Shown here: positions 1 to 64,000 of the stretch, piece after piece
Layout of the letters: each line of letters starts with the position of its first letter
Position numbering within the stretch: the first letter of the stretch is position 1
Notes under the pieces: generated by a model
What the model was told of the DNA's origin: nothing
The model's input: only the letters and a program-made list of their open reading frames with translations
Databases searched by the model: none
Assembly: GCA_902167325.1 (NCBI GenBank)
Contig: LR632930.1
Location: 5,704,001-5,768,000, forward strand
DNA from: Chitinophaga pinensis
Lineage (GTDB): Bacteria > Bacteroidota > Bacteroidia > Chitinophagales > Chitinophagaceae
Direction of reading: 5' to 3'
DNA: 64,000 bases
Translations under genes and position numbers: made by a program

Positions 1-72
1 TGATTAGCCCGGGATACCAGGAAGTTTTGTCACAAAAAGGATGAGAGGGAGGTAAAAGTGCAGGGTAACGGG

Positions 73-102
73 CAAAAAAAAGCCCCGGCATTACGCCGGG
101 GC
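73..102 (-). terminator. Intrinsic terminator of the small lipoprotein gene
   Basis: An 8-bp GC-rich stem (82-89 with 95-102) around a 5-nt loop is followed, in the minus direction, by a run of U residues (73-81). It lies about 30 nt after the stop of the minus-strand lipoprotein gene. Positions 1-72 show no gene I can support. Confidence 0.85.
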
Positions 103-135
103 CGGATTGAATATCCTTTATGCTTGCCTAAAAAA

Positions 136-348
136 TTAGTGCTTAGCAGCAGAATCCAGTTTGTTAGCAGTTGAGTCCAGCACTTTCAGGGTGGAGTCAG
201 CAACTTGTTTCAGGGTATCTACTGCGTTAGTAGCGTCCTGTACCAGGCTGTCAGCTTTAGTAGAATCATTTTCAGTTGCAGTACCAGCGTTGTTGCAAGC
301 AGCTACGAACAGACCCAGTGCGAGAGCGAGGAAACCAATTTTTTTCAT
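136..348 (-). CDS. Small lipoprotein, probably coiled-coil
   Basis: A 70-residue protein with a basic N-terminus, a hydrophobic segment and a lipobox ending FVAAC, so Cys18 is the likely lipidated residue. The mature part is rich in Asp, Ser, Thr and Lys, with recurring D-S-T triplets and spaced Leu/Val positions that would suit an amphipathic helix or coiled coil. No enzymatic motif is visible. A good terminator follows it. It is divergent from the ECF sigma gene at 485, with an inverted repeat in the shared upstream region, so it could be a target of that sigma factor; this is inference. Function is unknown. Confidence 0.8.
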   Translation of the reverse strand: MKKIGFLALALGLFVAACNNAGTATENDSTKADSLVQDATNAVDTLKQVADSTLKVLDSTANKLDSAAKH

Positions 349-411
349 TTTGATACGTTTTAAGGTTTATTTGAAATGAGATTTAACCTTTATACCCGGA
401 TCAGAAGAAAG

Positions 412-458
412 GTAACCCGCAAAATGAAAAAAAATTTATTTTGCCTACTTTGGGTTAC
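412..458. promoter_or_regulatory. Interrupted dyad between divergent lipoprotein and sigma genes
   Basis: Two adjacent heptamers (412-418 and 419-425) have inverted partners at 438-444 and 452-458. The dyad sits in the 136-nt divergent intergenic region. It lacks the uridine tract of a terminator, so an operator or 5'-UTR hairpin is more likely. The function is inferred from position only. Confidence 0.35.
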
Positions 459-484
459 TAAACCTGCCCAAACCGTATTAATCA

Positions 485-1048
485 GTGAATAATCTTTTGC
501 ACATAGAAAAGGATCAGGAATTACTGCACAGATTAGCGGCCAATGACGATAAAGCTTTAGAATTCATCTATTTAGAGCATTATCCCATGGTTGCGAGGAT
601 GATTATGCAGCACAATGGATCGGCAGACGATGCCAGAGACATTTTCCAGGAGGCGATGATTGTATTATATGAAAAGGCAAAAGAGGGGAATTTTGTACTC
701 TCTTCCCGGTTAAAGACCTTCCTCTATTCCGTTTGCCGGAGGATGTGGCTGAAGAAGCTCCAGAGCGGGCCTGCCAGCACTCCCCTCCCGGAAGATGTAG
801 AGGAATCTGCAGATGCAGCCGATGCGCTGGAAGCCCATCTCGAAAAAGATGCACAGTTCCGGCAGATGGAAGCCGCCATGGGGAAGATCGGGGAACCCTG
901 CAAAACCATCCTGGAGGAATATTACATCCACCGGAAAAGTATGCAGGACATCGCGGAACAGTTTGGCTACACCAATGCTGAAAACGCCAAGAACCAGAAG
1001 TACAAATGCCTGATGCGTCTGAAGAAACTATTTTTTACCACCATATAA
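485..1048 (+). CDS. ECF-type RNA polymerase sigma factor
   Basis: A 187-residue sigma-70 family protein that would direct RNA polymerase to a small regulon. Region 2 spans about residues 25-95 and includes the acidic stretch SADDARDIFQEAM. Region 4 covers about 125-182, where the helix-turn-helix segment SMQDIAEQFGYTNAENAKNQ recognises the -35 element. The start is GTG at 485; the next in-frame ATG would cut into region 2. The next gene, 22 nt downstream, carries an anti-sigma-like N-terminal segment and a membrane helix, the usual partner arrangement for ECF sigma factors. The signal that releases it is unknown. Confidence 0.88.
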   Translation: MNNLLHIEKDQELLHRLAANDDKALEFIYLEHYPMVARMIMQHNGSADDARDIFQEAMIVLYEKAKEGNFVLSSRLKTFLYSVCRRMWLKKLQSGPASTPLPEDVEESADAADALEAHLEKDAQFRQMEAAMGKIGEPCKTILEEYYIHRKSMQDIAEQFGYTNAENAKNQKYKCLMRLKKLFFTTI

Positions 1049-1070
1049 TAAAGCCAGCAGGAATACTGTG

Positions 1071-2147
1071 ATGAACGATTTACATAAAATACAGGAAATA
1101 GAACGCTACCTGGACGGTGAAATGACCGCTCCGGAAAAGGAAGCGTTTGAATCCCTCCTGCGCCGGGACCCCGCCCTTCAGCGGGAAGTTACCAGCCATG
1201 AGGCGTTCCTCTCCCAGCTGAGGGCACATGGCTCCCGGCAGGATCTCCGCTCCCGGATGAACGCCATCCACCCTAAAGCCATTACGCCGGCCCAAACGGT
1301 CCCCACTCCCGTGGTGCCGCTTACCAGCCGCCGCCGTACCTGGTACTCTGTAGCCGCCGCTGCCTCCATCGCCCTCATTACCTCCATGGCAACCATGGCC
1401 ATCATGCAGCGTTCCGCTAAAAACTCCTACACCGATAAGTATGAAGACGTACGCCGTGTGCTGAACAACATCCAGCGCTCGCAGAACGCCATCATCCGCG
1501 ATATCAATAGTAAAAATACCGGTCCGGCTAACCCCGGCACTTATGGCGGTACCTGCTTCGCCATCAGCCGCAACGGCTACATGGTCACCAATTACCATGT
1601 GATTGCCGGGGCCGACTCCATTTATCTTCAAAACAACAAAGGCGAGGCTTTTAAAGCCGTTAGCGTATTCGAAGACGTGTCCAGCGATCTGGCCGTACTC
1701 CGGGTGTCCGACAGCAACTTCCGCTCCGCCCCGCTCCCCTATACGCTCAAAATGCAGCCTTCCCGCCTCGGGCAGGAAGTATTCAGCATGGGCTACCCCC
1801 GAGACGAGATCGTTTTCGGGATGGGTTACATCAGCGCGCAAACCGGCTTCAACGGCGACACCCTGGCCTACCAGGTTTCCATCCCCGTTAAACCCGGCAA
1901 CAGCGGCGCTCCGCTCCTCGATATGAACGGTGAGCTTATCGGCATCATCACCGGCCGCCAGTCTACCTCCGAAGGCATCGCCTTCGCAGTGAAATCCGGC
2001 CACCTGAAAAGATTGCTCGAAGAACTCCCGAAAGAAAAATTCAACCGCAAAGACCTCAAACAGAAGAATCAGCTTTCCGGCCTCCCCCGTGTGGAACAGG
2101 CGCGCAGAGTAGAAGAATTCGTATATATGGTTAAAGTGTACAACTAA
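1071..2147 (+). CDS. Membrane protein: anti-sigma-like N-terminus plus trypsin-like serine protease
   Basis: A 358-residue protein. Counting from the GTG one codon upstream, residues 8-55 contain IERYLDGEMTAPEKEAF, a pattern common at the cytoplasmic end of anti-sigma factors, but without the HxxxCxxC zinc motif. One membrane helix lies at about 91-113. A chymotrypsin/HtrA-fold protease domain follows at about 155-315, with His177 (NYHV), Asp207 (SSDLAVL) and Ser279 (PGNSGAPL) forming an apparently intact triad. No PDZ domain is visible. ATG 1071 is preferred over GTG 1068 because AGCAGGA lies 8 nt before it. It probably forms an operon with the sigma gene 22 nt upstream. The likely topology is N-terminus in, protease in the periplasm. 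The anti-sigma role is inferred; the protease call is firm. Confidence 0.85.
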   Translation: MNDLHKIQEIERYLDGEMTAPEKEAFESLLRRDPALQREVTSHEAFLSQLRAHGSRQDLRSRMNAIHPKAITPAQTVPTPVVPLTSRRRTWYSVAAAASIALITSMATMAIMQRSAKNSYTDKYEDVRRVLNNIQRSQNAIIRDINSKNTGPANPGTYGGTCFAISRNGYMVTNYHVIAGADSIYLQNNKGEAFKAVSVFEDVSSDLAVLRVSDSNFRSAPLPYTLKMQPSRLGQEVFSMGYPRDEIVFGMGYISAQTGFNGDTLAYQVSIPVKPGNSGAPLLDMNGELIGIITGRQSTSEGIAFAVKSGHLKRLLEELPKEKFNRKDLKQKNQLSGLPRVEQARRVEEFVYMVKVYN

Positions 2148-2169
2148 GCGATTGAAAAATGAAAAATAG

Positions 2170-2220
2170 AAAGACCGGCTGCACAGGAATTACCCCCCGA
2201 AGCAGCCGGTCTTTCGCTTT
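2170..2220 (+). terminator. Terminator after the sigma/protease operon
   Basis: A 13-bp perfect inverted repeat (2170-2182 with 2202-2214) is followed by a T-rich stretch, 22 nt after the protease stop. Confidence 0.85.
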
Positions 2221-2269
2221 AAGTGTAGAAATACGGGTTTATACGGAGAAACTGACTTTTCATGCATCC

Positions 2270-2277
2270 TAACTTTG
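2270..2277 (+). promoter_or_regulatory. Bacteroidota-type -7 element (TAACTTTG)
   Basis: It matches TAnnTTTG and lies 27 nt before the ATG at 2305. No clear -33 TTG is seen at the expected distance. It overlaps the upstream end of the longer open frame, which argues for the later start codon. Confidence 0.5.
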
Positions 2278-2304
2278 CCTCATTCTAAAAGTTATAATGC
2301 AATC

Positions 2305-3594
2305 ATGAAAAGTTTTTTGTTTTTACCCCTTCTACTCACGGCAAGCACACTTTTTACCCAATGCTCCCCAGACAAACCGGCAGAACCTGTTCCCGGACCC
2401 GGAAACGGTAATGGAAATGGAAATGGAAATGGAAATAACGGCGGTCAAGGCGTCCCCCAGGCCAAAGGCGTCCCGGATGGCACCGTGTTCCGTAAAAAGA
2501 TCGGGGCTGCCGGTGGCACCATCGAATACCCGGGTGGCCGCCTTAACCTCATCATCCCTGCCGGTGCTATTGAAAACGAGACTGAGTTTATTATTGTACC
2601 TATTACCAACACCTCCCCCGGTGGTAAAGGCCAGGCTTATCGCCTCCAACCCGAAGCGCTGACTTTCAAAAAGCCCGCTACACTGAAAATAAAATATACT
2701 GCAAACGACCTTACAGGGACTATACCCGCAGCGCTGGGCATCGCCACGCAAAAGACGGACGGTATCTGGTACGCCCAGGGCGCTATACATAAGGAAGCCG
2801 AAAAAACCATCGAGGTGAAAACCACTCACTTTTCAGACTGGAGCTTCTTTGAGGCAATTTCATTGGCACCTCACCTGTCTGTAGCGGATCCCGGCCAGCA
2901 GGTAACACTCGCTGTTAAATACGTACTCCCGGGGAGTGACGACGACCTGCTTGTTCCGCTCACCAAAGAAGGTCAGGAAGCTGCTCTTGTTGATCCCAAA
3001 ACGTTACTGGACCCTAAATTCATCGGTGAATGGACCCTGCAGGGCAGCGGAACGCTGGCCGGCTCAGGCAATACAGGCAAATACACCGCTCCCGCCAAAA
3101 TACCGGCAGTGAATCCCGCACTAGCCGTAGTCAACATTACATCCAAAGGCAAAGCTATCGGTATGGTAATGGCCCGGATATTCACGGCACCGGAAGGCAT
3201 CTCCGTATCCATCGCAGGAGGTGATTATACCACCTATGGCAATGCCGGCGGGCACATCACAACCGGAGAAAGCTTTGTAATGGCCGATCAGAATAGCACT
3301 ACCGCCAGCGTGAAATGGAATGGCAAAAGCACAGGGAAATTTGCCTGGGATGCTACCAACACCCTCTTCCTCCTTAACATCGGAACCTCCAAAACCTATG
3401 CACAGGTGTATGACGCCGGCGGAAATGCAGTTCCCAGCCCCGGAGAGGTGGAAGTAATGGAAACCGGCAATGTAGGTGGCTGGATCATCGGTTCATTCCA
3501 ATTACAGAAATCAGGATACTTTATACTTTCTACCCCGCCTGTAACCGGCACCACTTCAATCAAGGGATATTTCCGGGTAAAGCGGCTGAATTAG
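2305..3594 (+). CDS. Lipoprotein with Gly-Asn linker and ZU5-like domain
   Basis: A 429-residue protein. The ATG at 2305 gives a textbook lipoprotein signal with Cys20 (LFTQC); an earlier in-frame start at 2275 would place the signal internally and overlaps the -7 element. After the Cys comes a proline-rich and Gly-Asn repeated linker (residues about 24-46). Residues about 60-190 resemble a ZU5 domain: IPAGAI, then short beta strands, and HFSDWSFF at its end. The C-terminal 240 residues look like beta-rich surface domains that I cannot assign. It is probably an outer-membrane or surface-exposed lipoprotein. It is monocistronic and convergent with the gene at 3662. Confidence 0.72.
   Translation: MKSFLFLPLLLTASTLFTQCSPDKPAEPVPGPGNGNGNGNGNGNNGGQGVPQAKGVPDGTVFRKKIGAAGGTIEYPGGRLNLIIPAGAIENETEFIIVPITNTSPGGKGQAYRLQPEALTFKKPATLKIKYTANDLTGTIPAALGIATQKTDGIWYAQGAIHKEAEKTIEVKTTHFSDWSFFEAISLAPHLSVADPGQQVTLAVKYVLPGSDDDLLVPLTKEGQEAALVDPKTLLDPKFIGEWTLQGSGTLAGSGNTGKYTAPAKIPAVNPALAVVNITSKGKAIGMVMARIFTAPEGISVSIAGGDYTTYGNAGGHITTGESFVMADQNSTTASVKWNGKSTGKFAWDATNTLFLLNIGTSKTYAQVYDAGGNAVPSPGEVEVMETGNVGGWIIGSFQLQKSGYFILSTPPVTGTTSIKGYFRVKRLN
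2401..2436 (+). repeat. In-frame hexanucleotide tandem repeat (Gly-Asn)6
   Basis: Six 6-bp units, the last four identical (GGAAAT) and the first two each one base different, encode alternating Gly-Asn just after the lipid anchor. Slippage would change linker length without breaking the frame. Confidence 0.85.
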
Positions 3595-3607
3595 GCTTAT
3601 GAAAAAC

Positions 3608-3647
3608 AAAAACGGCTGACCCGTAAAAAGGTCAGCCGTTTTTTTAT
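3608..3647. terminator. Bidirectional terminator between convergent genes
   Basis: A stem of about 12 bp (3610-3621 with 3630-3641) has an A-run on one side and a T-run on the other, so it can stop transcription from both 2305-3594 (+) and 3662-4432 (-). Confidence 0.85.
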
Positions 3648-3661
3648 GCCGTAATATGCGG

Positions 3662-4432
3662 TTAGTCGTTTTCTTTCATGCGGGCGGCAGGGTTCTGGCG
3701 CCAAAGTTTAGCCCGAACGGAGATCCACATGATCAGATCTTCCTGGTTTATGGTGCGCAGCATGCTGTGGCTGGGCGTATAAATCTGGGTGAACTGCAGA
3801 AGGGAATCACCTTTAAAACCGGTTACTGAGCTTACGAAGCTTTTGGAATAGCGGTAATCAATAAACTGGTTCACCTCATTTTCATCATACAGTTTTTTGA
3901 ACTTCCGGAGGTCTTTCTGGCTCCTGGAGCCGCGGGTGAAGGGACTGAACACTACGCCGAAGCCACCCTGCGTCCGTTTCTCCGTATTTACCAGTGTTTG
4001 CTCCTTGGCTTCGAGGAAAGGCCTGAACTCTTCGTAGCGGGCCATGGAATCGAGCTGGTAAGCGTTGTATTTCCCGGAAATCTCTACCTGAGGCAGGAAG
4101 CGTTCGCGGGCTTTGAGGCGGACGTTGGCTACCTGCGTGCCTGCCAGGTTGATGACCTTCACACTGTCAGACACATATCCGATGAAAGATATCAGTATCT
4201 CATCCCCCTGCCGGGCGGCGATGCGGTAGTACCCTCCCTGATCGGAGAATACGCGGGCCCCGGTTTTCTTGTTCCGGATGGTGGCGGGGTATAAAACCAG
4301 CTTTCCGTCGGAGCTGGTCACCTGTCCGCGAAGGGTCACAGGTGTTTCAGTTTGTGCCATTGCGGGCAATGCTGCCGCTCCCGCCAAACAGGTCAGAAGC
4401 ATGGTTATCAAGTACAATCTGATGGTTTTCAT
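3662..4432 (-). CDS. Carboxypeptidase-regulatory-like domain protein, secreted
   Basis: A 256-residue protein with a signal peptide ending AMAQ at about residue 27. Residues about 33-110 form a carboxypeptidase D regulatory-like beta-sandwich (LRGQVTSSDGK, YPATIRNKKTG, GYYRIAARQGDEI, SFIGYVSD), the module that also begins SusC proteins. The rest (about 115-256) is basic and predicted helical, with no recognised domain. There is no plug or barrel, so it is not a truncated SusC by length or content. It probably acts in the periplasm or at the outer membrane; the role is unknown. Confidence 0.7.
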   Translation of the reverse strand: MKTIRLYLITMLLTCLAGAAALPAMAQTETPVTLRGQVTSSDGKLVLYPATIRNKKTGARVFSDQGGYYRIAARQGDEILISFIGYVSDSVKVINLAGTQVANVRLKARERFLPQVEISGKYNAYQLDSMARYEEFRPFLEAKEQTLVNTEKRTQGGFGVVFSPFTRGSRSQKDLRKFKKLYDENEVNQFIDYRYSKSFVSSVTGFKGDSLLQFTQIYTPSHSMLRTINQEDLIMWISVRAKLWRQNPAARMKEND

Positions 4433-4483
4433 ATCAATTCTAACATTTGCGTCCGGTAAATAGTTATGACACGAATGTAATAT

Positions 4484-4524
4484 AAAAAAGCAATTCCCGG
4501 AGGAATCGCTTCCCCGGGAATTGC
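4484..4524 (-). terminator. Terminator of the CsbD-like gene
   Basis: An 11-bp perfect stem (4490-4500 with 4514-4524) is followed in the minus direction by a U-run (4484-4489), 15 nt past the stop codon at 4539. Confidence 0.85.
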
Positions 4525-4538
4525 GGCAATTTCGTTGG

Positions 4539-4724
4539 TTAAAGGGAGCGGATCAGTGATATGACCTCATCCCTCGTTATACCGAGTTTGATTTGAATCT
4601 GGCGGATGAGGCGGTCGTCTTTCCCCTGCTCATAGGAGAGATCCGTTTCCGTGAGGTCTGCAAACAGCTGTTTCAGCTTAGACTTAATCTCGCTCCACCG
4701 GTCCTTGATCATCAGGATGTCCAT
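4539..4724 (-). CDS. CsbD-like small stress protein
   Basis: A 61-residue soluble protein whose whole length resembles the CsbD/YjbJ family: a Trp-containing N-terminal helix (IKDRWSEIKSKLKQ), a central YEQGKDDRLIRQIQ stretch and a C-terminal ITRDEVISLI helix. Family members are general-stress proteins of unclear biochemistry. It is transcribed alone, with its own terminator. A 10-bp inverted repeat pairs the start-codon region with 4757-4766, so translation or transcription could be controlled there. Confidence 0.75.
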   Translation of the reverse strand: MDILMIKDRWSEIKSKLKQLFADLTETDLSYEQGKDDRLIRQIQIKLGITRDEVISLIRSL

Positions 4725-4766
4725 GGCATGACAATTTACATGTTAAACAATGAGGGGTCATGCCAT
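4723..4766. promoter_or_regulatory. Inverted repeat covering the csbD-like start codon
   Basis: ATGGCATGAC at 4723-4732 and its exact inverse at 4757-4766 flank a 24-nt AT-rich spacer. The downstream arm overlaps the start codon of the minus-strand gene. It could be an operator or a 5'-UTR hairpin. Confidence 0.4.
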
Positions 4767-4793
4767 AAATCCAAAGTCTGTGCCAAACAGCCA

Positions 4794-5729
4794 TTAAAGC
4801 CCGCTGATCTTCAACGCCGTCTGAAAAATGACACTTGTACCCGCTTCTACCGTTACCAGTCCCATACCATTATTAAAGGCATTAGGCGCACCGGTGAGGT
4901 TCTCCACGGCTATGCTGTTCCGGTGCGGCGGGGTATACACCTGCAGCACGGGATAGCTTTTATCGGGATAGAATTCGATTCGGATCTTCTTCTCCGGGTC
5001 CGTTAGCGTACACAAAGGTGCAGGCGCTTCAAAATCCAGCATAAAGGAATTATCGAGGCTCACCCCGTTCATGCTTTTGCCGGCATTGAACTCCGTAAAC
5101 GGCAGCACCTTACCGGTAGGAATGAGCTTTTCATCGAACTCCACGATGGAGGTGCTGGTAAACTGCAGCTCCAGTTTGTCTACCGGCGTACCCGTTGTAA
5201 AATATGGGTGCCAGCCATCCATCAGGGGGATGGGCGTGTTATGCAGATTAAAAACTGCCGTGGTAACCTGGAGGGTTTGCTCCGGCAGCAGGCGGTATTG
5301 TACTTCGCAGCGGTAAGGGAATGGATATCCGGGATCATCGCCGTTGTAGTGGTGCTCGAGGGAGATTTCCGCAAAGCTGTCTGTAGCCTCTTCCTTAATT
5401 AGGGAAAAAGCCTGATCGAACAGCAGGCCGTGGATGGGTGATTTGCGGATGGTATAGTCCTTCCCCTGCCAGTTATAAGTACCGTCTTTGATACGGCACG
5501 CAAACGGACTGAGCTTTACACTCTTAAAGCTGCCTAAAACACCCGCCTGCAGGTCCGCCACACTGGCGTAACTGTCGATGAGGTTGAGGGAGCCGGTGCC
5601 GTGGGGCACGCTGAATGCGTGCAACAGGGCGCCATAGTTTGGGATGATCTGTACTTCCGCCCCTGCATCGTCCTGCAGTGCGATGATGGAAAAGCCGTTC
5701 TCTTCTTTATGCGATATACTAAATGCCAT
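4794..5729 (-). CDS. galM: Aldose 1-epimerase family protein
   Basis: A 311-residue aldose epimerase (mutarotase) fold protein that would interconvert alpha and beta anomers of a sugar, here probably xylose. Visible features are the N-terminal GALLHAFSVP, the SPFACRIKDGTY segment (the family's N-R region), the HG motif of SPIHGLLFDQ, the DGWHPYF motif holding the catalytic His, and a late VENLTGAPNAF segment with the likely catalytic acidic region. The start is set at ATG 5729: it lies 14 nt after the xylA stop, whereas the longer frame would overlap xylA. It is the last gene of the xylose operon. Family membership is firm; the exact sugar is inferred from context. Confidence 0.85.
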   Translation of the reverse strand: MAFSISHKEENGFSIIALQDDAGAEVQIIPNYGALLHAFSVPHGTGSLNLIDSYASVADLQAGVLGSFKSVKLSPFACRIKDGTYNWQGKDYTIRKSPIHGLLFDQAFSLIKEEATDSFAEISLEHHYNGDDPGYPFPYRCEVQYRLLPEQTLQVTTAVFNLHNTPIPLMDGWHPYFTTGTPVDKLELQFTSTSIVEFDEKLIPTGKVLPFTEFNAGKSMNGVSLDNSFMLDFEAPAPLCTLTDPEKKIRIEFYPDKSYPVLQVYTPPHRNSIAVENLTGAPNAFNNGMGLVTVEAGTSVIFQTALKISGL

Positions 5730-5743
5730 GCTGCGATTTTGCC

Positions 5744-7072
5744 CTAAATATACTGATTGATGATGTTTTCCAGCCATTCCTGTCTGCCACTGGTTTGTTT
5801 CGGCTCACCATTGGCGATGGCGAAGGAGCGCAGATCTTCGAGGCTGAGTTTGCCGGTTTCAAATTCCTGACCTTTTCCGGTGTCGAAAGAAGCGTAGCGG
5901 TCTTTCCGGAACTGGCGGTAAGGTGATTCGCGCAGCATACGGTCGGCCACGAAAGCAGCACGTGCAAATGCATCCATACCACCGATGTGAGCGTGGAAGA
6001 TATCTTCCAGATCAGTGGAGTTACGGCGTGCCTTGGCATCGAAGTTCACTCCGCCGCCGGCGAAGCCGCCAGCATCGAGGATCACCAGCATGGTTTCTAC
6101 CAGCTCATTGAGGTTCATGGGGAACTGGTCGGTATCCCATCCGTTCTGGTAATCGCCGCGGTTGGCATCGATGCTGCCCAGCATACCTGCATCTGCCGCT
6201 ACCTGCAGCTCGTGCTGGAAGGTATGGCCGGCGAGGGTGGCGTGGTTCACTTCGATGTTCAGTTTAAAGTCTTTATCGAGTCCATACTCACGGAGGAAGC
6301 CGATCACCGTGGCACTGTCGTAGTCGTATTGGTGTTTGGTAGGCTCACAGGGTTTAGGTTCGATGAAGAATGTACCCTTAAAGCCCTGTTTCCGCGCATA
6401 GTCGCGCGCCATGGTGAGGAAGCGGCCGAGGTGATCCAGCTCACGTTTCATGTCTGTATTCAGCAGCGTCATATAACCTTCGCGGCCGCCCCAGAATACG
6501 TAGTTTTCACCACCGAGGGCAATCGTGGCATCGAGTGCGTTCTTCACCTGTGTGCCTGCATAGGCTACTACAGAGAAGTCAGGATTGGTGGAAGCACCGT
6601 TCATGTAGCGTGGATTGCTGAACACGTTGGCGGTGCCCCAGAGCAGTTTCACGCCGCTGGCTTTTTGTTTTTCTTTTGCATAGTCAACGATCGCCTGCAT
6701 GTGCTTTTCATATTCAGCGATGCTGGCACCTTCGTCGATCAGGTCGATGTCGTGGAAGCAATAGTAAGGAACGCCCAGTTTGGTGATGAACTCAAACGCG
6801 GCGTCCATCTTATCTTTCGCCTGCTGGATGGGATCGCTGGTGGTAAGCCAGGGGAATGCTTTGGTACCCGGCCCGAAAGGATCGCCACCGGTACCGCAGA
6901 AGGTGTGCCAGTAGCTTACGGCGAACTTGAACAGCTCACGGAGTGTTTTGCCATTGATGGTGGCATTCTCATCGTACCATTTGTACGCAAAAGGATTGTC
7001 GGATTTGGGGCCTTCGAATTTCACTGCCCCCACATTGGGAAAGTACGTTTTGTTTCCTGTAATGATCTGCAT
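5744..7072 (-). CDS. xylA: Xylose isomerase
   Basis: A 442-residue, group II length xylose isomerase that converts D-xylose to D-xylulose in the cytoplasm. Seen motifs: [15 protein letters not shown] (56-70), CFHDIDL with the proton-shuttling His107, FIEPKP with metal ligand Glu238 and Lys240, [16 protein letters not shown] with Glu274 and His277, and SIDANRGD with Asp302. It is complete at both ends. It lies 12 nt downstream of xylB and 14 nt upstream of galM, so it is clearly part of one minus-strand operon. No xylose-specific regulator lies nearby. Confidence 0.97.
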
Positions 7073-7084
7073 GGAATATGATTT

Positions 7085-8575
7085 TTATCGGTTCGATAAT
7101 ATTTGCTGAAGTTTGATTTTCCAATCTGCATAAGCCTCCTGATAAGCGCTTTGTACACGGGCATCCGGTGCAATGGCCTCAAGTAAGTCCATCCCCCGGA
7201 AAGCTTCTTTAAAGGAAGAGAATACCCCTGCCCCTACGCCCGCTCCTCTTGCCGCACCCTGCGCTCCGTCGGTATTATATAGTTCAATCTCAGCTCCTGT
7301 TGTGTTGGCAAATGCTTCGCGGAAAAGCGGACTGAGGAACATATTTGCCTTACCTGCGCGAACGCGATGAAAGCTAAGTCCCATTTCACGCATAATATCC
7401 ATCCCGTAAGCGAGTGCGAATACAATACCTTCCTGTCCTGCGCGGAGCAAATGCCCCTGTGAGTGTATCCCAAAGTCGAGGCCCTGTACACTGGCACCGG
7501 GGAGCCGGTTGGCCAGTATCCTTTCCGCCCCGTTCCCAAACGGGAACACGCGCAGCCCTTCCGCACCGGGAGGTGCCTGTTCTGCCAGACTATTCATCTT
7601 ATCATATGATATACCACCGGATACCTGGCGCAACCAGCTGTTGAGGATGCCCGTGCCATTGAGGCACATGAGCACGCCGTTGCGCGTTTCTTCAACAGTA
7701 TTGTTCACATGGATAAAGGTATTGACACGGCTCTCTGCATCATACGCAGGCTCACTGCCCACAGCATACACCACTCCGGAAGTGCCCGCAGTGGTAGCGG
7801 CTTCTCCGGGTTGCAGCACGTTCAGTGAAAAAGCATTGTTAGGCTGATCGCCGGCACGGTAGGTAACCGGTGTTCCATCTTTCAATCCCAGCAATTCCGC
7901 AGCTGCTTTCGTGACACGCCCCTGCTCCCCGAAAGTGGGCACAATGGGCGATAAGAGCGACGCATCGATACCGTATAACTGCAACAGTTTATCCGATACT
8001 TTGCCCGCTGCAAAGTCCCAGAAGATGCCTTCCGAAAGACCGGACAATGTAGTAGCCGGCACCCCGGTGAGGCGCATGGCGATGAAGTCGCCCGGCAGCA
8101 TGATGTGCCGGATCTTTGCATACACTTCAGGTTCGTGTTGCTGTACCCACCGCAGCTTGGAGGCGGTAAAGTTGCCGGGAGAATTTAGCAGGTGAGGCAG
8201 CGTATAATCACTGCCCAGTTGCTTCGCCGCTTCGTCTCCCGTTTGTACAGCGCGGGAATCGCACCAGATGATGGAAGGCCGCAGTACGGCGAGGTTCTCA
8301 TCCACACACACCAGTCCGTGCATCTGGTAAGCAATGCCGATGCCTTTCACTGCAGCGGCATCGAAGGGATGCTGTTGCTGCAGGCGGCGGGTGGCTTTCA
8401 CTACTTCTTCCCACCACATTTCCGGGTCCTGTTCGGCAAATCCGGGTTTGGGAACGCGGATACGCAGCTCATCGTCTGAGCCTGTGGCAGTAGCAAGGCA
8501 GCGCCCGCCCGAAGCATCGAGCAGCGCCGCCTTAATGGAAGAAGATCCAATATCGTAACCTAGTAAAAATGACAT
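7085..8575 (-). CDS. xylB: Xylulokinase (FGGY family)
   Basis: A 496-residue FGGY carbohydrate kinase that would phosphorylate D-xylulose to xylulose 5-phosphate for the pentose phosphate pathway. The N-terminal phosphate-binding motif LGYDIGSSSIKAALLD is at 4-19, the substrate region YQMHGLVCVD at about 107-116, and the second ATPase-fold phosphate motif TTAGTSGVVYAVG at about 260-272. The length is typical for the family. The xylulose assignment rests mainly on adjacency to xylA (12 nt); the sequence alone shows the FGGY family. It follows the symporter gene by 37 nt. Confidence 0.93.
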   Translation of the reverse strand: MSFLLGYDIGSSSIKAALLDASGGRCLATATGSDDELRIRVPKPGFAEQDPEMWWEEVVKATRRLQQQHPFDAAAVKGIGIAYQMHGLVCVDENLAVLRPSIIWCDSRAVQTGDEAAKQLGSDYTLPHLLNSPGNFTASKLRWVQQHEPEVYAKIRHIMLPGDFIAMRLTGVPATTLSGLSEGIFWDFAAGKVSDKLLQLYGIDASLLSPIVPTFGEQGRVTKAAAELLGLKDGTPVTYRAGDQPNNAFSLNVLQPGEAATTAGTSGVVYAVGSEPAYDAESRVNTFIHVNNTVEETRNGVLMCLNGTGILNSWLRQVSGGISYDKMNSLAEQAPPGAEGLRVFPFGNGAERILANRLPGASVQGLDFGIHSQGHLLRAGQEGIVFALAYGMDIMREMGLSFHRVRAGKANMFLSPLFREAFANTTGAEIELYNTDGAQGAARGAGVGAGVFSSFKEAFRGMDLLEAIAPDARVQSAYQEAYADWKIKLQQILSNR

Positions 8576-8612
8576 ATTCGTAGCCGTGGTAAAAAGATAC
8601 TATTGGTAAATA

Positions 8613-10256
8613 CTACCAGAAAATTGTGTACAAAGCTGCCAGGATACCGCAGATGATGATCGCACCCACCGTAAAGCCGGGAGCGAGTTTGAACATAGAA
8701 GTATCGATATCGAGCGCTTTGGGATTGTTTTTGCTTTTGGGGTCCATCAAACTGATGATCACCATTATTGCCACAATGATCACAAACACCCAGCCCATAC
8801 GGTTGATGAACGGCAGGTCGGGGAAGATGAACATGAGGGCTATCGACAGCGGGATGGCCAGTGCAGCGCCAGCCAGTGCAGCCGCAGCAGTGGTACGCTT
8901 CCAGAAGAAGCCCATGATGAAGATGGCGAATACACCCGGAGAAATGAAGCCGGTATATTCCTGAATAAACTGGAATGCCTGATCGAGGTTGCCCAGTGCA
9001 GGGGCTACGATGGCGGCAATGATGCAGGATACGATGATGGCGATACGACCAACTTTCACCTGCTCACCTTCAGAAGCTTCTTTCTTAAAGTGTTTCTTAT
9101 AAATATCCAGTGTAAAGATAGTGGCGATACTGTTGGCCTTACCGGCGAGGGAAGCCACGATGGCTGCGGTGAGTGCCGCGAAGGACAAGCCTTTCAGACC
9201 TGCAGGCAGCAGATTGAGGAGGATGGGATAAGCATGGTCGGGCTTTACCTGTGCCACGCCGTCTACCACCACCTGCATTTCCTGCTGGAACATACCGTTC
9301 TTCCACAGTACATAGGTAGCGATACCGGGCAGTACTACGATGATGGGCATGAGCAGTTTCAGGAAACCGGCGAAGAGCAGGCCATTACGTGCGGTTTTAA
9401 GATCGGCCCCCAGTGCGCGTTGTGTGATGTACTGGTTGCAACCCCAGTAGTTGAGGTTCACGATCCACATGCCGCCAATGAGCACCGCCAAACCGGGAAG
9501 GTCTTTATAATTCGGATTATCTTTTTCAAATATCATATGGAAATGCTCCGGCGCTTTTTGCCGTAGCAGGCCCAGTCCATCCCACATACCATTCAGGGTA
9601 TTGCCACCATCGAGTACACCGCCGAAGTGGTTAGATACGAGGTTAAGTGCGAGATAAGTAGTGGCCAAACCACCGAGGATGAGGAAGAACACCTGGATCA
9701 CATCCGTAAAACCGATCACCTTCATACCACCCAGTGTAATGATGATGGCGAATACCGCCAGCCCTATCATACAGGCTGTAAAGCTAAAGCCGGAGATGGT
9801 GGATACCGCGAGGGCACCGAGGTACAGGATGGAAGTAAGATTCACGAATACATAGAGTAACAGCCAGAACACCGCCATGATGGTGGCCACCGTACCATTA
9901 TACCGCTGACTGAGGAACTGCGGCATCGTGTAAATCTTGTTCTTGAGATAAACAGGCAGGAAAAAGACAGCAACTACCAACAGCGTGGCAGCGGCCATCC
10001 ATTCGTAAGTAGAAATGGCCAGGCCCATTTTGAAGCCGGAGCCGCTCATACCGATAAACTGTTCGGCAGAAATGTTGGAGGCAATCAGGGATGCGCCAAT
10101 AGCCCACCAGGTCAGCGAGCCTTCGGCAAGGAAAAAGTCTTTCGTGTCGGCATTCGCCTTCTTCTTCTTGTTGTAAATGTAATAACCATATCCGGCCACA
10201 ATTACGAAGTAAATCGCAAATACGATGTAGTCGTACGGTAATAGTTTGTGATTCAT
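8613..10256 (-). CDS. Sodium:solute symporter (SSS family), probable xylose/sugar transporter
   Basis: A 547-residue inner-membrane protein with about 14 hydrophobic segments. Early SSS features include YDYIVFAIYFVIVAGYGYY (helix 1) and the FFLAEGSLTWWAIGASLIASNISAEQFIG region (about 41-69), where backbone and side chains form the sodium and sugar sites in SglT-type carriers. Later KANSIATIFTLDIYKKHFKK and GFISPGVFAIFIMGFFWKR are typical of the family. It is the first gene of the operon symporter-xylB-xylA-galM, so xylose is the likely cargo; that specificity is inferred. No confident promoter was recognised in the 136 nt upstream. Confidence 0.88.
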   Translation of the reverse strand: MNHKLLPYDYIVFAIYFVIVAGYGYYIYNKKKKANADTKDFFLAEGSLTWWAIGASLIASNISAEQFIGMSGSGFKMGLAISTYEWMAAATLLVVAVFFLPVYLKNKIYTMPQFLSQRYNGTVATIMAVFWLLLYVFVNLTSILYLGALAVSTISGFSFTACMIGLAVFAIIITLGGMKVIGFTDVIQVFFLILGGLATTYLALNLVSNHFGGVLDGGNTLNGMWDGLGLLRQKAPEHFHMIFEKDNPNYKDLPGLAVLIGGMWIVNLNYWGCNQYITQRALGADLKTARNGLLFAGFLKLLMPIIVVLPGIATYVLWKNGMFQQEMQVVVDGVAQVKPDHAYPILLNLLPAGLKGLSFAALTAAIVASLAGKANSIATIFTLDIYKKHFKKEASEGEQVKVGRIAIIVSCIIAAIVAPALGNLDQAFQFIQEYTGFISPGVFAIFIMGFFWKRTTAAAALAGAALAIPLSIALMFIFPDLPFINRMGWVFVIIVAIMVIISLMDPKSKNNPKALDIDTSMFKLAPGFTVGAIIICGILAALYTIFW

Positions 10257-10342
10257 ATTAGTATCAGTATAACGTGAAGTGGATTAGTTTGTCAAGATAG
10301 CAACAAATTTTTAATTGTTATTTCTACAGTTAAAAATATAAA

Positions 10343-10374
10343 TAAAAAAAAGCCGGACGGTTTCCCATCCGGCT
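10343..10374 (-). terminator. Terminator after the GH29 fucosidase gene
   Basis: A 10-bp stem with one mismatch (10351-10360 with 10365-10374) is followed by eight U residues in the minus direction. It separates the fucosidase cluster from the xylose operon. Confidence 0.85.
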
Positions 10375-10392
10375 TAAATACTTCATTATCAA

Positions 10393-11862
10393 TTAGCTGG
10401 CCTTGGAAACTTTAAACGTCCAGGCGTATTCGCCGGGCGTTTCCTTTGCAGAAAGCTTCGGTACGGTTACACGAATGCCTTTGGGGGTTTTGATCCACTT
10501 CAGGTTGCCGGGGTGGCCGAGCAGCTGTACGGTGGTGCCTGCAGCGGGTGTAACACCGTTGATATCCAGTGTGCCAACAGGCATAACCGGTGCAATAGCG
10601 TATACCGCATCGCCCTTACGGGTGAAGAAAAGCTCCTTACGGGCATAGCCCGGTGCGGGGTCTACCGTTTGCTTCAGCAGTACTTCAGCACTCACGTAGC
10701 CGTGATGCTTGGGCTGTTCGCGGTTGCCTGCCGTCCATTGTGCAGGTGTTTTCCATGCGCGGGTGTCGTAGATGGCTTCGCCGTTGATGTCGAGCCATTT
10801 GCCGATCTGCAGTAAACGTTCCTGCATAATGGGGGGAATCTTGCCATGTGCATCCGGTCCGATATCGAGCAGGAGGTTACCACCGCCGCTCACAATGTCG
10901 AGCAGCAGGTAGATGAGTGACTGTGCGCTGTTGTAATCCTCGATATCCTCGTTACGGTTGTAACCGAAGGAGTATCCCATGCCGCGGCACTCTTCCCATG
11001 GCTTGCTGAATGTTTTGCCTACTTCATATTCTGTGGTAAAATAACCTCCGTGCTTCTGACGGATGCCCTTACCCCATCGGTCGTTGATCACTACCGACTC
11101 TTTCACGGGCGATTCGTTGTAGAGCCAGGTGAGGAAGTCGAGTGATTGCCAGGTGCTGTCTGTCTGATCCCATTCACCATCAGGCCAAACGATGTCAGGC
11201 TTGTAACGGTTCACAAGATCTTTCAGCTGCGGGATCATGTGAGTGGTCACGTATTCATTATACTTCCCGCTGGAGTACAGGGGGTTGTACCATTCGTAGA
11301 GGGAGTAGTAGAAGCCCATCTTCACAGAAGTTTTCTTCACTGCGGCGGTAAGGTCGCCCAGTACGTCGCGTTTGGAAGCGGCGTCCATCGCGTTCCAGGG
11401 GCGCCCGAAGGCTTTGGTGGCTTCCTTGCTGGGCCAGAGGGCAAAGCCATCGTGGTGCTTGGAAGTGAGTACTACGTATTTGGCGCCTGATTTTTCAAAC
11501 AGTCTGGCCCATGCATCGGGGTCAAAGTCTTCTGCTTTGAAAAGGTCGGCAAACTGGTAATAGGAGAAATCTTTTCCGTATACCTTGTTGTGATAATCGA
11601 GTACGGCAGTAGTACCGTTCTGTCCGTTACCGTATGTTTTACCGGATTGCAGCCATTGCTGATACCATTCGGAATACACCCCTTTAGGTGCCCATGCAGG
11701 TACGGAATACACTCCCCAGTGAATGAAGATCCCGAATTTCGCATTTTCGAACCATGCGGGAACGGGCCTGCTGTCGATCGATTCCCAGGTGGGCTTATAC
11801 TGCGCCATAGCGGTGGCGGGCAGCAGCGCCCATACCAGGAGCTTCAGCCATTTTCTCATCAT
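10393..11862 (-). CDS. GH29 alpha-L-fucosidase, secreted
   Basis: A 489-residue protein with a signal peptide cut near TAMA-Q (residue 20). The GH29 catalytic barrel shows FGIFIHWG (43-50), TSKHHDGFALWPS (133-145) and DIVWPDGEW, where Asp228 is the expected nucleophile. A small C-terminal beta domain follows (about 400-489). It would release terminal alpha-L-fucose in the periplasm. It starts 19 nt after the GH95 stop, so the two fucosidases are probably co-transcribed and of complementary linkage range. Family is firm, precise linkage unknown. Confidence 0.93.
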   Translation of the reverse strand: MMRKWLKLLVWALLPATAMAQYKPTWESIDSRPVPAWFENAKFGIFIHWGVYSVPAWAPKGVYSEWYQQWLQSGKTYGNGQNGTTAVLDYHNKVYGKDFSYYQFADLFKAEDFDPDAWARLFEKSGAKYVVLTSKHHDGFALWPSKEATKAFGRPWNAMDAASKRDVLGDLTAAVKKTSVKMGFYYSLYEWYNPLYSSGKYNEYVTTHMIPQLKDLVNRYKPDIVWPDGEWDQTDSTWQSLDFLTWLYNESPVKESVVINDRWGKGIRQKHGGYFTTEYEVGKTFSKPWEECRGMGYSFGYNRNEDIEDYNSAQSLIYLLLDIVSGGGNLLLDIGPDAHGKIPPIMQERLLQIGKWLDINGEAIYDTRAWKTPAQWTAGNREQPKHHGYVSAEVLLKQTVDPAPGYARKELFFTRKGDAVYAIAPVMPVGTLDINGVTPAAGTTVQLLGHPGNLKWIKTPKGIRVTVPKLSAKETPGEYAWTFKVSKAS

Positions 11863-11881
11863 ATACTTGCTTATTTATTTG

Positions 11882-14269
11882 TCAGAGTAACTGTTCTACC
11901 GGTACTTGTACGGTTTTGCCTCTTTCAATTGAGAGCGGTAATAAATGTTGTCCGTATTTAAGTACGATATTTCTGCCGGTGGTAGAGCGCAGGGTGATGG
12001 CGGTCAGCTTTCCTTCCGCCCACGTAAGGTCCAGCTCAAATCCCCCTCTTGCACAAAGCCCTGTTACACTCCCTGTTTTCCATTGGGCGGGTAATGCAGG
12101 CAGCAGCTCCACATAAGCCCCGTGGCTCTGCAGCAGTGCTTCCGCAATACCGGCCGTTCCGCCGAAGTTACCATCGATCTGGAAAGGGGGATGGGTGTCG
12201 AACAGGTTGGGCAGGGTGCTTTTTGCCAGCAGGGCCTGCATGTTATTATACACGCTGTCTGATTGCTTCAGACGGGCGTAGAAATTGATGATCCATGCAC
12301 GGCTCCATCCCGTATGCCCGCCTCCTTTGGCCAGCCGGCCGGTAAGGGTACGCATGGCGCCTTCGAATAAACTGGGCGACTGCTCCGTGATCTGCGTACC
12401 GGGGTGCAGGCCAAAGAGGTGAGAGATGTGGCGGTGCCCCGGTTCCGCTTCCGTATATTCTTCGATCCATTCGAGGATGCGCCCGTCTTTCCCGGTACGG
12501 GTAGGCGGTAACTGCCGGATGATATCTTCCCAGCGCACCACATCGGCAGAATCGATCCGAAGCGCCTGCGCAGCGGCCACGCATTTGGATAGGAACTCGC
12601 GGATGATCTGGTTATCCATGGTTGGCCCGTAGGTAAGGCCGGTAGACTTACCCGTTACAGGGTGAATAAACTCGTTTTCGGGAGAGCTGGCCGGGGATGT
12701 AACGAGGTACCCTTCCGGACTTTTAATCAGATAATCTTCCACGAACTCGGCATGTTCCTTCATGAGTGGATATGCTTTTTCGCGGAGGAATTTATAATCG
12801 AGCGTGAAGGCGAAATGTTCCCAGAAGTGGAGGCACATCCAGCTGGCGCCCATGGGGAAGGTGCCCCAGCCCACGCCGTTCTGCACGCCGGTTTTACCAA
12901 ATGCGTCTGTACAGTGATGCACCACCCATCCGCGGGCGTTGTACATCTTTTTGGCGGTGATGCGCCCTTCGGGCCGGAGGCGGTCCATGAAGTCGAACAG
13001 CGGGGCCGTGGTGAGTGACAGGTTCGTCACTTCCGCAGGCCAGTAGTTCATTTGTAAGTTGATGTTGGTATGGAAGTCTGCATTCCACGGTGCGTCCATA
13101 TGCTGGTTCCAGATGCCCTGCAGGTTGGCGGGCAATACGCCCGGCCCGCGTGAGCTGCTGAGCAGCAGGTAACGGCCGTATTGGAAATAGAGTTCCATCA
13201 GGTCCACATCTTCCCCACCCTTCCGCACGGCGGTCACTCTTTCATCTGTAGGCAGCTGGCTGGCCGGTGAATTACCCAGCTCTATGTGTACCCTTTGCAT
13301 AACCGGACTGAAATCCGCGATATGTTTTGCTTTGATGGCAGCGTATGATTTTGCCGCAGCGGCCGTCAGGAGGCGGCGCGCTTTGGTCATGGCTACTGCC
13401 GGACCGGGATCCAGATCCTGCTTCACCGCATTGTAACTGGTGGCGCCCTGAATATAGAGCGTTACTGCCCCTGCGCCTTTCACTTGTATAGTTCCGCTTT
13501 TAGCGGTAGCGGTGCCGCCGGAAGGCACAACCTGCACGATGCCTGCAAAGCGCATATGTGCACCTTCAGGACCTTTATTCTCTTTGCCGTTCTTATCGAT
13601 GATCTGCCCGTCGAGTACGAGCTGGCGGCCAATGGCAGTCACCTTCGCATCTCTTACCTGCAGGGATGTATCGCGCGGGTCTGGCCGGGTCAGGGATAAC
13701 ACGGCATTGATGGCGCCCGGTTTAGAGGCGCTGATATGTACAACAATGATATTGTCTGGATTGGAAGCGATGACTTCCTGTTTGTAGGTTACACCATTCA
13801 CGGCGAATGTGGTGAGTGCAACACCGGAAACGAGTTCCAGGCTGCGGCGGTATTGTTCCGTTTCTCCGAAACCATAGTCGATGTTAACGTTCATCAACGT
13901 TTGGTTGGAGCGGAAGCTGCGGGCCGGGCGGGCGGGGTTACCGCCGTCGGTGGCGAGGAAGTGTTTACTGGCAATTTCGAAAGCCTCCGCATTCTTATTT
14001 TCGAAAATAAGGCGGCGGATGGTATCGAGGTATTTGCCGGCGTCGGGGTTGGCATCATTGAATTTGAGGCCTGCCCATACACTTTCTTCATTCACCTGCA
14101 GGATCTCCCTGCCGGTACGGCCGTAAACCATAGCGCCGAGGCGGCCATTGCCAACAGGCAGGGCTTCCTCCCAGCGCGCGGCTGGTTTGGTATACCAAAG
14201 TGTGAGTGGTGACTGTTGCGCCAGGGCCGAATTCCCCAGCACCATCATGAGTACAAGGATCTTTTTCAT
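11882..14269 (-). CDS. GH95 alpha-L-fucosidase, secreted
   Basis: A 795-residue protein. ATG 14269 gives a clean signal peptide (MKKILVLMMVLGNSALAQ); a longer frame upstream would bury it. The N-terminal GH95 domain starts at LWYTKPAARWEEALPVGNG and contains NEESVWAG. The alpha/alpha-barrel holds FHTNINLQMNYWP (the paired Asn residues that act with the general base in GH95), SSPENEF and FQIDGNFGGTAG with the family's catalytic Asp. GH95 enzymes mostly cleave alpha-1,2-fucose, as on xyloglucan or blood-group-type glycans. The upstream spacer holds a hairpin (14303-14327). With xylose genes adjacent, fucosylated xyloglucan is one possible source; this is inference. Confidence 0.93.
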   Translation of the reverse strand: MKKILVLMMVLGNSALAQQSPLTLWYTKPAARWEEALPVGNGRLGAMVYGRTGREILQVNEESVWAGLKFNDANPDAGKYLDTIRRLIFENKNAEAFEIASKHFLATDGGNPARPARSFRSNQTLMNVNIDYGFGETEQYRRSLELVSGVALTTFAVNGVTYKQEVIASNPDNIIVVHISASKPGAINAVLSLTRPDPRDTSLQVRDAKVTAIGRQLVLDGQIIDKNGKENKGPEGAHMRFAGIVQVVPSGGTATAKSGTIQVKGAGAVTLYIQGATSYNAVKQDLDPGPAVAMTKARRLLTAAAAKSYAAIKAKHIADFSPVMQRVHIELGNSPASQLPTDERVTAVRKGGEDVDLMELYFQYGRYLLLSSSRGPGVLPANLQGIWNQHMDAPWNADFHTNINLQMNYWPAEVTNLSLTTAPLFDFMDRLRPEGRITAKKMYNARGWVVHHCTDAFGKTGVQNGVGWGTFPMGASWMCLHFWEHFAFTLDYKFLREKAYPLMKEHAEFVEDYLIKSPEGYLVTSPASSPENEFIHPVTGKSTGLTYGPTMDNQIIREFLSKCVAAAQALRIDSADVVRWEDIIRQLPPTRTGKDGRILEWIEEYTEAEPGHRHISHLFGLHPGTQITEQSPSLFEGAMRTLTGRLAKGGGHTGWSRAWIINFYARLKQSDSVYNNMQALLAKSTLPNLFDTHPPFQIDGNFGGTAGIAEALLQSHGAYVELLPALPAQWKTGSVTGLCARGGFELDLTWAEGKLTAITLRSTTGRNIVLKYGQHLLPLSIERGKTVQVPVEQLL

Positions 14270-14302
14270 AACCGTAAACGTTGCATGAACAATATACTGC
14301 AT

Positions 14303-14327
14303 GCCCCCGTTGCATACAAGCGGGGGC
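14303..14327. repeat. GC-rich hairpin in the oxidoreductase-GH95 spacer
   Basis: A 7-bp GC stem (14303-14309 with 14321-14327) and an 11-nt loop, with no uridine tract on either strand. It could be a weak terminator, an RNA-processing site or a stability element. It lies in the 86-nt gap before the GH95 start. Confidence 0.45.
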
Positions 14328-14355
14328 GAAATAAACACCATTAATGGCGATAATC

Positions 14356-15465
14356 TTATGCCGGAATCATTGCTGCCAGCATTCGCCCGGCTTCGGAACC
14401 GATGGCGATGCCCATCCCTCCCATTCTCACGGCAAGGAATATACGTGCTGAATGTGCTTTAATAAGCGGCTCTTTCGTACTGCCAAATGCCATAATCCCC
14501 GACCACCGGTGCTCGATGGCCACATCGCGCCCCGGCAATATAATGGTTCGGAGCTTCTCTTCCAGATCTGCCTGAATCACCGCGTTCAGTTCCGTTTCGG
14601 TTGTGGCTTCGCCCAACAGGTCGAGGTTCCGCCCGCCACCGAAAAGCACACGGCCCTGCAGTTCGCGGAAATAATAATATCCTTTATCGAAATGATAAAC
14701 GCCTTTAAAAGGGAGGTCTTTCACAGGTTCGGTCACCAGCACCTGCCCGCGCCCCGGGGCAATATCGAGGTTAGGGATGAGTGCCGGCGTAAAGGCGTTC
14801 GTACATACGGCTATATAAGGTGTTGTAAATGAAAGTCCGCCGGTTACGTTGACGGTTACGGAAGTGGGGGATTCTTCTATCCCCAGTACTTCACAACCGG
14901 TTTTGATCTCTATGCCACGCTCCAGCGTAAGGTCGATGAGGGTGCGCATCATCATTCCGGTGTTCAATTCTCCTTCGAAGTTATTCTGGACCAGATGCTT
15001 TGCTATGATGCCTGTTTTAGGAAGCTTGTCGTCAGCCATGGAAAATGCGGGTCCGGGGAGGATGTGGCTGAGGAGCCCGTTCACTTCGTCGAGCCGGTCC
15101 AATGCAGGCACTTCTGCTTCGGAGATGAGTTCATAGCTTCCTCTTTCCCGGTAATGCATCCGGTCGTCTCCGATACGGGCACGCAGTAATTGAAGGCCTT
15201 TACGGCGTAATTGGACGAGCTTTACCACATCATCGGAGTGCATGTATGCCAGATCGTCCAGGATCTCTGTAAGGCTCCCGATACAGGCAAAACCGGCATT
15301 GCGGGTGCTGGCCCCTGCGGGCAGAAGGCCGCGTTCGAGTACAGCGATCCGTTTTTTAGGGTATTTCTCCTTCAGGCTGATAGCAGTGGACAGGCCCACG
15401 ATGCCGCTGCCGATCACGATGCAGTCGTATGCGAGTAAACTTTGCTTTTCCCAATAACTGAGCAT
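14356..15465 (-). CDS. FAD-dependent oxidoreductase (DAO/glycine oxidase-like)
   Basis: A 369-residue protein from ATG 15465. The FAD-binding Rossmann motif YDCIVIGSGIVGLSTAISL lies at 13-31, followed by the basic-strand residues AVLERG and PAGASTRNAG, typical of the D-amino-acid oxidase superfamily. A C-terminal FAD contact (IFLAVRMGGMGIAIGSEAG) is also present. The likely reaction is oxidative removal of hydrogen from a secondary amine or amino acid, but the substrate is not visible. A longer frame to 15549 exists, but its extra 28 residues do not look like a signal peptide. It may be read with GH95/GH29 through an 86-nt gap; a functional link to fucose release is not obvious. Confidence 0.8.
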   Translation of the reverse strand: MLSYWEKQSLLAYDCIVIGSGIVGLSTAISLKEKYPKKRIAVLERGLLPAGASTRNAGFACIGSLTEILDDLAYMHSDDVVKLVQLRRKGLQLLRARIGDDRMHYRERGSYELISEAEVPALDRLDEVNGLLSHILPGPAFSMADDKLPKTGIIAKHLVQNNFEGELNTGMMMRTLIDLTLERGIEIKTGCEVLGIEESPTSVTVNVTGGLSFTTPYIAVCTNAFTPALIPNLDIAPGRGQVLVTEPVKDLPFKGVYHFDKGYYYFRELQGRVLFGGGRNLDLLGEATTETELNAVIQADLEEKLRTIILPGRDVAIEHRWSGIMAFGSTKEPLIKAHSARIFLAVRMGGMGIAIGSEAGRMLAAMIPA

Positions 15466-15560
15466 ATTGCGAATGTATGAATACTCCGGTAATAAGACAA
15501 TGCTGGTTAAAGGGGGATATTGTGCCATCATTTCTAACTTAAACAGCATTAATTCTCCAA

Positions 15561-15648
15561 TGATCCTTCAGTGATCCTTCAGTGATCCTTCAGTCAAACA
15601 CCCTCAAACCTGTACCACCACTGAACACCACTGAAGGATCACTGAAGG
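15561..15648. repeat. Triple direct repeat with matching inverted copy
   Basis: TGATCCTTCAG occurs three times in tandem at 15561-15593. At 15631-15648 an 18-nt exact inverse of the unit junction follows, so the region can fold into a long hairpin in two registers. It is the only notable structure in the 311-nt gap 15466-15776 besides the ilvA terminator. It lies upstream of the oxidoreductase gene (minus strand). Function unknown. Confidence 0.75.
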
Positions 15649-15716
15649 GTGGCAGTAGGATGTCAGCAGGGAAAAAACTATATCTAATTGAATTACAAAT
15701 GTTTATATAAAAACAT

Positions 15717-15745
15717 AAAAAAAGCCCCGGTCCAGCGACCGGGGA
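15717..15745 (-). terminator. Terminator of the ilv operon
   Basis: A 7-bp GC stem (15725-15731 with 15738-15744) is followed by a run of U residues in the minus direction, 32 nt past the ilvA stop. Confidence 0.85.
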
Positions 15746-15776
15746 CTTAAAACTACTACTATAGGTTGAACCAATA

Positions 15777-17033
15777 CTAAACGAGGTAGCCGAACAGATT
15801 GTCGTCTTTATTCAGTTCGGTATAATGCACATTGTACTTCTCCATGTTGGCCAGCAGCTTATCATAATCTTCCCGGAACTTCAGCTCCACCCCTACGAGA
15901 GCCGGGCCGGTTTCCTTGTTATGTTTCTGGATAAACTCGAACCGGGTGATATCGTCATCTGGCCCGAGTACATGGTTCACGAATTCCTTCAGGGCGCCGG
16001 GGCGCTGGGCGAAGCGGACGATGAAGTAATGCTTGAGGCCTTCGTAGAGCAGTGAGCGCTCTTTGATTTCCTGCATGCGGTCGATATCGTTATTGCTGCC
16101 GCTTACCACACACACTACCTTCTTCCCTTTGATCTCTTCCCGGAAATCGTCGAGGGCCGCCATGGAGAGGGCGCCAGCGGGTTCCACCACAATGGCGTCT
16201 TCGTTATACAGGCGGAGGATGGTGGAGCAGATGCGGCCTTCGGGCACGAGGCTCATTTTATCGAGCACATCGCGGCAGATGCTGAAGGTGAGATCACCTA
16301 CCCTTTTAACGGCAGCGCCGTCCACAAAGCGGTCTATTTCGGGGAGCGTAACCGGGCTGCCATTTTCCAGTGCTTTGAGCATGGAAGGGGCGCCTTCCGG
16401 TTCAACACCGATGATCTTTGTCTGCGGACTAAAGGTGCGGAAATAAGCGCCCACGCCGGAAGCGAGGCCGCCGCCGCCGATGGGCATAAACAGGAAATCG
16501 ATATCCTGCTGCTCTTCGAGGATTTCGAGACCAACGGTACCCTGCCCTTCGATGATCTTCAGATCGTCGAACGGCGGGATGAAGGTCATATGATGATCGC
16601 GGGTGAAGGCCTGGGCTTCGGCGGAGCAATCATCGAAGGTATCACCCACGAGGCGTATCTCGATGCTGTCTCCCCCATGCATTTTCACCTGGTTTACTTT
16701 CTGCTTTGGCGTGATGATGGGCATGAACACGACGCCCTTTACATTGAGGCGGCGGCACGACCAGGCAAAGCCCTGTGCGTGGTTGCCTGCGCTGGCGCAG
16801 GTAACGCCGTTGGCGAGGCTTTCCTGCGGGAGGGTACACATCATGTTGTAAGCTCCGCGGAGCTTATAAGAGCGTACCACCTGCATGTCTTCTCTTTTGA
16901 GATACACATCGGCCTGATATCTTCTGCTAAGGTTGGTATTGTACGTGAGGGGCGTGCGGGTAACTACGCCTTTCAGCCTTGCGGCGGCTGCTAAAACCTG
17001 CTGCGTATCGATTGTATGGAGAACTTGAGACAT
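15777..17033 (-). CDS. ilvA: Threonine ammonia-lyase (threonine deaminase)
   Basis: A 418-residue PLP enzyme that converts threonine to 2-oxobutanoate, the first committed step to isoleucine. The PLP-binding Lys57 is in SYKLRGAYN, the glycine-rich phosphate loop is MPIGGGGLASGVG, and CVVSGSNND lies near 300. Residues about 330-418 form one ACT-like regulatory segment (HYFIVRFAQRPGALKEF), shorter than the double ACT of the E. coli biosynthetic enzyme; this matches the short IlvA form. Its place at the end of the ilv operon supports a biosynthetic role over a catabolic one. It is separated from ilvC by 133 nt holding a large hairpin. Confidence 0.94.
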   Translation of the reverse strand: MSQVLHTIDTQQVLAAAARLKGVVTRTPLTYNTNLSRRYQADVYLKREDMQVVRSYKLRGAYNMMCTLPQESLANGVTCASAGNHAQGFAWSCRRLNVKGVVFMPIITPKQKVNQVKMHGGDSIEIRLVGDTFDDCSAEAQAFTRDHHMTFIPPFDDLKIIEGQGTVGLEILEEQQDIDFLFMPIGGGGLASGVGAYFRTFSPQTKIIGVEPEGAPSMLKALENGSPVTLPEIDRFVDGAAVKRVGDLTFSICRDVLDKMSLVPEGRICSTILRLYNEDAIVVEPAGALSMAALDDFREEIKGKKVVCVVSGSNNDIDRMQEIKERSLLYEGLKHYFIVRFAQRPGALKEFVNHVLGPDDDITRFEFIQKHNKETGPALVGVELKFREDYDKLLANMEKYNVHYTELNKDDNLFGYLV

Positions 17034-17058
17034 TATGATGGTTGGTTAAAATAAAAAA

Positions 17059-17143
17059 GAAAAGTACCGGGTTGGAAAGGAGCCTGCTTCAAATCAAGCA
17101 TACGCCGCCGCAGCCGGCTCCTTTCATTTTCCTGGTACTTTTC
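17059..17143 (-). terminator. Large stem-loop between ilvC and ilvA, possible partial terminator
   Basis: Outer arms 17059-17068/17134-17143 (10 bp) and inner arms 17075-17084/17116-17125 (10 bp) form a long interrupted stem. In the minus direction it is followed by a U-rich stretch (17050-17058). Because it lies inside the operon, it may reduce rather than stop transcription into ilvA or mark an RNA-processing point. Confidence 0.65.
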
Positions 17144-17166
17144 ATATTCTATTTTTTGTGGCTTTA

Positions 17167-18210
17167 TTATTTGCCGGGGCGGAGCTGACGCACTGCTGCG
17201 CCTGCCTGCCACATTTCGCTGTTGCGCAGCTCTTCCAGCTCAGCGTTCAGCTTCTCACGGTAGTCGGCCTGACCGTTAGAATCGATAGAGCGCTTGGCTT
17301 CTTTACCTGCGGCTACGGATGCATACAGTTCGTCGAATACAGGCTGGGTAGCGTCACGGAATTTCTTCCACCAGTCCAGCGCACCGCGTTGAGCAGTAGT
17401 GGAGCAGTTGGCGTACATCCAGTCCATACCGTTTTCAGCAACGAGGGGCATGAGTGACTGTGTGAGTTCTTCCACGGTTTCGTTGAAGGCTTCAGACGGA
17501 GAGTGGCCGTTGTTACGCAGGGTTTGGTACTGCGCAGCAAAGATACCCTGGATACAACCCATGAGGGTACCACGTTCGCCGGTGAGGTCGGAGAATACTT
17601 CTTTTTTGAAGTCGGTCTCGAACAGGTAGCCGGAACCAACGCCGATGCCGAGGGCGATAACGCGGTCACGTGCGTGGCCGGTAGCGTCCTGGAAGATGGC
17701 GAAGGAAGAGTTCAGGCCCTGACCTGCGAGGAACAGGCGGCGGAGAGAAGTACCGGAGCCTTTAGGGGCAACCAGGATAACGTCTACATCAGCCGGAGGA
17801 ATGATATTGGTCTGCTCTTTATAAGTGATACCGAAGCCATGAGAGAAATACAGGGCTTTACCTTTGGTGAGGAACGGCTTCAGGGTAGGCCACAGTTGGA
17901 TCTGACCGGCGTCGCTGAGCAGGTACTGGATGATGGTGCCTTTCTGAGCAGCTTCTTCGATTTCGAAGAGCGTTTCGCCGGGTACCCATCCGTCAGCAAC
18001 GGCTTTGTCCCAGGTTTTGGAATTCTTGCGCTGACCGATGATCACGTTGAAACCATTGTCTTTCAGGTTAAGCGCCTGGCCGGGGCCTTGCACACCGTAA
18101 CCGATGATAGCGATAGTTTCATTCTTCAGCACTTCTCTTGCCTTTTCCATGGGGAATTCTTCTCTGGTTACTACGTCTTCCAGAACCCCGCCAAAATTGA
18201 TGGTTGCCAT
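17167..18210 (-). CDS. ilvC: Ketol-acid reductoisomerase
   Basis: A 347-residue class I (short) KARI that isomerises and reduces acetolactate or acetohydroxybutyrate with NAD(P)H and Mg2+. The Rossmann motif AIIGYGVQGPGQALN lies at 34-48. The following loop IGQRKNSKTW carries the basic residues that usually favour NADPH. Metal-site acidic residues lie in the C-terminal knotted domain (FSDLTGERGTLMG, EAFNETVEELTQ). The gene is complete and follows ilvN by 49 nt in the same operon. Confidence 0.95.
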   Translation of the reverse strand: MATINFGGVLEDVVTREEFPMEKAREVLKNETIAIIGYGVQGPGQALNLKDNGFNVIIGQRKNSKTWDKAVADGWVPGETLFEIEEAAQKGTIIQYLLSDAGQIQLWPTLKPFLTKGKALYFSHGFGITYKEQTNIIPPADVDVILVAPKGSGTSLRRLFLAGQGLNSSFAIFQDATGHARDRVIALGIGVGSGYLFETDFKKEVFSDLTGERGTLMGCIQGIFAAQYQTLRNNGHSPSEAFNETVEELTQSLMPLVAENGMDWMYANCSTTAQRGALDWWKKFRDATQPVFDELYASVAAGKEAKRSIDSNGQADYREKLNAELEELRNSEMWQAGAAVRQLRPGK

Positions 18211-18259
18211 GTTGTGATAGTGTTGTTTAAAAAGTTTTAATGTTTGTGTGACTGATAAA

Positions 18260-18802
18260 TTAATCTTTCAGATTGTCTGCTTCCAGCAGGCTCAGATCCT
18301 TCAGATGTTCGTGGAAACGGCGGCTCCATTTTACGATGGCCACCCTTCCGCTTTTAGTATATTCGATCAGGCCGTACGGCTCCAGTTTCTGAAGCATGCC
18401 GATCAGTTCCTGCTGGTGCCCGGTTTTCTCCAGTACGAAGTAGTCGGGGGTGATGGTGAGGATACGTGCGTTGTTGTCACGTATGATCTTCTCGATATCG
18501 CCGTTGTGAAGGCTTTTCGTAGACACTTTATACAGCGCCAGCTCCTGGTATACCACTTCGTCTTCGTCATGAACGAAAGCGCGGTGGATCTCAATGAGCC
18601 TTTCGATCTGCCCCACCACTTTTTCCAGCAATTCCCGGTTGCTCAATACGGTGATGATGAACTTGTATACGCCCGGCACCTCCGTTTCGGCGGTGGTAAG
18701 GCTGGTGATATTGATGCCACGGCGGGTGAAGATAACCGTGATGCGGTTGGTGATCCCGCAGCGGTCTTCTGTGTATACCGTAACCGTATATTCTTTTTGC
18801 AT
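18260..18802 (-). CDS. ilvN: Acetolactate synthase small (regulatory) subunit
   Basis: A 180-residue protein with an N-terminal ACT domain (about 4-80: VTVYTEDRCGITNRIT, then VPGVYKFIITVLS) that binds valine in the family, and a C-terminal ALS small-subunit domain. It activates the IlvB catalytic subunit and gives it feedback inhibition. It lies 28 nt after ilvB and 49 nt before ilvC. The symbol ilvH would serve equally well; the choice here is by convention. Confidence 0.93.
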   Translation of the reverse strand: MQKEYTVTVYTEDRCGITNRITVIFTRRGINITSLTTAETEVPGVYKFIITVLSNRELLEKVVGQIERLIEIHRAFVHDEDEVVYQELALYKVSTKSLHNGDIEKIIRDNNARILTITPDYFVLEKTGHQQELIGMLQKLEPYGLIEYTKSGRVAIVKWSRRFHEHLKDLSLLEADNLKD

Positions 18803-18830
18803 TGTTGGTCCTGTTAATGGTTAAAATGAA

Positions 18831-20558
18831 CTACTCGAGGCGGATGGATGTGAGCGGTGCGCCTGCGGGCACCATTGGGAATACGTTATCTTCCTGTTCC
18901 ACCACTACTTCCAGCAGGTAAGCGCCGGGAGTATCGAGCATTTCTTTTACGGCACCGGCTATTTCGCTGCGCTCGGTTACCTTCCGGCCGGGAACGTAGA
19001 ACCCTTTCGCGATCTGCACGAAGTCGGGGTTGATCATTTCGGTGGAAGAATAGCGTTTGTCGAAGAACAGCTGCTGCCATTGCCGCACCATTCCGAGGAA
19101 GTTATTATTCAGGATCACGATTTTCACGCCGATCTGCGTCTGGTAGATGGTACCCAGTTCCTGCAGCGTCATCTGGAAGCAACCGTCTCCTATCACCGCC
19201 ACTACCGTTTTATCCGGCGCACCTACTTTGGCTCCCATGGCAGCAGGAAGGCTGAAGCCCATAGTGCCCATGCCGCCGCTGGTGATGTTGGTGTTGGGAT
19301 TCTTGAAGCGGTAATACCTGCTGGCGATCATCTGGTGCTGCCCTACATCGGTAACGAGGATGGCTTCGCCGTTGGTCTGTTCCGAGATGAAGCGTACCAC
19401 TTCTGCCATTTTAAGCTGGCCTTCGGTGGGGTACAGTTCTTTTCTCGTTACTTTCTCTTCTTCCTCACGGTCTGCCGCGCGGAAAGTTTCGAGCCATTCT
19501 GCGTGTTCCGCCTTTTTGATGAGGGGGAGCAGTGCGGTGAGGGCTTCCTTCGCATCGGCATGCACCGCTACGTCGGCATTGATGATCTTGTTGATCTCTG
19601 CTTTATCAATCTCGATGTGGATGATCTGCGCCTGGCGGGCGTAGCTGTTCACTTCGCCGGTCACCCGGTCGTCGAACCGCATGCCAATGGCGATGATCAC
19701 ATCGGCTTCGTTGGTGTTGATGTTAGGACCGTAGTTGCCGTGCATTCCCAGCATTCCCACGTAATTGGGATGCGAGGTAGACATGGCGGAGAGTCCCAGC
19801 AGTGTGGATGCAACTGGTATCTGCGCTTTATCAGACAGTTCTACCAGCAGTTTTTCCGCACCGGAGATAAGGATGCCATGGCCTGCGAGGATGTAAGGCT
19901 TTTTGGCGCTGTTGATCACATCAGCAGCTTTTTCTACGGACTCCATGTTAAGCACGGGAACGGGCTTGTAGCTACGGATATAATCGCAGGCTTTATACTG
20001 GAAATCGAGCTTGCCCACCTGTGCGTTCTTGGTAATATCTACCAGTACCGGACCGGGACGGCCGCTTTTCGCTACATAGAAAGCTTTGGCGATAGCACCC
20101 GGGATATCTTCCGGGCGGGTAACCTGGATATTCCATTTGGTGATGGGCGTGGTAATGCCGATCACGTCGGTTTCCTGGAAAGCGTCGGTACCGAGGAGCA
20201 CAGCAGCAACCTGGCCGGTGATGCATACCATGGGGGTTGAGTCCATGTAAGCATCTGCGAGGCCTGTTACGAGGTTGGTGGCGCCGGGGCCGGAGGTGGC
20301 GAACACTACGCCGGTTTTGCCACCGGCACGGGTATAACCCTGCGCGGCATGCGTGGCGCCCTGTTCGTGACGTACCAGTATATGATGAACTTTATTCTGA
20401 AAATCATAGAGGGCATCATAGATGGGCATAATAGCACCACCGGGGTAACCAAAAATGGTGTCCACGTCTTCGGCAATCAGTGACCGTATAACGGCTTCCG
20501 CACCGGTGATGATCTCGGGCGTGGCGGCTTCCCGCTTATCAGAGTCTTCACTCTTCAT
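18831..20558 (-). CDS. ilvB: Acetolactate synthase large (catalytic) subunit
   Basis: A 575-residue ThDP enzyme that condenses pyruvate to acetolactate, or pyruvate and 2-oxobutanoate to acetohydroxybutyrate. Features: [15 protein letters not shown] with the N-terminal pyrimidine domain, the catalytic Glu in [30 protein letters not shown], and the ThDP/Mg motif [15 protein letters not shown] ending near NNNFLG. ATG 20558 is chosen because AGAAGGA lies upstream; it overlaps the ilvD stop by 11 nt. ATG 20582 is an alternative. The open frame extends to 20684, but that part lies inside ilvD. Confidence 0.94.
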
Positions 20559-22227
20559 CGGTAACACATCCTTCTGTTGCATTTTTAACTTGTTTAGCGT
20601 ATTTAAATAAGATTCCTTTCGTTGCTTTAAGGGCAGGCTGTTTCCATGCCGCCTTTCGTGTTGCCAGCTCTTCGTCCGACACATGTACTTTGATCACGTT
20701 TTTCACCGCATCGATCTCGATGATGTCATCGTCGTTCACCAGCGCGATGGTGCCGCCGTCGTAGGCTTCAGGACAGATGTGCCCAACCACGAACCCGTGG
20801 GTACCGCCGGAGAAACGGCCGTCGGTGATGAGCGCAACACTCTTGCCCAGACCAACGCCCATGATCGCGCTGGTAGGCTTAAGCATTTCCGGCATGCCGG
20901 GTCCGCCTTTGGGGCCTACGTAGCGGATAACGACGACATCGCCTGCTTTTACGCGGCCATTCTGTATCCCTGCGATCAGTTCAAATTCACCATCAAAAAC
21001 ACGGGCCGGGCCGGTGAAGGCTTCCCCTTCTTTACCGGTGATTTTGGCCACAGAACCCAGTTCGGCGAGGTTGCCGTACAGGATCTGAATATGGCCGTTG
21101 GCTTTCAGTGGCTTTTCGAGCGGCACGATGATGGGTTGCTGCTCAAAATCGATATCAGGTACCGAAGCCAGGTTCTCCGCAATGGTTTTACCGGTAACGG
21201 TCAAACAATCGCCGTGGAGCATTCCTTCCTTCAGGAGGTATTTCATTACCATGGGCACACCGCCGATCTCGTGGAGGTCCTGCATCATGAAGCGGCCGCT
21301 TGGCTTAAGGTCAGCGATGAGCGGTGTTTTGTTGCTCAGGCGCTGGAAATCGTCCATGGTGAGGTTCACGCCTACCGATCTGGCAATGGCGATGAGGTGA
21401 AGCACTGCGTTGGTGCTGCCGCCGAGGGCCATGATCACTACGATGGCGTTTTCGAACGCTTCGAAGGTCATGATATCGCGCGGTTTAATATCTTTTTCCA
21501 GCAGCAGGCGGATGGCCTTGCCGGCAGCGAGGCATTCTTCCTCTTTCTCCTTGCTGATGGCAGGGTTGCTGGAGCTATAAGGGAGGCTCATGCCCATGGC
21601 TTCGATGGCGGAGCTCATGGTATTGGCCGTATACATACCGCCACAGGCGCCGGCGCCGGGGCAGCTATGCTGAATGATTTCTTTGAAATCAGAATCGTCG
21701 AGGTTGCCGGCCATTTTCTGCCCGAGGGCTTCAAAGGCGGAGATGATGTTAAGGTCCTGCCCTCTCCATTTGCCGGGGGCAATGGAACCACCGTATACCA
21801 TGATGGCAGGGCGGTTGAGGCGGCCCATGGCGATCAGGGAGCCGGGCATGTTCTTATCGCAGCCGGGTACGGTGATGAGTCCGTCATAATATTGTGCGCC
21901 GCAAACAGTTTCAATGGAGTCAGCAATCAGATCACGGCTTACGAGGGAATAGCGCATACCATCGGTACCGTTGCTAATGCCGTCGGATACGCCAATGGTG
22001 TGGAACATAAGGCCTACGAGATCGTTAGCCCAAACGCCTTCTTTTACTTTCTTCGCCAGATCGTTCAGGTGCATGTTACAGGTGTTGCCATCGTAGCCCA
22101 TGCTAACGATGCCCACTTGTGCTTTTTTCAGGTCACCTTCCGTCAGTCCAATACCGTACAGCATAGCCTGAGCGGCTGGCTGTGTCTGGTCTTGTGTAAT
22201 CGTTTTGCTGTATTTGTTTAACTCCAT
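20548..22227 (-). CDS. ilvD: Dihydroxy-acid dehydratase
   Basis: A 559-residue Fe-S dehydratase, the third shared step of valine and isoleucine synthesis. Cluster-binding cysteines are seen in GCDKNMPGS and [18 protein letters not shown], and the substrate/Mg region in [16 protein letters not shown] third cysteine position of the family is expected near the N-terminus ([11 protein letters not shown]), which is present. The length is typical. The 3' end overlaps ilvB by 11 nt, implying translational coupling. The 259-nt gap to ilvE on its 5' side holds only a GC-rich hairpin. Confidence 0.96.
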
Positions 22228-22443
22228 GATCTATCGGTTAAATACCGTTGTCGGCTGTCTGAAATATTAAATTATCGTTGAAATTATACCCGGAGCGCGT
22301 GAAATTCAAACCTATAATTCAGCTGCTCCCGGTCTTCAAAAGGTGGCATTGAGAGCCAAAATCCGCTATGGGTGAGGGTTGGAGAGAAAAGCGTTTACGC
22401 CATTCAACGGCTCTGTAACGCTTTCAGGAGGGAGGAAGGTGCT

Positions 22444-22473
22444 CCCCTGCCAGCGGATCCTTGCAGGCAGGGG
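22444..22473. repeat. GC-rich hairpin between ilvE and ilvD
   Basis: An 8-bp perfect stem (22444-22451 with 22466-22473) and a 14-nt loop lie 14 nt after the ilvE stop, with no uridine tract. It looks more like an mRNA stability or processing hairpin than a terminator. The rest of 22228-22443 shows nothing I recognise. Confidence 0.5.
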
Positions 22474-22486
22474 AATTCCTTCAATA

Positions 22487-23389
22487 TCAGGCAGGAATAG
22501 CTGCTTTATCGAATTCTTTCTCCAGCACTTTGGCTTTGTAAGCCTGCTGAATGACTTTACCGAGGGATTGTGCCCAGGGTTTGGCAAAACCTTTGTCGTT
22601 GAAGCTGTCCCAGCCTACCACTTCGGCGGCGGTACCGCAGTAGAACACGCAATCTGCGCCTTCCAGCTCTTCCACAGTGATCTGTTTCTCTACCAGGGGT
22701 ATACCCAGTTCGTGACAGATCTCGATTACGGTTGCACGGGTGATACCGGGCAGGATGTTGCCGGGGGCGGGGGTATAGATAGTACCGTCTTTTTCATAGA
22801 ATACGTTAGCACCGGGGCCTTCAGCTACAAAACCGTCGATATCCAGCAGCAGTGCTTCGTCGTAACCTTTAGACTTCGCTTCCTGGGAGGCGAGGATGGA
22901 GTTTACGTAAAGGCCGGCGGATTTGGATTCGATTTTGAACGCTTTCGGGTTCGGACGCTGGTAGGAAGAGAGCATTACACGGAGGAGCTTTTCGCCCAGG
23001 TAAGCTCCCCATTCCCATGCGCAGATGAGGATGTGCGTTTCTTCAGCAGCCTTCAGCGTCATGTTGGGAGGACAAATGGCGAGCGGACGGATGTACGCTT
23101 CTTCCATATTGTTCATTTCCAAGATCTTATAGCATGCGTCGATCAATTCTTGATTGTTGAAGTCATACGGCATGTGAATCAGTTCGCAGGAGCGCTTAAA
23201 ACGGTCGAAGTGCTCTTTCGCCTTGAAGATCTTCACTTCCCCGCTGGCGGTCTTGTATGCGCGGATCCCTTCAAATACTGCGTATCCGTAGTGCAGCGAC
23301 TGGCCGTACAAGTCGATTTTGGCCTCAGAGGCCTTCTGGAAAGACCCGTTAAAGTAAAGAATCGTGTTTTCGTTGTAATAGCTATACAT
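22487..23389 (-). CDS. ilvE: Branched-chain amino acid aminotransferase
   Basis: A 300-residue fold-type IV PLP aminotransferase that interconverts Val, Ile and Leu with their 2-oxo acids. Features: LYGQSLHYGYAVFEGIRAY near the N-terminus, the PLP Lys region IESKSAGLYVNSILASQEAK, then EGPGANVFYEKDG and ILPGITRATVIEI with phosphate contacts. ATG 23389 is the start: the upstream extension would need a TTG inside the U-tract of the leader terminator. It is the first structural gene of the operon, directly behind the leader ORF and terminator. Confidence 0.95.
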   Translation of the reverse strand: MYSYYNENTILYFNGSFQKASEAKIDLYGQSLHYGYAVFEGIRAYKTASGEVKIFKAKEHFDRFKRSCELIHMPYDFNNQELIDACYKILEMNNMEEAYIRPLAICPPNMTLKAAEETHILICAWEWGAYLGEKLLRVMLSSYQRPNPKAFKIESKSAGLYVNSILASQEAKSKGYDEALLLDIDGFVAEGPGANVFYEKDGTIYTPAPGNILPGITRATVIEICHELGIPLVEKQITVEELEGADCVFYCGTAAEVVGWDSFNDKGFAKPWAQSLGKVIQQAYKAKVLEKEFDKAAIPA

Positions 23390-23411
23390 AAAAATTGGAA
23401 TTTGCGTACCC

Positions 23412-23441
23412 AAAAAAAAAGCCTTCCCGGTGGAGGAAGGC
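23412..23441 (-). terminator. Intrinsic terminator in the ilv leader (attenuator candidate)
   Basis: A 7-bp GC stem (23435-23441 with 23421-23427) is followed by nine U residues (23412-23420). It lies 32 nt after the leader-peptide stop and 22 nt before the ilvE ATG. TGGAGGA, at the last two sense codons of the leader ORF, is complementary over 7 nt to TCCTCCA on the 5' side of this hairpin, so an alternative pairing is possible. Confidence 0.88.
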
Positions 23442-23473
23442 GTTTATTGTTTGTTATTATTATACACGCTGGT

Positions 23474-23590
23474 CTATCCTCCAATTGGCTGGCGGGTAAT
23501 AATGACAACGACGATCACGACGAGCGTAATGGCCCAGTTGAGCTGAGCTACGATGTGATTGATTGCGTTATTGTCTTTGTTTACCCACAT
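23474..23590 (-). CDS. ilv leader peptide, 38 residues, Val/Ile/Leu-rich
   Basis: An ORF of 38 codons plus stop, too short for most gene finders. Residues 23-31 read L-V-V-I-V-V-V-I-I, nine branched-chain residues in a row; 16 of 38 residues are Ile, Val or Leu. It starts at ATG 23590, about 24 nt after the probable transcription start, and ends in GGA GGA TAG. An intrinsic terminator follows by 32 nt and ilvE by 84 nt. This is the layout of ribosome-mediated attenuation as in enterobacterial ilv leaders. ACC-TCC precedes the ATG, so there is no SD. An alternative is a small single-span membrane protein, since the run is hydrophobic. The regulatory role is inferred; the ORF and hairpin are seen. 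Confidence 0.78.
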   Translation of the reverse strand: MWVNKDNNAINHIVAQLNWAITLVVIVVVIITRQPIGG

Positions 23591-23620
23591 GGAGGTGCTG
23601 ATGATTTTTTGTTATCTACA

Positions 23621-23652
23621 CAAATGTATAAGGGTTGAAAATAAAAAACAAC
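23621..23652 (-). promoter_or_regulatory. ilv operon promoter (Bacteroidota type)
   Basis: Minus-strand -7 element TACATTTG (23621-23628) matches TAnnTTTG, and GTTG at 23649-23652 is placed as the -33 element with a 20-nt spacer. The predicted start near 23614 gives a leader of about 225 nt before ilvE that contains the leader ORF and terminator. Confidence 0.7.
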
Positions 23653-23774
23653 ACAAATCCCAATATTTTGAGAAATATCAATCACACCCCTGTTTTTTAA
23701 CAATATCGAAATAACTACGGTCAATTTTGAACAAACTTCAAAAATACCGCAATATACCCGCACGTCATCTAACA

Positions 23775-23809
23775 CAAAAAATGCCCTCCCGGCGTTACCA
23801 GGAGGGCAT
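23775..23809 (-). terminator. Terminator of the sugar kinase/nucleotidyltransferase pair
   Basis: A 9-bp perfect stem (23781-23789 with 23801-23809) with a U-run in the minus direction, 24 nt past the kinase stop. It isolates the ilv promoter from upstream transcription. Confidence 0.85.
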
Positions 23810-23832
23810 TTACTATAATATATACGTTTCCT

Positions 23833-24900
23833 TTAGGAAGCGAGGCACTTATCGATCACGGCCTGCAGCGCAGGTTCCTTTTCAATGAGGCACTGCAGCA
23901 GCGTAAGCTGGTTCTTCGCACGGTTGAAGTTGTGCTCGGGATACTTGATGGGATAGTATACATCGCCATTCAGGTAATCGGTCAGGAAGCGGATACCCTG
24001 CATGTAGATCATAAACTTACCGGCATAGAAAAGATGTTGCTTCTCCGTATCAGTAAGGGTGCTCCCCACTTCAGAAAGGTAACCTTTCATGAGGGCTTCG
24101 TAATATTCTTCCCGTACCTGTATCTGGCTGAAATCACGTTCTTCTTCCGATACAGGACATACGTAGGTACGCACCATATCGCCCAGATCAGAGATCACCT
24201 TGCCGGGCATCAGCGTGTCGAGATCGCATACGCAGATGCCTTCGAAGGTATCCTTCTTCAGCAGTACGTTATTGATCTTGGTATCGTGATGCATGAGGCG
24301 GTCGGTAAACTCCGGGTTGGTCTTCAGCGATTCGAATGTTACCGCGATATCGCTGTAGCGGAGGAACTGTTCAATGAGATCTTCGGCAAATGCTTTCCTT
24401 TCTTCCTTCGCCGTGCGGATGGCATTCTGGAAGGAGGCGTAGCGCAGGGTGAGATTATGGAAGTTGGGGATAGATGCCCTGAACTCGTGCAGGTCAATTC
24501 CATGGAACATGCGTGCCATCAGGCCAAACTGCTTCGCGGCTTCGTATGCCTGGCGGGTATTATCTGCCTGGTCTACCGACGTGGAATCCGCGATGAAAGG
24601 GATCATACGCCAGTACTCTTCCCCATGCTGATACATCTCCTCCCCTGCCGTTGTGGGAATGGCTTTGATGAAGAGATACTCCGGATGGTGCTGATCGAGG
24701 TAATCACCGGCCAGTTTCAGGTTGCGGGCAATCACATCCGGCTCGCGGAAAACGTAGGTATTGATCCGCTGGAGGATGTAACGCTCGTTGTGCTCTCCGG
24801 TCAGCAGGAAAGTGTTGTTGATATGTCCGCTCCCGAATTTCTGCATGGAGAACTCGGCGGGCTGAAGCCCGAATGCGCTAAGGATGTCGGTATGTACCAT
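23833..24900 (-). CDS. APH/choline-kinase-fold sugar kinase (NahK-like)
   Basis: A 355-residue phosphotransferase-family protein. Seen are GSGHINNTFLL (23-33, nucleotide-binding strand region), LMHHDTKINNVLL with catalytic Asp206 of the Brenner-type HxDxxxxN motif, and CVCDLDTLMPG with metal-binding Asp226/Asp228. These features and the length match anomeric sugar kinases such as N-acetylhexosamine 1-kinase. It lies 5 nt downstream of a nucleotidyltransferase, so the pair could turn a free sugar into a sugar 1-phosphate and then an NDP-sugar. The substrate is not determined; HexNAc or fucose are suggested only by nearby hydrolases. Confidence 0.75.
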   Translation of the reverse strand: MVHTDILSAFGLQPAEFSMQKFGSGHINNTFLLTGEHNERYILQRINTYVFREPDVIARNLKLAGDYLDQHHPEYLFIKAIPTTAGEEMYQHGEEYWRMIPFIADSTSVDQADNTRQAYEAAKQFGLMARMFHGIDLHEFRASIPNFHNLTLRYASFQNAIRTAKEERKAFAEDLIEQFLRYSDIAVTFESLKTNPEFTDRLMHHDTKINNVLLKKDTFEGICVCDLDTLMPGKVISDLGDMVRTYVCPVSEEERDFSQIQVREEYYEALMKGYLSEVGSTLTDTEKQHLFYAGKFMIYMQGIRFLTDYLNGDVYYPIKYPEHNFNRAKNQLTLLQCLIEKEPALQAVIDKCLAS

Positions 24901-24905
24901 TTTAC

Positions 24906-25805
24906 TTATTTCCAGAGGTTGTCAGGATATTCTCCCTTGTTCACAAGTGCGGACAGAGAGGCCTGCACGCCCGGCGCATCTTCCTTATAGGTAACGCCGA
25001 ACCATTGCGAGCTGGTAGGGATCACTTTCACGGAGCCGAGTCCGGCAGCGATGAAGGAATCTACCACGATGGGGATGAAGAATTCTGATTTAGGATTGGA
25101 GAGGTTTTGTTCCAGGAACTGCGTGAAAAGCTTCTCGCTTACTTCGAACACAGAAGGATCGAAGCCCCAGAAGTTCATGGATACCGGCGTTTGAGGGCCA
25201 AGCTCCACTTTAACATCACCGTCTTCATAGGCGATCTTACCATCTTCCACGGTGATTTTGGTACGCTCCACGATACCGGCAAGGTTGCCTGCGTCGTTCA
25301 CTTCGCAGACACCACGGGAAACGGAACCATAATCGCTCACGGTTTTACCCAGCTCATAACCTACTACGCTGTAACGGTTGGAGTCGCACTCGTTCTGCAG
25401 GAACTCCGCCATCTTTTTGAAAGCGTCGTAACCATAGAAGTCGTCCGCATTGATCACTGCAAAAGGTTCATTGATGGCATCTTTCGCACAGAGTACTGCG
25501 TGGGCGGTGCCCCAGGGCTTGGTACGGTCAGCAGGAACTTCAAAACCATCCGTAAAGGCGTTCATATCTTGAAAAACGTATGCCGTTTTTACTTTCCCTT
25601 TCAGTTTCGGCTCGAATATTTCTTTGAAATCTTCAGCGAAGTTTTCGCGGATAATAAATACGATCTTGCCAAATCCTGCGCGGATAGCGTCATAGATGGA
25701 GTAATCGATGATCGTTTCACCGCTGGGGCCAAACTGCTGGATCTGTTTCAAACTTCCATACCGGCTCGCCATTCCGGCTGCCAGAATTAATAAAGTCGGT
25801 TGCAT
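24906..25805 (-). CDS. NDP-sugar pyrophosphorylase (nucleotidyltransferase)
   Basis: A 299-residue Rossmann-like nucleotidyltransferase. The N-terminal signature LLILAAGMASRYGSLKQ (5-21) is the NTP-binding loop, and INADDFYGYDAF (about 118-129) holds the metal-binding Asp of the family. FWGFDPSVFE and the C-terminal GVTYKEDAPGV are consistent with sugar nucleotidyltransferases. There is no left-handed beta-helix, so it lacks the acetyltransferase half of GlmU. It forms an operon with the kinase 5 nt downstream and is divergent from the GH29-GH20 operon, which suggests shared control of glycan salvage. Confidence 0.82.
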   Translation of the reverse strand: MQPTLLILAAGMASRYGSLKQIQQFGPSGETIIDYSIYDAIRAGFGKIVFIIRENFAEDFKEIFEPKLKGKVKTAYVFQDMNAFTDGFEVPADRTKPWGTAHAVLCAKDAINEPFAVINADDFYGYDAFKKMAEFLQNECDSNRYSVVGYELGKTVSDYGSVSRGVCEVNDAGNLAGIVERTKITVEDGKIAYEDGDVKVELGPQTPVSMNFWGFDPSVFEVSEKLFTQFLEQNLSNPKSEFFIPIVVDSFIAAGLGSVKVIPTSSQWFGVTYKEDAPGVQASLSALVNKGEYPDNLWK

Positions 25806-25878
25806 TAGCTGATATTAGTTTATAATGTCAAGTCGAATTAATATCGGGGGTTAAAATTAAACATTAAATTTTTCCCAA

Positions 25879-25910
25879 ACCGGTTAAATCCTTATTTTTT
25901 CGACCGGTTA
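25879..25910. promoter_or_regulatory. Paired ACCGGTTA direct repeat in divergent promoter region
   Basis: ACCGGTTA at 25879-25886 recurs at 25903-25910, 24 bp apart and each with a palindromic ACCGGT core. The pair lies between the nucleotidyltransferase (-) and GH29 (+) starts. It could be a tandem operator. Confidence 0.4.
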
Positions 25911-25943
25911 TACAAAAAAGACGCCGTTTTTATTGAATCCGTC

Positions 25944-25951
25944 TATTTTTG
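25944..25951 (+). promoter_or_regulatory. -7 element (TATTTTTG) for the GH29-GH20 operon
   Basis: Matches TAnnTTTG, about 97 nt before the GH29 ATG. A -33 TTG is not clear. No other gene is seen in 25806-26047. Confidence 0.45.
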
Positions 25952-26047
25952 TGACCCGGGCATTGAATCTGCCCGCCTGAAAGCCCCACCAATGCGAGAA
26001 AGTATGATGAGCCAGGGGTATTATTTCTTGTTATAAAAAAATTGCAG

Positions 26048-27382
26048 ATGAAAAGATTTGTAGTGGCGGGAGCCATGGCGTTGCATTTTCTGTCGCCCGC
26101 AAAGGCACAGCAGCACACCAAGCCGGAAGACATCCGGGAAAAAATGCAATGGTTTGCAGATGCTAAACTGGGTATCTTCATCCATTGGGGAATCTACTCC
26201 GTAAAAGGGATCGATGAAAGCTGGAGCTTCCATAACAAAAAGATATCCCACGCCGATTATATGGCGCAGATGAAAGGCTTTACTGCCGATAAGTACGACC
26301 CGCAGGCCTGGGCCGATCTCATTGCCGCTTCCGGCGCCCGATATGCCGTTATCACTACCAAGCACCACGATGGTGTAGCCCTCTGGGATACCAAATTCAA
26401 TAAACTCAGCACCGCCAAAGGCACACCCGCCAAACGCGATGTACTCACTCCCTTCTTCCAGGCCATCCGCCAGCGCGGTATCAAAGCCGGGGCGTATTAC
26501 TCCCTGCTCGACTGGACAAGCAACGATTATCCCGGGTTCCTGAAAGACAGCAGCCGGTACAAAATTGCCGACGATCCTGCCCGCTGGGAACGCTTCCGGA
26601 AATTCTACCAGGGCCAGATGGCGGAAGTGATGACCAAATTCAACCCCGACCTCTGGTGGTTTGATGGCGACTGGGAACGCAGTGCCGATGAATGGGAAGC
26701 CGTAAAAGTGCGCAAAATGCTCACTACGCATAACCCCAACACTATCATCAACGGCCGCCTTACCGGGTATGGCGACTACGACACACCCGAACAGAACTTC
26801 CCCGTGGAACGCCCGCACTACAACTGGTGGGAGCTGTGCATGACCATTAACAACAACTGGGGATGGCAGCCACAGGATACCAACTGGAAAACACCTTATG
26901 AAGTGATCACCATCTTCGCCGACGCTATCAGCAATGGCGGAAATATGCTGCTTGACATTGGCCCGAAAGCCGATGGCACCATCCCTCCTGAGCAGGTAAA
27001 CGTTCTGCGCGAATTGGGTAAATGGAACAAGAAGCACGAAACTGCCATCTTCGGCACACTGGGCGGTATTCCCCAGGGCCACTTTTACGGACCTACTACT
27101 TTAAGTAAAGACTCCACCACATTATACCTCTTCCTCCCCGGCAAGGTAACCGGACAAATCATGGTGAAAGGACTCGACAACCAGATCAAAGACATCACGG
27201 TTGTTGGCAAAGGCACGAAGCTGACGCACAAGATTGTAGGCAAGATCAGCTGGAGCCCCGTGCCCGGCCTTGTTTACATTAACGTGCCCGAAAATGTGCA
27301 GGATGAATACATGACAGTTCTGGAGCTGAAGCTCGACAAGCCCGTGAAACTATACCGCGGCAAGGGAGGATTGCAGGGATAG
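26048..27382 (+). CDS. GH29 alpha-L-fucosidase, secreted (second copy)
   Basis: A 444-residue protein from ATG 26048 (a TTG at 26042 is less likely), with a signal peptide ending SPAKA-Q at residue 20. GH29 motifs are LGIFIHWGIYS (41-51), TTKHHDGVALWDT (103-116) and DLWWFDGDWE, with nucleophile Asp206. It differs clearly from the GH29 at 10393 and probably belongs to another subgroup with different linkage preference. It leads an operon with GH20 (38 nt gap) and a PLP enzyme. Context suggests removal of fucose before or beside N-acetylhexosamine from the same glycan. Confidence 0.93.
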   Translation: MKRFVVAGAMALHFLSPAKAQQHTKPEDIREKMQWFADAKLGIFIHWGIYSVKGIDESWSFHNKKISHADYMAQMKGFTADKYDPQAWADLIAASGARYAVITTKHHDGVALWDTKFNKLSTAKGTPAKRDVLTPFFQAIRQRGIKAGAYYSLLDWTSNDYPGFLKDSSRYKIADDPARWERFRKFYQGQMAEVMTKFNPDLWWFDGDWERSADEWEAVKVRKMLTTHNPNTIINGRLTGYGDYDTPEQNFPVERPHYNWWELCMTINNNWGWQPQDTNWKTPYEVITIFADAISNGGNMLLDIGPKADGTIPPEQVNVLRELGKWNKKHETAIFGTLGGIPQGHFYGPTTLSKDSTTLYLFLPGKVTGQIMVKGLDNQIKDITVVGKGTKLTHKIVGKISWSPVPGLVYINVPENVQDEYMTVLELKLDKPVKLYRGKGGLQG

Positions 27383-27420
27383 CCAACGCAGAGACAATTC
27401 CACAGCATAAAAACGCACAG

Positions 27421-29742
27421 ATGAAACAAACGCTCCTATCCACTTTAGCCCTGTGCCTGACGTTCGCCGCTTCGGCGCAACTGACGGTTAAACCCCAGGT
27501 GAACATCGTTCCCGCCCCTGCCTCAGTTGAGGAGAAAACGGGAACGCTGACCCTGCAGGGCACATCCGCCCGGTATTTCGCCAACAGCGAAACCGCCGAG
27601 CGTATGGCCAAACTCTATGCCTCCTATCTCGACGCCAATTTCGGCCTGAAGCTCGAAAAAGGCACTATGCAAAACGCACAGGTGATCTTCTCGGACGACG
27701 ATCACCTGCCTGCCGAAGGTTACCAGCTCACCGTTACCAACCGGAAAGCGGTGGTACAGGGGCATGAAGCCGGCCTGTTCTATGGCCTGCAATCCCTGCA
27801 GCAGATTTCCCGCAACAAAACAAAGCTGGGCCTCGTGCTGCCGGTTGTAACCATCAAAGATCAGCCCCGCTTCGGCTACCGTGGTGTTATGCTCGACGTG
27901 GGCCGGTATTACCTGCCCGTGGAGTACATCAAACAGTACATCGACGTGATTGCCTCCCTGAAGCTCAACCGCTTCCACTGGCACCTCACCGAAGATCAGG
28001 GCTGGCGCATTGAGATCAAGAAATACCCGCGCCTCACCACCGTAGGGTCGCAAAGGAAGGAAACCAACAAAGGCCATCTCAGCGAGAATAAGTACGACGG
28101 CAAACCGCATGGCGGGTTCTATACACAGGAAGAGGTGAAAGACATTGTAGCCTATGCTGCACAACGCTTCGTAACGGTTGTTCCCGAGATCGAAATGCCC
28201 GGCCACGCACAGGCTGCGCTCGCCTCCTATCCGCAGCTGGGCTGCACTGGCGGTCCGTATGAAGTATCCACCAAATGGGGCGTACACCGTGAAGTGTTTT
28301 GCGCCGGCAACGAGGAAACATTCACTTTCCTCGAAGACGTGCTCACTGAAATACTGCCCCTCTTCCCCAGCCAGTATATCCATATTGGTGGTGACGAATG
28401 CCCGAAAGAACGCTGGAAAGAATGCGCCAAATGCCAGTCGCGCATTAAATCACTCGGCCTGAAAGATGAACACGAACTGCAGAGTTATTTCATCCGCCGG
28501 ATGGAAAAATTCCTCAACAACAAAGGCCGCAAGATCATTGGATGGGACGAGATCCTCGAAGGAGGCCTCGCACCTGATGCTACAGTTATGAGCTGGCGCG
28601 GTGAGGCTGGTGGCAAGGAAGCCGCCCGTCAGCGTCACGACGTGATCATGACGCCCAACACCTACCTCTATCTCGACTACTACCAGGGCGCTCCCTCCGC
28701 CGAGCCACTCGCCATCGGCGGTTACCTGCCGCTGGAAAAGGTATACAGCTACGAGCCGCTCCCTAAAGACCTCACGCCCGAAGAGCAAAAGCACATCATT
28801 GGCGTGCAGGGCAACGTGTGGACGGAATACGTACCCTCCGGCCCGGTTTCCGACTATTTCACTTTCCCCCGTGCCCTGGCACTCGCGGAAATCACCTGGA
28901 CGCCGAAGGATAAAAAGGATTATACCGACTTCCGCAAGCGTATGCGCGGCGTACTGTACGACCTCGACAAGCGCGGTGTCAACTTCCGCATCCCGGAAGC
29001 TATCGGTGCAGAAAACACCGTGATGGCTGATATTTCAAGCGGTGGTGGCGAAGGTGTAGGTGCTTCCAGCATCCGGAATGCCGCACAGCGTTCAGTAGTG
29101 AAACTGGAGCCTCCCATGGCAGGTGCGGTGATCCGTTACACTACAGATGGCACCACGCCTACAGCGCAAAGCCCTGTGGCAAATGCCCCCATCATTATAG
29201 CCCCGAAAGCCGACGAAACCATTACCCTTAAATACATCGTAACACTTCCTGAATCTGGCCGCAGCAGCGCGGTGTACAGCAACACTTACACCCGCAAATC
29301 GTACAAGCCTGCGGTAAGTGTAACGCCCACAGGTAAAGGCGTTAAGTTTCAGGGTTACTTCAAAGCTTTCCCCTCCGCCGCAAAAGTGAGTGGCAATGCA
29401 GACACTTCAGGGGTAATAAACGATTTCTCTATCCGTACATTCCAGCGCCACCCGGCGTTTGGCGTAACGTATGAAGGGTATGTGAAAGTGGAAGAAGACG
29501 GCGTGTATGAAATAGGCTCCGTTTCCGACGACGGCTCCATCGTGACCATCGACGGCGAAGAAGTTGTGAACAACGACGGAGAGCATGCTGCCACCGCAAA
29601 AACTGCCATCGTGCCCCTGCGTAAAGGCTACCACCGCATCCGCGTACAGTTTTTCGACGCTGGCGGTGGAGATATGCTGCAGATCATGATAGGCATGAAA
29701 GGCAAACAAAGCCTTAACTTGCGGAATGCACTTTACCACTAG
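27421..29742 (+). CDS. GH20 beta-N-acetylhexosaminidase with C-terminal PA14-like domain
   Basis: A 773-residue secreted enzyme with signal peptide ending AASA-Q (20). Residues about 22-145 form the GH20 N-terminal domain. The catalytic barrel shows FHWHLTEDQGWRIEI (195-209), EIEMPGHAQAALASYP and HIGGDECPKERWK, with the Asp325-Glu326 catalytic pair. After the barrel come a chitobiase C-terminal-like beta domain (about 545-625: IRYTTDGTTPT) and a PA14-like module (about 640-770: FGVTYEGYVKVEEDGVYEIGSVSDDGS), a carbohydrate-binding candidate. It would release terminal GlcNAc/GalNAc by substrate-assisted catalysis. Its stop codon lies inside the next gene. Confidence 0.94.
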   Translation: MKQTLLSTLALCLTFAASAQLTVKPQVNIVPAPASVEEKTGTLTLQGTSARYFANSETAERMAKLYASYLDANFGLKLEKGTMQNAQVIFSDDDHLPAEGYQLTVTNRKAVVQGHEAGLFYGLQSLQQISRNKTKLGLVLPVVTIKDQPRFGYRGVMLDVGRYYLPVEYIKQYIDVIASLKLNRFHWHLTEDQGWRIEIKKYPRLTTVGSQRKETNKGHLSENKYDGKPHGGFYTQEEVKDIVAYAAQRFVTVVPEIEMPGHAQAALASYPQLGCTGGPYEVSTKWGVHREVFCAGNEETFTFLEDVLTEILPLFPSQYIHIGGDECPKERWKECAKCQSRIKSLGLKDEHELQSYFIRRMEKFLNNKGRKIIGWDEILEGGLAPDATVMSWRGEAGGKEAARQRHDVIMTPNTYLYLDYYQGAPSAEPLAIGGYLPLEKVYSYEPLPKDLTPEEQKHIIGVQGNVWTEYVPSGPVSDYFTFPRALALAEITWTPKDKKDYTDFRKRMRGVLYDLDKRGVNFRIPEAIGAENTVMADISSGGGEGVGASSIRNAAQRSVVKLEPPMAGAVIRYTTDGTTPTAQSPVANAPIIIAPKADETITLKYIVTLPESGRSSAVYSNTYTRKSYKPAVSVTPTGKGVKFQGYFKAFPSAAKVSGNADTSGVINDFSIRTFQRHPAFGVTYEGYVKVEEDGVYEIGSVSDDGSIVTIDGEEVVNNDGEHAATAKTAIVPLRKGYHRIRVQFFDAGGGDMLQIMIGMKGKQSLNLRNALYH

Positions 29743-30631
29743 CGACTTATTGCAACAATTCAATACAGCATGGCTGCCCGGGAACCTCCAGGCAGCCATG
29801 CTGCGTTTGGACCGCATCCATCCGCTGGTGCAGGGCAATAAATGGTTTAAACTGCAGCGCAACCTTGCAGCCGCCGGTTCCCGCCCTGTTGTGACCTTCG
29901 GCGGGCCATGGTCTAACCACCTCCATGCAACTGCAGCAGCATGCAAACTGCTGGACAAGCCTGTCACTGGGATCGTGCGGGGCGAAGCGCCGGCCGTTCC
30001 ATCCCAAACCCTCAGGGATGCAGCCGGGCTGGGCATGCAAATCATCCATGTTCCGCGGGAAGTCTACGATGCCCTTAAAAAGGGGGATATTGCGCGGGCG
30101 CCCCTTAGCCTCCTCCCGCTGCTTGAAAGTGCCTGTATCATCCCGGAAGGGGGTGGAAATGAAGCCGGGGCGGATGGATGTGAGGATATCCTTGACTGGG
30201 GAGATTTCTGTCCATTTACGCACATTTTATGTGCCGTGGGTACGGGCACCACGCTGGCCGGACTAATAAACGGAGCCGGTAAACGGGGCCTTACCCCGGA
30301 GATATGGGGTGTTTCGGCACTCAAAGGGGCCTTTTCTCTGGAAGATGAGATCCGCGGCCTGTTGAAAGGGGGACCGGGTAAATGGAGCGTATTGCATGAT
30401 TACCATGAAGGCGGGTTTGCTAAAGTAACCCCTGAGCTGATTACGGAAATGAATGATTTTTTCAGGCAAACAGGCATCCCTACTGACCGGGTTTACACCG
30501 GCAAAATGGTGCTCGCCTTCCGGAAACTTACAGCAGCCGGAAAATTCCCTCCCGGCAGTAAGATACTGATGATTCATACCGGCGGGCTGCAGGGGAATGC
30601 CTCATTACCACAGGGAAGTTTGCATTTTTAA
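29726..30631 (+). CDS. PLP enzyme, ACC deaminase / D-cysteine desulfhydrase family
   Basis: A 301-residue fold-type II PLP protein. The PLP Lys lies in QGNKWFKLQRNL (36-47), followed by TFGGPWSNHLHATAAA, the family's Ser-Asn substrate contacts, and CAVGTGTTLAGLI as the phosphate-binding loop. Homologues deaminate 1-aminocyclopropane-1-carboxylate or desulfhydrate D-cysteine; which applies cannot be read here. The start overlaps the GH20 coding end by 17 nt, which implies translational coupling, though a metabolic link to hexosaminidase is not apparent. Confidence 0.83.
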   Translation: MHFTTSDLLQQFNTAWLPGNLQAAMLRLDRIHPLVQGNKWFKLQRNLAAAGSRPVVTFGGPWSNHLHATAAACKLLDKPVTGIVRGEAPAVPSQTLRDAAGLGMQIIHVPREVYDALKKGDIARAPLSLLPLLESACIIPEGGGNEAGADGCEDILDWGDFCPFTHILCAVGTGTTLAGLINGAGKRGLTPEIWGVSALKGAFSLEDEIRGLLKGGPGKWSVLHDYHEGGFAKVTPELITEMNDFFRQTGIPTDRVYTGKMVLAFRKLTAAGKFPPGSKILMIHTGGLQGNASLPQGSLHF

Positions 30632-30724
30632 CGGCCGTAGGCCTATACTGGCAAGGTTCTGGTGAAGGATAGGCAGTTCAGTAGACTTTTACAGGACAGC
30701 AGCGTATATTTGACGTTCAGATCC

Positions 30725-30732
30725 TAAATTTG
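30725..30732 (+). promoter_or_regulatory. -7 element (TAAATTTG) before the 30763 gene
   Basis: Matches TAnnTTTG, 30 nt before ATG 30763. A second match, TATATTTG, lies at 30705-30712. The -33 element is unclear for both. Confidence 0.45.
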
Positions 30733-30762
30733 CCAACTTAAGAGACTAGACAGATGTACTGT

Positions 30763-31470
30763 ATGAAGCAGACGGTTAGATGTATTATCGTGATGATGTT
30801 CGTAACGGGAGCCTTTTCTGCCGCCAAAGCGCAGGAAGCCGTACCGCCCGTATTGCCCGACTTTTCGGCGCTGATTAAAACAGGGAAGATCCAGCTGGAC
30901 TGGATATCCGGGTTCCCTAATGCCGTACAGATCGGTGTACAGCGCTCGCTCGACAGCGTGCTTAACTTCACGACCATCGGCTACGCCACCAATCCGGGTA
31001 CCCAGCGCAACGCCTACCTCGACAATAAGCCACTCCCCGGCAAAAACTATTACCGCCTGTTCATTCTCTTCAAGAATAACACTTACATGCACTCTAAAGT
31101 AGTACTGGCCACGGCAGATACCTCCATTGCGGGCGATACCAAGATCGGTGCACAGGACATCCCCACGATGACCACTACCAACGAAGATGGCAAAAAGGAG
31201 GTTATCCCCTGGAAACCATCCAATTACATTTATACTACTGCCGATGGCAATATCAATATCAAGCTGCCGATGGCCATGCAGAAGAAGTACCAGGTGAAGT
31301 TTTACGAGCCTACAGGTGTGTTCCTGTTTGAGGTAGAGCATGTGTCAGAACCTTTCCTTATCCTTGAAAAGGCCATTTTTATGCATGCCGGCTGGTTCGA
31401 TTTTGAGATTTTCGAGAATGGCAAGCTGCTGGAGAAATGGAACCTGTATATTCCTTTGAGCTACCGTTAA
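30763..31470 (+). CDS. Secreted protein of unknown function
   Basis: A 235-residue protein from ATG 30763 (an ATG three codons earlier also fits), with a signal peptide ending AAKAQ at about 24. The first third looks fibronectin-III-like (IQLDWISGFPNAVQIGVQRSLDS, PLPGKNYYRLFI), and the C-terminal part (YQVKFYEPTGVFLFEVE, FDFEIFENGKLLEKW) is beta-rich and could be a small surface-anchoring module. No catalytic motif is seen. It is convergent with lipB, the two coding ends overlapping by 4 nt, with no terminator between them. Function not recognised. Confidence 0.7.
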   Translation: MKQTVRCIIVMMFVTGAFSAAKAQEAVPPVLPDFSALIKTGKIQLDWISGFPNAVQIGVQRSLDSVLNFTTIGYATNPGTQRNAYLDNKPLPGKNYYRLFILFKNNTYMHSKVVLATADTSIAGDTKIGAQDIPTMTTTNEDGKKEVIPWKPSNYIYTTADGNINIKLPMAMQKKYQVKFYEPTGVFLFEVEHVSEPFLILEKAIFMHAGWFDFEIFENGKLLEKWNLYIPLSYR

Positions 31471-32198
31471 CGGTTCACAGCAAATAAAGCGCCTTCCACC
31501 ATTTCTGCACCGAAGATATCTGAGAAATGGTACACGATCCGGGCCCGCACTTCCTCCACAGGCAATGCGCGCCCGGTTTCTTTTTGCATGGAAGTCACGG
31601 ATTTATCCTGAATGCCGCAGGGAATGATGTTTTCGAAGTAAGTGAGGTCGGTATTAACGTTGAGGGCGAAGCCGTGCATAGTTACCCAACGACTGCAGCG
31701 TACGCCCATGGCGCAGATCTTACGGGCACGTCCCGGCGTCTCAGGGTCCAGCCACACCCCGGTTTCACCTTTGGAACGCTCACCTTTCAATCCAAAATCC
31801 CCGATGGTACGGATAATGACCTCTTCGAGGTTGCGCAGGTAACGGCCGATATCGGTATAAAACCTTTCGAGGTCAATGATGGGGTAGCCCACGATCTGCT
31901 CCGCCCCATGAAAAGTGATATCGCCCCCGCGGTTGGTTTCCACAAACTGGATGCCTTTGGCTTCCAGCGTTTCACTGCTCACCAGCAGGTTTTCAGGATG
32001 ACCGCTTTTACCGAGGGTATATACGGGCGGATGTTCGCAAAACAGGAGGTGATGGCGGGTTTCGGCTACTGCGCCCTCTCCTTCCGCCCGGGCGGCGGCT
32101 TTGGCATCTGTATTCTCCCGGAGGAGCTTTTCCTGCAGGTCCCAGGCGTCCCGGTAAGGGATTTGCCCCAGATCATTCACGATTATCTGCTGTTTCAT
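31467..32198 (-). CDS. lipB: Octanoyl-[acyl-carrier-protein]:protein transferase
   Basis: A 243-residue cytoplasmic enzyme from ATG 32198 that transfers octanoate from ACP to lipoyl domains. Motifs: HHLLFCEHPPVYTLGKSG, ETNRGGDITFHGAEQIVGYPI, the catalytic Lys region ARKICAMGVR and the catalytic Cys in NIIPCGI. A longer frame to 32231 would begin inside the divergent promoter and is rejected. The -7 element ends only 6 nt before the ATG, so the mRNA may be leaderless. Confidence 0.95.
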   Translation of the reverse strand: MKQQIIVNDLGQIPYRDAWDLQEKLLRENTDAKAAARAEGEGAVAETRHHLLFCEHPPVYTLGKSGHPENLLVSSETLEAKGIQFVETNRGGDITFHGAEQIVGYPIIDLERFYTDIGRYLRNLEEVIIRTIGDFGLKGERSKGETGVWLDPETPGRARKICAMGVRCSRWVTMHGFALNVNTDLTYFENIIPCGIQDKSVTSMQKETGRALPVEEVRARIVYHFSDIFGAEMVEGALFAVNR

Positions 32199-32203
32199 CG
32201 CCT

Positions 32204-32229
32204 GCAAAGATAACTTAAAGTATCTTTGC
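32204..32229. promoter_or_regulatory. Divergent lipB/rluD promoter forming a 26-bp dyad
   Basis: GCAAAGATA (32204-32212) and TATCTTTGC (32221-32229) are exact inverses. Each contains a TATCTTTG -7 element, facing lipB (-) and the pseudouridine synthase gene (+). The two promoters are only 8 bp apart, so polymerases should exclude each other. Confidence 0.65.
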
Positions 32230-32243
32230 AAAAATTTTTACCG

Positions 32244-33308
32244 ATGACCGATCATATGCCGGAACTGGAAGATGAGCTCGATAATGGCGAAGGAAGCGAA
32301 CAGATATTCGAACGCGTGAACCTTGTGGTAGACAAGGGGCAGGAACCGCTGCGTATCGACAAGTTCATCCAGGCCCGCATCGAAGGAGCCACCCGGAATA
32401 AGGTGCAGCAGTCTATCGAGAAAGGCATGGTACTCGTGAACGATAAGCCCGTGAAAGCGAATTACAAGGTTCGTCCGCTTGACCGGCTCATCGTATATTC
32501 CACCCGCAACCCCGAAACTGCTGAAATAAAGCCTGAAAACATCCCGCTCGATATCGTGTATGAAGATGAAGATGTAATGGTGGTGAACAAGCACCCCGGC
32601 ATGGTGGTGCACCCGGGTTGCGGCAATTCGTCCGGCACCCTCGTTAATGCTTTGGCATGGTACCTTGGCGATGAAAACGACCGTTCCGCCGTGGAACCCG
32701 CTATTCCCCGTTTCGGCCTTGTACACCGGATTGATAAAAACACGAGCGGCCTGCTGGTGGTAGCGAAGTCAGATAAAGCCATGACCGACCTTGCCAGGCA
32801 GTTCTTCGACCACACAGTAGAACGCCGCTATATTGCCCTCGTTTGGGGCGATTTTGATGAAGATGCAGGTACTATCGTAGCGCACGTGGGCAGGCACCAG
32901 CGTTTCCGCAAGATCATGGATGCTTACCCCGACGGGGAATATGGTAAAGAAGCCATCACCCACTATGAAGTATTGGAGCGCCATAATTACGTAACCCTTA
33001 TCGCCTGCAAACTGGAAACAGGCCGCACGCACCAGATCAGGGTACACATGCAGCATACCGGCCACCCCCTTTTTAACGACGACACCTATGGTGGCGACCG
33101 TGTTGTAAAAGGAACCGTATTCGCCAAATACAAGCAATTCGTGGATAACTGTTTCGAGATCATGCCCCGCCATGCCCTGCATGCGCAAACGCTGGGCTTC
33201 ATCCATCCGCGTACCCGCCAGCATATGCAATTTGAAAGTCCGCTCCCCGCAGATTTTACCGGAGTGCTGGAGAAATGGAGAAGATACAGAAGGAACAGTG
33301 AAGACTAA
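32244..33308 (+). CDS. rluD: RluA-family 23S rRNA pseudouridine synthase (RluD-like)
   Basis: A 354-residue protein from ATG 32244. Residues about 30-95 are an S4-like RNA-binding domain (LRIDKFIQARIEGATRNKVQQSI, GMVLVNDKPVKANYKV). The catalytic domain has the RluA signature FGLVHRIDKNTSGLLVVAKS at about 157-176 with the catalytic Asp, and ERRYIALVWG and GRTHQIRVHMQHTGHPL downstream. The domain order and length fit RluD (helix 69 modification), but RluC-type activity cannot be excluded, so the symbol is tentative. Confidence 0.88.
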   Translation: MTDHMPELEDELDNGEGSEQIFERVNLVVDKGQEPLRIDKFIQARIEGATRNKVQQSIEKGMVLVNDKPVKANYKVRPLDRLIVYSTRNPETAEIKPENIPLDIVYEDEDVMVVNKHPGMVVHPGCGNSSGTLVNALAWYLGDENDRSAVEPAIPRFGLVHRIDKNTSGLLVVAKSDKAMTDLARQFFDHTVERRYIALVWGDFDEDAGTIVAHVGRHQRFRKIMDAYPDGEYGKEAITHYEVLERHNYVTLIACKLETGRTHQIRVHMQHTGHPLFNDDTYGGDRVVKGTVFAKYKQFVDNCFEIMPRHALHAQTLGFIHPRTRQHMQFESPLPADFTGVLEKWRRYRRNSED

Positions 33309-33323
33309 ACGATGTTGTCCCAA

Positions 33324-33371
33324 GTACAAAAAAATGGCCGCTATCTCTGGATAGCGGCCATTTTTTTGTAC
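33324..33371. terminator. Perfect 21-bp terminator hairpin
   Basis: Arms 33324-33344 and 33351-33371 are exact inverses with a 6-nt loop. The A-run/T-run flanks make it active in both directions. It follows the pseudouridine synthase stop by 15 nt. The rest of 33372-33524 shows nothing distinctive. Confidence 0.9.
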
Positions 33372-33524
33372 AATATAACATTTACACTGCGGCGCCTTTA
33401 CCTGCGCCCTTCGTATATTCAAACCCGTTTAAACCCACAAAGAGCACACCCTATTACCGAATTGCATTGAACGATTGAGCCATGCTGTCAACCACCCATT
33501 TATAACACCCTCAATGCAAACAAC

Positions 33525-34436
33525 ATGAAAAAAATGATGCTGGCGCTGTTAGCGCTAACCTTTGTCTTTACCGCATGTCATAAAGAAACAGTGCAGGAAA
33601 GCACGAAACCTGTTCCTCAAAAGCCAGTTCCTGTGCCTGTCCGTTTCAGTGTGGCGGATTTTATTCAGCAATACGAAAGCCTGCCTGGCGCACGGCGCAG
33701 TCCCAATACTGCGCGGGATTCTTCACTTTCAAAAATCAACTATATCACTTACCAGGCAATAAAAGATAACATAGCGGTGAGAACCCTCCACCAGGGTTCA
33801 GTTACACCGCCTGCAGAATTCGGCCTCATTAATGACACATTAATGCCTGGCCATTACATCTTCCACTTCCTGGCCTATACCCACCCGCTCCTGTTCGACG
33901 ACAGCTACGGATCGTTCAGGGGATTCGGGCATCAATCGGAGGGAAATAATGTGCTGGAGCCAATTGGCGACATTTTCGCTGCTGCAATCGCCTTTACCGT
34001 GTCTTCAGACTCCCCTGCCATCGTTCATCCGCAAAAACTGGAACGGGTTGTGGGCAAACTGGTACTAAACATTAAAGATGCAGAAGCCATTTCCTATCAA
34101 AACCTGGACATCGAGGTACTCGTATACCCTAACTGGCAATTCTATTATTGGGATGGAGGAGCTATCCCCACCCCTTATGCCAACAACTCACGCGTGCCGC
34201 GTACAGATGCAAGCACCTTCGAGGCATTCCTTTTCCCCTCCAGCAGTCCGTCGTACCAGGTAATGATCAATGTGCGGAACAGGCAAACCGGGGTCTTAGT
34301 ACTGGCTAAGTCTATTCCCGGGGTTAATATCGCCGCTAATCGTAAAACGGTTCTCACCGGCAGTCTGCTAGCCCCTATTGCCTGGGATCTTCGGCTACAT
34401 GCTGAATGGGACGATGATATCGATATGGAGTTTTAA
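33525..34436 (+). CDS. Lipoprotein of unknown function
   Basis: A 303-residue protein with a lipobox FTACH, Cys18 being the lipid site. A Pro-Val-Lys linker follows (KPVPQKPVPVPV, about 27-39). The body is beta-rich with VVGKLVLNIKDA and LDIEVLVYPNWQFYYW segments that loosely recall the fimbrillin/Mfa2-like fold, but I see no firm signature. It is monocistronic. Probably a surface-exposed outer-membrane lipoprotein. Function not recognised. Confidence 0.68.
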   Translation: MKKMMLALLALTFVFTACHKETVQESTKPVPQKPVPVPVRFSVADFIQQYESLPGARRSPNTARDSSLSKINYITYQAIKDNIAVRTLHQGSVTPPAEFGLINDTLMPGHYIFHFLAYTHPLLFDDSYGSFRGFGHQSEGNNVLEPIGDIFAAAIAFTVSSDSPAIVHPQKLERVVGKLVLNIKDAEAISYQNLDIEVLVYPNWQFYYWDGGAIPTPYANNSRVPRTDASTFEAFLFPSSSPSYQVMINVRNRQTGVLVLAKSIPGVNIAANRKTVLTGSLLAPIAWDLRLHAEWDDDIDMEF

Positions 34437-34638
34437 CACTGAATGCTTCGAAGGAGGATTGTTGTATTATTGATTGATAATGAGCGAATTATAATGTTAT
34501 TAAAACAACACATCCAACAGCACTACTTATAGTAAATTAACACATTCGATCATTTGGCTCAAAAGGCCCTGGAATATGTCATGTATGCACACCTTTGGGT
34601 AGCTGTATTATAACTAGGTTCGGGGTAAATTATTCAAT

Positions 34639-35442
34639 ATGCAGCTAGCAGGAAAAACCGCAGTAATCTATGGTGCCGGAGGGTCCCTTGGCGGAACCAT
34701 TGCGCAAGCCTTTGCAAGAGAAGGGGCTATACTTTGCCTGACCGGCAGAAACATGGAGTCGATAAACCGTATAGCAGAAGCTATCCGGGCCGCCGGAGGT
34801 CAGTGCCATACTGCCATTGTGGATGCGTTAAATGCAGCAGATGTTGAAAAGCATTTAGCGGACTTACCCCGCGTTGATATTTCATTTAATGCAATTGGCT
34901 GGGAAGACAGGCAGGATCTGGCGCTGACGGAAATGGAACCTGAAGATTTCCTGCGGCCGCTGCGCAGAGCGATGGAAACGGAGTTCCTAACATGTACGGC
35001 AGCTGCACGTGTGATGATGCGTCAGCAATCCGGTGTTATACTCACGTTAACGGCTACTCCGGGTGGGATAGGGTATCCGCATGTCGGGGGCTTTGGACCT
35101 GCATGCTGTGCCGTGGAAAGCTTAACGCGTAATCTGGCATCAGAAGTGGGACCATACGGAGTGCGCGTGGTAAACATCCGCTCAGGAGGGTCGCCAGACT
35201 CCCGCCCGTTCCGGGAGGCGATTGAGCAGGGAGGAAATGTGGTGAAGGAGTTCCTGCATAAACTCGAAGCAGACACTATGCTGAAGAAGATGCCCATGAT
35301 GGAAGACATCGCCAATGCAGCAGTGTTCCTGGCATCTTCCCGTGCAGATAAAATCACCGGCATAACACTCGATATTACCTGTGGCACTACAAGTGCATTG
35401 AATTATACTATTCCCTCCATCCCCTTTATCCAGAACGATTAA
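34639..35442 (+). CDS. Short-chain dehydrogenase/reductase-like protein lacking the YxxxK catalytic pair
   Basis: A 267-residue SDR-fold protein. The dinucleotide-binding loop YGAGGSLGG (11-19) and the NAG-like motif FNAIGW (83-88) are present. The active-site helix reads GFGPACCAVESLTRNLA: where classical SDRs have Tyr-x3-Lys, this has Phe152 and Cys156, at exactly the right spacing. Thr138 or Thr140 takes the catalytic Ser position. The C-terminus is normal (GITLDITCGTT). It may be a non-catalytic cofactor-binding protein or use different chemistry. It stands alone with about 200 nt on each side and its own terminator. Confidence 0.85.
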   Translation: MQLAGKTAVIYGAGGSLGGTIAQAFAREGAILCLTGRNMESINRIAEAIRAAGGQCHTAIVDALNAADVEKHLADLPRVDISFNAIGWEDRQDLALTEMEPEDFLRPLRRAMETEFLTCTAAARVMMRQQSGVILTLTATPGGIGYPHVGGFGPACCAVESLTRNLASEVGPYGVRVVNIRSGGSPDSRPFREAIEQGGNVVKEFLHKLEADTMLKKMPMMEDIANAAVFLASSRADKITGITLDITCGTTSALNYTIPSIPFIQND

Positions 35443-35460
35443 CTCCCCTTCCGTCTCAGT

Positions 35461-35491
35461 TCCCGGCTACCTGAAATAGCCGGGATTTTTT
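35461..35491 (+). terminator. Terminator of the SDR-like gene
   Basis: A 9-bp perfect stem (35461-35469 with 35477-35485), a 7-nt loop and a T-run at 35486-35491. Confidence 0.85.
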
Positions 35492-35664
35492 ATGATTCGG
35501 GGTATGGAATTCCATCAATTCATCTGACGCTTGTGATCAAAAAGAAACTTATCAACGCAGACATCCTCGCTGGGAACCAGGAATTCCCGGCATTAAATAC
35601 AGGGGGCTAATTATTTTATTAAAAACAATCTACATATCAGAAATTCCGCTAATTTAGCGGTGTC

Positions 35665-37353
35665 ATGGTTCCTATGTTCAACCGTTTCAGGACGCCTCAC
35701 CTCTTCCTGCTATTTCTTCTGGTGGCTGTATCTCTATCCGCCGCCGCACGCCCCCGTCTCACCAACTTTACCTGGAACACCACCTGCCTTAACGACAGCG
35801 TAGCTTTCACCATCACCGACGATACCGCCGGCATCGATTCCGTGAAATGGTATTTCGTAAACCCTCCGGTAAACAACGAAGATTCCAGTAACCGCATCAC
35901 CGGTGCCAAATACCGGTACACGATGCCCGGCACATATACCGTAACCCTGAAAGCTTACCGCAACGGGGTGGAAGATATTTCCGTGCAGTCTATCACAATT
36001 GTACCCAGACAGAATATTGACCTGGGTCCACAGAATACTACCATCTGTGAAGGTGGTAATATCACACTCACCGCTCCTTCCATACCCGGTGCTACCTATA
36101 CCTGGTATTATCTGGAGGACACCGTACCCGGCACCAATACTTTCACCGCAACTGAAATGGCTACCTATCACGTTGCCATCAACGGCTGCCGCGAAATCGA
36201 TTCGGTCAATCTTTTCATCTCCCCCATCCCAACTATCGAACTGGGTCCCAACCGTACGCTATGTACCGGGGAGCTTTTCACGCTCGATGCAACGGCTCAA
36301 AATGCCACTTACGTCTGGAGTACGGGGGAAACATCGCCCACTATCGTAGCTTCCGGAGCTGGAGGCACCTATCGGGTAACTGCCACTGTAGAAGGCTGCG
36401 GGGATTATTCCGACGATGTCACCATCACCTTTACCGGAGCGCCTTACCCTTTTAACCTTGGCAACGATACGCTTCTCTGCCCCGGAGAATCCATCACACT
36501 GAATGCTGCACGGCCCGGGGCTACTGCTTATAACTGGAACACAGGCGCCACTTCACCCACCATTAATGTGCGCAGAAACGGAAATTTCTCGGTGTTCGTT
36601 AACATCAATAACATCTGTTATGTAATTGATACTATCGAAGTACAATACAGCCGTTTGCGTGATTTTAGTTTGGGTAACGATACTTCCCTTTGTTACGGCA
36701 ACTTCCTCGTGCTTTCGGCCGACCATGGCACCGGCATCTACCGCTGGCAGGATGGCTCCGATCAGGCTACCTACTACGTAGACTCTACCGGTTATTATAG
36801 TGTTCGGGTCCAGATAGGACGGTGTGTGGAGCAGGATACCATCCGTGTCGTATTTGAGGATTCTCTCCGGGTATATCTCGGCGAAGATACCCTGATGTGC
36901 CTTGGCGAAACACTAAACCTTCGTCCATTTGGCGGTGGCAGTAATTATAAGTGGCAGGATAGTTCCTCAGTATCCACCTTCCCCGTAACTACACGGGGCT
37001 GGTACGCTGTAGTGGCGCAAAATGCCTGCGGCAGGGCAGTAGATTCCATCCGTGTCAACTTCGCGCCCTGCGATTGCGTAATGTACTTTCCTACCGGTTT
37101 TACGCCCAATGGTGATGGCACCAACGATTTCTTCCGGCCGAGATACCGATGTGATATCGGCCAGTATAAACTCAGTATCTACAACCGTATTGGCAATTTT
37201 ATGTTCCATACCACAGATCCTCAGGTGGCCTGGAACGGATTCTATAACGGCATTCCGGCCGATATTGGTACGTATGTCTGGATCGTGGAGTATGTAGACC
37301 TGGCGAACCTGAAGTATTACCGGAAGCAGGGCACCGTTACCCTCATCCGCTAA
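35665..37353 (+). CDS. Secreted multi-Ig-like adhesin-type protein with CHU_C (T9SS type B) C-terminus
   Basis: A 562-residue protein with a signal peptide (cleavage near SAAA-RP, about 28), a PKD-like first domain (about 30-112) and five Ig-like units. Each unit begins with a variant of LG-N-D-T-x-x-C (IDLGPQNTTIC, IELGPNRTLC, FNLGNDTLLC, FSLGNDTSLC, VYLGEDTLMC). The last 90 residues begin YFPTGFTPNGDGTNDFFRP, the gliding-motility CHU_C module that directs type IX secretion and cell-surface attachment. No PorP/SprF-type partner gene is adjacent, although type B cargo often has one. It probably acts at the cell surface in adhesion or binding. A second ATG three codons in (35674) is equally possible. 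Confidence 0.88.
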   Translation: MVPMFNRFRTPHLFLLFLLVAVSLSAAARPRLTNFTWNTTCLNDSVAFTITDDTAGIDSVKWYFVNPPVNNEDSSNRITGAKYRYTMPGTYTVTLKAYRNGVEDISVQSITIVPRQNIDLGPQNTTICEGGNITLTAPSIPGATYTWYYLEDTVPGTNTFTATEMATYHVAINGCREIDSVNLFISPIPTIELGPNRTLCTGELFTLDATAQNATYVWSTGETSPTIVASGAGGTYRVTATVEGCGDYSDDVTITFTGAPYPFNLGNDTLLCPGESITLNAARPGATAYNWNTGATSPTINVRRNGNFSVFVNINNICYVIDTIEVQYSRLRDFSLGNDTSLCYGNFLVLSADHGTGIYRWQDGSDQATYYVDSTGYYSVRVQIGRCVEQDTIRVVFEDSLRVYLGEDTLMCLGETLNLRPFGGGSNYKWQDSSSVSTFPVTTRGWYAVVAQNACGRAVDSIRVNFAPCDCVMYFPTGFTPNGDGTNDFFRPRYRCDIGQYKLSIYNRIGNFMFHTTDPQVAWNGFYNGIPADIGTYVWIVEYVDLANLKYYRKQGTVTLIR

Positions 37354-37372
37354 TAGCTATCATTAAAAAGAA

Positions 37373-37406
37373 AAATCCCCCTGGCAGAACCGGGGGGATT
37401 TTTTTA
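37373..37406. terminator. Bidirectional terminator
   Basis: A 9-bp stem (37373-37381 with 37393-37401) with A- and T-runs on opposite sides, between convergent genes ending at 37353 and 37423. Confidence 0.82.
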
Positions 37407-37422
37407 TGGAAAGAGGGTGATA

Positions 37423-38337
37423 TCAGTTTTTGAATTCTGAGAAGCGTGCGGTAAATACGGCCGTTTCCCTTTTCTTGAAAGGTACATTCCATGTACCATC
37501 ATACGTAATGAGAGCAGGCAGCAGGAGATCTCCGGATTTAGTCATCTGCACATTCATTTTCACGTTAAAATCGAAAATGAGGGTTTTGTAAGACAGGGAG
37601 TACTTACGGCCTACTATTTCCATCGTTTCCTTACTAAACCATGTAATCAGCTCATCATACACGATCTCGGCGCGGTCTATGCTGCTGAGGCTTTTCTTCA
37701 TAACTGCACTGAAAACGTAGCAATCCACACCTGCAAGAGCATTTGAGGTAACACTGAAATCGTAGTACCGCATGAGGTGGGGATCGAAAACGGCTACTTT
37801 GCTGCCAACAACCGGTACCCCTGTAATGGGCTTACCGGGGTTGAAGATGAGTTGCTTAAGCTGTGAGCGATGGCGGGCCAGACTACCTTTGGCAGGGCCG
37901 CTCTCGTCTCCGCAAACTGTGCCTTTTGTGAAAAACAAGTTGGCGTACAGCTCGGCGGTGTAATAATTGTATCCGCCTTTGCGGTCGTAGAAATTGCCGG
38001 TAGTTTTCTCGGTAAGCACCTCCATGCTGCGGCAGCCGTTCTGCATCTGTTGCCGGGTGCGGGATGCAAGGGAGGCGATTGTTTTACCGCCTTTACGGTC
38101 GGTGATCCTGATATCATTTTCGGCAGTGAAACCTACTATGCGGAGATTCTTGAAAGCGCGGTAAAAAGTAGTGTCATCCTCCACCCGGCGGATGAACGCA
38201 TTTACGTCGAAGCCTACACGTTTGGCTTTTACAACATGCTCGTCGAGATTGACGGTCATGCCTTTATATCGTGCGGTATCCTGTGCGGAAGCGGATATGG
38301 CGGGAAGGGTTAGTAAGATCAGGAGGATTTTTCGCAT
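37423..38337 (-). CDS. Secreted protein of unknown function
   Basis: A 304-residue protein with a signal peptide ending SASAQ (19). The N-terminal part has a short NLDEHVVKAKRVGFDVNAFIRRVEDDTTFYRAFKNLR region and an RKGGKTI loop; the C-terminal half is beta-rich (KVAVFDPHLMRYYDFSV, ALAGVDCYVFSAVM, VYDELITWFSKETMEIVGR, PALITYDGTWNVPFKKRETAVF), resembling outer-membrane-associated proteins without barrel repeats. I do not recognise a named family. It lies 62 nt downstream of the anti-sigma gene and could belong to that operon. Confidence 0.68.
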   Translation of the reverse strand: MRKILLILLTLPAISASAQDTARYKGMTVNLDEHVVKAKRVGFDVNAFIRRVEDDTTFYRAFKNLRIVGFTAENDIRITDRKGGKTIASLASRTRQQMQNGCRSMEVLTEKTTGNFYDRKGGYNYYTAELYANLFFTKGTVCGDESGPAKGSLARHRSQLKQLIFNPGKPITGVPVVGSKVAVFDPHLMRYYDFSVTSNALAGVDCYVFSAVMKKSLSSIDRAEIVYDELITWFSKETMEIVGRKYSLSYKTLIFDFNVKMNVQMTKSGDLLLPALITYDGTWNVPFKKRETAVFTARFSEFKN

Positions 38338-38399
38338 TGCTCAAAAGTAAGTATTTCCTGTCAGGCATGTGCAAGAATCGGGCCTGAAGGGGGGATGCA

Positions 38400-39251
38400 T
38401 CATCCAGCCACTTTACCGGCCAGGTACATGGAGGAGAGTGTAGGTGTAGGAGAACCGCCTTTCTTTTCGAGGGTGACGGCGAACATTTGGGCACTGGTAA
38501 CGGCTTTCATTTTCTGGAAGCCTCCGGTGGCTTTACTCATATCAAACACGCCGGCGTCTACCGGTTTACCGTTGACGATGCTCCACAGCTGATATTGCTG
38601 ATCTGCGGCGGGTTCGGGAAGATTATGGACAGTGAGCAGTACTTCCTGGGATTTGGGATCCCAATATACAGTAGCGAGCAGGCCGGGCCTTGTAGGTGTT
38701 ACCGTATACATGGGCACCATTTTCATGGTACGGATGGTAGCCAGCATGTGCTCGCTTTCTTCCATCCGGGTCTGGAAAACTTTTTGATCAGCAAGCATTG
38801 TCTCCTTTTCGTTGACAAGGGCTTCATATTTAGTTTTCCATGCATTATCCTCGCTGGCCTGCTGGTTGATATAATATCCGCAGGCAATCAGCCCAACTAT
38901 AGCAGCGGCGGCCACTATCCTCCATGCGGGATGCACGAGTTGCAGGGGCTTCCGTTCGCGGGGAACTTCTGCTTCGTATGCAGGCGCCGGACCGGCAGCC
39001 AAAACGTCCGTCATTTCTGAGGACTGATCATTATTGATTTGGAGGAACAGCTTGTCTTTAACACCGGCAGGCGGCTGAATGCTTTGCAGGTTGACATAGG
39101 TTTCCATATCGAGCTGAACCGCGTCTACAGCGGTCTTCAGCTCCGGCGATTGCTCCATGGCGCTGTGCAGATCCCTAACCTCGGGATCGGTTGCCAGCCC
39201 GGCTACGAAGCTTTCGATGATACCGGATGATATGTAACGTTGAACGTCCAC
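38400..39251 (-). CDS. Anti-sigma factor with RskA-like C-terminal domain
   Basis: A 283-residue single-pass membrane protein. The cytoplasmic part (1-108) contains VAGLATDPEVRDLHSAMEQSPELK, usual in RskA-type anti-sigma factors, without a zinc-binding motif. One membrane helix lies at about 111-128. A periplasmic coiled-coil stretch (about 130-165) leads to the RskA C-terminal domain (VYWDPKSQEVLLTVHNLPEPAADQQYQLWSIVNGKPVDAG). It starts 8 nt after the sigma gene, so the two are co-translated. It should hold the sigma factor at the membrane until a signal triggers release. Confidence 0.88.
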   Translation of the reverse strand: MDVQRYISSGIIESFVAGLATDPEVRDLHSAMEQSPELKTAVDAVQLDMETYVNLQSIQPPAGVKDKLFLQINNDQSSEMTDVLAAGPAPAYEAEVPRERKPLQLVHPAWRIVAAAAIVGLIACGYYINQQASEDNAWKTKYEALVNEKETMLADQKVFQTRMEESEHMLATIRTMKMVPMYTVTPTRPGLLATVYWDPKSQEVLLTVHNLPEPAADQQYQLWSIVNGKPVDAGVFDMSKATGGFQKMKAVTSAQMFAVTLEKKGGSPTPTLSSMYLAGKVAG

Positions 39252-39259
39252 TTTGCTAA

Positions 39260-39811
39260 TTACATCTGTTTTAAAATGGTCCTCAATTGGATGATCGCAT
39301 TGCGCATACGCGTTTTGACAGTGCCCAAAGGAATATCAAGCACCCTGGCGATTTCTTCCTGGGTACAACCTTTATAATAGGCAAGGTCAATAATCGTCCG
39401 CTGTTCTTTACTCAGCTTTTCCAGCACTTTGGTGAGGCCAAGGTGATCCACGGATGGATGAACTGCAAGCTGACTTGTTTGTAGATATACGTCATTGTTG
39501 AGTTCATGGATTTTCTGATCGAGCTTATGCGCTTTGGACCTGAGGGTATCGATGGCGGTATTTCGGGCAATATTGAGCATCCAGGTAAAGAGACGCCCTT
39601 TTTCTGTGTCATACTTTTCTATCCCGCGCCAGATCTTTAAAAATACTTCCTGCAATACATCACTGGCAATATTCTCATCATTAAGCACCTTCAGCACTAC
39701 GCCATAAAGCGCAGGCGAATAGTGATCATAGAGGTAGCCGAATATCTGCTGGTCCCGTGCGCGGAGGCCCTGCACCAGTTCCATTTCGGTATATGTATTA
39801 GAAGTTCCCAA
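39260..39811 (-). CDS. ECF RNA polymerase sigma factor
   Basis: A 183-residue sigma factor. Region 2 (about 20-90) has YLYDHYSPALYGVVLKVLNDENIASDVLQEVFLKIW and region 4 (about 125-180) has QRTIIDLAYYKGCTQEEIARVLDIPLGTVKTRM. The start is TTG at 39811; it keeps a YTEMELV segment like that of related sigma factors, while ATG 39784 would lose it. It forms an operon with the RskA-like gene 8 nt downstream. The 113 nt to def show no clear promoter. Confidence 0.9.
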   Translation of the reverse strand: MGTSNTYTEMELVQGLRARDQQIFGYLYDHYSPALYGVVLKVLNDENIASDVLQEVFLKIWRGIEKYDTEKGRLFTWMLNIARNTAIDTLRSKAHKLDQKIHELNNDVYLQTSQLAVHPSVDHLGLTKVLEKLSKEQRTIIDLAYYKGCTQEEIARVLDIPLGTVKTRMRNAIIQLRTILKQM

Positions 39812-39924
39812 GTGTTGGATTCGGAAATAGTGGCCCTAAAATAATAAAAAATATTACAATATCAATTTATCAGGCATAAATATATTTTTTAATGCCGGAC
39901 CTTCGTGCCCTTTTCAGGACCCCG

Positions 39925-40503
39925 TTATTTTGGGAAAACCATCTTATAATCTACCCGCACTTTCCCTTTAGAAATATCATCGAGCCGGCTTTTGATCAGC
40001 CTTTTCTTCAGGGGTTTCAGGTAGTCAATAAACAGTTTACCATCGATATGATCATATTCATGGAAGATCACACGGGCGGTTACCCCGTGAAATGTTTGCT
40101 CGTGCGGCTGAAAGTTCTCATCCACATACCGCAGCGTTACTTTTTCCGGGCGGTATACATCTTCCCGTACCTTAGGAATACTGAGGCAGCCTTCGTTGTA
40201 AGCCCAGTCGTCCCCATCCGTATCCACTATATGTGCGTTGATAAACACCTGCTTAATGCCTTTATCACCGGGAAAATCGTTCTTTTCGTCATCTTCCAGG
40301 TTATCAATAATCTGCGCACTATCTACCACAAACAACCGTATCGGCTTATTGATCTGGGGCGCAGCCAGGCCTACCCCGCTGGATGCATACATGGTTTCCC
40401 ACATATTAGCAATAAGCTGCTGCAGGTTGGGGTAATCGGGTGTAATGTCCGGACAAACTTCCCGAAGCACAGGTGCTCCGTAGGCTACGATTGGTAAAAT
40501 CAT
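39925..40503 (-). CDS. def: Peptide deformylase
   Basis: A 192-residue metalloenzyme that removes the N-formyl group from nascent proteins. All three family motifs are intact: GVGLAAPQI (43-51), EGCLSIP with metal ligand Cys106, and HEYDH with His148, Glu149 and His152. There is an acidic insertion around 66-82 (DNLEDDEKNDFPGD), common in Bacteroidota forms. It has its own promoter inside the end of ruvX and lies 52 nt after it. Confidence 0.96.
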   Translation of the reverse strand: MILPIVAYGAPVLREVCPDITPDYPNLQQLIANMWETMYASSGVGLAAPQINKPIRLFVVDSAQIIDNLEDDEKNDFPGDKGIKQVFINAHIVDTDGDDWAYNEGCLSIPKVREDVYRPEKVTLRYVDENFQPHEQTFHGVTARVIFHEYDHIDGKLFIDYLKPLKKRLIKSRLDDISKGKVRVDYKMVFPK

Positions 40504-40529
40504 TGTTATACTGAATCTGTTGGAAAATG

Positions 40530-40560
40530 CAAATTTAAGAAATTCCTGTAAGCCGTCAAC
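40530..40560 (-). promoter_or_regulatory. def promoter
   Basis: Minus-strand TAAATTTG (40530-40537) matches the -7 consensus, and GTTG (40557-40560) lies 19 nt upstream as the -33 element. It overlaps the last codons of ruvX, so def can be expressed apart from the trmH-ubiA-ruvX operon. Confidence 0.68.
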
Positions 40561-40969
40561 CGTTGAACTGGAGGTACTCCTGCAGGATAATGGTAGCGCT
40601 TATTTCATCGACCAGTCCCTTTTGTTGCCGGTCCTTCTTCTTCAGCCCACTGTCCAGCATGCTCTGAAAGGCCATTTTGGAGGTAAAACGCTCGTCTACC
40701 TGCTTCACCGGCATTTCAGGGAAATGCTTTCCGAGGATGCGGATGCACTCTTTTACCAGCGCCGTGGCATCAGTAGCTGAGCCATCCAGGTTACGGGGCA
40801 TACCGATCAGGATGAGTTCCACCGCTTCCGCCGCGAAATATTTCTTCAAAAACGGGATCAGTTCATGCGAGGGCACCGTGCCCAATCCGCTGGCAATCAT
40901 CTTCAAAGGGTCAGTCACCGCCAGACCTGTTCTCTTCTTGCCATAATCTATGGCCATTATTCTCGGCAT
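40556..40969 (-). CDS. ruvX: Putative pre-16S rRNA nuclease / Holliday junction resolvase-like (YqgF)
   Basis: A 137-residue RNase H-fold protein. Motifs: AIDYGKKRTGLAVTDP with acidic Asp8, LILIGMPRNLDGS, VDERFTSKMA with the second acidic residue, and VDEISATIILQEYL with the C-terminal acidic pair. Family members process the 5' end of 16S rRNA. It is 3 nt from the UbiA gene, in a tight operon. Confidence 0.93.
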   Translation of the reverse strand: MPRIMAIDYGKKRTGLAVTDPLKMIASGLGTVPSHELIPFLKKYFAAEAVELILIGMPRNLDGSATDATALVKECIRILGKHFPEMPVKQVDERFTSKMAFQSMLDSGLKKKDRQQKGLVDEISATIILQEYLQFNG

Positions 40970-40972
40970 TCG

Positions 40973-41845
40973 TCAGTTTTTGAAAATGAACATATCTGCG
41001 ATGGCAAACACGGCGTACACCACACTCGCAATACCATTTGTAGTCATAAATGCGATATTGACCTTCGACAAGTCGTCAGGCTTTACAAGGCGGTGCTGCA
41101 TGATAAGCATACCGATAAACACGGCTGCCCCTATCCAGTACATCCAGTGAAAGCCGCCCATAAGCCCGATAGCTATCGCCAGGCCTGCAGTAATCACATG
41201 CAGTACTTCCGAGAACCGGAGCGCTCCTGCCTTACCAAGCCAGGCTGGAATGCTGTGCAACTCCTGGGAACGGTCGAAATCTTCGTCCTGCAGACTATAT
41301 ATAATGTCGAAACCACCCACCCAGCAAAGCACCATCACACTCAGCAAAACCGGCAGCAGGCTGAAATAGCCCGTTACGGCCAGGAAGGCCCCGATTGGCG
41401 CCAGCGACAGGCCCACGCCCAGTACGAGATGGCACAATGCCGTAAAACGCTTCATATAACTATAACCCAGCACAACTATCAGTGCAACGGGCGACAGGAA
41501 AAAGCAAAGGGGATTGATAAACCAGGTGGTGCCCATGAACAGGATCACATTACCGATCACGAAATACAGGGCGTTGGAGGCACTGATGATACCCGCGGGG
41601 ATCTCACGTTTGGCTGTGCGGGGGTTACGCCGGTCGATTTCCGCATCCAGCCAGCGGTTAAATGCCATGGCCGCACTCCGTGCAAACACCATGCACAGCA
41701 CTACCAGCAATAATAGTTTAAAGCTGAAAGGCTCACCAGCCCAGGTCACTGCGAGGAAAAAGCCGGTCAATGCGAACGGCATGGCGAAAATGGTGTGACT
41801 GAACTTTACGAGCGACAGATAATTCCGGATTGTGTCTGATGCCAT
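40973..41845 (-). CDS. UbiA-family prenyltransferase, probable menaquinone biosynthesis
   Basis: A 290-residue inner-membrane protein with 8-9 hydrophobic segments. The first Asp-rich motif is NRWLDAEID (Asn63, Asp67, Asp71), and the second is SLQDEDFD (about 183-190), both needed for Mg-prenyl diphosphate binding. Strong similarity of arrangement to 4-hydroxybenzoate/MqnP-type prenyltransferases; Bacteroidota use menaquinone, so an MqnP-like (futalosine pathway) or MenA-like role is probable. No other menaquinone gene is in the window to decide. It lies 3 nt from its neighbours on both sides. Confidence 0.85.
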   Translation of the reverse strand: MASDTIRNYLSLVKFSHTIFAMPFALTGFFLAVTWAGEPFSFKLLLLVVLCMVFARSAAMAFNRWLDAEIDRRNPRTAKREIPAGIISASNALYFVIGNVILFMGTTWFINPLCFFLSPVALIVVLGYSYMKRFTALCHLVLGVGLSLAPIGAFLAVTGYFSLLPVLLSVMVLCWVGGFDIIYSLQDEDFDRSQELHSIPAWLGKAGALRFSEVLHVITAGLAIAIGLMGGFHWMYWIGAAVFIGMLIMQHRLVKPDDLSKVNIAFMTTNGIASVVYAVFAIADMFIFKN

Positions 41846-41848
41846 GGG

Positions 41849-42385
41849 CTATTTATCTTTTGTCAGTTTACAATACAGGTCCCAGATCACGATCCCCGTG
41901 CTTACGGAGATGTTGAGGGAATGCTTCATCCCCAGCTGGGGTATTTCGATACAGCCATCTGCCAGCTGCATCACGGCAGCGTCTACGCCGGATACTTCAT
42001 TACCGAAGACCAGCGCAAGGGGCTTCCCGGCTTCGGGCTGAAAATTGTTCAGCATTACGCTGCTGGCAGCCTGCTCTATGGCGATAATAGCGAACCCTTC
42101 CGCCCGGAGAGCTTCTACCGCCTCTACGGTAGTCGGGAAATACTGCCATTCCACGGAATCGGTAGCACCGAGGGCTGTTTTCTGGATATCCCGGTGTGGA
42201 GGCACGGGGGTATAACCACATAAAACAATGCCCTGGAGCAGGAATGCGTCGGCCGTACGGAACACAGAACCCACGTTGTGCATGCTGCGGACGTTATCCA
42301 TCACTACCACCAGCGGTGTTTTGTCCGCCGCCTTGAATTCTGCTACTGATTTCCGGCCCAGTTCATCCATTTGTAACTTCCGCAT
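41849..42385 (-). CDS. TrmH/SpoU-family RNA 2'-O-methyltransferase
   Basis: A 178-residue SPOUT methyltransferase. Motif 1 is DNVRSMHNVGSVFRTADAF, motif 2 is KPLALVFGNEVSGVD, and motif 3 is CIEIPQLGMKHSLNISVSTGIVIWDL; together they form the knotted SAM site. There is no N-terminal substrate-binding domain, so the RNA target (tRNA or rRNA) is uncertain. A -7 element lies 4 nt upstream of the ATG at 42385, implying a leaderless mRNA unless ATG 42370, which has a GGAAG before it, is used. Confidence 0.9.
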   Translation of the reverse strand: MRKLQMDELGRKSVAEFKAADKTPLVVVMDNVRSMHNVGSVFRTADAFLLQGIVLCGYTPVPPHRDIQKTALGATDSVEWQYFPTTVEAVEALRAEGFAIIAIEQAASSVMLNNFQPEAGKPLALVFGNEVSGVDAAVMQLADGCIEIPQLGMKHSLNISVSTGIVIWDLYCKLTKDK

Positions 42386-42389
42386 GACG

Positions 42390-42397
42390 CAAAGATA
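42390..42397 (-). promoter_or_regulatory. -7 element (TATCTTTG) at the trmH-like start
   Basis: It is only 4 nt from the ATG. The surrounding 16-mer is identical to that of the rluD promoter (32214-32229). Confidence 0.55.
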
Positions 42398-42459
42398 CTT
42401 TAAGGGGGCATATTGCCCTCATTTTTTCCACCTTCCATCCGCCTTAGCGCCCGGCTCAC

Positions 42460-42467
42460 TATATTTG
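42460..42467 (+). promoter_or_regulatory. -7 element (TATATTTG) at the mutS start
   Basis: Matches TAnnTTTG and lies 4 nt before the mutS ATG, so transcription probably begins at or next to the start codon. Confidence 0.55.
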
Positions 42468-42471
42468 CCGC

Positions 42472-45069
42472 ATGGCTAAAAGCAAATCGGAAGAAACTCC
42501 CCTGATGATGCAGCACAAATCCATCAAAACACGGTATCCGGATGCCGTGCTGCTTTTCAGGGTAGGAGATTTTTATGAAACGTTTAATGAAGACGCGGTA
42601 ATCGCATCTAAAGTCCTCGGAATCGTACTCACCAAAAGAGCCAATGGCTCTGCCACGTTTGTGGACCTGGCGGGCTTCCCGCACCATTCGCTGGACACCT
42701 ACCTCCATAAACTCGTGAAAGCCGGGCACCGTGTGGCCGTGTGCGACCAGCTGGAAGACCCTAAAATGGTAAAAGGCATCGTTAAGCGCGGGGTAACCGA
42801 AATGGTGACGCCCGGTGTGGCAGTCAATGATAAACTGCTTGAAAACAGCCAGAACAACTTCCTCGCAGCCGTACACTTCGGGGGCGATGTAACAGGCGTA
42901 GCCTTCCTCGACATCTCCACCGGCGAGTTCTACATCGCCCAGGGCAGCATTGAATATATCGATAAACTCCTTCAATCCTTCCGCCCTGCCGAAGTCATCT
43001 TCGCACGGCAGCAACAAAAGCATTTCCGCCAAACCTTCGGATCGAGGTTCTACACCTATAACCTCGATGAGTGGATATTTACCGGTACCTATGCCCGCGA
43101 GATCCTCCTGAAACATTTCGAGACGCACAACCTGAAAGGGTTCGGCGTGGAGGAAATGAACGAGGCCATCATCGCCGCAGGTGCCACCATGCATTATCTC
43201 AAAGACACCGAGCATCCGAATCTGCAGCATATCACCAGTCTCCAGCGCATTGATCAGGACGATTTCCTGTGGATGGACCGATTCACCATCCGCAACCTCG
43301 AACTGCTCCAAAGTACTGTGGAACAGGGTAAAACGCTCATCGGCACCCTCGACCATACGCTGACCCCTATGGGTGCCCGCCTGCTCAAACGCTGGATCGT
43401 GTTCCCCCTCAGGGATATTCAAAAAATCAATGAAAGGCTCGACGCGGTGGAAACCCTCATCCGCGAAACAGAACTCACCAGTAAGCTCCAGCAACACCTT
43501 CGCAATGTAGGCGACCTGGAAAGGCTCGTATCTAAAATCCCCCTGCGGAAAATCAATCCGCGTGAAGTGATGCAGCTGGCTAAGGCGCTTACGGAAGTAG
43601 AAACCGTTTCAGCCCTCCTTTCCGATACCACTGACCCATTGCTGCGGCAGCTGCAGGAGCAGCTCGACCCCTGCAGGCCTATCCTTGACAGGATCCTGCA
43701 ACAGGTGGCCGACAATCCCCCCGTACTCGCCAACAAAGGCGGCGTTATCCGGGAAGGGGTAGATGCTACACTGGACGACCTCAGGGCAATTGCTTCCAGC
43801 GGCAAGGAATACCTGCTCCGCATCCAGCAGGCAGAATCGGAAGCCACCGGCATACCCTCACTCAAAGTGGCCTTCAACAATGTGTTTGGTTACTACCTTG
43901 AAGTTACCAACACGCATAAGAACAAAGTTCCAGAAACCTGGATACGCAAGCAAACCCTCGCCAACGCCGAGCGTTACATTACACCCGAACTGAAGGAATA
44001 CGAAGAGAAAATCATCGGTGCGGAAGACAAGATCATGGCGCTCGAAATACAACTGTACGACGCGCTGATCCTCGAACTGCAGGAGTACATCGTACCCGTA
44101 CAGCGCAACGCACAGGCGCTCGCCCGCATCGACTGCCTCCTGTGTTTCGCTCACAATGCTTTGCAGTTCAAATATCGCCGGCCTGTGGTGAACGACAGCT
44201 ATCATATCGATATCAAAGAAGGCCGCCATCCGGTTATTGAACAGGGGCTGCCCCCGGGAGACAGCTATGTCAACAACGATATTCTGCTCGATCACGAGGG
44301 GCAACAGGTTATCATCCTTACCGGGCCCAACATGTCGGGTAAATCGGCCCTGTTGCGCCAAACGGCGCTCATCACCCTCATGGCGCACATAGGCAGCTTT
44401 GTACCCGCCAGTGCAGCGGAGATCGGGCTTACAGATAAGATATTCACCCGGGTGGGTGCCAGTGATAACCTGAGTGGTGGTGAATCAACCTTTATGGTGG
44501 AAATGAACGAAACCGCCAGTATCATCAACAACATTTCCCCGCGCAGCCTTATCATCCTCGACGAAATCGGGCGGGGCACCAGTACCTATGACGGTATCTC
44601 TATTGCCTGGAGTATTGTGGAATATCTCCATGATATGACGGAACACCGGCCTAAAACCCTCTTCGCCACACACTACCATGAACTCAACGAGCTGGAGAAC
44701 ACCCACTCCCGCGTGAAGAATTTCCATATCACGAACAAGGAAGTAGGTAACAAGATCATCTTTCTCCGCAAGCTTGCACCCGGCGGCAGCCGTCACAGTT
44801 TCGGTATTCATGTGGCCAAGATCGCAGGTATGCCTCCCTTGCTCATTAAACGGGCCAATGAGATCCTTTCCCAGCTGGAAAGCCAGCACATCGAAGCACC
44901 CATGGAACAGATCGCCGCGCCGGTACAGAAAGTGCAGCTCAGCATCTTCGACAGCCATAGTGATACCTTCCAGGCTATCCGCGATAAACTCACTGAAGTA
45001 GACATCAACCGCCTCACACCCGTGCAGGCTCTGATGAAACTGAGCGAGATCAAGGATCTGCTGCAATAA
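42472..45069 (+). CDS. mutS: DNA mismatch repair protein MutS
   Basis: A complete 865-residue MutS. The mismatch-reading Phe-x-Glu is in VGDFYETF (Phe34, Glu36) of domain I. Connector, lever (about 270-560) and clamp regions are present. The ATPase domain has Walker A GPNMSGKS (about 617-624), Walker B LIILDEIGRGTSTYDG (about 690-705) and the ATHYHEL switch, with a C-terminal dimerisation helix region. It recognises mispairs and recruits MutL. It is monocistronic, divergent from the trmH-like operon. Confidence 0.98.
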   Translation: MAKSKSEETPLMMQHKSIKTRYPDAVLLFRVGDFYETFNEDAVIASKVLGIVLTKRANGSATFVDLAGFPHHSLDTYLHKLVKAGHRVAVCDQLEDPKMVKGIVKRGVTEMVTPGVAVNDKLLENSQNNFLAAVHFGGDVTGVAFLDISTGEFYIAQGSIEYIDKLLQSFRPAEVIFARQQQKHFRQTFGSRFYTYNLDEWIFTGTYAREILLKHFETHNLKGFGVEEMNEAIIAAGATMHYLKDTEHPNLQHITSLQRIDQDDFLWMDRFTIRNLELLQSTVEQGKTLIGTLDHTLTPMGARLLKRWIVFPLRDIQKINERLDAVETLIRETELTSKLQQHLRNVGDLERLVSKIPLRKINPREVMQLAKALTEVETVSALLSDTTDPLLRQLQEQLDPCRPILDRILQQVADNPPVLANKGGVIREGVDATLDDLRAIASSGKEYLLRIQQAESEATGIPSLKVAFNNVFGYYLEVTNTHKNKVPETWIRKQTLANAERYITPELKEYEEKIIGAEDKIMALEIQLYDALILELQEYIVPVQRNAQALARIDCLLCFAHNALQFKYRRPVVNDSYHIDIKEGRHPVIEQGLPPGDSYVNNDILLDHEGQQVIILTGPNMSGKSALLRQTALITLMAHIGSFVPASAAEIGLTDKIFTRVGASDNLSGGESTFMVEMNETASIINNISPRSLIILDEIGRGTSTYDGISIAWSIVEYLHDMTEHRPKTLFATHYHELNELENTHSRVKNFHITNKEVGNKIIFLRKLAPGGSRHSFGIHVAKIAGMPPLLIKRANEILSQLESQHIEAPMEQIAAPVQKVQLSIFDSHSDTFQAIRDKLTEVDINRLTPVQALMKLSEIKDLLQ

Positions 45070-45093
45070 TATTTTCCGTTTTTACGCATAATG

Positions 45094-45138
45094 GGGCGAC
45101 TAAAAAGTTAAAATCTTCATTAGTCGTCCCTTATTTTT
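45094..45138 (+). terminator. Terminator of mutS
   Basis: A stem of about 10 bp with one bulge (45094-45103 with 45120-45130) is followed by a T-rich run, 25 nt past the mutS stop. Confidence 0.75.
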
Positions 45139-45214
45139 TGAATATCTGTTTAGATATGGTTTTATTCAAATCATTTTTGAGCAGTATCTAAAAATAGTTA
45201 CTGCCTTTACTTTT

Positions 45215-45250
45215 AAAAAGCAGGGGCCGACTAAAAAAGCCGGCCCCTGC
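45215..45250 (-). terminator. Terminator of the first SusCD operon
   Basis: A 10-bp perfect GC stem (45220-45229 with 45241-45250) with a U-run in the minus direction, 26 nt past the SusD stop. Confidence 0.85.
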
Positions 45251-45275
45251 ATGCAGTGTTTACAATTCACTTATC

Positions 45276-47060
45276 TTATTCGTAATTATAATTATCCCAA
45301 TAGGGGTTTACGCCTCTCAATGCGGCAGGTACCCAGAATATCGGTGTTGTGAAGTTGTCCTGGTTCTTGACAGTAGCATAGTTATCAGGATTTGTCTGCT
45401 GTTCAGCAGTAGGATATCTCAAACGTTCCGGGAGCGGCTTCATCGCTTTAGCATTGAAGGTCATAGGCTCCAGTTTGGGATGCCGGGTCCTTCTTAATTC
45501 CGCCCATAATTCGTAAGGGCACATCAGGTTCAGGTGAATGTATTTCTGCTGCATCAGCAATTCCATCTTATCCTCGACGCTCCCTCTGCTGTTGAACCTT
45601 ATGGCAATTGAATCTGCATAGGTGGTAATAACAGCCGTTGAAGGTTTAATAGGATGCATCAGGGAGTCGATGGGTTGAGTTGTCGGCACGCTACGGTCAG
45701 GATAGGGGCTATTCTGATTGAGCGTGTACCAGAAATTCGTGGAGTTTTTGATCGCATCTTTGATATGATCTGCAGCCGTTTTGCCGGTTGTGCCGAGATT
45801 CTTGAGTGCAACCTCCGCCAACAGCAGATCTGTTTCAGCCATCGACATCATATACACCGGAAATTTCTCGTTACGGGCAAACGTTCCAAGGTGATACATG
45901 GAGCGGGAGTTTTGTTTCAAGTGCTCGCTCAGGGCACCATATGGGCCACCTGTATAATATCTTTCGCCAGCGACATAGGCGGCTTTCTGGCCGTCAGCAT
46001 TCATATTTACACCACGATAATCACCTGCAGCCGGAAGGGTATCATATTGGCTGAACTTGGTAGGCATAGCCAGCACTGGTAGCCGCGGATCATCAATTCC
46101 AGGTTCATAAACAGTCTTGTTCCGGTTCATTCTCCTTATAATAATGTCGGGGATAAATGTGGCAGGCCAAGCTTCGCCGATACCACGGATCCATTCACCG
46201 CCACCATTGGCCATCAAAGCATAGGGCATGGCCCATACCTGGTCCCTTGTGGGAAAATTATTCTTGGAAAGCACATCCTGGATATGCGATTTGGCAAACA
46301 CTTCTTCCACACCAGAAATTCTAACTGCAAATTTCAGCCTGATGGCATTTATATACTGCACCCATGCGTTTATATCGCCACGGAACGCAATATCCTGCGT
46401 GTTGAAAACTGCTTTGGCCGATGTAGACATTTTGCTATACTCGCCTGGCAGATCGTTGGCTATTTTTTTCAGCTCATCCAAAACGCTTTTATAGATTTCC
46501 TTCGGGTCGTCGTATTTAGGGAAAAACAACCTGTCTTTGCCCTTAAAAGCCTCAGAGTAGGGAATACCATTATAAAAGTCAACCGCCAGCAATGCTGCAT
46601 AATCTTTCATCACAGTTGTAAGCGAGTAGTATATCTTGTTGTCATCCAGCTCGGAGCCTGATACCATTGCTATATTGTCCTTAATAACGGCCCAGGCATT
46701 CACACTACCGTAAAAGGCACCCAGCCTGTTCTGCCAAAGCTGGTTCTCAGAGCCAAAAGCCGTAGTACCGGTAAGGTCGTCAAAAGTCGAAAACCATGCG
46801 TACCGGTCGGTAATATACCGCTGAGATATTTGTGAATAACTGGCAACCCCCATCGAACCGGTACCCGCCATATCCCACCACCATTCGCCATAGTCCTGAA
46901 CATATAGCTTCCAGGAATAGAGCGTTTTGGTAAACATCCCGGCAAACAGGTTGCCGGTCTTGTCATAATTTTCCGGGTTGGGGAATTCTTTTTCAAGCGA
47001 CTTCTTGCACGACGAAAGCGCTACTGAAAAAACAATTAACCCTATGAGTATCTTTTTCAT
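45276..47060 (-). CDS. SusD/RagB-family glycan-binding lipoprotein (pair 1)
   Basis: A 594-residue lipoprotein with lipobox ALSSC, Cys18. The N-terminal helical part contains paired TPR-like helices; MKDYAALLAVDFYNGIPYSEAF is the usual SusD segment around the third helix pair. MSMAETDLLLAEVALKN and ELWAELRRTRHPKL near the C-terminus are family hallmarks. It caps the SusC barrel and captures glycan outside the cell. It lies 20 nt downstream of its SusC, in one operon. No hydrolase is next to it, so ligand is unknown. Confidence 0.92.
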   Translation of the reverse strand: MKKILIGLIVFSVALSSCKKSLEKEFPNPENYDKTGNLFAGMFTKTLYSWKLYVQDYGEWWWDMAGTGSMGVASYSQISQRYITDRYAWFSTFDDLTGTTAFGSENQLWQNRLGAFYGSVNAWAVIKDNIAMVSGSELDDNKIYYSLTTVMKDYAALLAVDFYNGIPYSEAFKGKDRLFFPKYDDPKEIYKSVLDELKKIANDLPGEYSKMSTSAKAVFNTQDIAFRGDINAWVQYINAIRLKFAVRISGVEEVFAKSHIQDVLSKNNFPTRDQVWAMPYALMANGGGEWIRGIGEAWPATFIPDIIIRRMNRNKTVYEPGIDDPRLPVLAMPTKFSQYDTLPAAGDYRGVNMNADGQKAAYVAGERYYTGGPYGALSEHLKQNSRSMYHLGTFARNEKFPVYMMSMAETDLLLAEVALKNLGTTGKTAADHIKDAIKNSTNFWYTLNQNSPYPDRSVPTTQPIDSLMHPIKPSTAVITTYADSIAIRFNSRGSVEDKMELLMQQKYIHLNLMCPYELWAELRRTRHPKLEPMTFNAKAMKPLPERLRYPTAEQQTNPDNYATVKNQDNFTTPIFWVPAALRGVNPYWDNYNYE

Positions 47061-47080
47061 GATTTTTTCTTTTGAAGCTT

Positions 47081-50000
47081 TTAGAAACTAACATTTACAC
47101 CAAAACTGAAAGACCTGATAGAGGGATAGAATGAATTTTCAATATATCCCTGGGCACCCAATGCGCCTTCCGGGTCAACGTTGGGCAAGGTCTTATACAA
47201 ATAACCCAGGTTTCTTGCAGCGGCAGTTAATGAAAGCTTCTGCAATTTCAACATATTCGAAACCTTCTTGGGCAGGCTGTACTCAAGTGAAATCTCACGC
47301 AGTTTGATATAATCGTTTTTGAACAAACGGTCCGGAGGCCAGGAAGTGCCAAGGTCATTGATATAGGTCTGATAGTATGACGGAGCGCTAATGATAACAT
47401 CGTTCTTTACATAGCTGACTGTGCCACCTGAACTCACTTCTTTCATGCCATCAAGCACGATACCATCGTGGTAAACAATACCGTCCCGTGCAGTTCCGGG
47501 AGCCGGCTTACTGTGTTCCCATTTTACCGGAGCGCCCGAAGTATTATCTATGTAATAGGCCAACCCACCGGATGCTTCATCCCTGCCCTGAAGCGAAGCT
47601 TTGATCACACCTGTTCCCATGAGGTAGTTATTGGTGTAAGAGAAGATGGTGCCACCAAATTTGTAATCAATGCCAATATGAAAATTGAAGCCTTTAAAGG
47701 AGAAGTCGCTGTACAAACCACCAAATACGCTGGGGTTAACGTTTCTACCGGTATTGGTAACCTGGTCGCTCAGCGCATACAAACCATTGGGGCCAACGAT
47801 CTTGTTGCCATCGGGTGTGCGCTTGTAGTCATACGCGCGAATTTCCCCGATGCGCTCTCCTTCTTTTGCCCAAACCTGGAAGCCGGAGTTGCCATCAATA
47901 TATTTTTGGGTAATACCGGGATACAGCTTCTTGACTTTAGAAAACTGGTTAGCTGCTGTAAAAGTCAAATCCCAACGGTATTTCGAGGTAGCCAGCGGCG
48001 CTCCTTTGATCAACAGCTCCAGGCCCCAGTTTTTCACGTTACCGGTATTGATTTTTGCTGCAGTGTAGCCAGTTGCCGGTGTAATCGGCTGTTGTACGAT
48101 CTGGTCGTAAACATTGTTGGTATAGAAAGAGAAGTCGATCTCAACCCTGCTTCTTTCAAACCACCTTGTATTAAAGCCCATTTCAAATTCACGCTTCCGG
48201 AAAGGTTTTAAAGGCTCCAGGAAAAGTGCTGAAGGGGGTGTAACGGTTGTAGGTCCATACGAATAAGGCAGTTGACCAACACTGTAAGCGTCGTTGGCAA
48301 AATACCTGTCGCCAACAGCAGTTGTAGGTCCACCACCTACGTCAGCCCAAGCGAAGCGGAGCTTACCATATTGCAGGTAGGGAACTTTAATGTCGTTGGA
48401 GAAATTATAGGTGAGCGATACGCCCGGGTAGAAATAAGAGTAGTTGGGGGCCTGCAGCGTGGAGTTCCAGTCGTTCCTTGCCTGCAATTCCAGGTAGAAT
48501 GTTTCTCTCCAGGAAAGCGTGGCAGAGCCTAATGCGCTATACAGCGCGTCCGATCCCCTTCTCAAGCCGGTAACCTTGCCCCTGTCGCCAGAGGTAGGCC
48601 AGAACCTTGTATCCGCGTTCCCAAGCGAAAACCAGTCAGGGAAAATCAAGCCCATGTCGCCTGTGGATGAGTACATATTGTTCTCAGACACTTTTTGATA
48701 AGCACCGCCACCGAAAGCGAAGAAACTGAAATCGCGGCTGAAGTCTTTTTCATACTTCAACAAGGCCTGGTAATTCTGTACAGTCATGTTGCGTTTGGTC
48801 CAGCTGTACTTACCACCTACTCTAACTGGTGCCAAGCGGATGATTTTATTCTCGGTAATGAAATCTGTATTGGTATAATCCAATGAAGCTTGCGCAATCA
48901 TGGATATATTTTTTGTAAACTGGAGTGTAGACCTGATAGAGCTTACCAGGTGCAACTTTTTGTCCTGGTCTTGATTATCGTTTTGTTCCCACATGATCCC
49001 TGCAACTGCGTTAGGCCAGTAACCGGGGCTGGAACCGGAAAGTCCCCAAGGTTCCAGGTCTCTTCTAAAGCCTTCCGCGTCGTGGTAGAACGATTTCATC
49101 CAATTGTAATCATAGTCCCTGTTCAGGCCCGTTGCCACAAACTGCTGAATATTGGGGCGGCGGTTTTTCGTTTGCACGCTGTACAGGTTATTTACAAATT
49201 CAAATGTTGCGAACGGCGAAACCTTGAAATTACCGTTGAAACTGAAGGTATTGTTCTTTTGAGTAAACCCGGGAATTACGTCTTCATATGTATTGCGGGT
49301 GAAGGATGCCCTCACGCTCCCTAAAGTACCGCCGCCCGAAACAGCAACGTTTGTGCGGTTAGACAATGCGGTATTAAAGAAGTCGATAAAGTTATTGGGA
49401 TATGCTTTATAAGGGCCCATTGTGCTGTCATAAAGCATCACATTGCTGTTATCGAACCTGGGTCCAAAGCTGAAGCGGCTCAGCGGGAGTTTCCGGGTAT
49501 TTACCCCGCCAATCAGCGCGTATTGGGTATCGCGAACTGAGGCTCCCGATCCGAACTCATTTTGAAAATCAATGAACGTAAATGGCTTGTCAACTGTTAC
49601 CTGATGAGAGATTTGTATGCCAAGTCCTCTTGTCTGTTTTCCACTTTTTGTAGTGATCAGAACTACGCCATTGAGCGCCTGGCTGCCATATAGCACAGTA
49701 GCTTTTGCACCCTTCAGGATTTCAATAGATTCAATATCGTCCGAGTTGATGTCATTTACGCCAGACCCATAGTCAAAAGAGTTTAGCGGATCATATCCCC
49801 TGCTTTCCATTGAAGTTTTTTCATCATACAGCGGTACACCATCTACTACAAACAACGGCCTTGTATTCGTATTTGATTCAAGACCGGCAGCGCCCCGGAT
49901 ACGCACGTTTACACCTCCTGTGGGACCGGACGAAGAAATGTTGATGCCAACACCCGCCGCCTTACCATACAGGGCGAGGAAGGGGTTAAGGGTTGCCCCG

Positions 50001-50410
50001 GCTTTCATCAGGTCTTCCCCTTTAATCGTTGAGATAGCATATCCAACGGCCTTTCTTTCCCTTTTAATGCCGAGGGCGGTTACTACCACATCATCCAGTC
50101 CAAGCGCACTCGTTTCCAATACGATTTTAAGGTCGTTACTCTGGCCAATCGTAATCTCCTGACTTTTGAAGCCAATAGAGCTAAAAACCAATATGGCATT
50201 GGGTTGATCAGTCGTAACGCTGAATTTCCCATTTACGTCGGTAGCACCACCAGTGGAAGTACCTTTAATGAGAATTGTGACCCCAGGCACAGGTTCTCCT
50301 TGCACATCGGTTACCGTTCCCGAGATAGTTCGTTTTTGCTGAGCCATCGCAATGCCCACCCAAAAACAAAATAACAGGATCATTGAGATCCGCCGTTTTG
50401 CATCTTTCAT
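47081..50410 (-). CDS. SusC/RagA-family TonB-dependent outer-membrane transporter (pair 1)
   Basis: A 1109-residue SusC. A signal peptide (1-23, ending GIAMA) is followed by a carboxypeptidase-regulatory-like domain (about 27-105: ISGTVTDVQGEPVPGVTILIKG), the TonB-box region VVVTALGIKRERKAVGYAIS, a plug (about 115-235, VRIRGAAGLESN, ILKGAKATVLYGSQALNGVVLITTK) and the barrel ending in the aromatic C-terminus FGVNVSF. It imports oligosaccharides into the periplasm using TonB energy. It is separated from the ROK regulator gene upstream by 709 nt that contains degenerate repeats. Confidence 0.95.
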   Translation of the reverse strand: MKDAKRRISMILLFCFWVGIAMAQQKRTISGTVTDVQGEPVPGVTILIKGTSTGGATDVNGKFSVTTDQPNAILVFSSIGFKSQEITIGQSNDLKIVLETSALGLDDVVVTALGIKRERKAVGYAISTIKGEDLMKAGATLNPFLALYGKAAGVGINISSSGPTGGVNVRIRGAAGLESNTNTRPLFVVDGVPLYDEKTSMESRGYDPLNSFDYGSGVNDINSDDIESIEILKGAKATVLYGSQALNGVVLITTKSGKQTRGLGIQISHQVTVDKPFTFIDFQNEFGSGASVRDTQYALIGGVNTRKLPLSRFSFGPRFDNSNVMLYDSTMGPYKAYPNNFIDFFNTALSNRTNVAVSGGGTLGSVRASFTRNTYEDVIPGFTQKNNTFSFNGNFKVSPFATFEFVNNLYSVQTKNRRPNIQQFVATGLNRDYDYNWMKSFYHDAEGFRRDLEPWGLSGSSPGYWPNAVAGIMWEQNDNQDQDKKLHLVSSIRSTLQFTKNISMIAQASLDYTNTDFITENKIIRLAPVRVGGKYSWTKRNMTVQNYQALLKYEKDFSRDFSFFAFGGGAYQKVSENNMYSSTGDMGLIFPDWFSLGNADTRFWPTSGDRGKVTGLRRGSDALYSALGSATLSWRETFYLELQARNDWNSTLQAPNYSYFYPGVSLTYNFSNDIKVPYLQYGKLRFAWADVGGGPTTAVGDRYFANDAYSVGQLPYSYGPTTVTPPSALFLEPLKPFRKREFEMGFNTRWFERSRVEIDFSFYTNNVYDQIVQQPITPATGYTAAKINTGNVKNWGLELLIKGAPLATSKYRWDLTFTAANQFSKVKKLYPGITQKYIDGNSGFQVWAKEGERIGEIRAYDYKRTPDGNKIVGPNGLYALSDQVTNTGRNVNPSVFGGLYSDFSFKGFNFHIGIDYKFGGTIFSYTNNYLMGTGVIKASLQGRDEASGGLAYYIDNTSGAPVKWEHSKPAPGTARDGIVYHDGIVLDGMKEVSSGGTVSYVKNDVIISAPSYYQTYINDLGTSWPPDRLFKNDYIKLREISLEYSLPKKVSNMLKLQKLSLTAAARNLGYLYKTLPNVDPEGALGAQGYIENSFYPSIRSFSFGVNVSF

Positions 50411-50462
50411 GTTGCAGTTGTTTTAGATTTGAAAGTTTAATAGCGATTTGTCTATTTTTGGT

Positions 50463-51014
50463 TGATTATCAATACATCGAAGCCCATCCGGGCTGTTCCC
50501 TTTCAAACTGATCCAAGGTTGTATCAGTCATTTGTTCACTGTCTATATTTGATTGATTAATACTGCGTAAAAGGATTTAACCGGGCAGAATTTATTCAGC
50601 CGATTGCTTCATGTAAGATGATGCATACTTGTTCACTGTCAATATTTGATTGATTATTAATACATTGAAGCATTTGGCAGGCCATGCTTGTTCACCTGAA
50701 TACGATCATGCCCATGAAACCAACCTCTGTTACTGTCTGTATTTAGTTGCCTAGTACTGCTTCAAAGCCCATTCTGCGGACCTGCTCTGTTCACTGATTC
50801 TGGTTGTATAGGGGCGCCAAATCTGCCTGTTGTCAATTGTTCATCGATATTTGGTTGTCTATTTCAGCATCAAAGCCCATTCCGCGGGCCTGCTCTGTTC
50901 ACTGATTCTGGTTGTAAAGGGGCGCCAACTGCCTGTTGTCAATTGTTCACCTTAATTTAGTTGCCTCTCAAAGCCCTTTCCCGGGCCTACTCTGTTCACT
51001 GATTCTGGTTGTAT
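50463..51014. repeat. Degenerate tandem repeat array upstream of susC 1
   Basis: Three clear copies of a unit of about 100 bp begin with CAAAGCCC at 50763, 50871 and 50969 (periods 108 and 98). More diverged copies reach back to about 50463. The motif TGTTCAC occurs exactly seven times (50533, 50630, 50689, 50788, 50896, 50944, 50993), with a near match at 50838, and again before susC 2. The array fills most of the 709-nt gap between ROK and SusC; no gene is seen in it. It lies where the susC mRNA leader and promoter should be. Confidence 0.8.
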
Positions 51015-51119
51015 AAAAGATGTCAATACTAATTGTCCACAATTTATAATTATTTGGCTGATTATTACTTCATCGAAGCCCTGCAATATTCTTTCTCACT
51101 TAATTATGTTCGCGAATGA

Positions 51120-52322
51120 TTATGCCAACACACGAATTACCTTATTTTTTACCGGTTGCCTGTCATAATTTTCAATAACCAATGCGGCTGCACCGATTAG
51201 CTCTGCGCGATCATTGAATGTAGATACTGCCAATTCCGACTTGGATGCCAACCGGGGTATACAATAGTGGTTTATTGCCTGCTGTACCGGCGCCAGCCAT
51301 AATCTGCCTGCGGAAGCACCCCGGCCGCTCAGGACAATCAATTCAGGGTTCAGCACATGTATCAGGATGGCAATCCCCCTTCCAATGTTATAGGCAGCTT
51401 CCGAGAGCAGTTCTACAGCGAACGTGTCGCCGTGCGTGGCTGCTTTAAGAATTGTATCACAGGCCTCCTCAATATCTTCAGGCATTTCTTCAATGGTTGA
51501 AACCCGCCCGCTTTTCAATCCTTCCACGGCCTTTTCAATTACTACCAGCATGGATGCTTCGGTTTCAAGGCAACCACTTTTCCCGCAGCCGCACAATTTG
51601 TTATTTACGAAGAGCGGGATATGGCTGAACTCCCCGGCAAACCCTGTGCAGCCACGAAACAATACACCATTCAAAATAAGTCCCAGTCCTACGCCCCAGT
51701 TGATATTAATGACCATTACATCATTCCGGCCACGGGCCGCGCCCAACCGGAATTCTGCAAGAGCGATCAGGCTGGAGTCATTGTCTATATGAACCGGTAT
51801 GCCAACCCGGTTCTCCAAAAAATCAACGATGCTCGTCTGGGTTTCAAGGAAAGAATAGTTGACCCCTTTGGAGACATCCACAAAACCAGGCATACCAATG
51901 CCTATACCAATAATTTTATCGCGGGCTATTGTTGTTTTATCGATGAACCGGTTCAGCTGATTAGCCAAAACTTCCAACGCACCCGGGTTCTTTGGCAAGG
52001 GAAGTCCGATTTTTTCGGTGCAGATAATATCACAATTCTGCATATCAATGACTGCCATGCGGGTAACCAACTGGTCCATTGCCACCGAAACCACATACAT
52101 CTTACCCGGCTTTAGGGCATATACCTGAGGACGCCTGCCCCCGGAAGAAGGTGCATACCCCTTTTCTTCGACAAGGCCCTCTGAAACCAGTTCACCTAAA
52201 ATACGGACTGTCAAGGGCATGCTTTTTTCAATCCGTGAACTGATCTCTGTACCAGACAACGCATTTCCGAAGCAGAGCTCCTTTAAAATTTTCTGTTTGT
52301 ACAGGTCAGTTTTGCTAAGCAT
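51120..52322 (-). CDS. ROK-family transcriptional regulator
   Basis: A 400-residue protein from ATG 52322. A winged HTH lies at about 6-70 (QKILKELCFGNALSGTEISSRIEKSMPLTVRILGELVSEGLVEEKG). The ROK sugar-kinase-like domain follows, with IGIGIGMPGFVD, HIDNDSSLIALAEFR and the zinc site LCGCGKSGCLETEAS. It resembles NagC/XylR-type repressors that respond to a sugar or sugar phosphate. It precedes the repeat array and SusCD pair 1 in the same direction, so it probably controls that locus. A longer frame to 52370 is rejected: it adds an oddly hydrophobic stretch ahead of the HTH. Confidence 0.9.
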   Translation of the reverse strand: MLSKTDLYKQKILKELCFGNALSGTEISSRIEKSMPLTVRILGELVSEGLVEEKGYAPSSGGRRPQVYALKPGKMYVVSVAMDQLVTRMAVIDMQNCDIICTEKIGLPLPKNPGALEVLANQLNRFIDKTTIARDKIIGIGIGMPGFVDVSKGVNYSFLETQTSIVDFLENRVGIPVHIDNDSSLIALAEFRLGAARGRNDVMVININWGVGLGLILNGVLFRGCTGFAGEFSHIPLFVNNKLCGCGKSGCLETEASMLVVIEKAVEGLKSGRVSTIEEMPEDIEEACDTILKAATHGDTFAVELLSEAAYNIGRGIAILIHVLNPELIVLSGRGASAGRLWLAPVQQAINHYCIPRLASKSELAVSTFNDRAELIGAAALVIENYDRQPVKNKVIRVLA

Positions 52323-52485
52323 CAGTTTAAAGGTAAAAAGAAATTGAATAAATAACAATAGTGTAAACAAGAATCACAGAAGTTGATACTACTTTCTAAA
52401 AATATAGCATTAGTGTATCTAGAAAAGAATAAATCACGTACACTTCAGTATTTTTAATTACAAAGCATTGTTCCTGAAGTTTCTA

Positions 52486-52587
52486 ATGGAAAAGGTTAAC
52501 GGCCAAATCGTCTGTGCCCAGGATAACCTGAATGTCGTCAGGCATTATTCAGAATTTTATTACCTCGATAAAATCAAAAGGGGCTGA
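52486..52587 (+). CDS. Possible 33-residue ORF running into a terminator
   Basis: ATG 52486 to TGA 52587 encodes a 33-residue polar peptide with a single Cys; the stop lies inside the left arm of a strong hairpin. No SD or TAnnTTTG promoter is evident. It is the only coding-like feature in the 384-nt gap 52323-52706, and may be chance. Confidence 0.2.
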   Translation: MEKVNGQIVCAQDNLNVVRHYSEFYYLDKIKRG

Positions 52588-52615
52588 CCATTAAATATGG
52601 TCAGCCCCTTTTGAT
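52573..52615. terminator. 19-bp perfect terminator hairpin
   Basis: Arms 52573-52591 and 52597-52615 are exact inverses with a 5-nt loop and T-rich flanks on both strands. It would end SusCD pair 2 transcription (minus, stop 52707) and could also act on plus-strand RNA. Confidence 0.85.
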
Positions 52616-52706
52616 ACGGACATCTGATGGAGAATTGTTATTTACACGGTTCTCCAGGCTTTCATTTTACTTTTAGTCCTCCGTTTTTGATCTTTGTTAA
52701 CTGAGG

Positions 52707-54398
52707 CTATTTTTTATCCCACCAAACGCGGCCGGTGATATCATCTACCGAGTTGCCGTATTCACCGGACTTCAACATATCGGCAATCGCAGCATCGCGG
52801 TTGGCCTGGTTAAAGTTGGTGGTAGGCAACGGCCAGCGGCGCGGTGTTTCCATACGGAAACCACCTACCATAAAGTCAGTGCGGTTCAGGATACCTCCTA
52901 CTTTAGGATAACCGAGCAGCTTAAAGTAACCCCATGATTCCCAGGGAGATTTGAAGCTGTTCAGATATTGCTGGATACCGATCTTCTCGAGTTTCTCGTC
53001 GTTAGAACCGGTAAATGCAATAGCCGGGCGAGCCAGATATGCCGCGATAGCTGCATCAGAAGGGGCCACGTAATCAACGATCTTGGCCAGGTTAGCCATA
53101 GCGTCGTAGCTCTTCACAGAGGCAGTCACCCCATTATCATACCAGGTTTTGGCGTCCTGGGTGATGATACCTTTCACGGCTAGTTCAGACATGATGAAGC
53201 AAACTTCAGCATAAGAAATGAACGGCTGCGTGTATTGGCCATTACCATTACCGTCGGAACCGAGGTCGAACAGGCGGTTCTGGAACTGGGAAAGCGTATC
53301 CACATTCACGGTTACTTTCTTGCCTCCTTCGGTGATTTCGTAGGCTTTCACACCGAAAAGCTGGGCATATTCAGGACGGTTGCGATCATCCGGGCTTTCA
53401 GGCAAACCAACGTACTGACGCGGATTGTATACAGCAGTAGCCGGGAATGCACCACCCGTTTTCAGGCGGTTGAAGGTAGCTTCGGTGAATTCGTTCTTTT
53501 TAAAGAACAGTGCAAGACGGGGATCCTGTGTATCGAACATGAAATCTATCAGCTTCCTGCTGCCACGGGTAGCAGCACCCTGAGCGTTCCAGTTACCACC
53601 ACGGGCAAAGTCGTTGCTGGAAACGAATTTCCATTCGTCAGCACTGCTGCCGAACACACCAGCCGGGCTGGCCATTACTTCCGCAACGATGGCTTTCAGT
53701 TTTTCGGGATTGCGTTTGGAGAGGCGCATGGCGATCTTGAGGCGGAGCATGTTGGCTGCTTTTGCCCATTTCTTCACATCACCATTATAGAACACGTCCG
53801 TAGATGCGTTGTAAGTTTCAAACGAACCGGTAGCAGTCAGTGCAGCGATAGCGGCTTTCAGCTCATCATCGAACACATTGAACAGGGTTTCCTGCGAATC
53901 GTATTTCGGGAGCATAATTTCCTCAGAACGGGCGGTAAGCGCCTGCGTATAAGGAATGCTGCCGTTTACGTCAGATACACGGAACCCAGCGTATACTTTG
54001 TGGATTTTTGCGATAGCGGCTATCTGCGACCAGCGGGTCTTTTCCTCACCCTGGAAATTGTTCACGATACGCTCGATCTCAACGAGGTTGCGGCCAATGC
54101 TGGTGTAAAATGCATGGTAATATTCGTTTACACGCGGGTTGGAGAACATGCCGGAGTTATTGCCTTCGGCATAGCTCACGGTATACTGCATGTAACGCAT
54201 GAGGAACTGGTAGTGTTCGTAGAACCAGTCGAAATCACGATCCACCATCGCTTTTTGCGAAGTGGTCAGCAGCATGGACGCAACGATGTCTTTGCTGATG
54301 TTTGGATTGGTATTGGTATCTGTAAAGTCTTTGGTACAGGCGGTCGCGAAAGTAGCCAGCGCCAGGGTGCCAATGCCTAATTTATGCAAACTTTTCAT
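52707..54398 (-). CDS. SusD-like glycan-binding lipoprotein (pair 2)
   Basis: A 563-residue lipoprotein with lipobox FATAC, Cys21, followed by TKDFTDTNTNPNISKD, typical of the SusD-like_2 subgroup. Helical repeats (KIHKVYAGFRVSDVNGSIPYTQAL, WAKAANMLRLKIAMRLSK) and ISYAEVCFIMSELAVKG are present. The end FRMETPRRWPLPTTNFNQANRDA is also subgroup-like. It is 18 nt after its SusC. Predicted outer-membrane, surface-facing, glycan-capturing role; ligand unknown. Confidence 0.9.
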   Translation of the reverse strand: MKSLHKLGIGTLALATFATACTKDFTDTNTNPNISKDIVASMLLTTSQKAMVDRDFDWFYEHYQFLMRYMQYTVSYAEGNNSGMFSNPRVNEYYHAFYTSIGRNLVEIERIVNNFQGEEKTRWSQIAAIAKIHKVYAGFRVSDVNGSIPYTQALTARSEEIMLPKYDSQETLFNVFDDELKAAIAALTATGSFETYNASTDVFYNGDVKKWAKAANMLRLKIAMRLSKRNPEKLKAIVAEVMASPAGVFGSSADEWKFVSSNDFARGGNWNAQGAATRGSRKLIDFMFDTQDPRLALFFKKNEFTEATFNRLKTGGAFPATAVYNPRQYVGLPESPDDRNRPEYAQLFGVKAYEITEGGKKVTVNVDTLSQFQNRLFDLGSDGNGNGQYTQPFISYAEVCFIMSELAVKGIITQDAKTWYDNGVTASVKSYDAMANLAKIVDYVAPSDAAIAAYLARPAIAFTGSNDEKLEKIGIQQYLNSFKSPWESWGYFKLLGYPKVGGILNRTDFMVGGFRMETPRRWPLPTTNFNQANRDAAIADMLKSGEYGNSVDDITGRVWWDKK

Positions 54399-54416
54399 TG
54401 TTAACTTTTTTGTTGA

Positions 54417-57400
54417 TTAGAACCCAAGTTGAATAGTGGCAGCCATGTTGCGAACAAACGGAGTGCCGCCGTACTCAGAGAATGCGGAAGTAGCGTTGTT
54501 ACGGATGCTTTCCGGATTGATATTATCGGGCAGCTTGTTATACAGGTAAGCCAGGTTGCGGCCTACCAGCATTACGCGCACCTTGTTCAGCTTCAGGCGC
54601 TCTGCGAATTTAGCTGGCATGGTATAACCGATAGATACTTCGCGGAGTGAAACATAAGATGCATCAAATACGGAAGCCTCGCGGATACCAATACCCCAGT
54701 CGCCCACCATGCTGTAATACTCATAAGGGCTCAGCGGAGATACATAACCTTTGTCGTAAGCATCACGGTAGCTCATACCACCCAGGTCCACATCATTGCC
54801 ATTCACTTTCACTTTATATCCATCTTCAAACACACCATTGGGGATCATACCGTCGTTACGGCTACGGCCTTTGGAATCAGTCCAGGCCAGACCACCGTGC
54901 TCTGCATCGCGGCCTTCGATTGTGGAAGCCACTGTACCGCGGCCGGTACCGTATTGGTGAGAAGCGGAGAAGATATCGCCACCGATTTTAGCCTGTACGA
55001 GGAAGCCGAGGCTCCAGTTCTTGTATTGGAAGTTGTTGCTCAGACCGAGGTTGAAATCAGGTGTGATGTTACCTACCACTGCGTTGCCACGTTTGAATTT
55101 GTAGCGAACATCGGAGTTGTTGGGAGAGATCGTAGGCAAACCGTTTGATTTACCATTAGCACCATAATACGGCGTATAACCGTAGGGAGTTACGAGTGCA
55201 CCATAAGCGGAACCTACCTGTGCAACTACGTTCACATCCTGATCGCTACCGAGGATGTATTCTTTTACACCCGGGTACAGATCAATGATTTTATTGGTAT
55301 TACGGCTTCCGTTGAGGGTTACATCCCACTGGAAGTTTTTATTGTCGATCGCACGGCCATTGATGGCGATCTCAATACCCTTGTTCTGCATTTTACCCGC
55401 GTTGATAAAACGTCTGTCAACACCGGATTCTTTTGCAACGGCGAGTTCGAGGATCTGGTCGCGCACATTAGTCAGGTACCAGGCCGCATCGATACCAACG
55501 CGGTTGTTGAAGAAACGAACGTCCGCACCTACTTCCACAGAGCTGGCCATGGAGGGAACGAGGTTACGGTTTGGCAGCGTGCCGGGCTGGTAGATGCCGG
55601 TCAGCGGGGGCTGGCCGGGGGCACCGTTCCAGTTGGTATTTTCAGCGATGTAGCCTTCGTTGTTAGCCCAGGGCGCCATGTCTTTACCCACCAGCGCGTA
55701 AGAAGCACGGAGCTTACCATACGTCAGCCAGGAAGGGATGCTGGATTTGAATGATTCCGTAAACTCCCATGCACCGCTCACTGAGGGGTAGAAATAAGAA
55801 GGCGTTCCGGAACCGTCCATATAAACCAGGGCAGACGACCAGTCGTTACGGCCGGTCACATCCAGGAAGAATGCATTCTTATAGGTGAAGCTCGCTGCAA
55901 AAAACAGAGAGTTGATGTAACGGGGAGCCAGTTGAGTGGCATTGATAGATACCGGGCTCACGCTGTTGGAGAGCGAGAACATGCCGGGGATGCGAAGACC
56001 ACCGTTAGTGTTGGAGCTCCAGGAAGTGCCGATATCAGAACGCCACATTTCACCACCCAGGTTCACTGCCATGGTGAAGTCTTCATTGATTTTCGGTGTG
56101 ATCATGGCGATACCTGTAAGGGTATACTGGTTTTTGTTCTGACCCGCGAGGCTGAAGTAACCGCGGGAACCGGAGTATTTAGGACCCCAGCCCAGCTGGC
56201 GGCGGTCATCGTCACGGCCTTCGTTGGAGAAGTTACCACGTGCAACGAGTTTCAGCCAGTCGGTTACAGTACCGGTGAGGGAGAGGTTACCCATGAACAG
56301 GCGTTCTTTACGGGTCCAGTCGTCGTGTTCGAGGGAGAACCAGTAGTCAGCACCGGGGTATTGACCCAGGTAGCTGTTCAGGTCGCCGGAACCGGGGTTC
56401 GGGCCCATGTAACGTGCCTGCCAGTAACCGGGATCATAGTTACGCGGGAAAATGTAGATCCATTTACGGCCTACGTTTTCGTTGGTATAATCACCACCCT
56501 GACGGGTAGGGTTGCTGGATTTGGAAGTGGAATACGTTGCACCGGCTTCTGCAGTCAGTCGTTTGGAGAGCTGTGCAGAAGCTTTGAGGGCGAATACATC
56601 TCTGTTAAAGCCGTTGTTAGGCATTACGCTGTTGTTATCGAGGTGGGAATAAGAAAAGCGGAAGTTTGCTTTTTCGTTACCACCTTCAACAGCAACGTTA
56701 GTATTGAAGTATTTACCGGTCTGGTATGTGTTTTTCCAGTTGTTAGGCAGGGAAGCGAAAGGCACGAGGTCACCGTTGATAATGCGTGCCATGCTGCCGT
56801 CCATTTTAGGACCGAAGCTGAATGCGCCAGCCCACTCCACAACATTTTCTCCATTACCGTTTTTGTTGAAGAACGGGTTGTAACCAGCACCATAGCTGTT
56901 TTGCAGCGCGATAGGGGTACGGTAAACCTGTTCGAACTGAACGGTTTGGCTGAAGTCAACACCGAGGCCTTTGCGGGAAATACCTTTCTTGGTGGTGATG
57001 ATGATAGCACCGTTGATAGCACGGGAACCATAGAGTGCTGTAGCAGCTGCGCCTTTCAGTACGGTCACGGTTTCGAAGTCGTCAGGGTTGAGGTTCTTCA
57101 GAACGTTACCGAAGTTTACCGCGTTGTCAGACACTTCGTTCTCGAAGATGGTACCATCTACCACGAAGATAGGCTGGTCCTTATTATCGAGGGATTTAGC
57201 GCCACGGAGAACGATACGGCTGGCAGATTGCGGGCCGCCTGCAGCTCCGGAAATTTCCACACCGGCAACTTTACCCTGGAGGGCGGCAACCGGGTTAATG
57301 GAGTTGGTTTTAGCGATTTCACCACCTTTCAGTTCGGTGATGGCGTAACCGAGTTTACGCTGTTCGCGTTTGAAGCCCATGGCGGTAACCACAACTTCGT

Positions 57401-57704
57401 TGAGGCTGCGCTGATCGTCTTTCATAACAATGTTAAACGACGAAGCGGAGGCGGACACTTCCTGACTGGAGTAACCCATGAATGTGAATACCAGCGTGGC
57501 AGAGGGATCGACGTTGATCTTGAAAGACCCGTCGCCGGAAGTAACGGTACCATTGGGAGTACCTTTCTCCAGGATGGTTACACCGGGGAGCGGTGTGCCG
57601 GCAGCATCTTTGACCGAGCCGGAAACTGCTTTCTTTTGCTGCGCCCAGGCTTGTGGGGCGAAGCAGCATAACAGCAACGTGGCAAGCAGAAGAATTCTTC
57701 GCAT
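54417..57704 (-). CDS. SusC/RagA-family TonB-dependent outer-membrane transporter (pair 2)
   Basis: A 1095-residue SusC. Signal peptide 1-21 (ending PQAWA), carboxypeptidase-regulatory-like domain (about 25-100: VSGSVKDAAGTPLPGVTILEKG), NEVVVTAMGFKREQRKLGYAI, a plug (RIVLRGAKSLDNKDQPIFVVDG, VLKGAAATALYGSRAINGAIIITTK) and a barrel ending MAATIQLGF. It is complete. The 803-nt region upstream has candidate LacI operators, and the LacI gene is next, so regulation by that protein is likely. Confidence 0.95.
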   Translation of the reverse strand: MRRILLLATLLLCCFAPQAWAQQKKAVSGSVKDAAGTPLPGVTILEKGTPNGTVTSGDGSFKINVDPSATLVFTFMGYSSQEVSASASSFNIVMKDDQRSLNEVVVTAMGFKREQRKLGYAITELKGGEIAKTNSINPVAALQGKVAGVEISGAAGGPQSASRIVLRGAKSLDNKDQPIFVVDGTIFENEVSDNAVNFGNVLKNLNPDDFETVTVLKGAAATALYGSRAINGAIIITTKKGISRKGLGVDFSQTVQFEQVYRTPIALQNSYGAGYNPFFNKNGNGENVVEWAGAFSFGPKMDGSMARIINGDLVPFASLPNNWKNTYQTGKYFNTNVAVEGGNEKANFRFSYSHLDNNSVMPNNGFNRDVFALKASAQLSKRLTAEAGATYSTSKSSNPTRQGGDYTNENVGRKWIYIFPRNYDPGYWQARYMGPNPGSGDLNSYLGQYPGADYWFSLEHDDWTRKERLFMGNLSLTGTVTDWLKLVARGNFSNEGRDDDRRQLGWGPKYSGSRGYFSLAGQNKNQYTLTGIAMITPKINEDFTMAVNLGGEMWRSDIGTSWSSNTNGGLRIPGMFSLSNSVSPVSINATQLAPRYINSLFFAASFTYKNAFFLDVTGRNDWSSALVYMDGSGTPSYFYPSVSGAWEFTESFKSSIPSWLTYGKLRASYALVGKDMAPWANNEGYIAENTNWNGAPGQPPLTGIYQPGTLPNRNLVPSMASSVEVGADVRFFNNRVGIDAAWYLTNVRDQILELAVAKESGVDRRFINAGKMQNKGIEIAINGRAIDNKNFQWDVTLNGSRNTNKIIDLYPGVKEYILGSDQDVNVVAQVGSAYGALVTPYGYTPYYGANGKSNGLPTISPNNSDVRYKFKRGNAVVGNITPDFNLGLSNNFQYKNWSLGFLVQAKIGGDIFSASHQYGTGRGTVASTIEGRDAEHGGLAWTDSKGRSRNDGMIPNGVFEDGYKVKVNGNDVDLGGMSYRDAYDKGYVSPLSPYEYYSMVGDWGIGIREASVFDASYVSLREVSIGYTMPAKFAERLKLNKVRVMLVGRNLAYLYNKLPDNINPESIRNNATSAFSEYGGTPFVRNMAATIQLGF

Positions 57705-57981
57705 AGCTTCCTTAGATTTTAATTTGAGTGATACGTGAATGAGAAAACATGAAATATGAAAAAATAGATATCCCTTATCGACTGATCGATGCCTGCGGAA
57801 GGGTTAGCATAAAGCTTTCCCATAGCGCATGACAAGCGGTCATGGCAATACAGTTCCATCCGGCGTGGAAAGCCGGTCTACATACTGTTAATTATGCGGC
57901 TGATAATAATGGGAGGGTGTTGGCTTCCTGGTAAATTGGCTAGTCAGCTTGGTTAACCCTGTTCACTGTTCAATAATTAAT

Positions 57982-57995
57982 AAATCGTTTTAGCA
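57982..57995. promoter_or_regulatory. Candidate LacI-family operator 1
   Basis: AAATCGTTTTAGCA contains the CG-centred TTTTAGCA half-site shared with sites at 58067 and, one base changed, 59566. It lies about 280 nt upstream of the susC 2 start. Confidence 0.5.
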
Positions 57996-58066
57996 TAATG
58001 GTTCCGAAAAAACCTGTGCTGCTACCTTCGCTCCTGCCCTTTTACTTTCCGCTGTTTCCTTTACCA

Positions 58067-58082
58067 GTAAAACGTTTTAGCA
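58067..58082. promoter_or_regulatory. Candidate LacI-family operator 2
   Basis: GTAAAACGTTTTAGCA is near-palindromic around a central CG, the pattern expected for LacI-family repressors. It lies between lacI and susC 2. Confidence 0.6.
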
Positions 58083-58166
58083 TTCAACTAATAAAAAAAA
58101 CCTGTGGCAAGTCAGGGGCACTTTTCATTTTCACGCACAAGTTTGGGTTCGACTATACGAACGGAT

Positions 58167-58185
58167 GCAACTTAATTAAAGTTGC
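58167..58185. promoter_or_regulatory. 19-bp palindrome over a putative susC 2 promoter
   Basis: GCAACTT and AAGTTGC flank a 5-nt AT centre. The right arm of the minus-strand reading gives TAAGTTGC, which is one or two bases from the -7 consensus, with TTTG 19 nt upstream. This suggests an operator placed on the promoter, but both calls are tentative. Confidence 0.4.
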
Positions 58186-58452
58186 CGTACAACCAAAAGA
58201 AAAATTAACTTTTTTTTGACGTGGTGTTAAGATTGCCTTAATACTATAGAAAATATCATTACTATCCGTCAAAATGATATCAATAACCTTTGTACCCGTG
58301 GCCAACCGTTAACGCATCCTGATTCCGGACATTTTCGCATCAACCCGCCCTGAAACAAGGCTCTTCACCTGTTTCCTCCAAATATGATCAGATCATGGGC
58401 CTAAGCATCCCCTCCTCTTCCGGATATAGCGTAGACGCCGGGGCCGGCATAA

Positions 58453-58486
58453 AAAAGCGCAGCGAAATTTACTTCGCTGCGCTTTT
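58453..58486 (-). terminator. Terminator of lacI
   Basis: A 14-bp perfect stem (58453-58466 with 58473-58486), a 6-nt loop and a U-run in the minus direction, 22 nt past the stop. Confidence 0.87.
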
Positions 58487-58507
58487 AAATATTGTATATC
58501 CGCAAGA

Positions 58508-59545
58508 TCAGACTGCTTCTGCCTTTGATCTTTTCCGGCAACTTTCCCGCTTAATAAGCGTGGCGGGTAAGACAACCTGGTTGATCTGGTGCTGATGCTG
58601 GTTTAATTCATTCATTAATACCTGCACCAGGTTATGTGCGATATCGTGGATAGGTTGCGCCACACAGGTAATACCCGGTGTATGCAGGCGGAAAAGATCG
58701 TGGTCATCGAAGCTGATGAGCGCCAGGTCTTCCCCGATCTTCATCCCCAGATCTTTGATAGATTCGATTCCATAGACTCCAAGGTAGTTCGTGGCAAAGA
58801 AGATGGCGTCGAGGCCGGGAACCCCTTTGATGAATTCCATGATCTGCTCCACGGATTCCTCTCTGGTCACAGAAAACGGGATTTTTTTAATGAGTTTCCG
58901 GGGGAAGGGCGCACGGTGCGCTTTCATTGCCGCGGTAAACCCGTTAACCCGCTCCTTCATCTGTATCTGTTCGGAAGTAGTGGTCACATACGCGATCTTC
59001 CGGTACCCCAGGTTCAGCAGGTATTCCGCTGCATCATAAGCACCCTGGAAGTTATTCACCATTACGTAATTGGTGGGTATCTGGGGGAGATAGCGGTCCA
59101 TCAGTACCATTGGCTTCCGGCTATTTTTCAGGATCTCAATTTCCTTGTCGAGGTTTGGTGTTGGGGTGATGATATAACCATCTACCTGCCGGTATTCCAG
59201 CACTTCCAGCAGCCCGCGGGCTTTAACGAGATTATCTTCAGTGCTGCCATACAGGACCTTATATCCGAATTTATCCGCTTCTTCTTCCACAATTTTAGCA
59301 ACGTTGGCGAAGAAGTGGTTGGCGATATCTTCTACGATAAGCCCGATGGTCTTGGTTTTGCCGGTACGAAGGCCGCGTGCGAGCTGGTTGGGCTTGTACT
59401 TGAGTTTAGCAGCCAGCTTCAGGATTTTCTTACTTACCTGCTCGCTGATCCTCTTTTCCCGGGCCTTGCCGTTCAGCACGAACGACACCGTAGTTGGCGA
59501 TACGCCGGCCTGTTTGGCAATATCTTTAATGGAGATCCCCTTCAT
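58508..59545 (-). CDS. LacI-family transcriptional regulator
   Basis: A 345-residue protein. The N-terminal LacI HTH and hinge lie at 4-62 (ISIKDIAKQAGVSPTTVSFVLNGKA, then YKPNQLARGLRTGKT). The rest is a periplasmic-binding-protein-like sensor domain (TIGLIVEDIANHFFANV, GYRKIAYVTT, DAIFFATNYLGVYGIESI, LALISFDDHDLFRL). The C-terminal tail is very basic. It is placed upstream of SusCD pair 2, and matching operator-like sites occur upstream of both that pair and its own start, so autoregulation and control of pair 2 are likely. The effector sugar is unknown. Confidence 0.93.
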   Translation of the reverse strand: MKGISIKDIAKQAGVSPTTVSFVLNGKAREKRISEQVSKKILKLAAKLKYKPNQLARGLRTGKTKTIGLIVEDIANHFFANVAKIVEEEADKFGYKVLYGSTEDNLVKARGLLEVLEYRQVDGYIITPTPNLDKEIEILKNSRKPMVLMDRYLPQIPTNYVMVNNFQGAYDAAEYLLNLGYRKIAYVTTTSEQIQMKERVNGFTAAMKAHRAPFPRKLIKKIPFSVTREESVEQIMEFIKGVPGLDAIFFATNYLGVYGIESIKDLGMKIGEDLALISFDDHDLFRLHTPGITCVAQPIHDIAHNLVQVLMNELNQHQHQINQVVLPATLIKRESCRKRSKAEAV

Positions 59546-59565
59546 ATTTGGTTGTTGCGAATGCG

Positions 59566-59583
59566 CTCAAACGATTTAGCAAT
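59566..59583. promoter_or_regulatory. Candidate autoregulatory LacI operator
   Basis: CTCAAACGATTTAGCAAT shares ACG-TTTAGCA with the sites upstream of susC 2. It lies 21 nt upstream of the lacI start, in the divergent region with the AraC gene. Confidence 0.5.
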
Positions 59584-59743
59584 GACAAATTACACAAATT
59601 CCTTCAAAACAAAAAAGTTCGGTGAAAATGAACTAGACTAGTATTTTTTTAACCTAAATTTCATAATTTGCCAGAATAGAAATTAAAATGGCAAAAAACC
59701 TTGCCTTCATTTTCACAGGACTTAATCATATAAGGAAGCAAAT

Positions 59744-60622
59744 ATGAAACCCATTCTCATTAAAGTGGGGGCCTTTGCCGACAATCAGATCACCATCATC
59801 GAGCGGTGCGATCCCTATTTCAACACACCTTTCCACTTCCACCCGGAATGCGAGCTGGTGTATGTAACCGAAAGTCAGGGGAAGCGCATCGTGGGAGACA
59901 GCATCGAAAGCTTCGACGTGGGCGATATGGTTTTCCTCGGTCCGAATATACCGCACGTTTGGTATAACGACGAGGCATACCACCGCAACGACGAGTCACT
60001 CAAAGCCCGTTCCGTCGTGATCTATTTTCCCAAAGACATCTTTGGCGACAAATTCTATGGCCTTCCGGAAACCAAAGCGCTTACCGACCTCTTCCACCGT
60101 GCACAGCGTGGTATGAAAATCATCGGCAGCACACAGGAAAAGCTTAAAGACGAGATCCTTGCCCTCCCCCGTAAAGAAGGTCTCGAACGGATCATTTCCC
60201 TGCTGGAAATCCTCAAAACACTTTCCGAGACGAAAGACTGCTACTATCTCGCATCCACCGGTTATTCGCATGCTTACAACGTGAAAGACAACCACAAGAT
60301 CGACGAGGTGTTCAAGTATGTCATGAACAATTTCTCGAAAGAAATTTCCCTGCAGGATGTTGCCAGCATCACCAACCTTTCCCCCCAGTCGTTTTGCCGC
60401 TTCTTTAAGAACCGCACCAAAAAATCATTTGTGCAGTTCCTGAATGAGGTACGTATCGGCCATGCCTGTAAAAGGCTTACGGAGGAAGACTGGTCTATCG
60501 CCGAAATCGCCTACAGCTGCGGATTCAAGAACCTTTCCAATTTCAACCGCTTTTTCAAGGAAATCGTAGGTAAAACTCCTAAAGAGTACAAGAACGAACT
60601 ACGTCTGAAAGAAGCACTCTGA
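59744..60622 (+). CDS. AraC-family transcriptional regulator with cupin sensor
   Basis: A 292-residue protein. The N-terminal cupin (about 25-95) has FHFHPECELVYVTE, SFDVGDMVFLGPNIPHVW. The C-terminal double HTH (about 185-285) has SLQDVASITNLSPQSFCRFFK and SIAEIAYSCGFKNLSNFNRFFKEIVGKTPKEYK. AAGGAAG precedes the ATG. It is divergent from lacI and convergent with SusCD pair 3. The cupin probably senses a sugar; this protein could control pair 3 or the lacI-linked locus. Confidence 0.93.
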   Translation: MKPILIKVGAFADNQITIIERCDPYFNTPFHFHPECELVYVTESQGKRIVGDSIESFDVGDMVFLGPNIPHVWYNDEAYHRNDESLKARSVVIYFPKDIFGDKFYGLPETKALTDLFHRAQRGMKIIGSTQEKLKDEILALPRKEGLERIISLLEILKTLSETKDCYYLASTGYSHAYNVKDNHKIDEVFKYVMNNFSKEISLQDVASITNLSPQSFCRFFKNRTKKSFVQFLNEVRIGHACKRLTEEDWSIAEIAYSCGFKNLSNFNRFFKEIVGKTPKEYKNELRLKEAL

Positions 60623-60716
60623 TCGCAATCTAAAAATTTACTATCCTTCCCTTACCTCCCTGCACATCCGCCCTTCCGGCGCGGCAGGAAGTTTATTGCC
60701 CGGTAAAAATCCCTCC

Positions 60717-60733
60717 AGCTAAACGTTTTAGTA
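60717..60733. promoter_or_regulatory. Operator-like site between araC and SusD 3
   Basis: AGCTAAACGTTTTAGTA resembles the LacI-type sites but sits between two convergent 3' ends, where no promoter is expected. It may be chance or a distal site. Confidence 0.35.
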
Positions 60734-60735
60734 AT

Positions 60736-60763
60736 AAAAAAGGCCGGCCCAAATGGGCCGGCC
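60736..60763 (-). terminator. Terminator of SusCD pair 3
   Basis: A 9-bp perfect GC stem (60742-60750 with 60755-60763), a 4-nt loop and a U-run in the minus direction. Confidence 0.87.
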
Positions 60764-60797
60764 GGTCATTCTTAAGATGAGCTATGTCTATTTATTG

Positions 60798-62432
60798 CTA
60801 TGGCTTGTCCCACCAGAGGCGGGTGCCGCCGTTATCGGGGCCACCTAGTAAGGTTATGGCTTTCTGCACTCCTTTCGGGTTTGTTTCATACTCCGTATTC
60901 ACGAAGTTGATACGGCGGATGAATTCCGTAGAGGAGATTTTGCCTCCGCTGTTGTTGATCATTACCGGGAAAAGCTTCGGGTAACCTGTACGGCGGAATT
61001 CCGCCCATGCCTCCTGCCCTTCCGGGAATAATGCGATCCATTTCTGGGTGATGATGCGCTCCAGGTTCTTCTCGTCTGTAGCCACATCATCCCACTTGAT
61101 CGTGATTTTGCTCAGCAGGGGGTTACCCGCCGGGATGTTGTTAGCCGCGTTCTTCGGATCCACATAAGGCGCTGCAGTGCTGGTATTATCCTGTATGTAG
61201 TCCGCGTATTTAGCAGACACCCCATGCTGTGCAAATGAGGTTTCCACGCCTTTCTCATAGTTTGTCCGTGCATTGCCGGCGCCCGCCCATTTGTTAAGGG
61301 CAGCTTCAGATTTAAGGAACCAGGCTTCTGCCGCTGTCATGAACTGAATCCTGCGGTTCGACAGCAGGTCGGGGTTCAGTGCGGAGAAGTTTTCATAGAT
61401 TTCCTTACCAGCCATGGCTACACCCTGACGGATACCTTTATAATCGCCCGGGAACTCCGTAGAGGCAGCGAAGAATTTAGCAAGGCGGGGATCAGCATAC
61501 CCTTTCAGGATCGATTCCATGGGAGCCGCCATCCGGGTATCTTTCCAGCCTGCGGAAATACTGAAAAGCGGATGATCCACAGGGGTTACGTTGATGGTGA
61601 AATCATCTTCCGTTGCGCTCAGGAGACCGACAGTATGCGCCAGCGCAGCTTCGCCTTCTGTTTTCGCTTTCCCGGGATCTGCCGCTGCTATCCTGACAGC
61701 CAGTCGCAGCCGCAATGTATTCGCCAGCTTCGCCCATTTACCGTAGTTACCGGCGTAGGGAGACAGATCGAACTTGGTGAACGACTGCGGCGCACCATCG
61801 GCCTGCAGTTTAGCAAGGATGGTAACAGCTTCGGTCAGATCCGCAAAGAAAGCGTAATAAGCATCTTTCTGGGAATCATAATCCACACTGCCGTCTGCAT
61901 TCACTTTGCCGTACTTAGTATAGATAATAGGCCCGTAAGTATCCGCAATCCGGTGCATGGTGAGCACTTTTAGGATTTTAGACCAGGCATAAAAGCCCTG
62001 GTTATCGGCCTTTGTAAGGTTCTCTACATAATCGCACACAGGCATTACGGAGCTTTCCGAAGAGGCCGTGTAAGAGCCGTAAGCGCAGCCCCAGAGGGCT
62101 ACGTTCCAGCCATCCTGCAGGTTATAGGTGTTGTTGTTGTTGTTCAGGTTGCCAAAGGGGTTGGGCGGTGTCATGTAACCGGAGTAAATATCCGCCATAA
62201 GGTTCTGTTGTATCTGATACACCCAGGTAGGGTTGCTGACGTAGATACTACGCTGAATCTGCTTGAACGGTTCACCAATGTGCTGGTAATCCCATTTCAG
62301 TTCTTCTTCAGAAACACCGTAAGGATTTTTGTTCAGATCTTCGAACCCCTTTGTACAGGCGGCCATCGTGAGAAGTGCCGCGATGCCGGTGAGTACCGCC
62401 GGTCTGGAAATGATATGTTTGAACGATTTCAT
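60798..62432 (-). CDS. SusD-like glycan-binding lipoprotein (pair 3)
   Basis: A 544-residue lipoprotein with lipobox TMAAC, Cys26. TKGFEDLNKNPYGVSEEE follows, typical of SusD-like_2. An Asn-rich loop (LNNNNNTYN, about 95-103) lies near the expected ligand-facing region. WAKLANTLRLRLAVRIAA and FMTAAEAWFLKSEAALNKW are hallmark helices, and PEGQEAWAEFRRTGYPKLFP is the C-terminal family block. It is 27 nt after its SusC. Confidence 0.9.
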   Translation of the reverse strand: MKSFKHIISRPAVLTGIAALLTMAACTKGFEDLNKNPYGVSEEELKWDYQHIGEPFKQIQRSIYVSNPTWVYQIQQNLMADIYSGYMTPPNPFGNLNNNNNTYNLQDGWNVALWGCAYGSYTASSESSVMPVCDYVENLTKADNQGFYAWSKILKVLTMHRIADTYGPIIYTKYGKVNADGSVDYDSQKDAYYAFFADLTEAVTILAKLQADGAPQSFTKFDLSPYAGNYGKWAKLANTLRLRLAVRIAAADPGKAKTEGEAALAHTVGLLSATEDDFTINVTPVDHPLFSISAGWKDTRMAAPMESILKGYADPRLAKFFAASTEFPGDYKGIRQGVAMAGKEIYENFSALNPDLLSNRRIQFMTAAEAWFLKSEAALNKWAGAGNARTNYEKGVETSFAQHGVSAKYADYIQDNTSTAAPYVDPKNAANNIPAGNPLLSKITIKWDDVATDEKNLERIITQKWIALFPEGQEAWAEFRRTGYPKLFPVMINNSGGKISSTEFIRRINFVNTEYETNPKGVQKAITLLGGPDNGGTRLWWDKP

Positions 62433-62459
62433 TTGCTTTTCATTTTTAGGTTACGGAGA

Positions 62460-64000
62460 TCAAAGTCCCAGTTTCAGGCTCGCGCCAAAGCTTCGGGTGG
62501 CAGGCAGGCCAAAGATGTCTATACCCTGCAGACGGTTGTCGCCACCTGCTGATACTTCCGGATCAAATGGCGCATCGCGCTTCAGGAAAAACAGGTTCCT
62601 GCCGATAAGGCCAAGGCGCAGATTGCGGACGATCTTACCTTTCAGCGGCACCTGGTAACTGATAGCCAGCTCCCGCAGGCGGATCGCCGTGGCATCGTAC
62701 ATGTACATATCACCATTACCATTACGGCCGCCGATATCCTCATAATACTGTCTTGCATCGTACAAGCCGGTATAGGGCTTGCCGTCTTTATCGATCGCGT
62801 TCTCCAGCCTGATACCACCAGCATCGCGTGCCGCAGCACTGGCTTCGCTGACACCTGCCGCATCCAGTACGGACTGCGTCATGCTCATTACCTTACCACC
62901 GAAACGGCCATCGAAGAGGAAGGTCAGGGTAAAGCCTTTGTAATCGAGCTTATTGTTCCATCCCAGCGTAAAATTCGGATTGGGGCTGCCGGCATACAGG
63001 ATACCGGAGTTGGTAGAATCCTGGATGCGGTTATTGCTGCCCAGCACGATCTGCCCGGCGGCATTACGTTTCACAACTGCCTGCGTGTAGATATCCCCCC
63101 ACTGTCCGCCTTCTTCCACTGCGGAAGCGTACATGTTGGAACCGGGTTCGGTAAGACGGAAGATCACCGACTTTTCCACCAGATTAGGATCGGAGAGTTT
63201 CACCACCTTGTTCTTGTTATGTGCAAGGTTGATATTGGAAGTCCAGGTAAAATCGCGCGTTTTAACGGGTACGAGCGTCAGCATGGCTTCGATACCGGTG
63301 TTGCGGATATTACCGAGGTTGAGGTAATAGAGCGAGTATTTCGAGCCCGGAGGCGCCTGTATCTCTACATACTGGCGATAGTTGTTGTTCTTATACCAGG
63401 TAAGGTCCACCCCGATACGGTCGTTCACGAAACGCATTTCCAGACCGGCTTCGAAAGAGCGGTTATCTTCCGGCTGGAGGTATGTTTTGGGATGAGGCAC
63501 GCGGTTGTTAAAGCTCAGTTGCTTCACGCCACCCAGAATGCGGTAGTTGTAAGTGGCCGGCCGGCTGATGTACGCAGGCAGGTCGTTACCTACTTTGGCA
63601 TAAGAAAGGCGCAGCTTCGCGAAGCTCATCGCTTCCGGCAGTTTCACCATTTCGCTGACTACCGCGGTAAGGCCGGCGGAGTAATAAAAGTAGCCGCTCT
63701 TCATGGTGGGCGTATAAGCGAAGGTGCTCGACCAGTCGTTACGTCCGGTGAGATCGAGGAAGAGATAATCCTTGAATCCCAGGTTTGCGCTGCCGAAAAG
63801 GGCCTGCACCTGCTTACGGTCTACCCCCTGTTGCACCGTCATGGCCGCAGGATCTATGTTGGCAAGCTGAAAAATGTTGGGAGAAAACAACCCGTCCAGC
63901 GGGCCTACGTTGTTGTCATTCAGTACACGGTCGCGGGTACGGAAATCCGTGATGCTGCCGCCTACGATACCGGACAGCTTCAGGTCTTTACTGAGTTCCT
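62460..64000 (-). CDS. SusC/RagA-family TonB-dependent transporter (pair 3), 5' part outside the window
   Basis: The reading frame is open from its stop at 62460 to the window edge, giving about 513 C-terminal residues. The frame continues upstream of the first internal Met at 63890 with ELSKDLKLSGIVGGS and RTRDRVLNDNNVGPLDG, typical SusC barrel sequence. YLFLDLTGRNDWSSTFAYTP is a SusC hallmark, and the protein ends FGASLKLGL. Plug, regulatory domain and signal peptide lie beyond 64000. Not a broken gene as far as can be seen. Confidence 0.93.
   Translation of the reverse strand, partial: ELSKDLKLSGIVGGSITDFRTRDRVLNDNNVGPLDGLFSPNIFQLANIDPAAMTVQQGVDRKQVQALFGSANLGFKDYLFLDLTGRNDWSSTFAYTPTMKSGYFYYSAGLTAVVSEMVKLPEAMSFAKLRLSYAKVGNDLPAYISRPATYNYRILGGVKQLSFNNRVPHPKTYLQPEDNRSFEAGLEMRFVNDRIGVDLTWYKNNNYRQYVEIQAPPGSKYSLYYLNLGNIRNTGIEAMLTLVPVKTRDFTWTSNINLAHNKNKVVKLSDPNLVEKSVIFRLTEPGSNMYASAVEEGGQWGDIYTQAVVKRNAAGQIVLGSNNRIQDSTNSGILYAGSPNPNFTLGWNNKLDYKGFTLTFLFDGRFGGKVMSMTQSVLDAAGVSEASAAARDAGGIRLENAIDKDGKPYTGLYDARQYYEDIGGRNGNGDMYMYDATAIRLRELAISYQVPLKGKIVRNLRLGLIGRNLFFLKRDAPFDPEVSAGGDNRLQGIDIFGLPATRSFGASLKLGL

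Follow-up and report, generated by a model that had tools for sequence, protein, structure and literature searches.

The ilv operon of Chitinophaga pinensis appears to be controlled by a ribosome-mediated transcription attenuator that senses charged Val- and Ile-tRNA, a reading to which we give a probability of about 0.93. The candidate device lies in the 64,000-nucleotide stretch of DNA analyzed here (the window). Judged from the sequence, translation of a short leader open reading frame (ORF) with a run of branched-chain amino acid (BCAA) codons would very probably decide whether transcription stops or continues. A first-pass annotation of this DNA had proposed attenuation following the logic of the enterobacterial ilv operons; our analysis supports that interpretation, with refinements.

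Organization of the ilv leader and operon

All features lie on the minus strand, in the order promoter, 38-codon ORF, 32-nt spacer, terminator hairpin with nine U residues, and ilvE. The promoter is of the Bacteroidota type (23621 to 23651), with TTG at 23651-23649, an interval of 20 nt, and the box TACATTTG at 23628-23621. The leader peptide ORF (23474 to 23590; MWVNKDNNAINHIVAQLNWAITLVVIVVVIITRQPIGG) is kept in 49 relatives and includes nine consecutive BCAA codons (codons 23 to 31, LVVIVVVII; 23498 to 23524), of which codons 26 to 30 occupy 23515-23501. From its stop, 32 nt separate the ORF from the terminator hairpin and 84 nt from the ilvE start codon (ATG, 23389). The hairpin, GCCTTCC-TCCACCG-GGAAGGC at 23441-23421, is followed by nine T at 23420-23412; the terminator finder gave it an energy of −13.3 kcal/mol, and it is conserved in Chitinophaga. 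Every element listed in the first-pass annotation, from the TAnnTTTG promoter through the 38-codon ORF and the nine-U terminator to ilvE, is therefore present.

The operon that follows has the order ilvE-ilvD-ilvB-ilvN-ilvC-ilvA, and every gene scores above the cut-off of an NCBIfam model. Its first gene, ilvE, encodes the branched-chain aminotransferase (22487 to 23389; PRK06606 and TIGR01122) and is followed by ilvD (20548 to 22227; TIGR00110), ilvB for the acetolactate synthase large subunit (18831 to 20684; TIGR00118), ilvN for the small subunit (18260 to 18802; TIGR00119), ilvC (17167 to 18210; TIGR00465), and ilvA for threonine ammonia-lyase (15777 to 17033; TIGR02079), all on the minus strand.

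The leader seems to open an independent transcription unit, since the gene 5′ of it (23833 to 24900, minus strand) has its own intrinsic terminator at 23806-23777. Across 50 Chitinophaga leaders, a promoter box was found in 49 (L056 is the exception), and all 49 have the arrangement TTG-N20-TAnnTTTG. A transcription start downstream of the terminator had been named as an observation that would speak against attenuation; no promoter box lies between the terminator and ilvE in any of the 50 sequences, and so this objection fails. Separately, loci of several Chitinophagaceae (L059, L061, L065, L068, and L079) carry a dyad resembling GGGTGTATATTTACGAAGCATACACTC about 230 to 290 nt upstream of ilvE; it covers both the promoter box and the bases presumed to be transcribed first. 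This dyad is a possible operator or a possible partner of the first RNA segment described below.

Rarity and conservation of the leader ORF

The combination of a leader ORF carrying a run of Ile, Leu, and Val (ILV) codons with a terminator exceeds chance. Among the 451 short ATG ORFs of the window, the leader alone has nine consecutive ILV codons, and it is likewise the only ILV-rich ORF among the 25 short ORFs of the window that precede a terminator. A background scan over 931 kb of strand returned four weak matches (ILV of at least 6) among 64 ORF-terminator pairs. The leader sequence occurs as a single copy in the genome.

To place the leader among its relatives, we used 80 loci obtained by an IlvE search, 49 of which form the Chitinophaga clade (L009 to L057; the records are mostly named Chitinophaga, with L017 a Flavihumibacter MAG and L035 under [Flexibacter]). 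The leader stands at the same place in 49 of 49 of these loci, and the ORF, its Val/Ile codons, the terminator hairpin, and the pairing segments are all kept. A lack of conservation in aligned relatives, which would have told against the proposal, is thus not seen. With the window included, the 50 leaders comprise 46 distinct nucleotide versions and 29 peptides, with ORF lengths of 37 to 38 codons and a pN/pS of 0.24 (50 sequences). Indels within the ORF consist of whole codons only; the length of the spacer ranges from 27 to 35 nt. Together, the codon-wise conservation and the whole-codon indels indicate that the leader ORF is probably translated.

The Val/Ile run is present in every Chitinophaga leader and in the distant leaders described below. 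Of the earlier suggestion that the leader reads the end products of the whole pathway, the Val and Ile part holds and the Leu part does not: 19 of the 50 leaders have an inserted Lys codon followed by Val where the run otherwise has Leu, and the Val and Ile codons stay. Codon choice within the leaders is distinctive as well, with GTC making up 43% of Val codons (11% in long window ORFs) and ATT 51% of Ile codons (26% in long window ORFs). We also observed that the codon pair GTC ATT (leader codons 28 to 32; window 23509-23495) recurs in L058 to L088 despite unrelated peptides, which could reflect either hairpin pairing or the choice of a tRNA that empties early.

Alternative RNA structures of the leader

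Four RNA segments are present on the minus strand. Segment 1, CCTCCA (23590 to 23595), lies directly upstream of the leader start codon, runs into it, and is complementary to segment 2, TGGAGGA (23477 to 23483), which is formed by the last two sense codons and can pair either with segment 3 as an antiterminator or with segment 1 as a protector. Segment 3, GCCTTCCTCCA (23431 to 23441), comprises the terminator 5′ arm and loop, and segment 4, GGGAAGGC plus nine U residues (23412 to 23428), supplies the 3′ arm of the hairpin. The 7-nt complementarity between TGGAGGA (23483-23477) and TCCTCCA (23437-23431) had been noted in the first-pass annotation and is confirmed; segment 1 had been overlooked there. 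In our folding models, the classical set of 1:2, 2:3, and 3:4 pairings is complete in the ilv leader.

Pairing between CCTCCA at the start of the leader and TGGAGG at its end is predicted to close the whole ORF into a protector hairpin. Minimum-energy folds of the leaders shown consist of one long ORF hairpin, with ATGTGGGTAAA..GACAA set against TTGTCATTATTA..CCACCA..TGGAGG. Pairing of the ORF start with its end has a mean probability of 0.81 and exceeds 0.4 in 50 of 50 leaders (synonymous recodings average 0.41, most of them pairing more weakly than the native leader), and the long leader hairpin reaches −38.7 kcal/mol, compared with −30.7 kcal/mol for synonymous recodings of the same peptides. 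In a within-genus pair count, 1:2 pairs were kept in 92% of cells, with changes mostly to G-U, and the same counting detected no 1:2 covariation beyond shuffles within Chitinophaga. The hairpin is therefore supported by stability and codon choice rather than by covariation. The start-end hairpin can also explain why the non-BCAA N-terminal residues MWVNKDN are kept.

RNAalifold, applied to the Chitinophaga alignment, selected the 2:3 antiterminator, in which a single pair shows double changes; this alignment is too little diverged, and the terminator 3′ arm is misaligned in it. Since the Chitinophaga sequences are too conserved for a within-genus test, support for 2:3 pairing comes from covariation between clades.

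Predicted effect of ribosome position

To relate these structures to translation, we placed a ribosome with its A site on each codon in turn and folded only the RNA 3′ of it, the 12-nt footprint edge being the sole fitted parameter. For the window leader, the antiterminator probability P(2:3) was 0.89, 0.95, 0.95, 0.99, and 0.76 with the A site on codons 26 to 30, respectively, intermediate on codons 25 and 31, and near zero with the ribosome at codons 35 to 39. The terminator was predicted at all other ribosome positions except codons 1 to 3, where antitermination was again predicted; this last result counts against the attenuator model. That a stalled ribosome would free the pairing segment and that one at the stop codon would cover it, as earlier suggested, is reproduced by this otherwise untuned folding. 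The stall itself had been allowed anywhere in the nine-codon run, which the folding upholds for codons 26 to 30, leaves intermediate for 25 and 31, and does not extend to codons 23 and 24 at the Leu end. Because predicted antitermination is confined to Ile/Val codons 26 to 30 (plus codons 1 to 3), the sensor would read Val and Ile, and Leu appears dispensable for it. Ribosome-free window RNA is predicted to hold the 1:2 pairing (probability 0.82) together with the terminator (0.99). Of 300 synonymous recodings, only 8 performed as well as the native leader.

When complete transcripts of the relatives were folded at equilibrium with the ribosome on BCAA codons, the terminator was still favored in many of them (median minimum P(term) of 0.79 in Chitinophaga). 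Cotranscriptional timing must therefore be assumed, and, since equilibrium folds miss the switch in these relatives, partial transcripts were folded as well. In transcripts without segment 4, a ribosome stalled 12 to 6 codons ahead of the stop allowed about six or more 2:3 pairs in each of the 50 Chitinophaga leaders; with the ribosome at the stop, there were none. Across 41 distant leaders, 11.2 2:3 pairs were expected with the ribosome on BCAA codons, compared with 1.4 at the stop. In the relatives that favor the terminator at equilibrium, the switch would work only if the 2:3 pairing came first, as the classical model has it. In silico, antiterminator formation is predicted to preclude the terminator and to require a stalled ribosome, a prediction consistent with the between-clade 2:3 covariation reported below.

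We infer leader translation, stalling, termination, and an amino acid response for the ilv leader, which would operate as follows. RNA polymerase would start about 30 nt upstream of the leader ORF. On RNA free of ribosomes, segments 1 and 2 would pair, the ORF would become one long hairpin hiding the start codon, and the 3:4 terminator would form. With ample Val- and Ile-tRNA, the ribosome would get to the last codons and cover segment 2, and the terminator would again form. If Val- or Ile-tRNA were short, the ribosome would stall on codons 26 to 30, opening the hairpin and freeing segment 2, which would then pair with segment 3 while segment 4 is still to be transcribed, so that the polymerase would read into ilvE-D-B-N-C-A.

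Distribution across Bacteroidota and covariation between clades

To determine how broadly such leaders occur, one automatic rule (a BCAA-rich leader with an adjacent terminator) was applied to 83 further Bacteroidota regions, comprising 31 ilvE loci and 52 ilvD regions drawn across the phylum. A BCAA leader with a terminator was found in 39 of these 83 upstream regions (L081 and L131 are doubtful), at about three quarters of the ilvE loci and about a quarter of the ilvD regions. Loci with leaders include Niastella, other Chitinophagaceae, Pedobacter, Flavobacterium, and Chryseobacterium; at one more locus (L073), a leader with a GTG start is visible by eye and was missed by the rule. The rule returned no leader for several ilvE loci and for the majority of the ilvD regions, and the device is therefore not shared by the whole phylum. 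At four loci (L086, L095, L104, and L117), belonging to Flavobacterium subsaxonicum and further Bacteroidota genomes, we observed tandem BCAA leader ORFs before the ilv genes, each with its own terminator.

Outside Chitinophaga, the leader peptides are unrelated save for the BCAA run, and non-BCAA residues are not kept between clades. Segment 2 reads GGAGGA in Chitinophaga, GGAGGTGG in other Chitinophagaceae, AAGGCGCT in Pedobacter, and GGGAAAGCTT in family f23, and each clade's terminator arm bears the complement of its own segment 2. The mean 2:3 duplex energy is −14.1 kcal/mol when each leader is paired with its own arm and −9.4 kcal/mol when the arm comes from another clade; none of 5000 permutations reached the own-arm value. 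At the level of sequence comparison, we regard the parts, their conservation, and this between-clade 2:3 covariation as established.

Leader composition and operon content

The content of the leader appears to follow that of the operon. Five Pedobacter genomes have leuA on the same strand as ilvE, 11 to 13 kb further downstream (in P. westerhofensis, contiguous same-strand large ORFs run from ilvE through leuA and beyond), and their leaders have five to seven Leu codons within the last 20. At six other Chitinophagaceae-type loci, leuA is upstream of the leader, and in the C. pinensis genome it lies 3.2 Mb from the ilv leader; Val and Ile dominate all of these leaders. That Leu-rich leaders accompany leu genes in the operon is supported rather than proved by these loci, which amount effectively to one phylogenetic contrast. 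The separate leu locus of C. pinensis (L142, G000:C1:2460500-2466600) has four same-strand genes, of which leuA is the last, and no leader with an intrinsic terminator is recognizable there; leucine control must therefore work otherwise.

Leaders of other types are found in the same genome. A His-codon leader, MNITVHTHHHHTCQTGKQGML, precedes hisG (L144, G000:C1:5839600-5843145, reverse strand); it comes with the terminator AAAGGCTTACCGTGTACCGGTAAGCCTTT, whose 5′ arm contains GGCTTACCG, a complement of the ORF end CCGGTAAGC. A Trp-codon leader, MQMNNTYKLWWHAMDISAV, with a terminator precedes trpE (L145, G000:C1:5834195-5838538, reverse strand). In this leader, it is the 3′ arm (TACACAGCGG) and not the 5′ arm that exactly complements the ORF end CCGCTGTGTA, which suggests a 2:4 rather than a 2:3 antiterminator.

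Alternative explanations

The low pN/pS over 50 sequences and the hydrophobic stretch would also suit a functional hydrophobic (membrane) micropeptide whose transcript merely ends at the terminator, with read-through into ilvE. We consider this very improbable: outside Chitinophaga the peptide shares nothing but the BCAA run, the ORF start doubles as the 5′ arm of an RNA hairpin that explains much of the conservation, the ORF end encodes whatever fits the local terminator arm, and His and Trp leaders stand before his and trp genes.

Slightly less probable still is a leader RNA whose signal is not translation, be it a riboswitch, a T-box, or the binding site of a protein on the long hairpin, with the ORF incidental. 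The greater stability of the long hairpin relative to its synonymous recodings would be expected of such an RNA, but codon-wise conservation and whole-codon indels point to translation, and the best Rfam matches, all below threshold, are leader-peptide attenuators. Nascent-peptide arrest, or translational coupling with reinitiation at ilvE, in place of tRNA charging and termination, is similarly remote. Although peptide parts outside the run are conserved within Chitinophaga, they are not kept between clades; between the leader stop and the ilvE start lie 84 nt and a strong terminator, and the type of residue tracks the operon (his, trp, ilv, or ilv plus leu).

Implications and comparison with known systems

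Beyond this locus, we lean toward the view that ribosome-mediated attenuation is a main mode of control of amino acid operons (ilv, his, and trp) across much of Bacteroidota, with leaders that share the four-segment logic rather than sequence and that follow gene content. If so, transcription and translation would be coupled in a phylum whose ribosomes mostly skip Shine-Dalgarno pairing, and leader translation would start without such pairing. A well-defined, widely conserved Bacteroidota case would offer a ready reporter of whether ribosomes track RNA polymerase closely there, and of how a ribosome is recruited early enough to leaders that lack a Shine-Dalgarno site. Because the leader names the amino acid, it also provides a simple annotation rule for amino acid operons. 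A phylum-level list of runaway transcription is without Bacteroidota (PMC13323073), an absence that would fit a device dependent on coupling.

Leader-peptide attenuation has mainly been described from Proteobacteria and Actinobacteria; a 2010 survey, which added Firmicutes, was aware of no earlier case beyond these two groups (PMC2965389). Within Bacteroidota, a Flavobacterium psychrophilum transcriptome gave strong clues for leader-peptide attenuation upstream of amino acid operons (PMC9723704); the main-text passages of that study describe no individual ilv leader, and Chitinophagaceae lie outside the coverage apparent from them. Bacteroid-trp RNA (RF01692) is listed as a probable cis-regulatory RNA of Bacteroidetes (PMC2864571). 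It is tied by name to trp genes, not ilv, and scores for the window and for the trpE region of the same genome do not rise above the Rfam threshold. Our literature search returned no paper on a Chitinophagaceae ilv attenuator; the attenuation survey of Lopatovskaya et al. (2010) may hold predictions for Bacteroidetes.

Attenuation of ilv operons has precedents in Escherichia coli and has been shown or proposed for Corynebacterium and others (PMC10272879). The ilvB-II motif of Corynebacterium and the ilvB-OMG and ilvB motifs resemble the Chitinophaga leader in having a BCAA-rich upstream ORF (uORF) within a hairpin, a terminator, and ilv genes, and reporter data for the Corynebacterium motif indicate low expression in rich medium (PMC10272879). 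These motifs belong to other phyla, and the Corynebacterium uORF has 15 to 17 codons and precedes ilvB; the comparison with the Chitinophaga leader is one of layout.

At the gathering threshold, no Rfam family matched anywhere in the whole 64,000-nt window, and a T-box or known riboswitch was rejected on the same search with the Rfam covariance models. The best subthreshold matches on the ilv leader, Phe_leader (RF01859) and Thr_leader (RF00506), scored 27.3 and 20.7 bits (gathering threshold, 55) and reflect a common layout, as those families concern other amino acids and taxa. Since attenuation is known elsewhere and no Rfam family covers this leader, the mechanism is known and the member is new in the literature searched. 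This type of attenuation is textbook knowledge for enterobacterial ilv operons. The Chitinophaga leader resembles the enterobacterial ilvGMEDA and ilvBN attenuators in its ORF with BCAA codons, predicted protector and antiterminator, and terminator, and in the biosynthetic operon 3′ of them. In contrast to those systems, its peptide is not recognizably related, its control run is Val/Ile with Leu apparently dispensable, its promoter is of the TAnnTTTG type, its segment 1 overlaps the leader start codon, and the first gene of its operon is ilvE.
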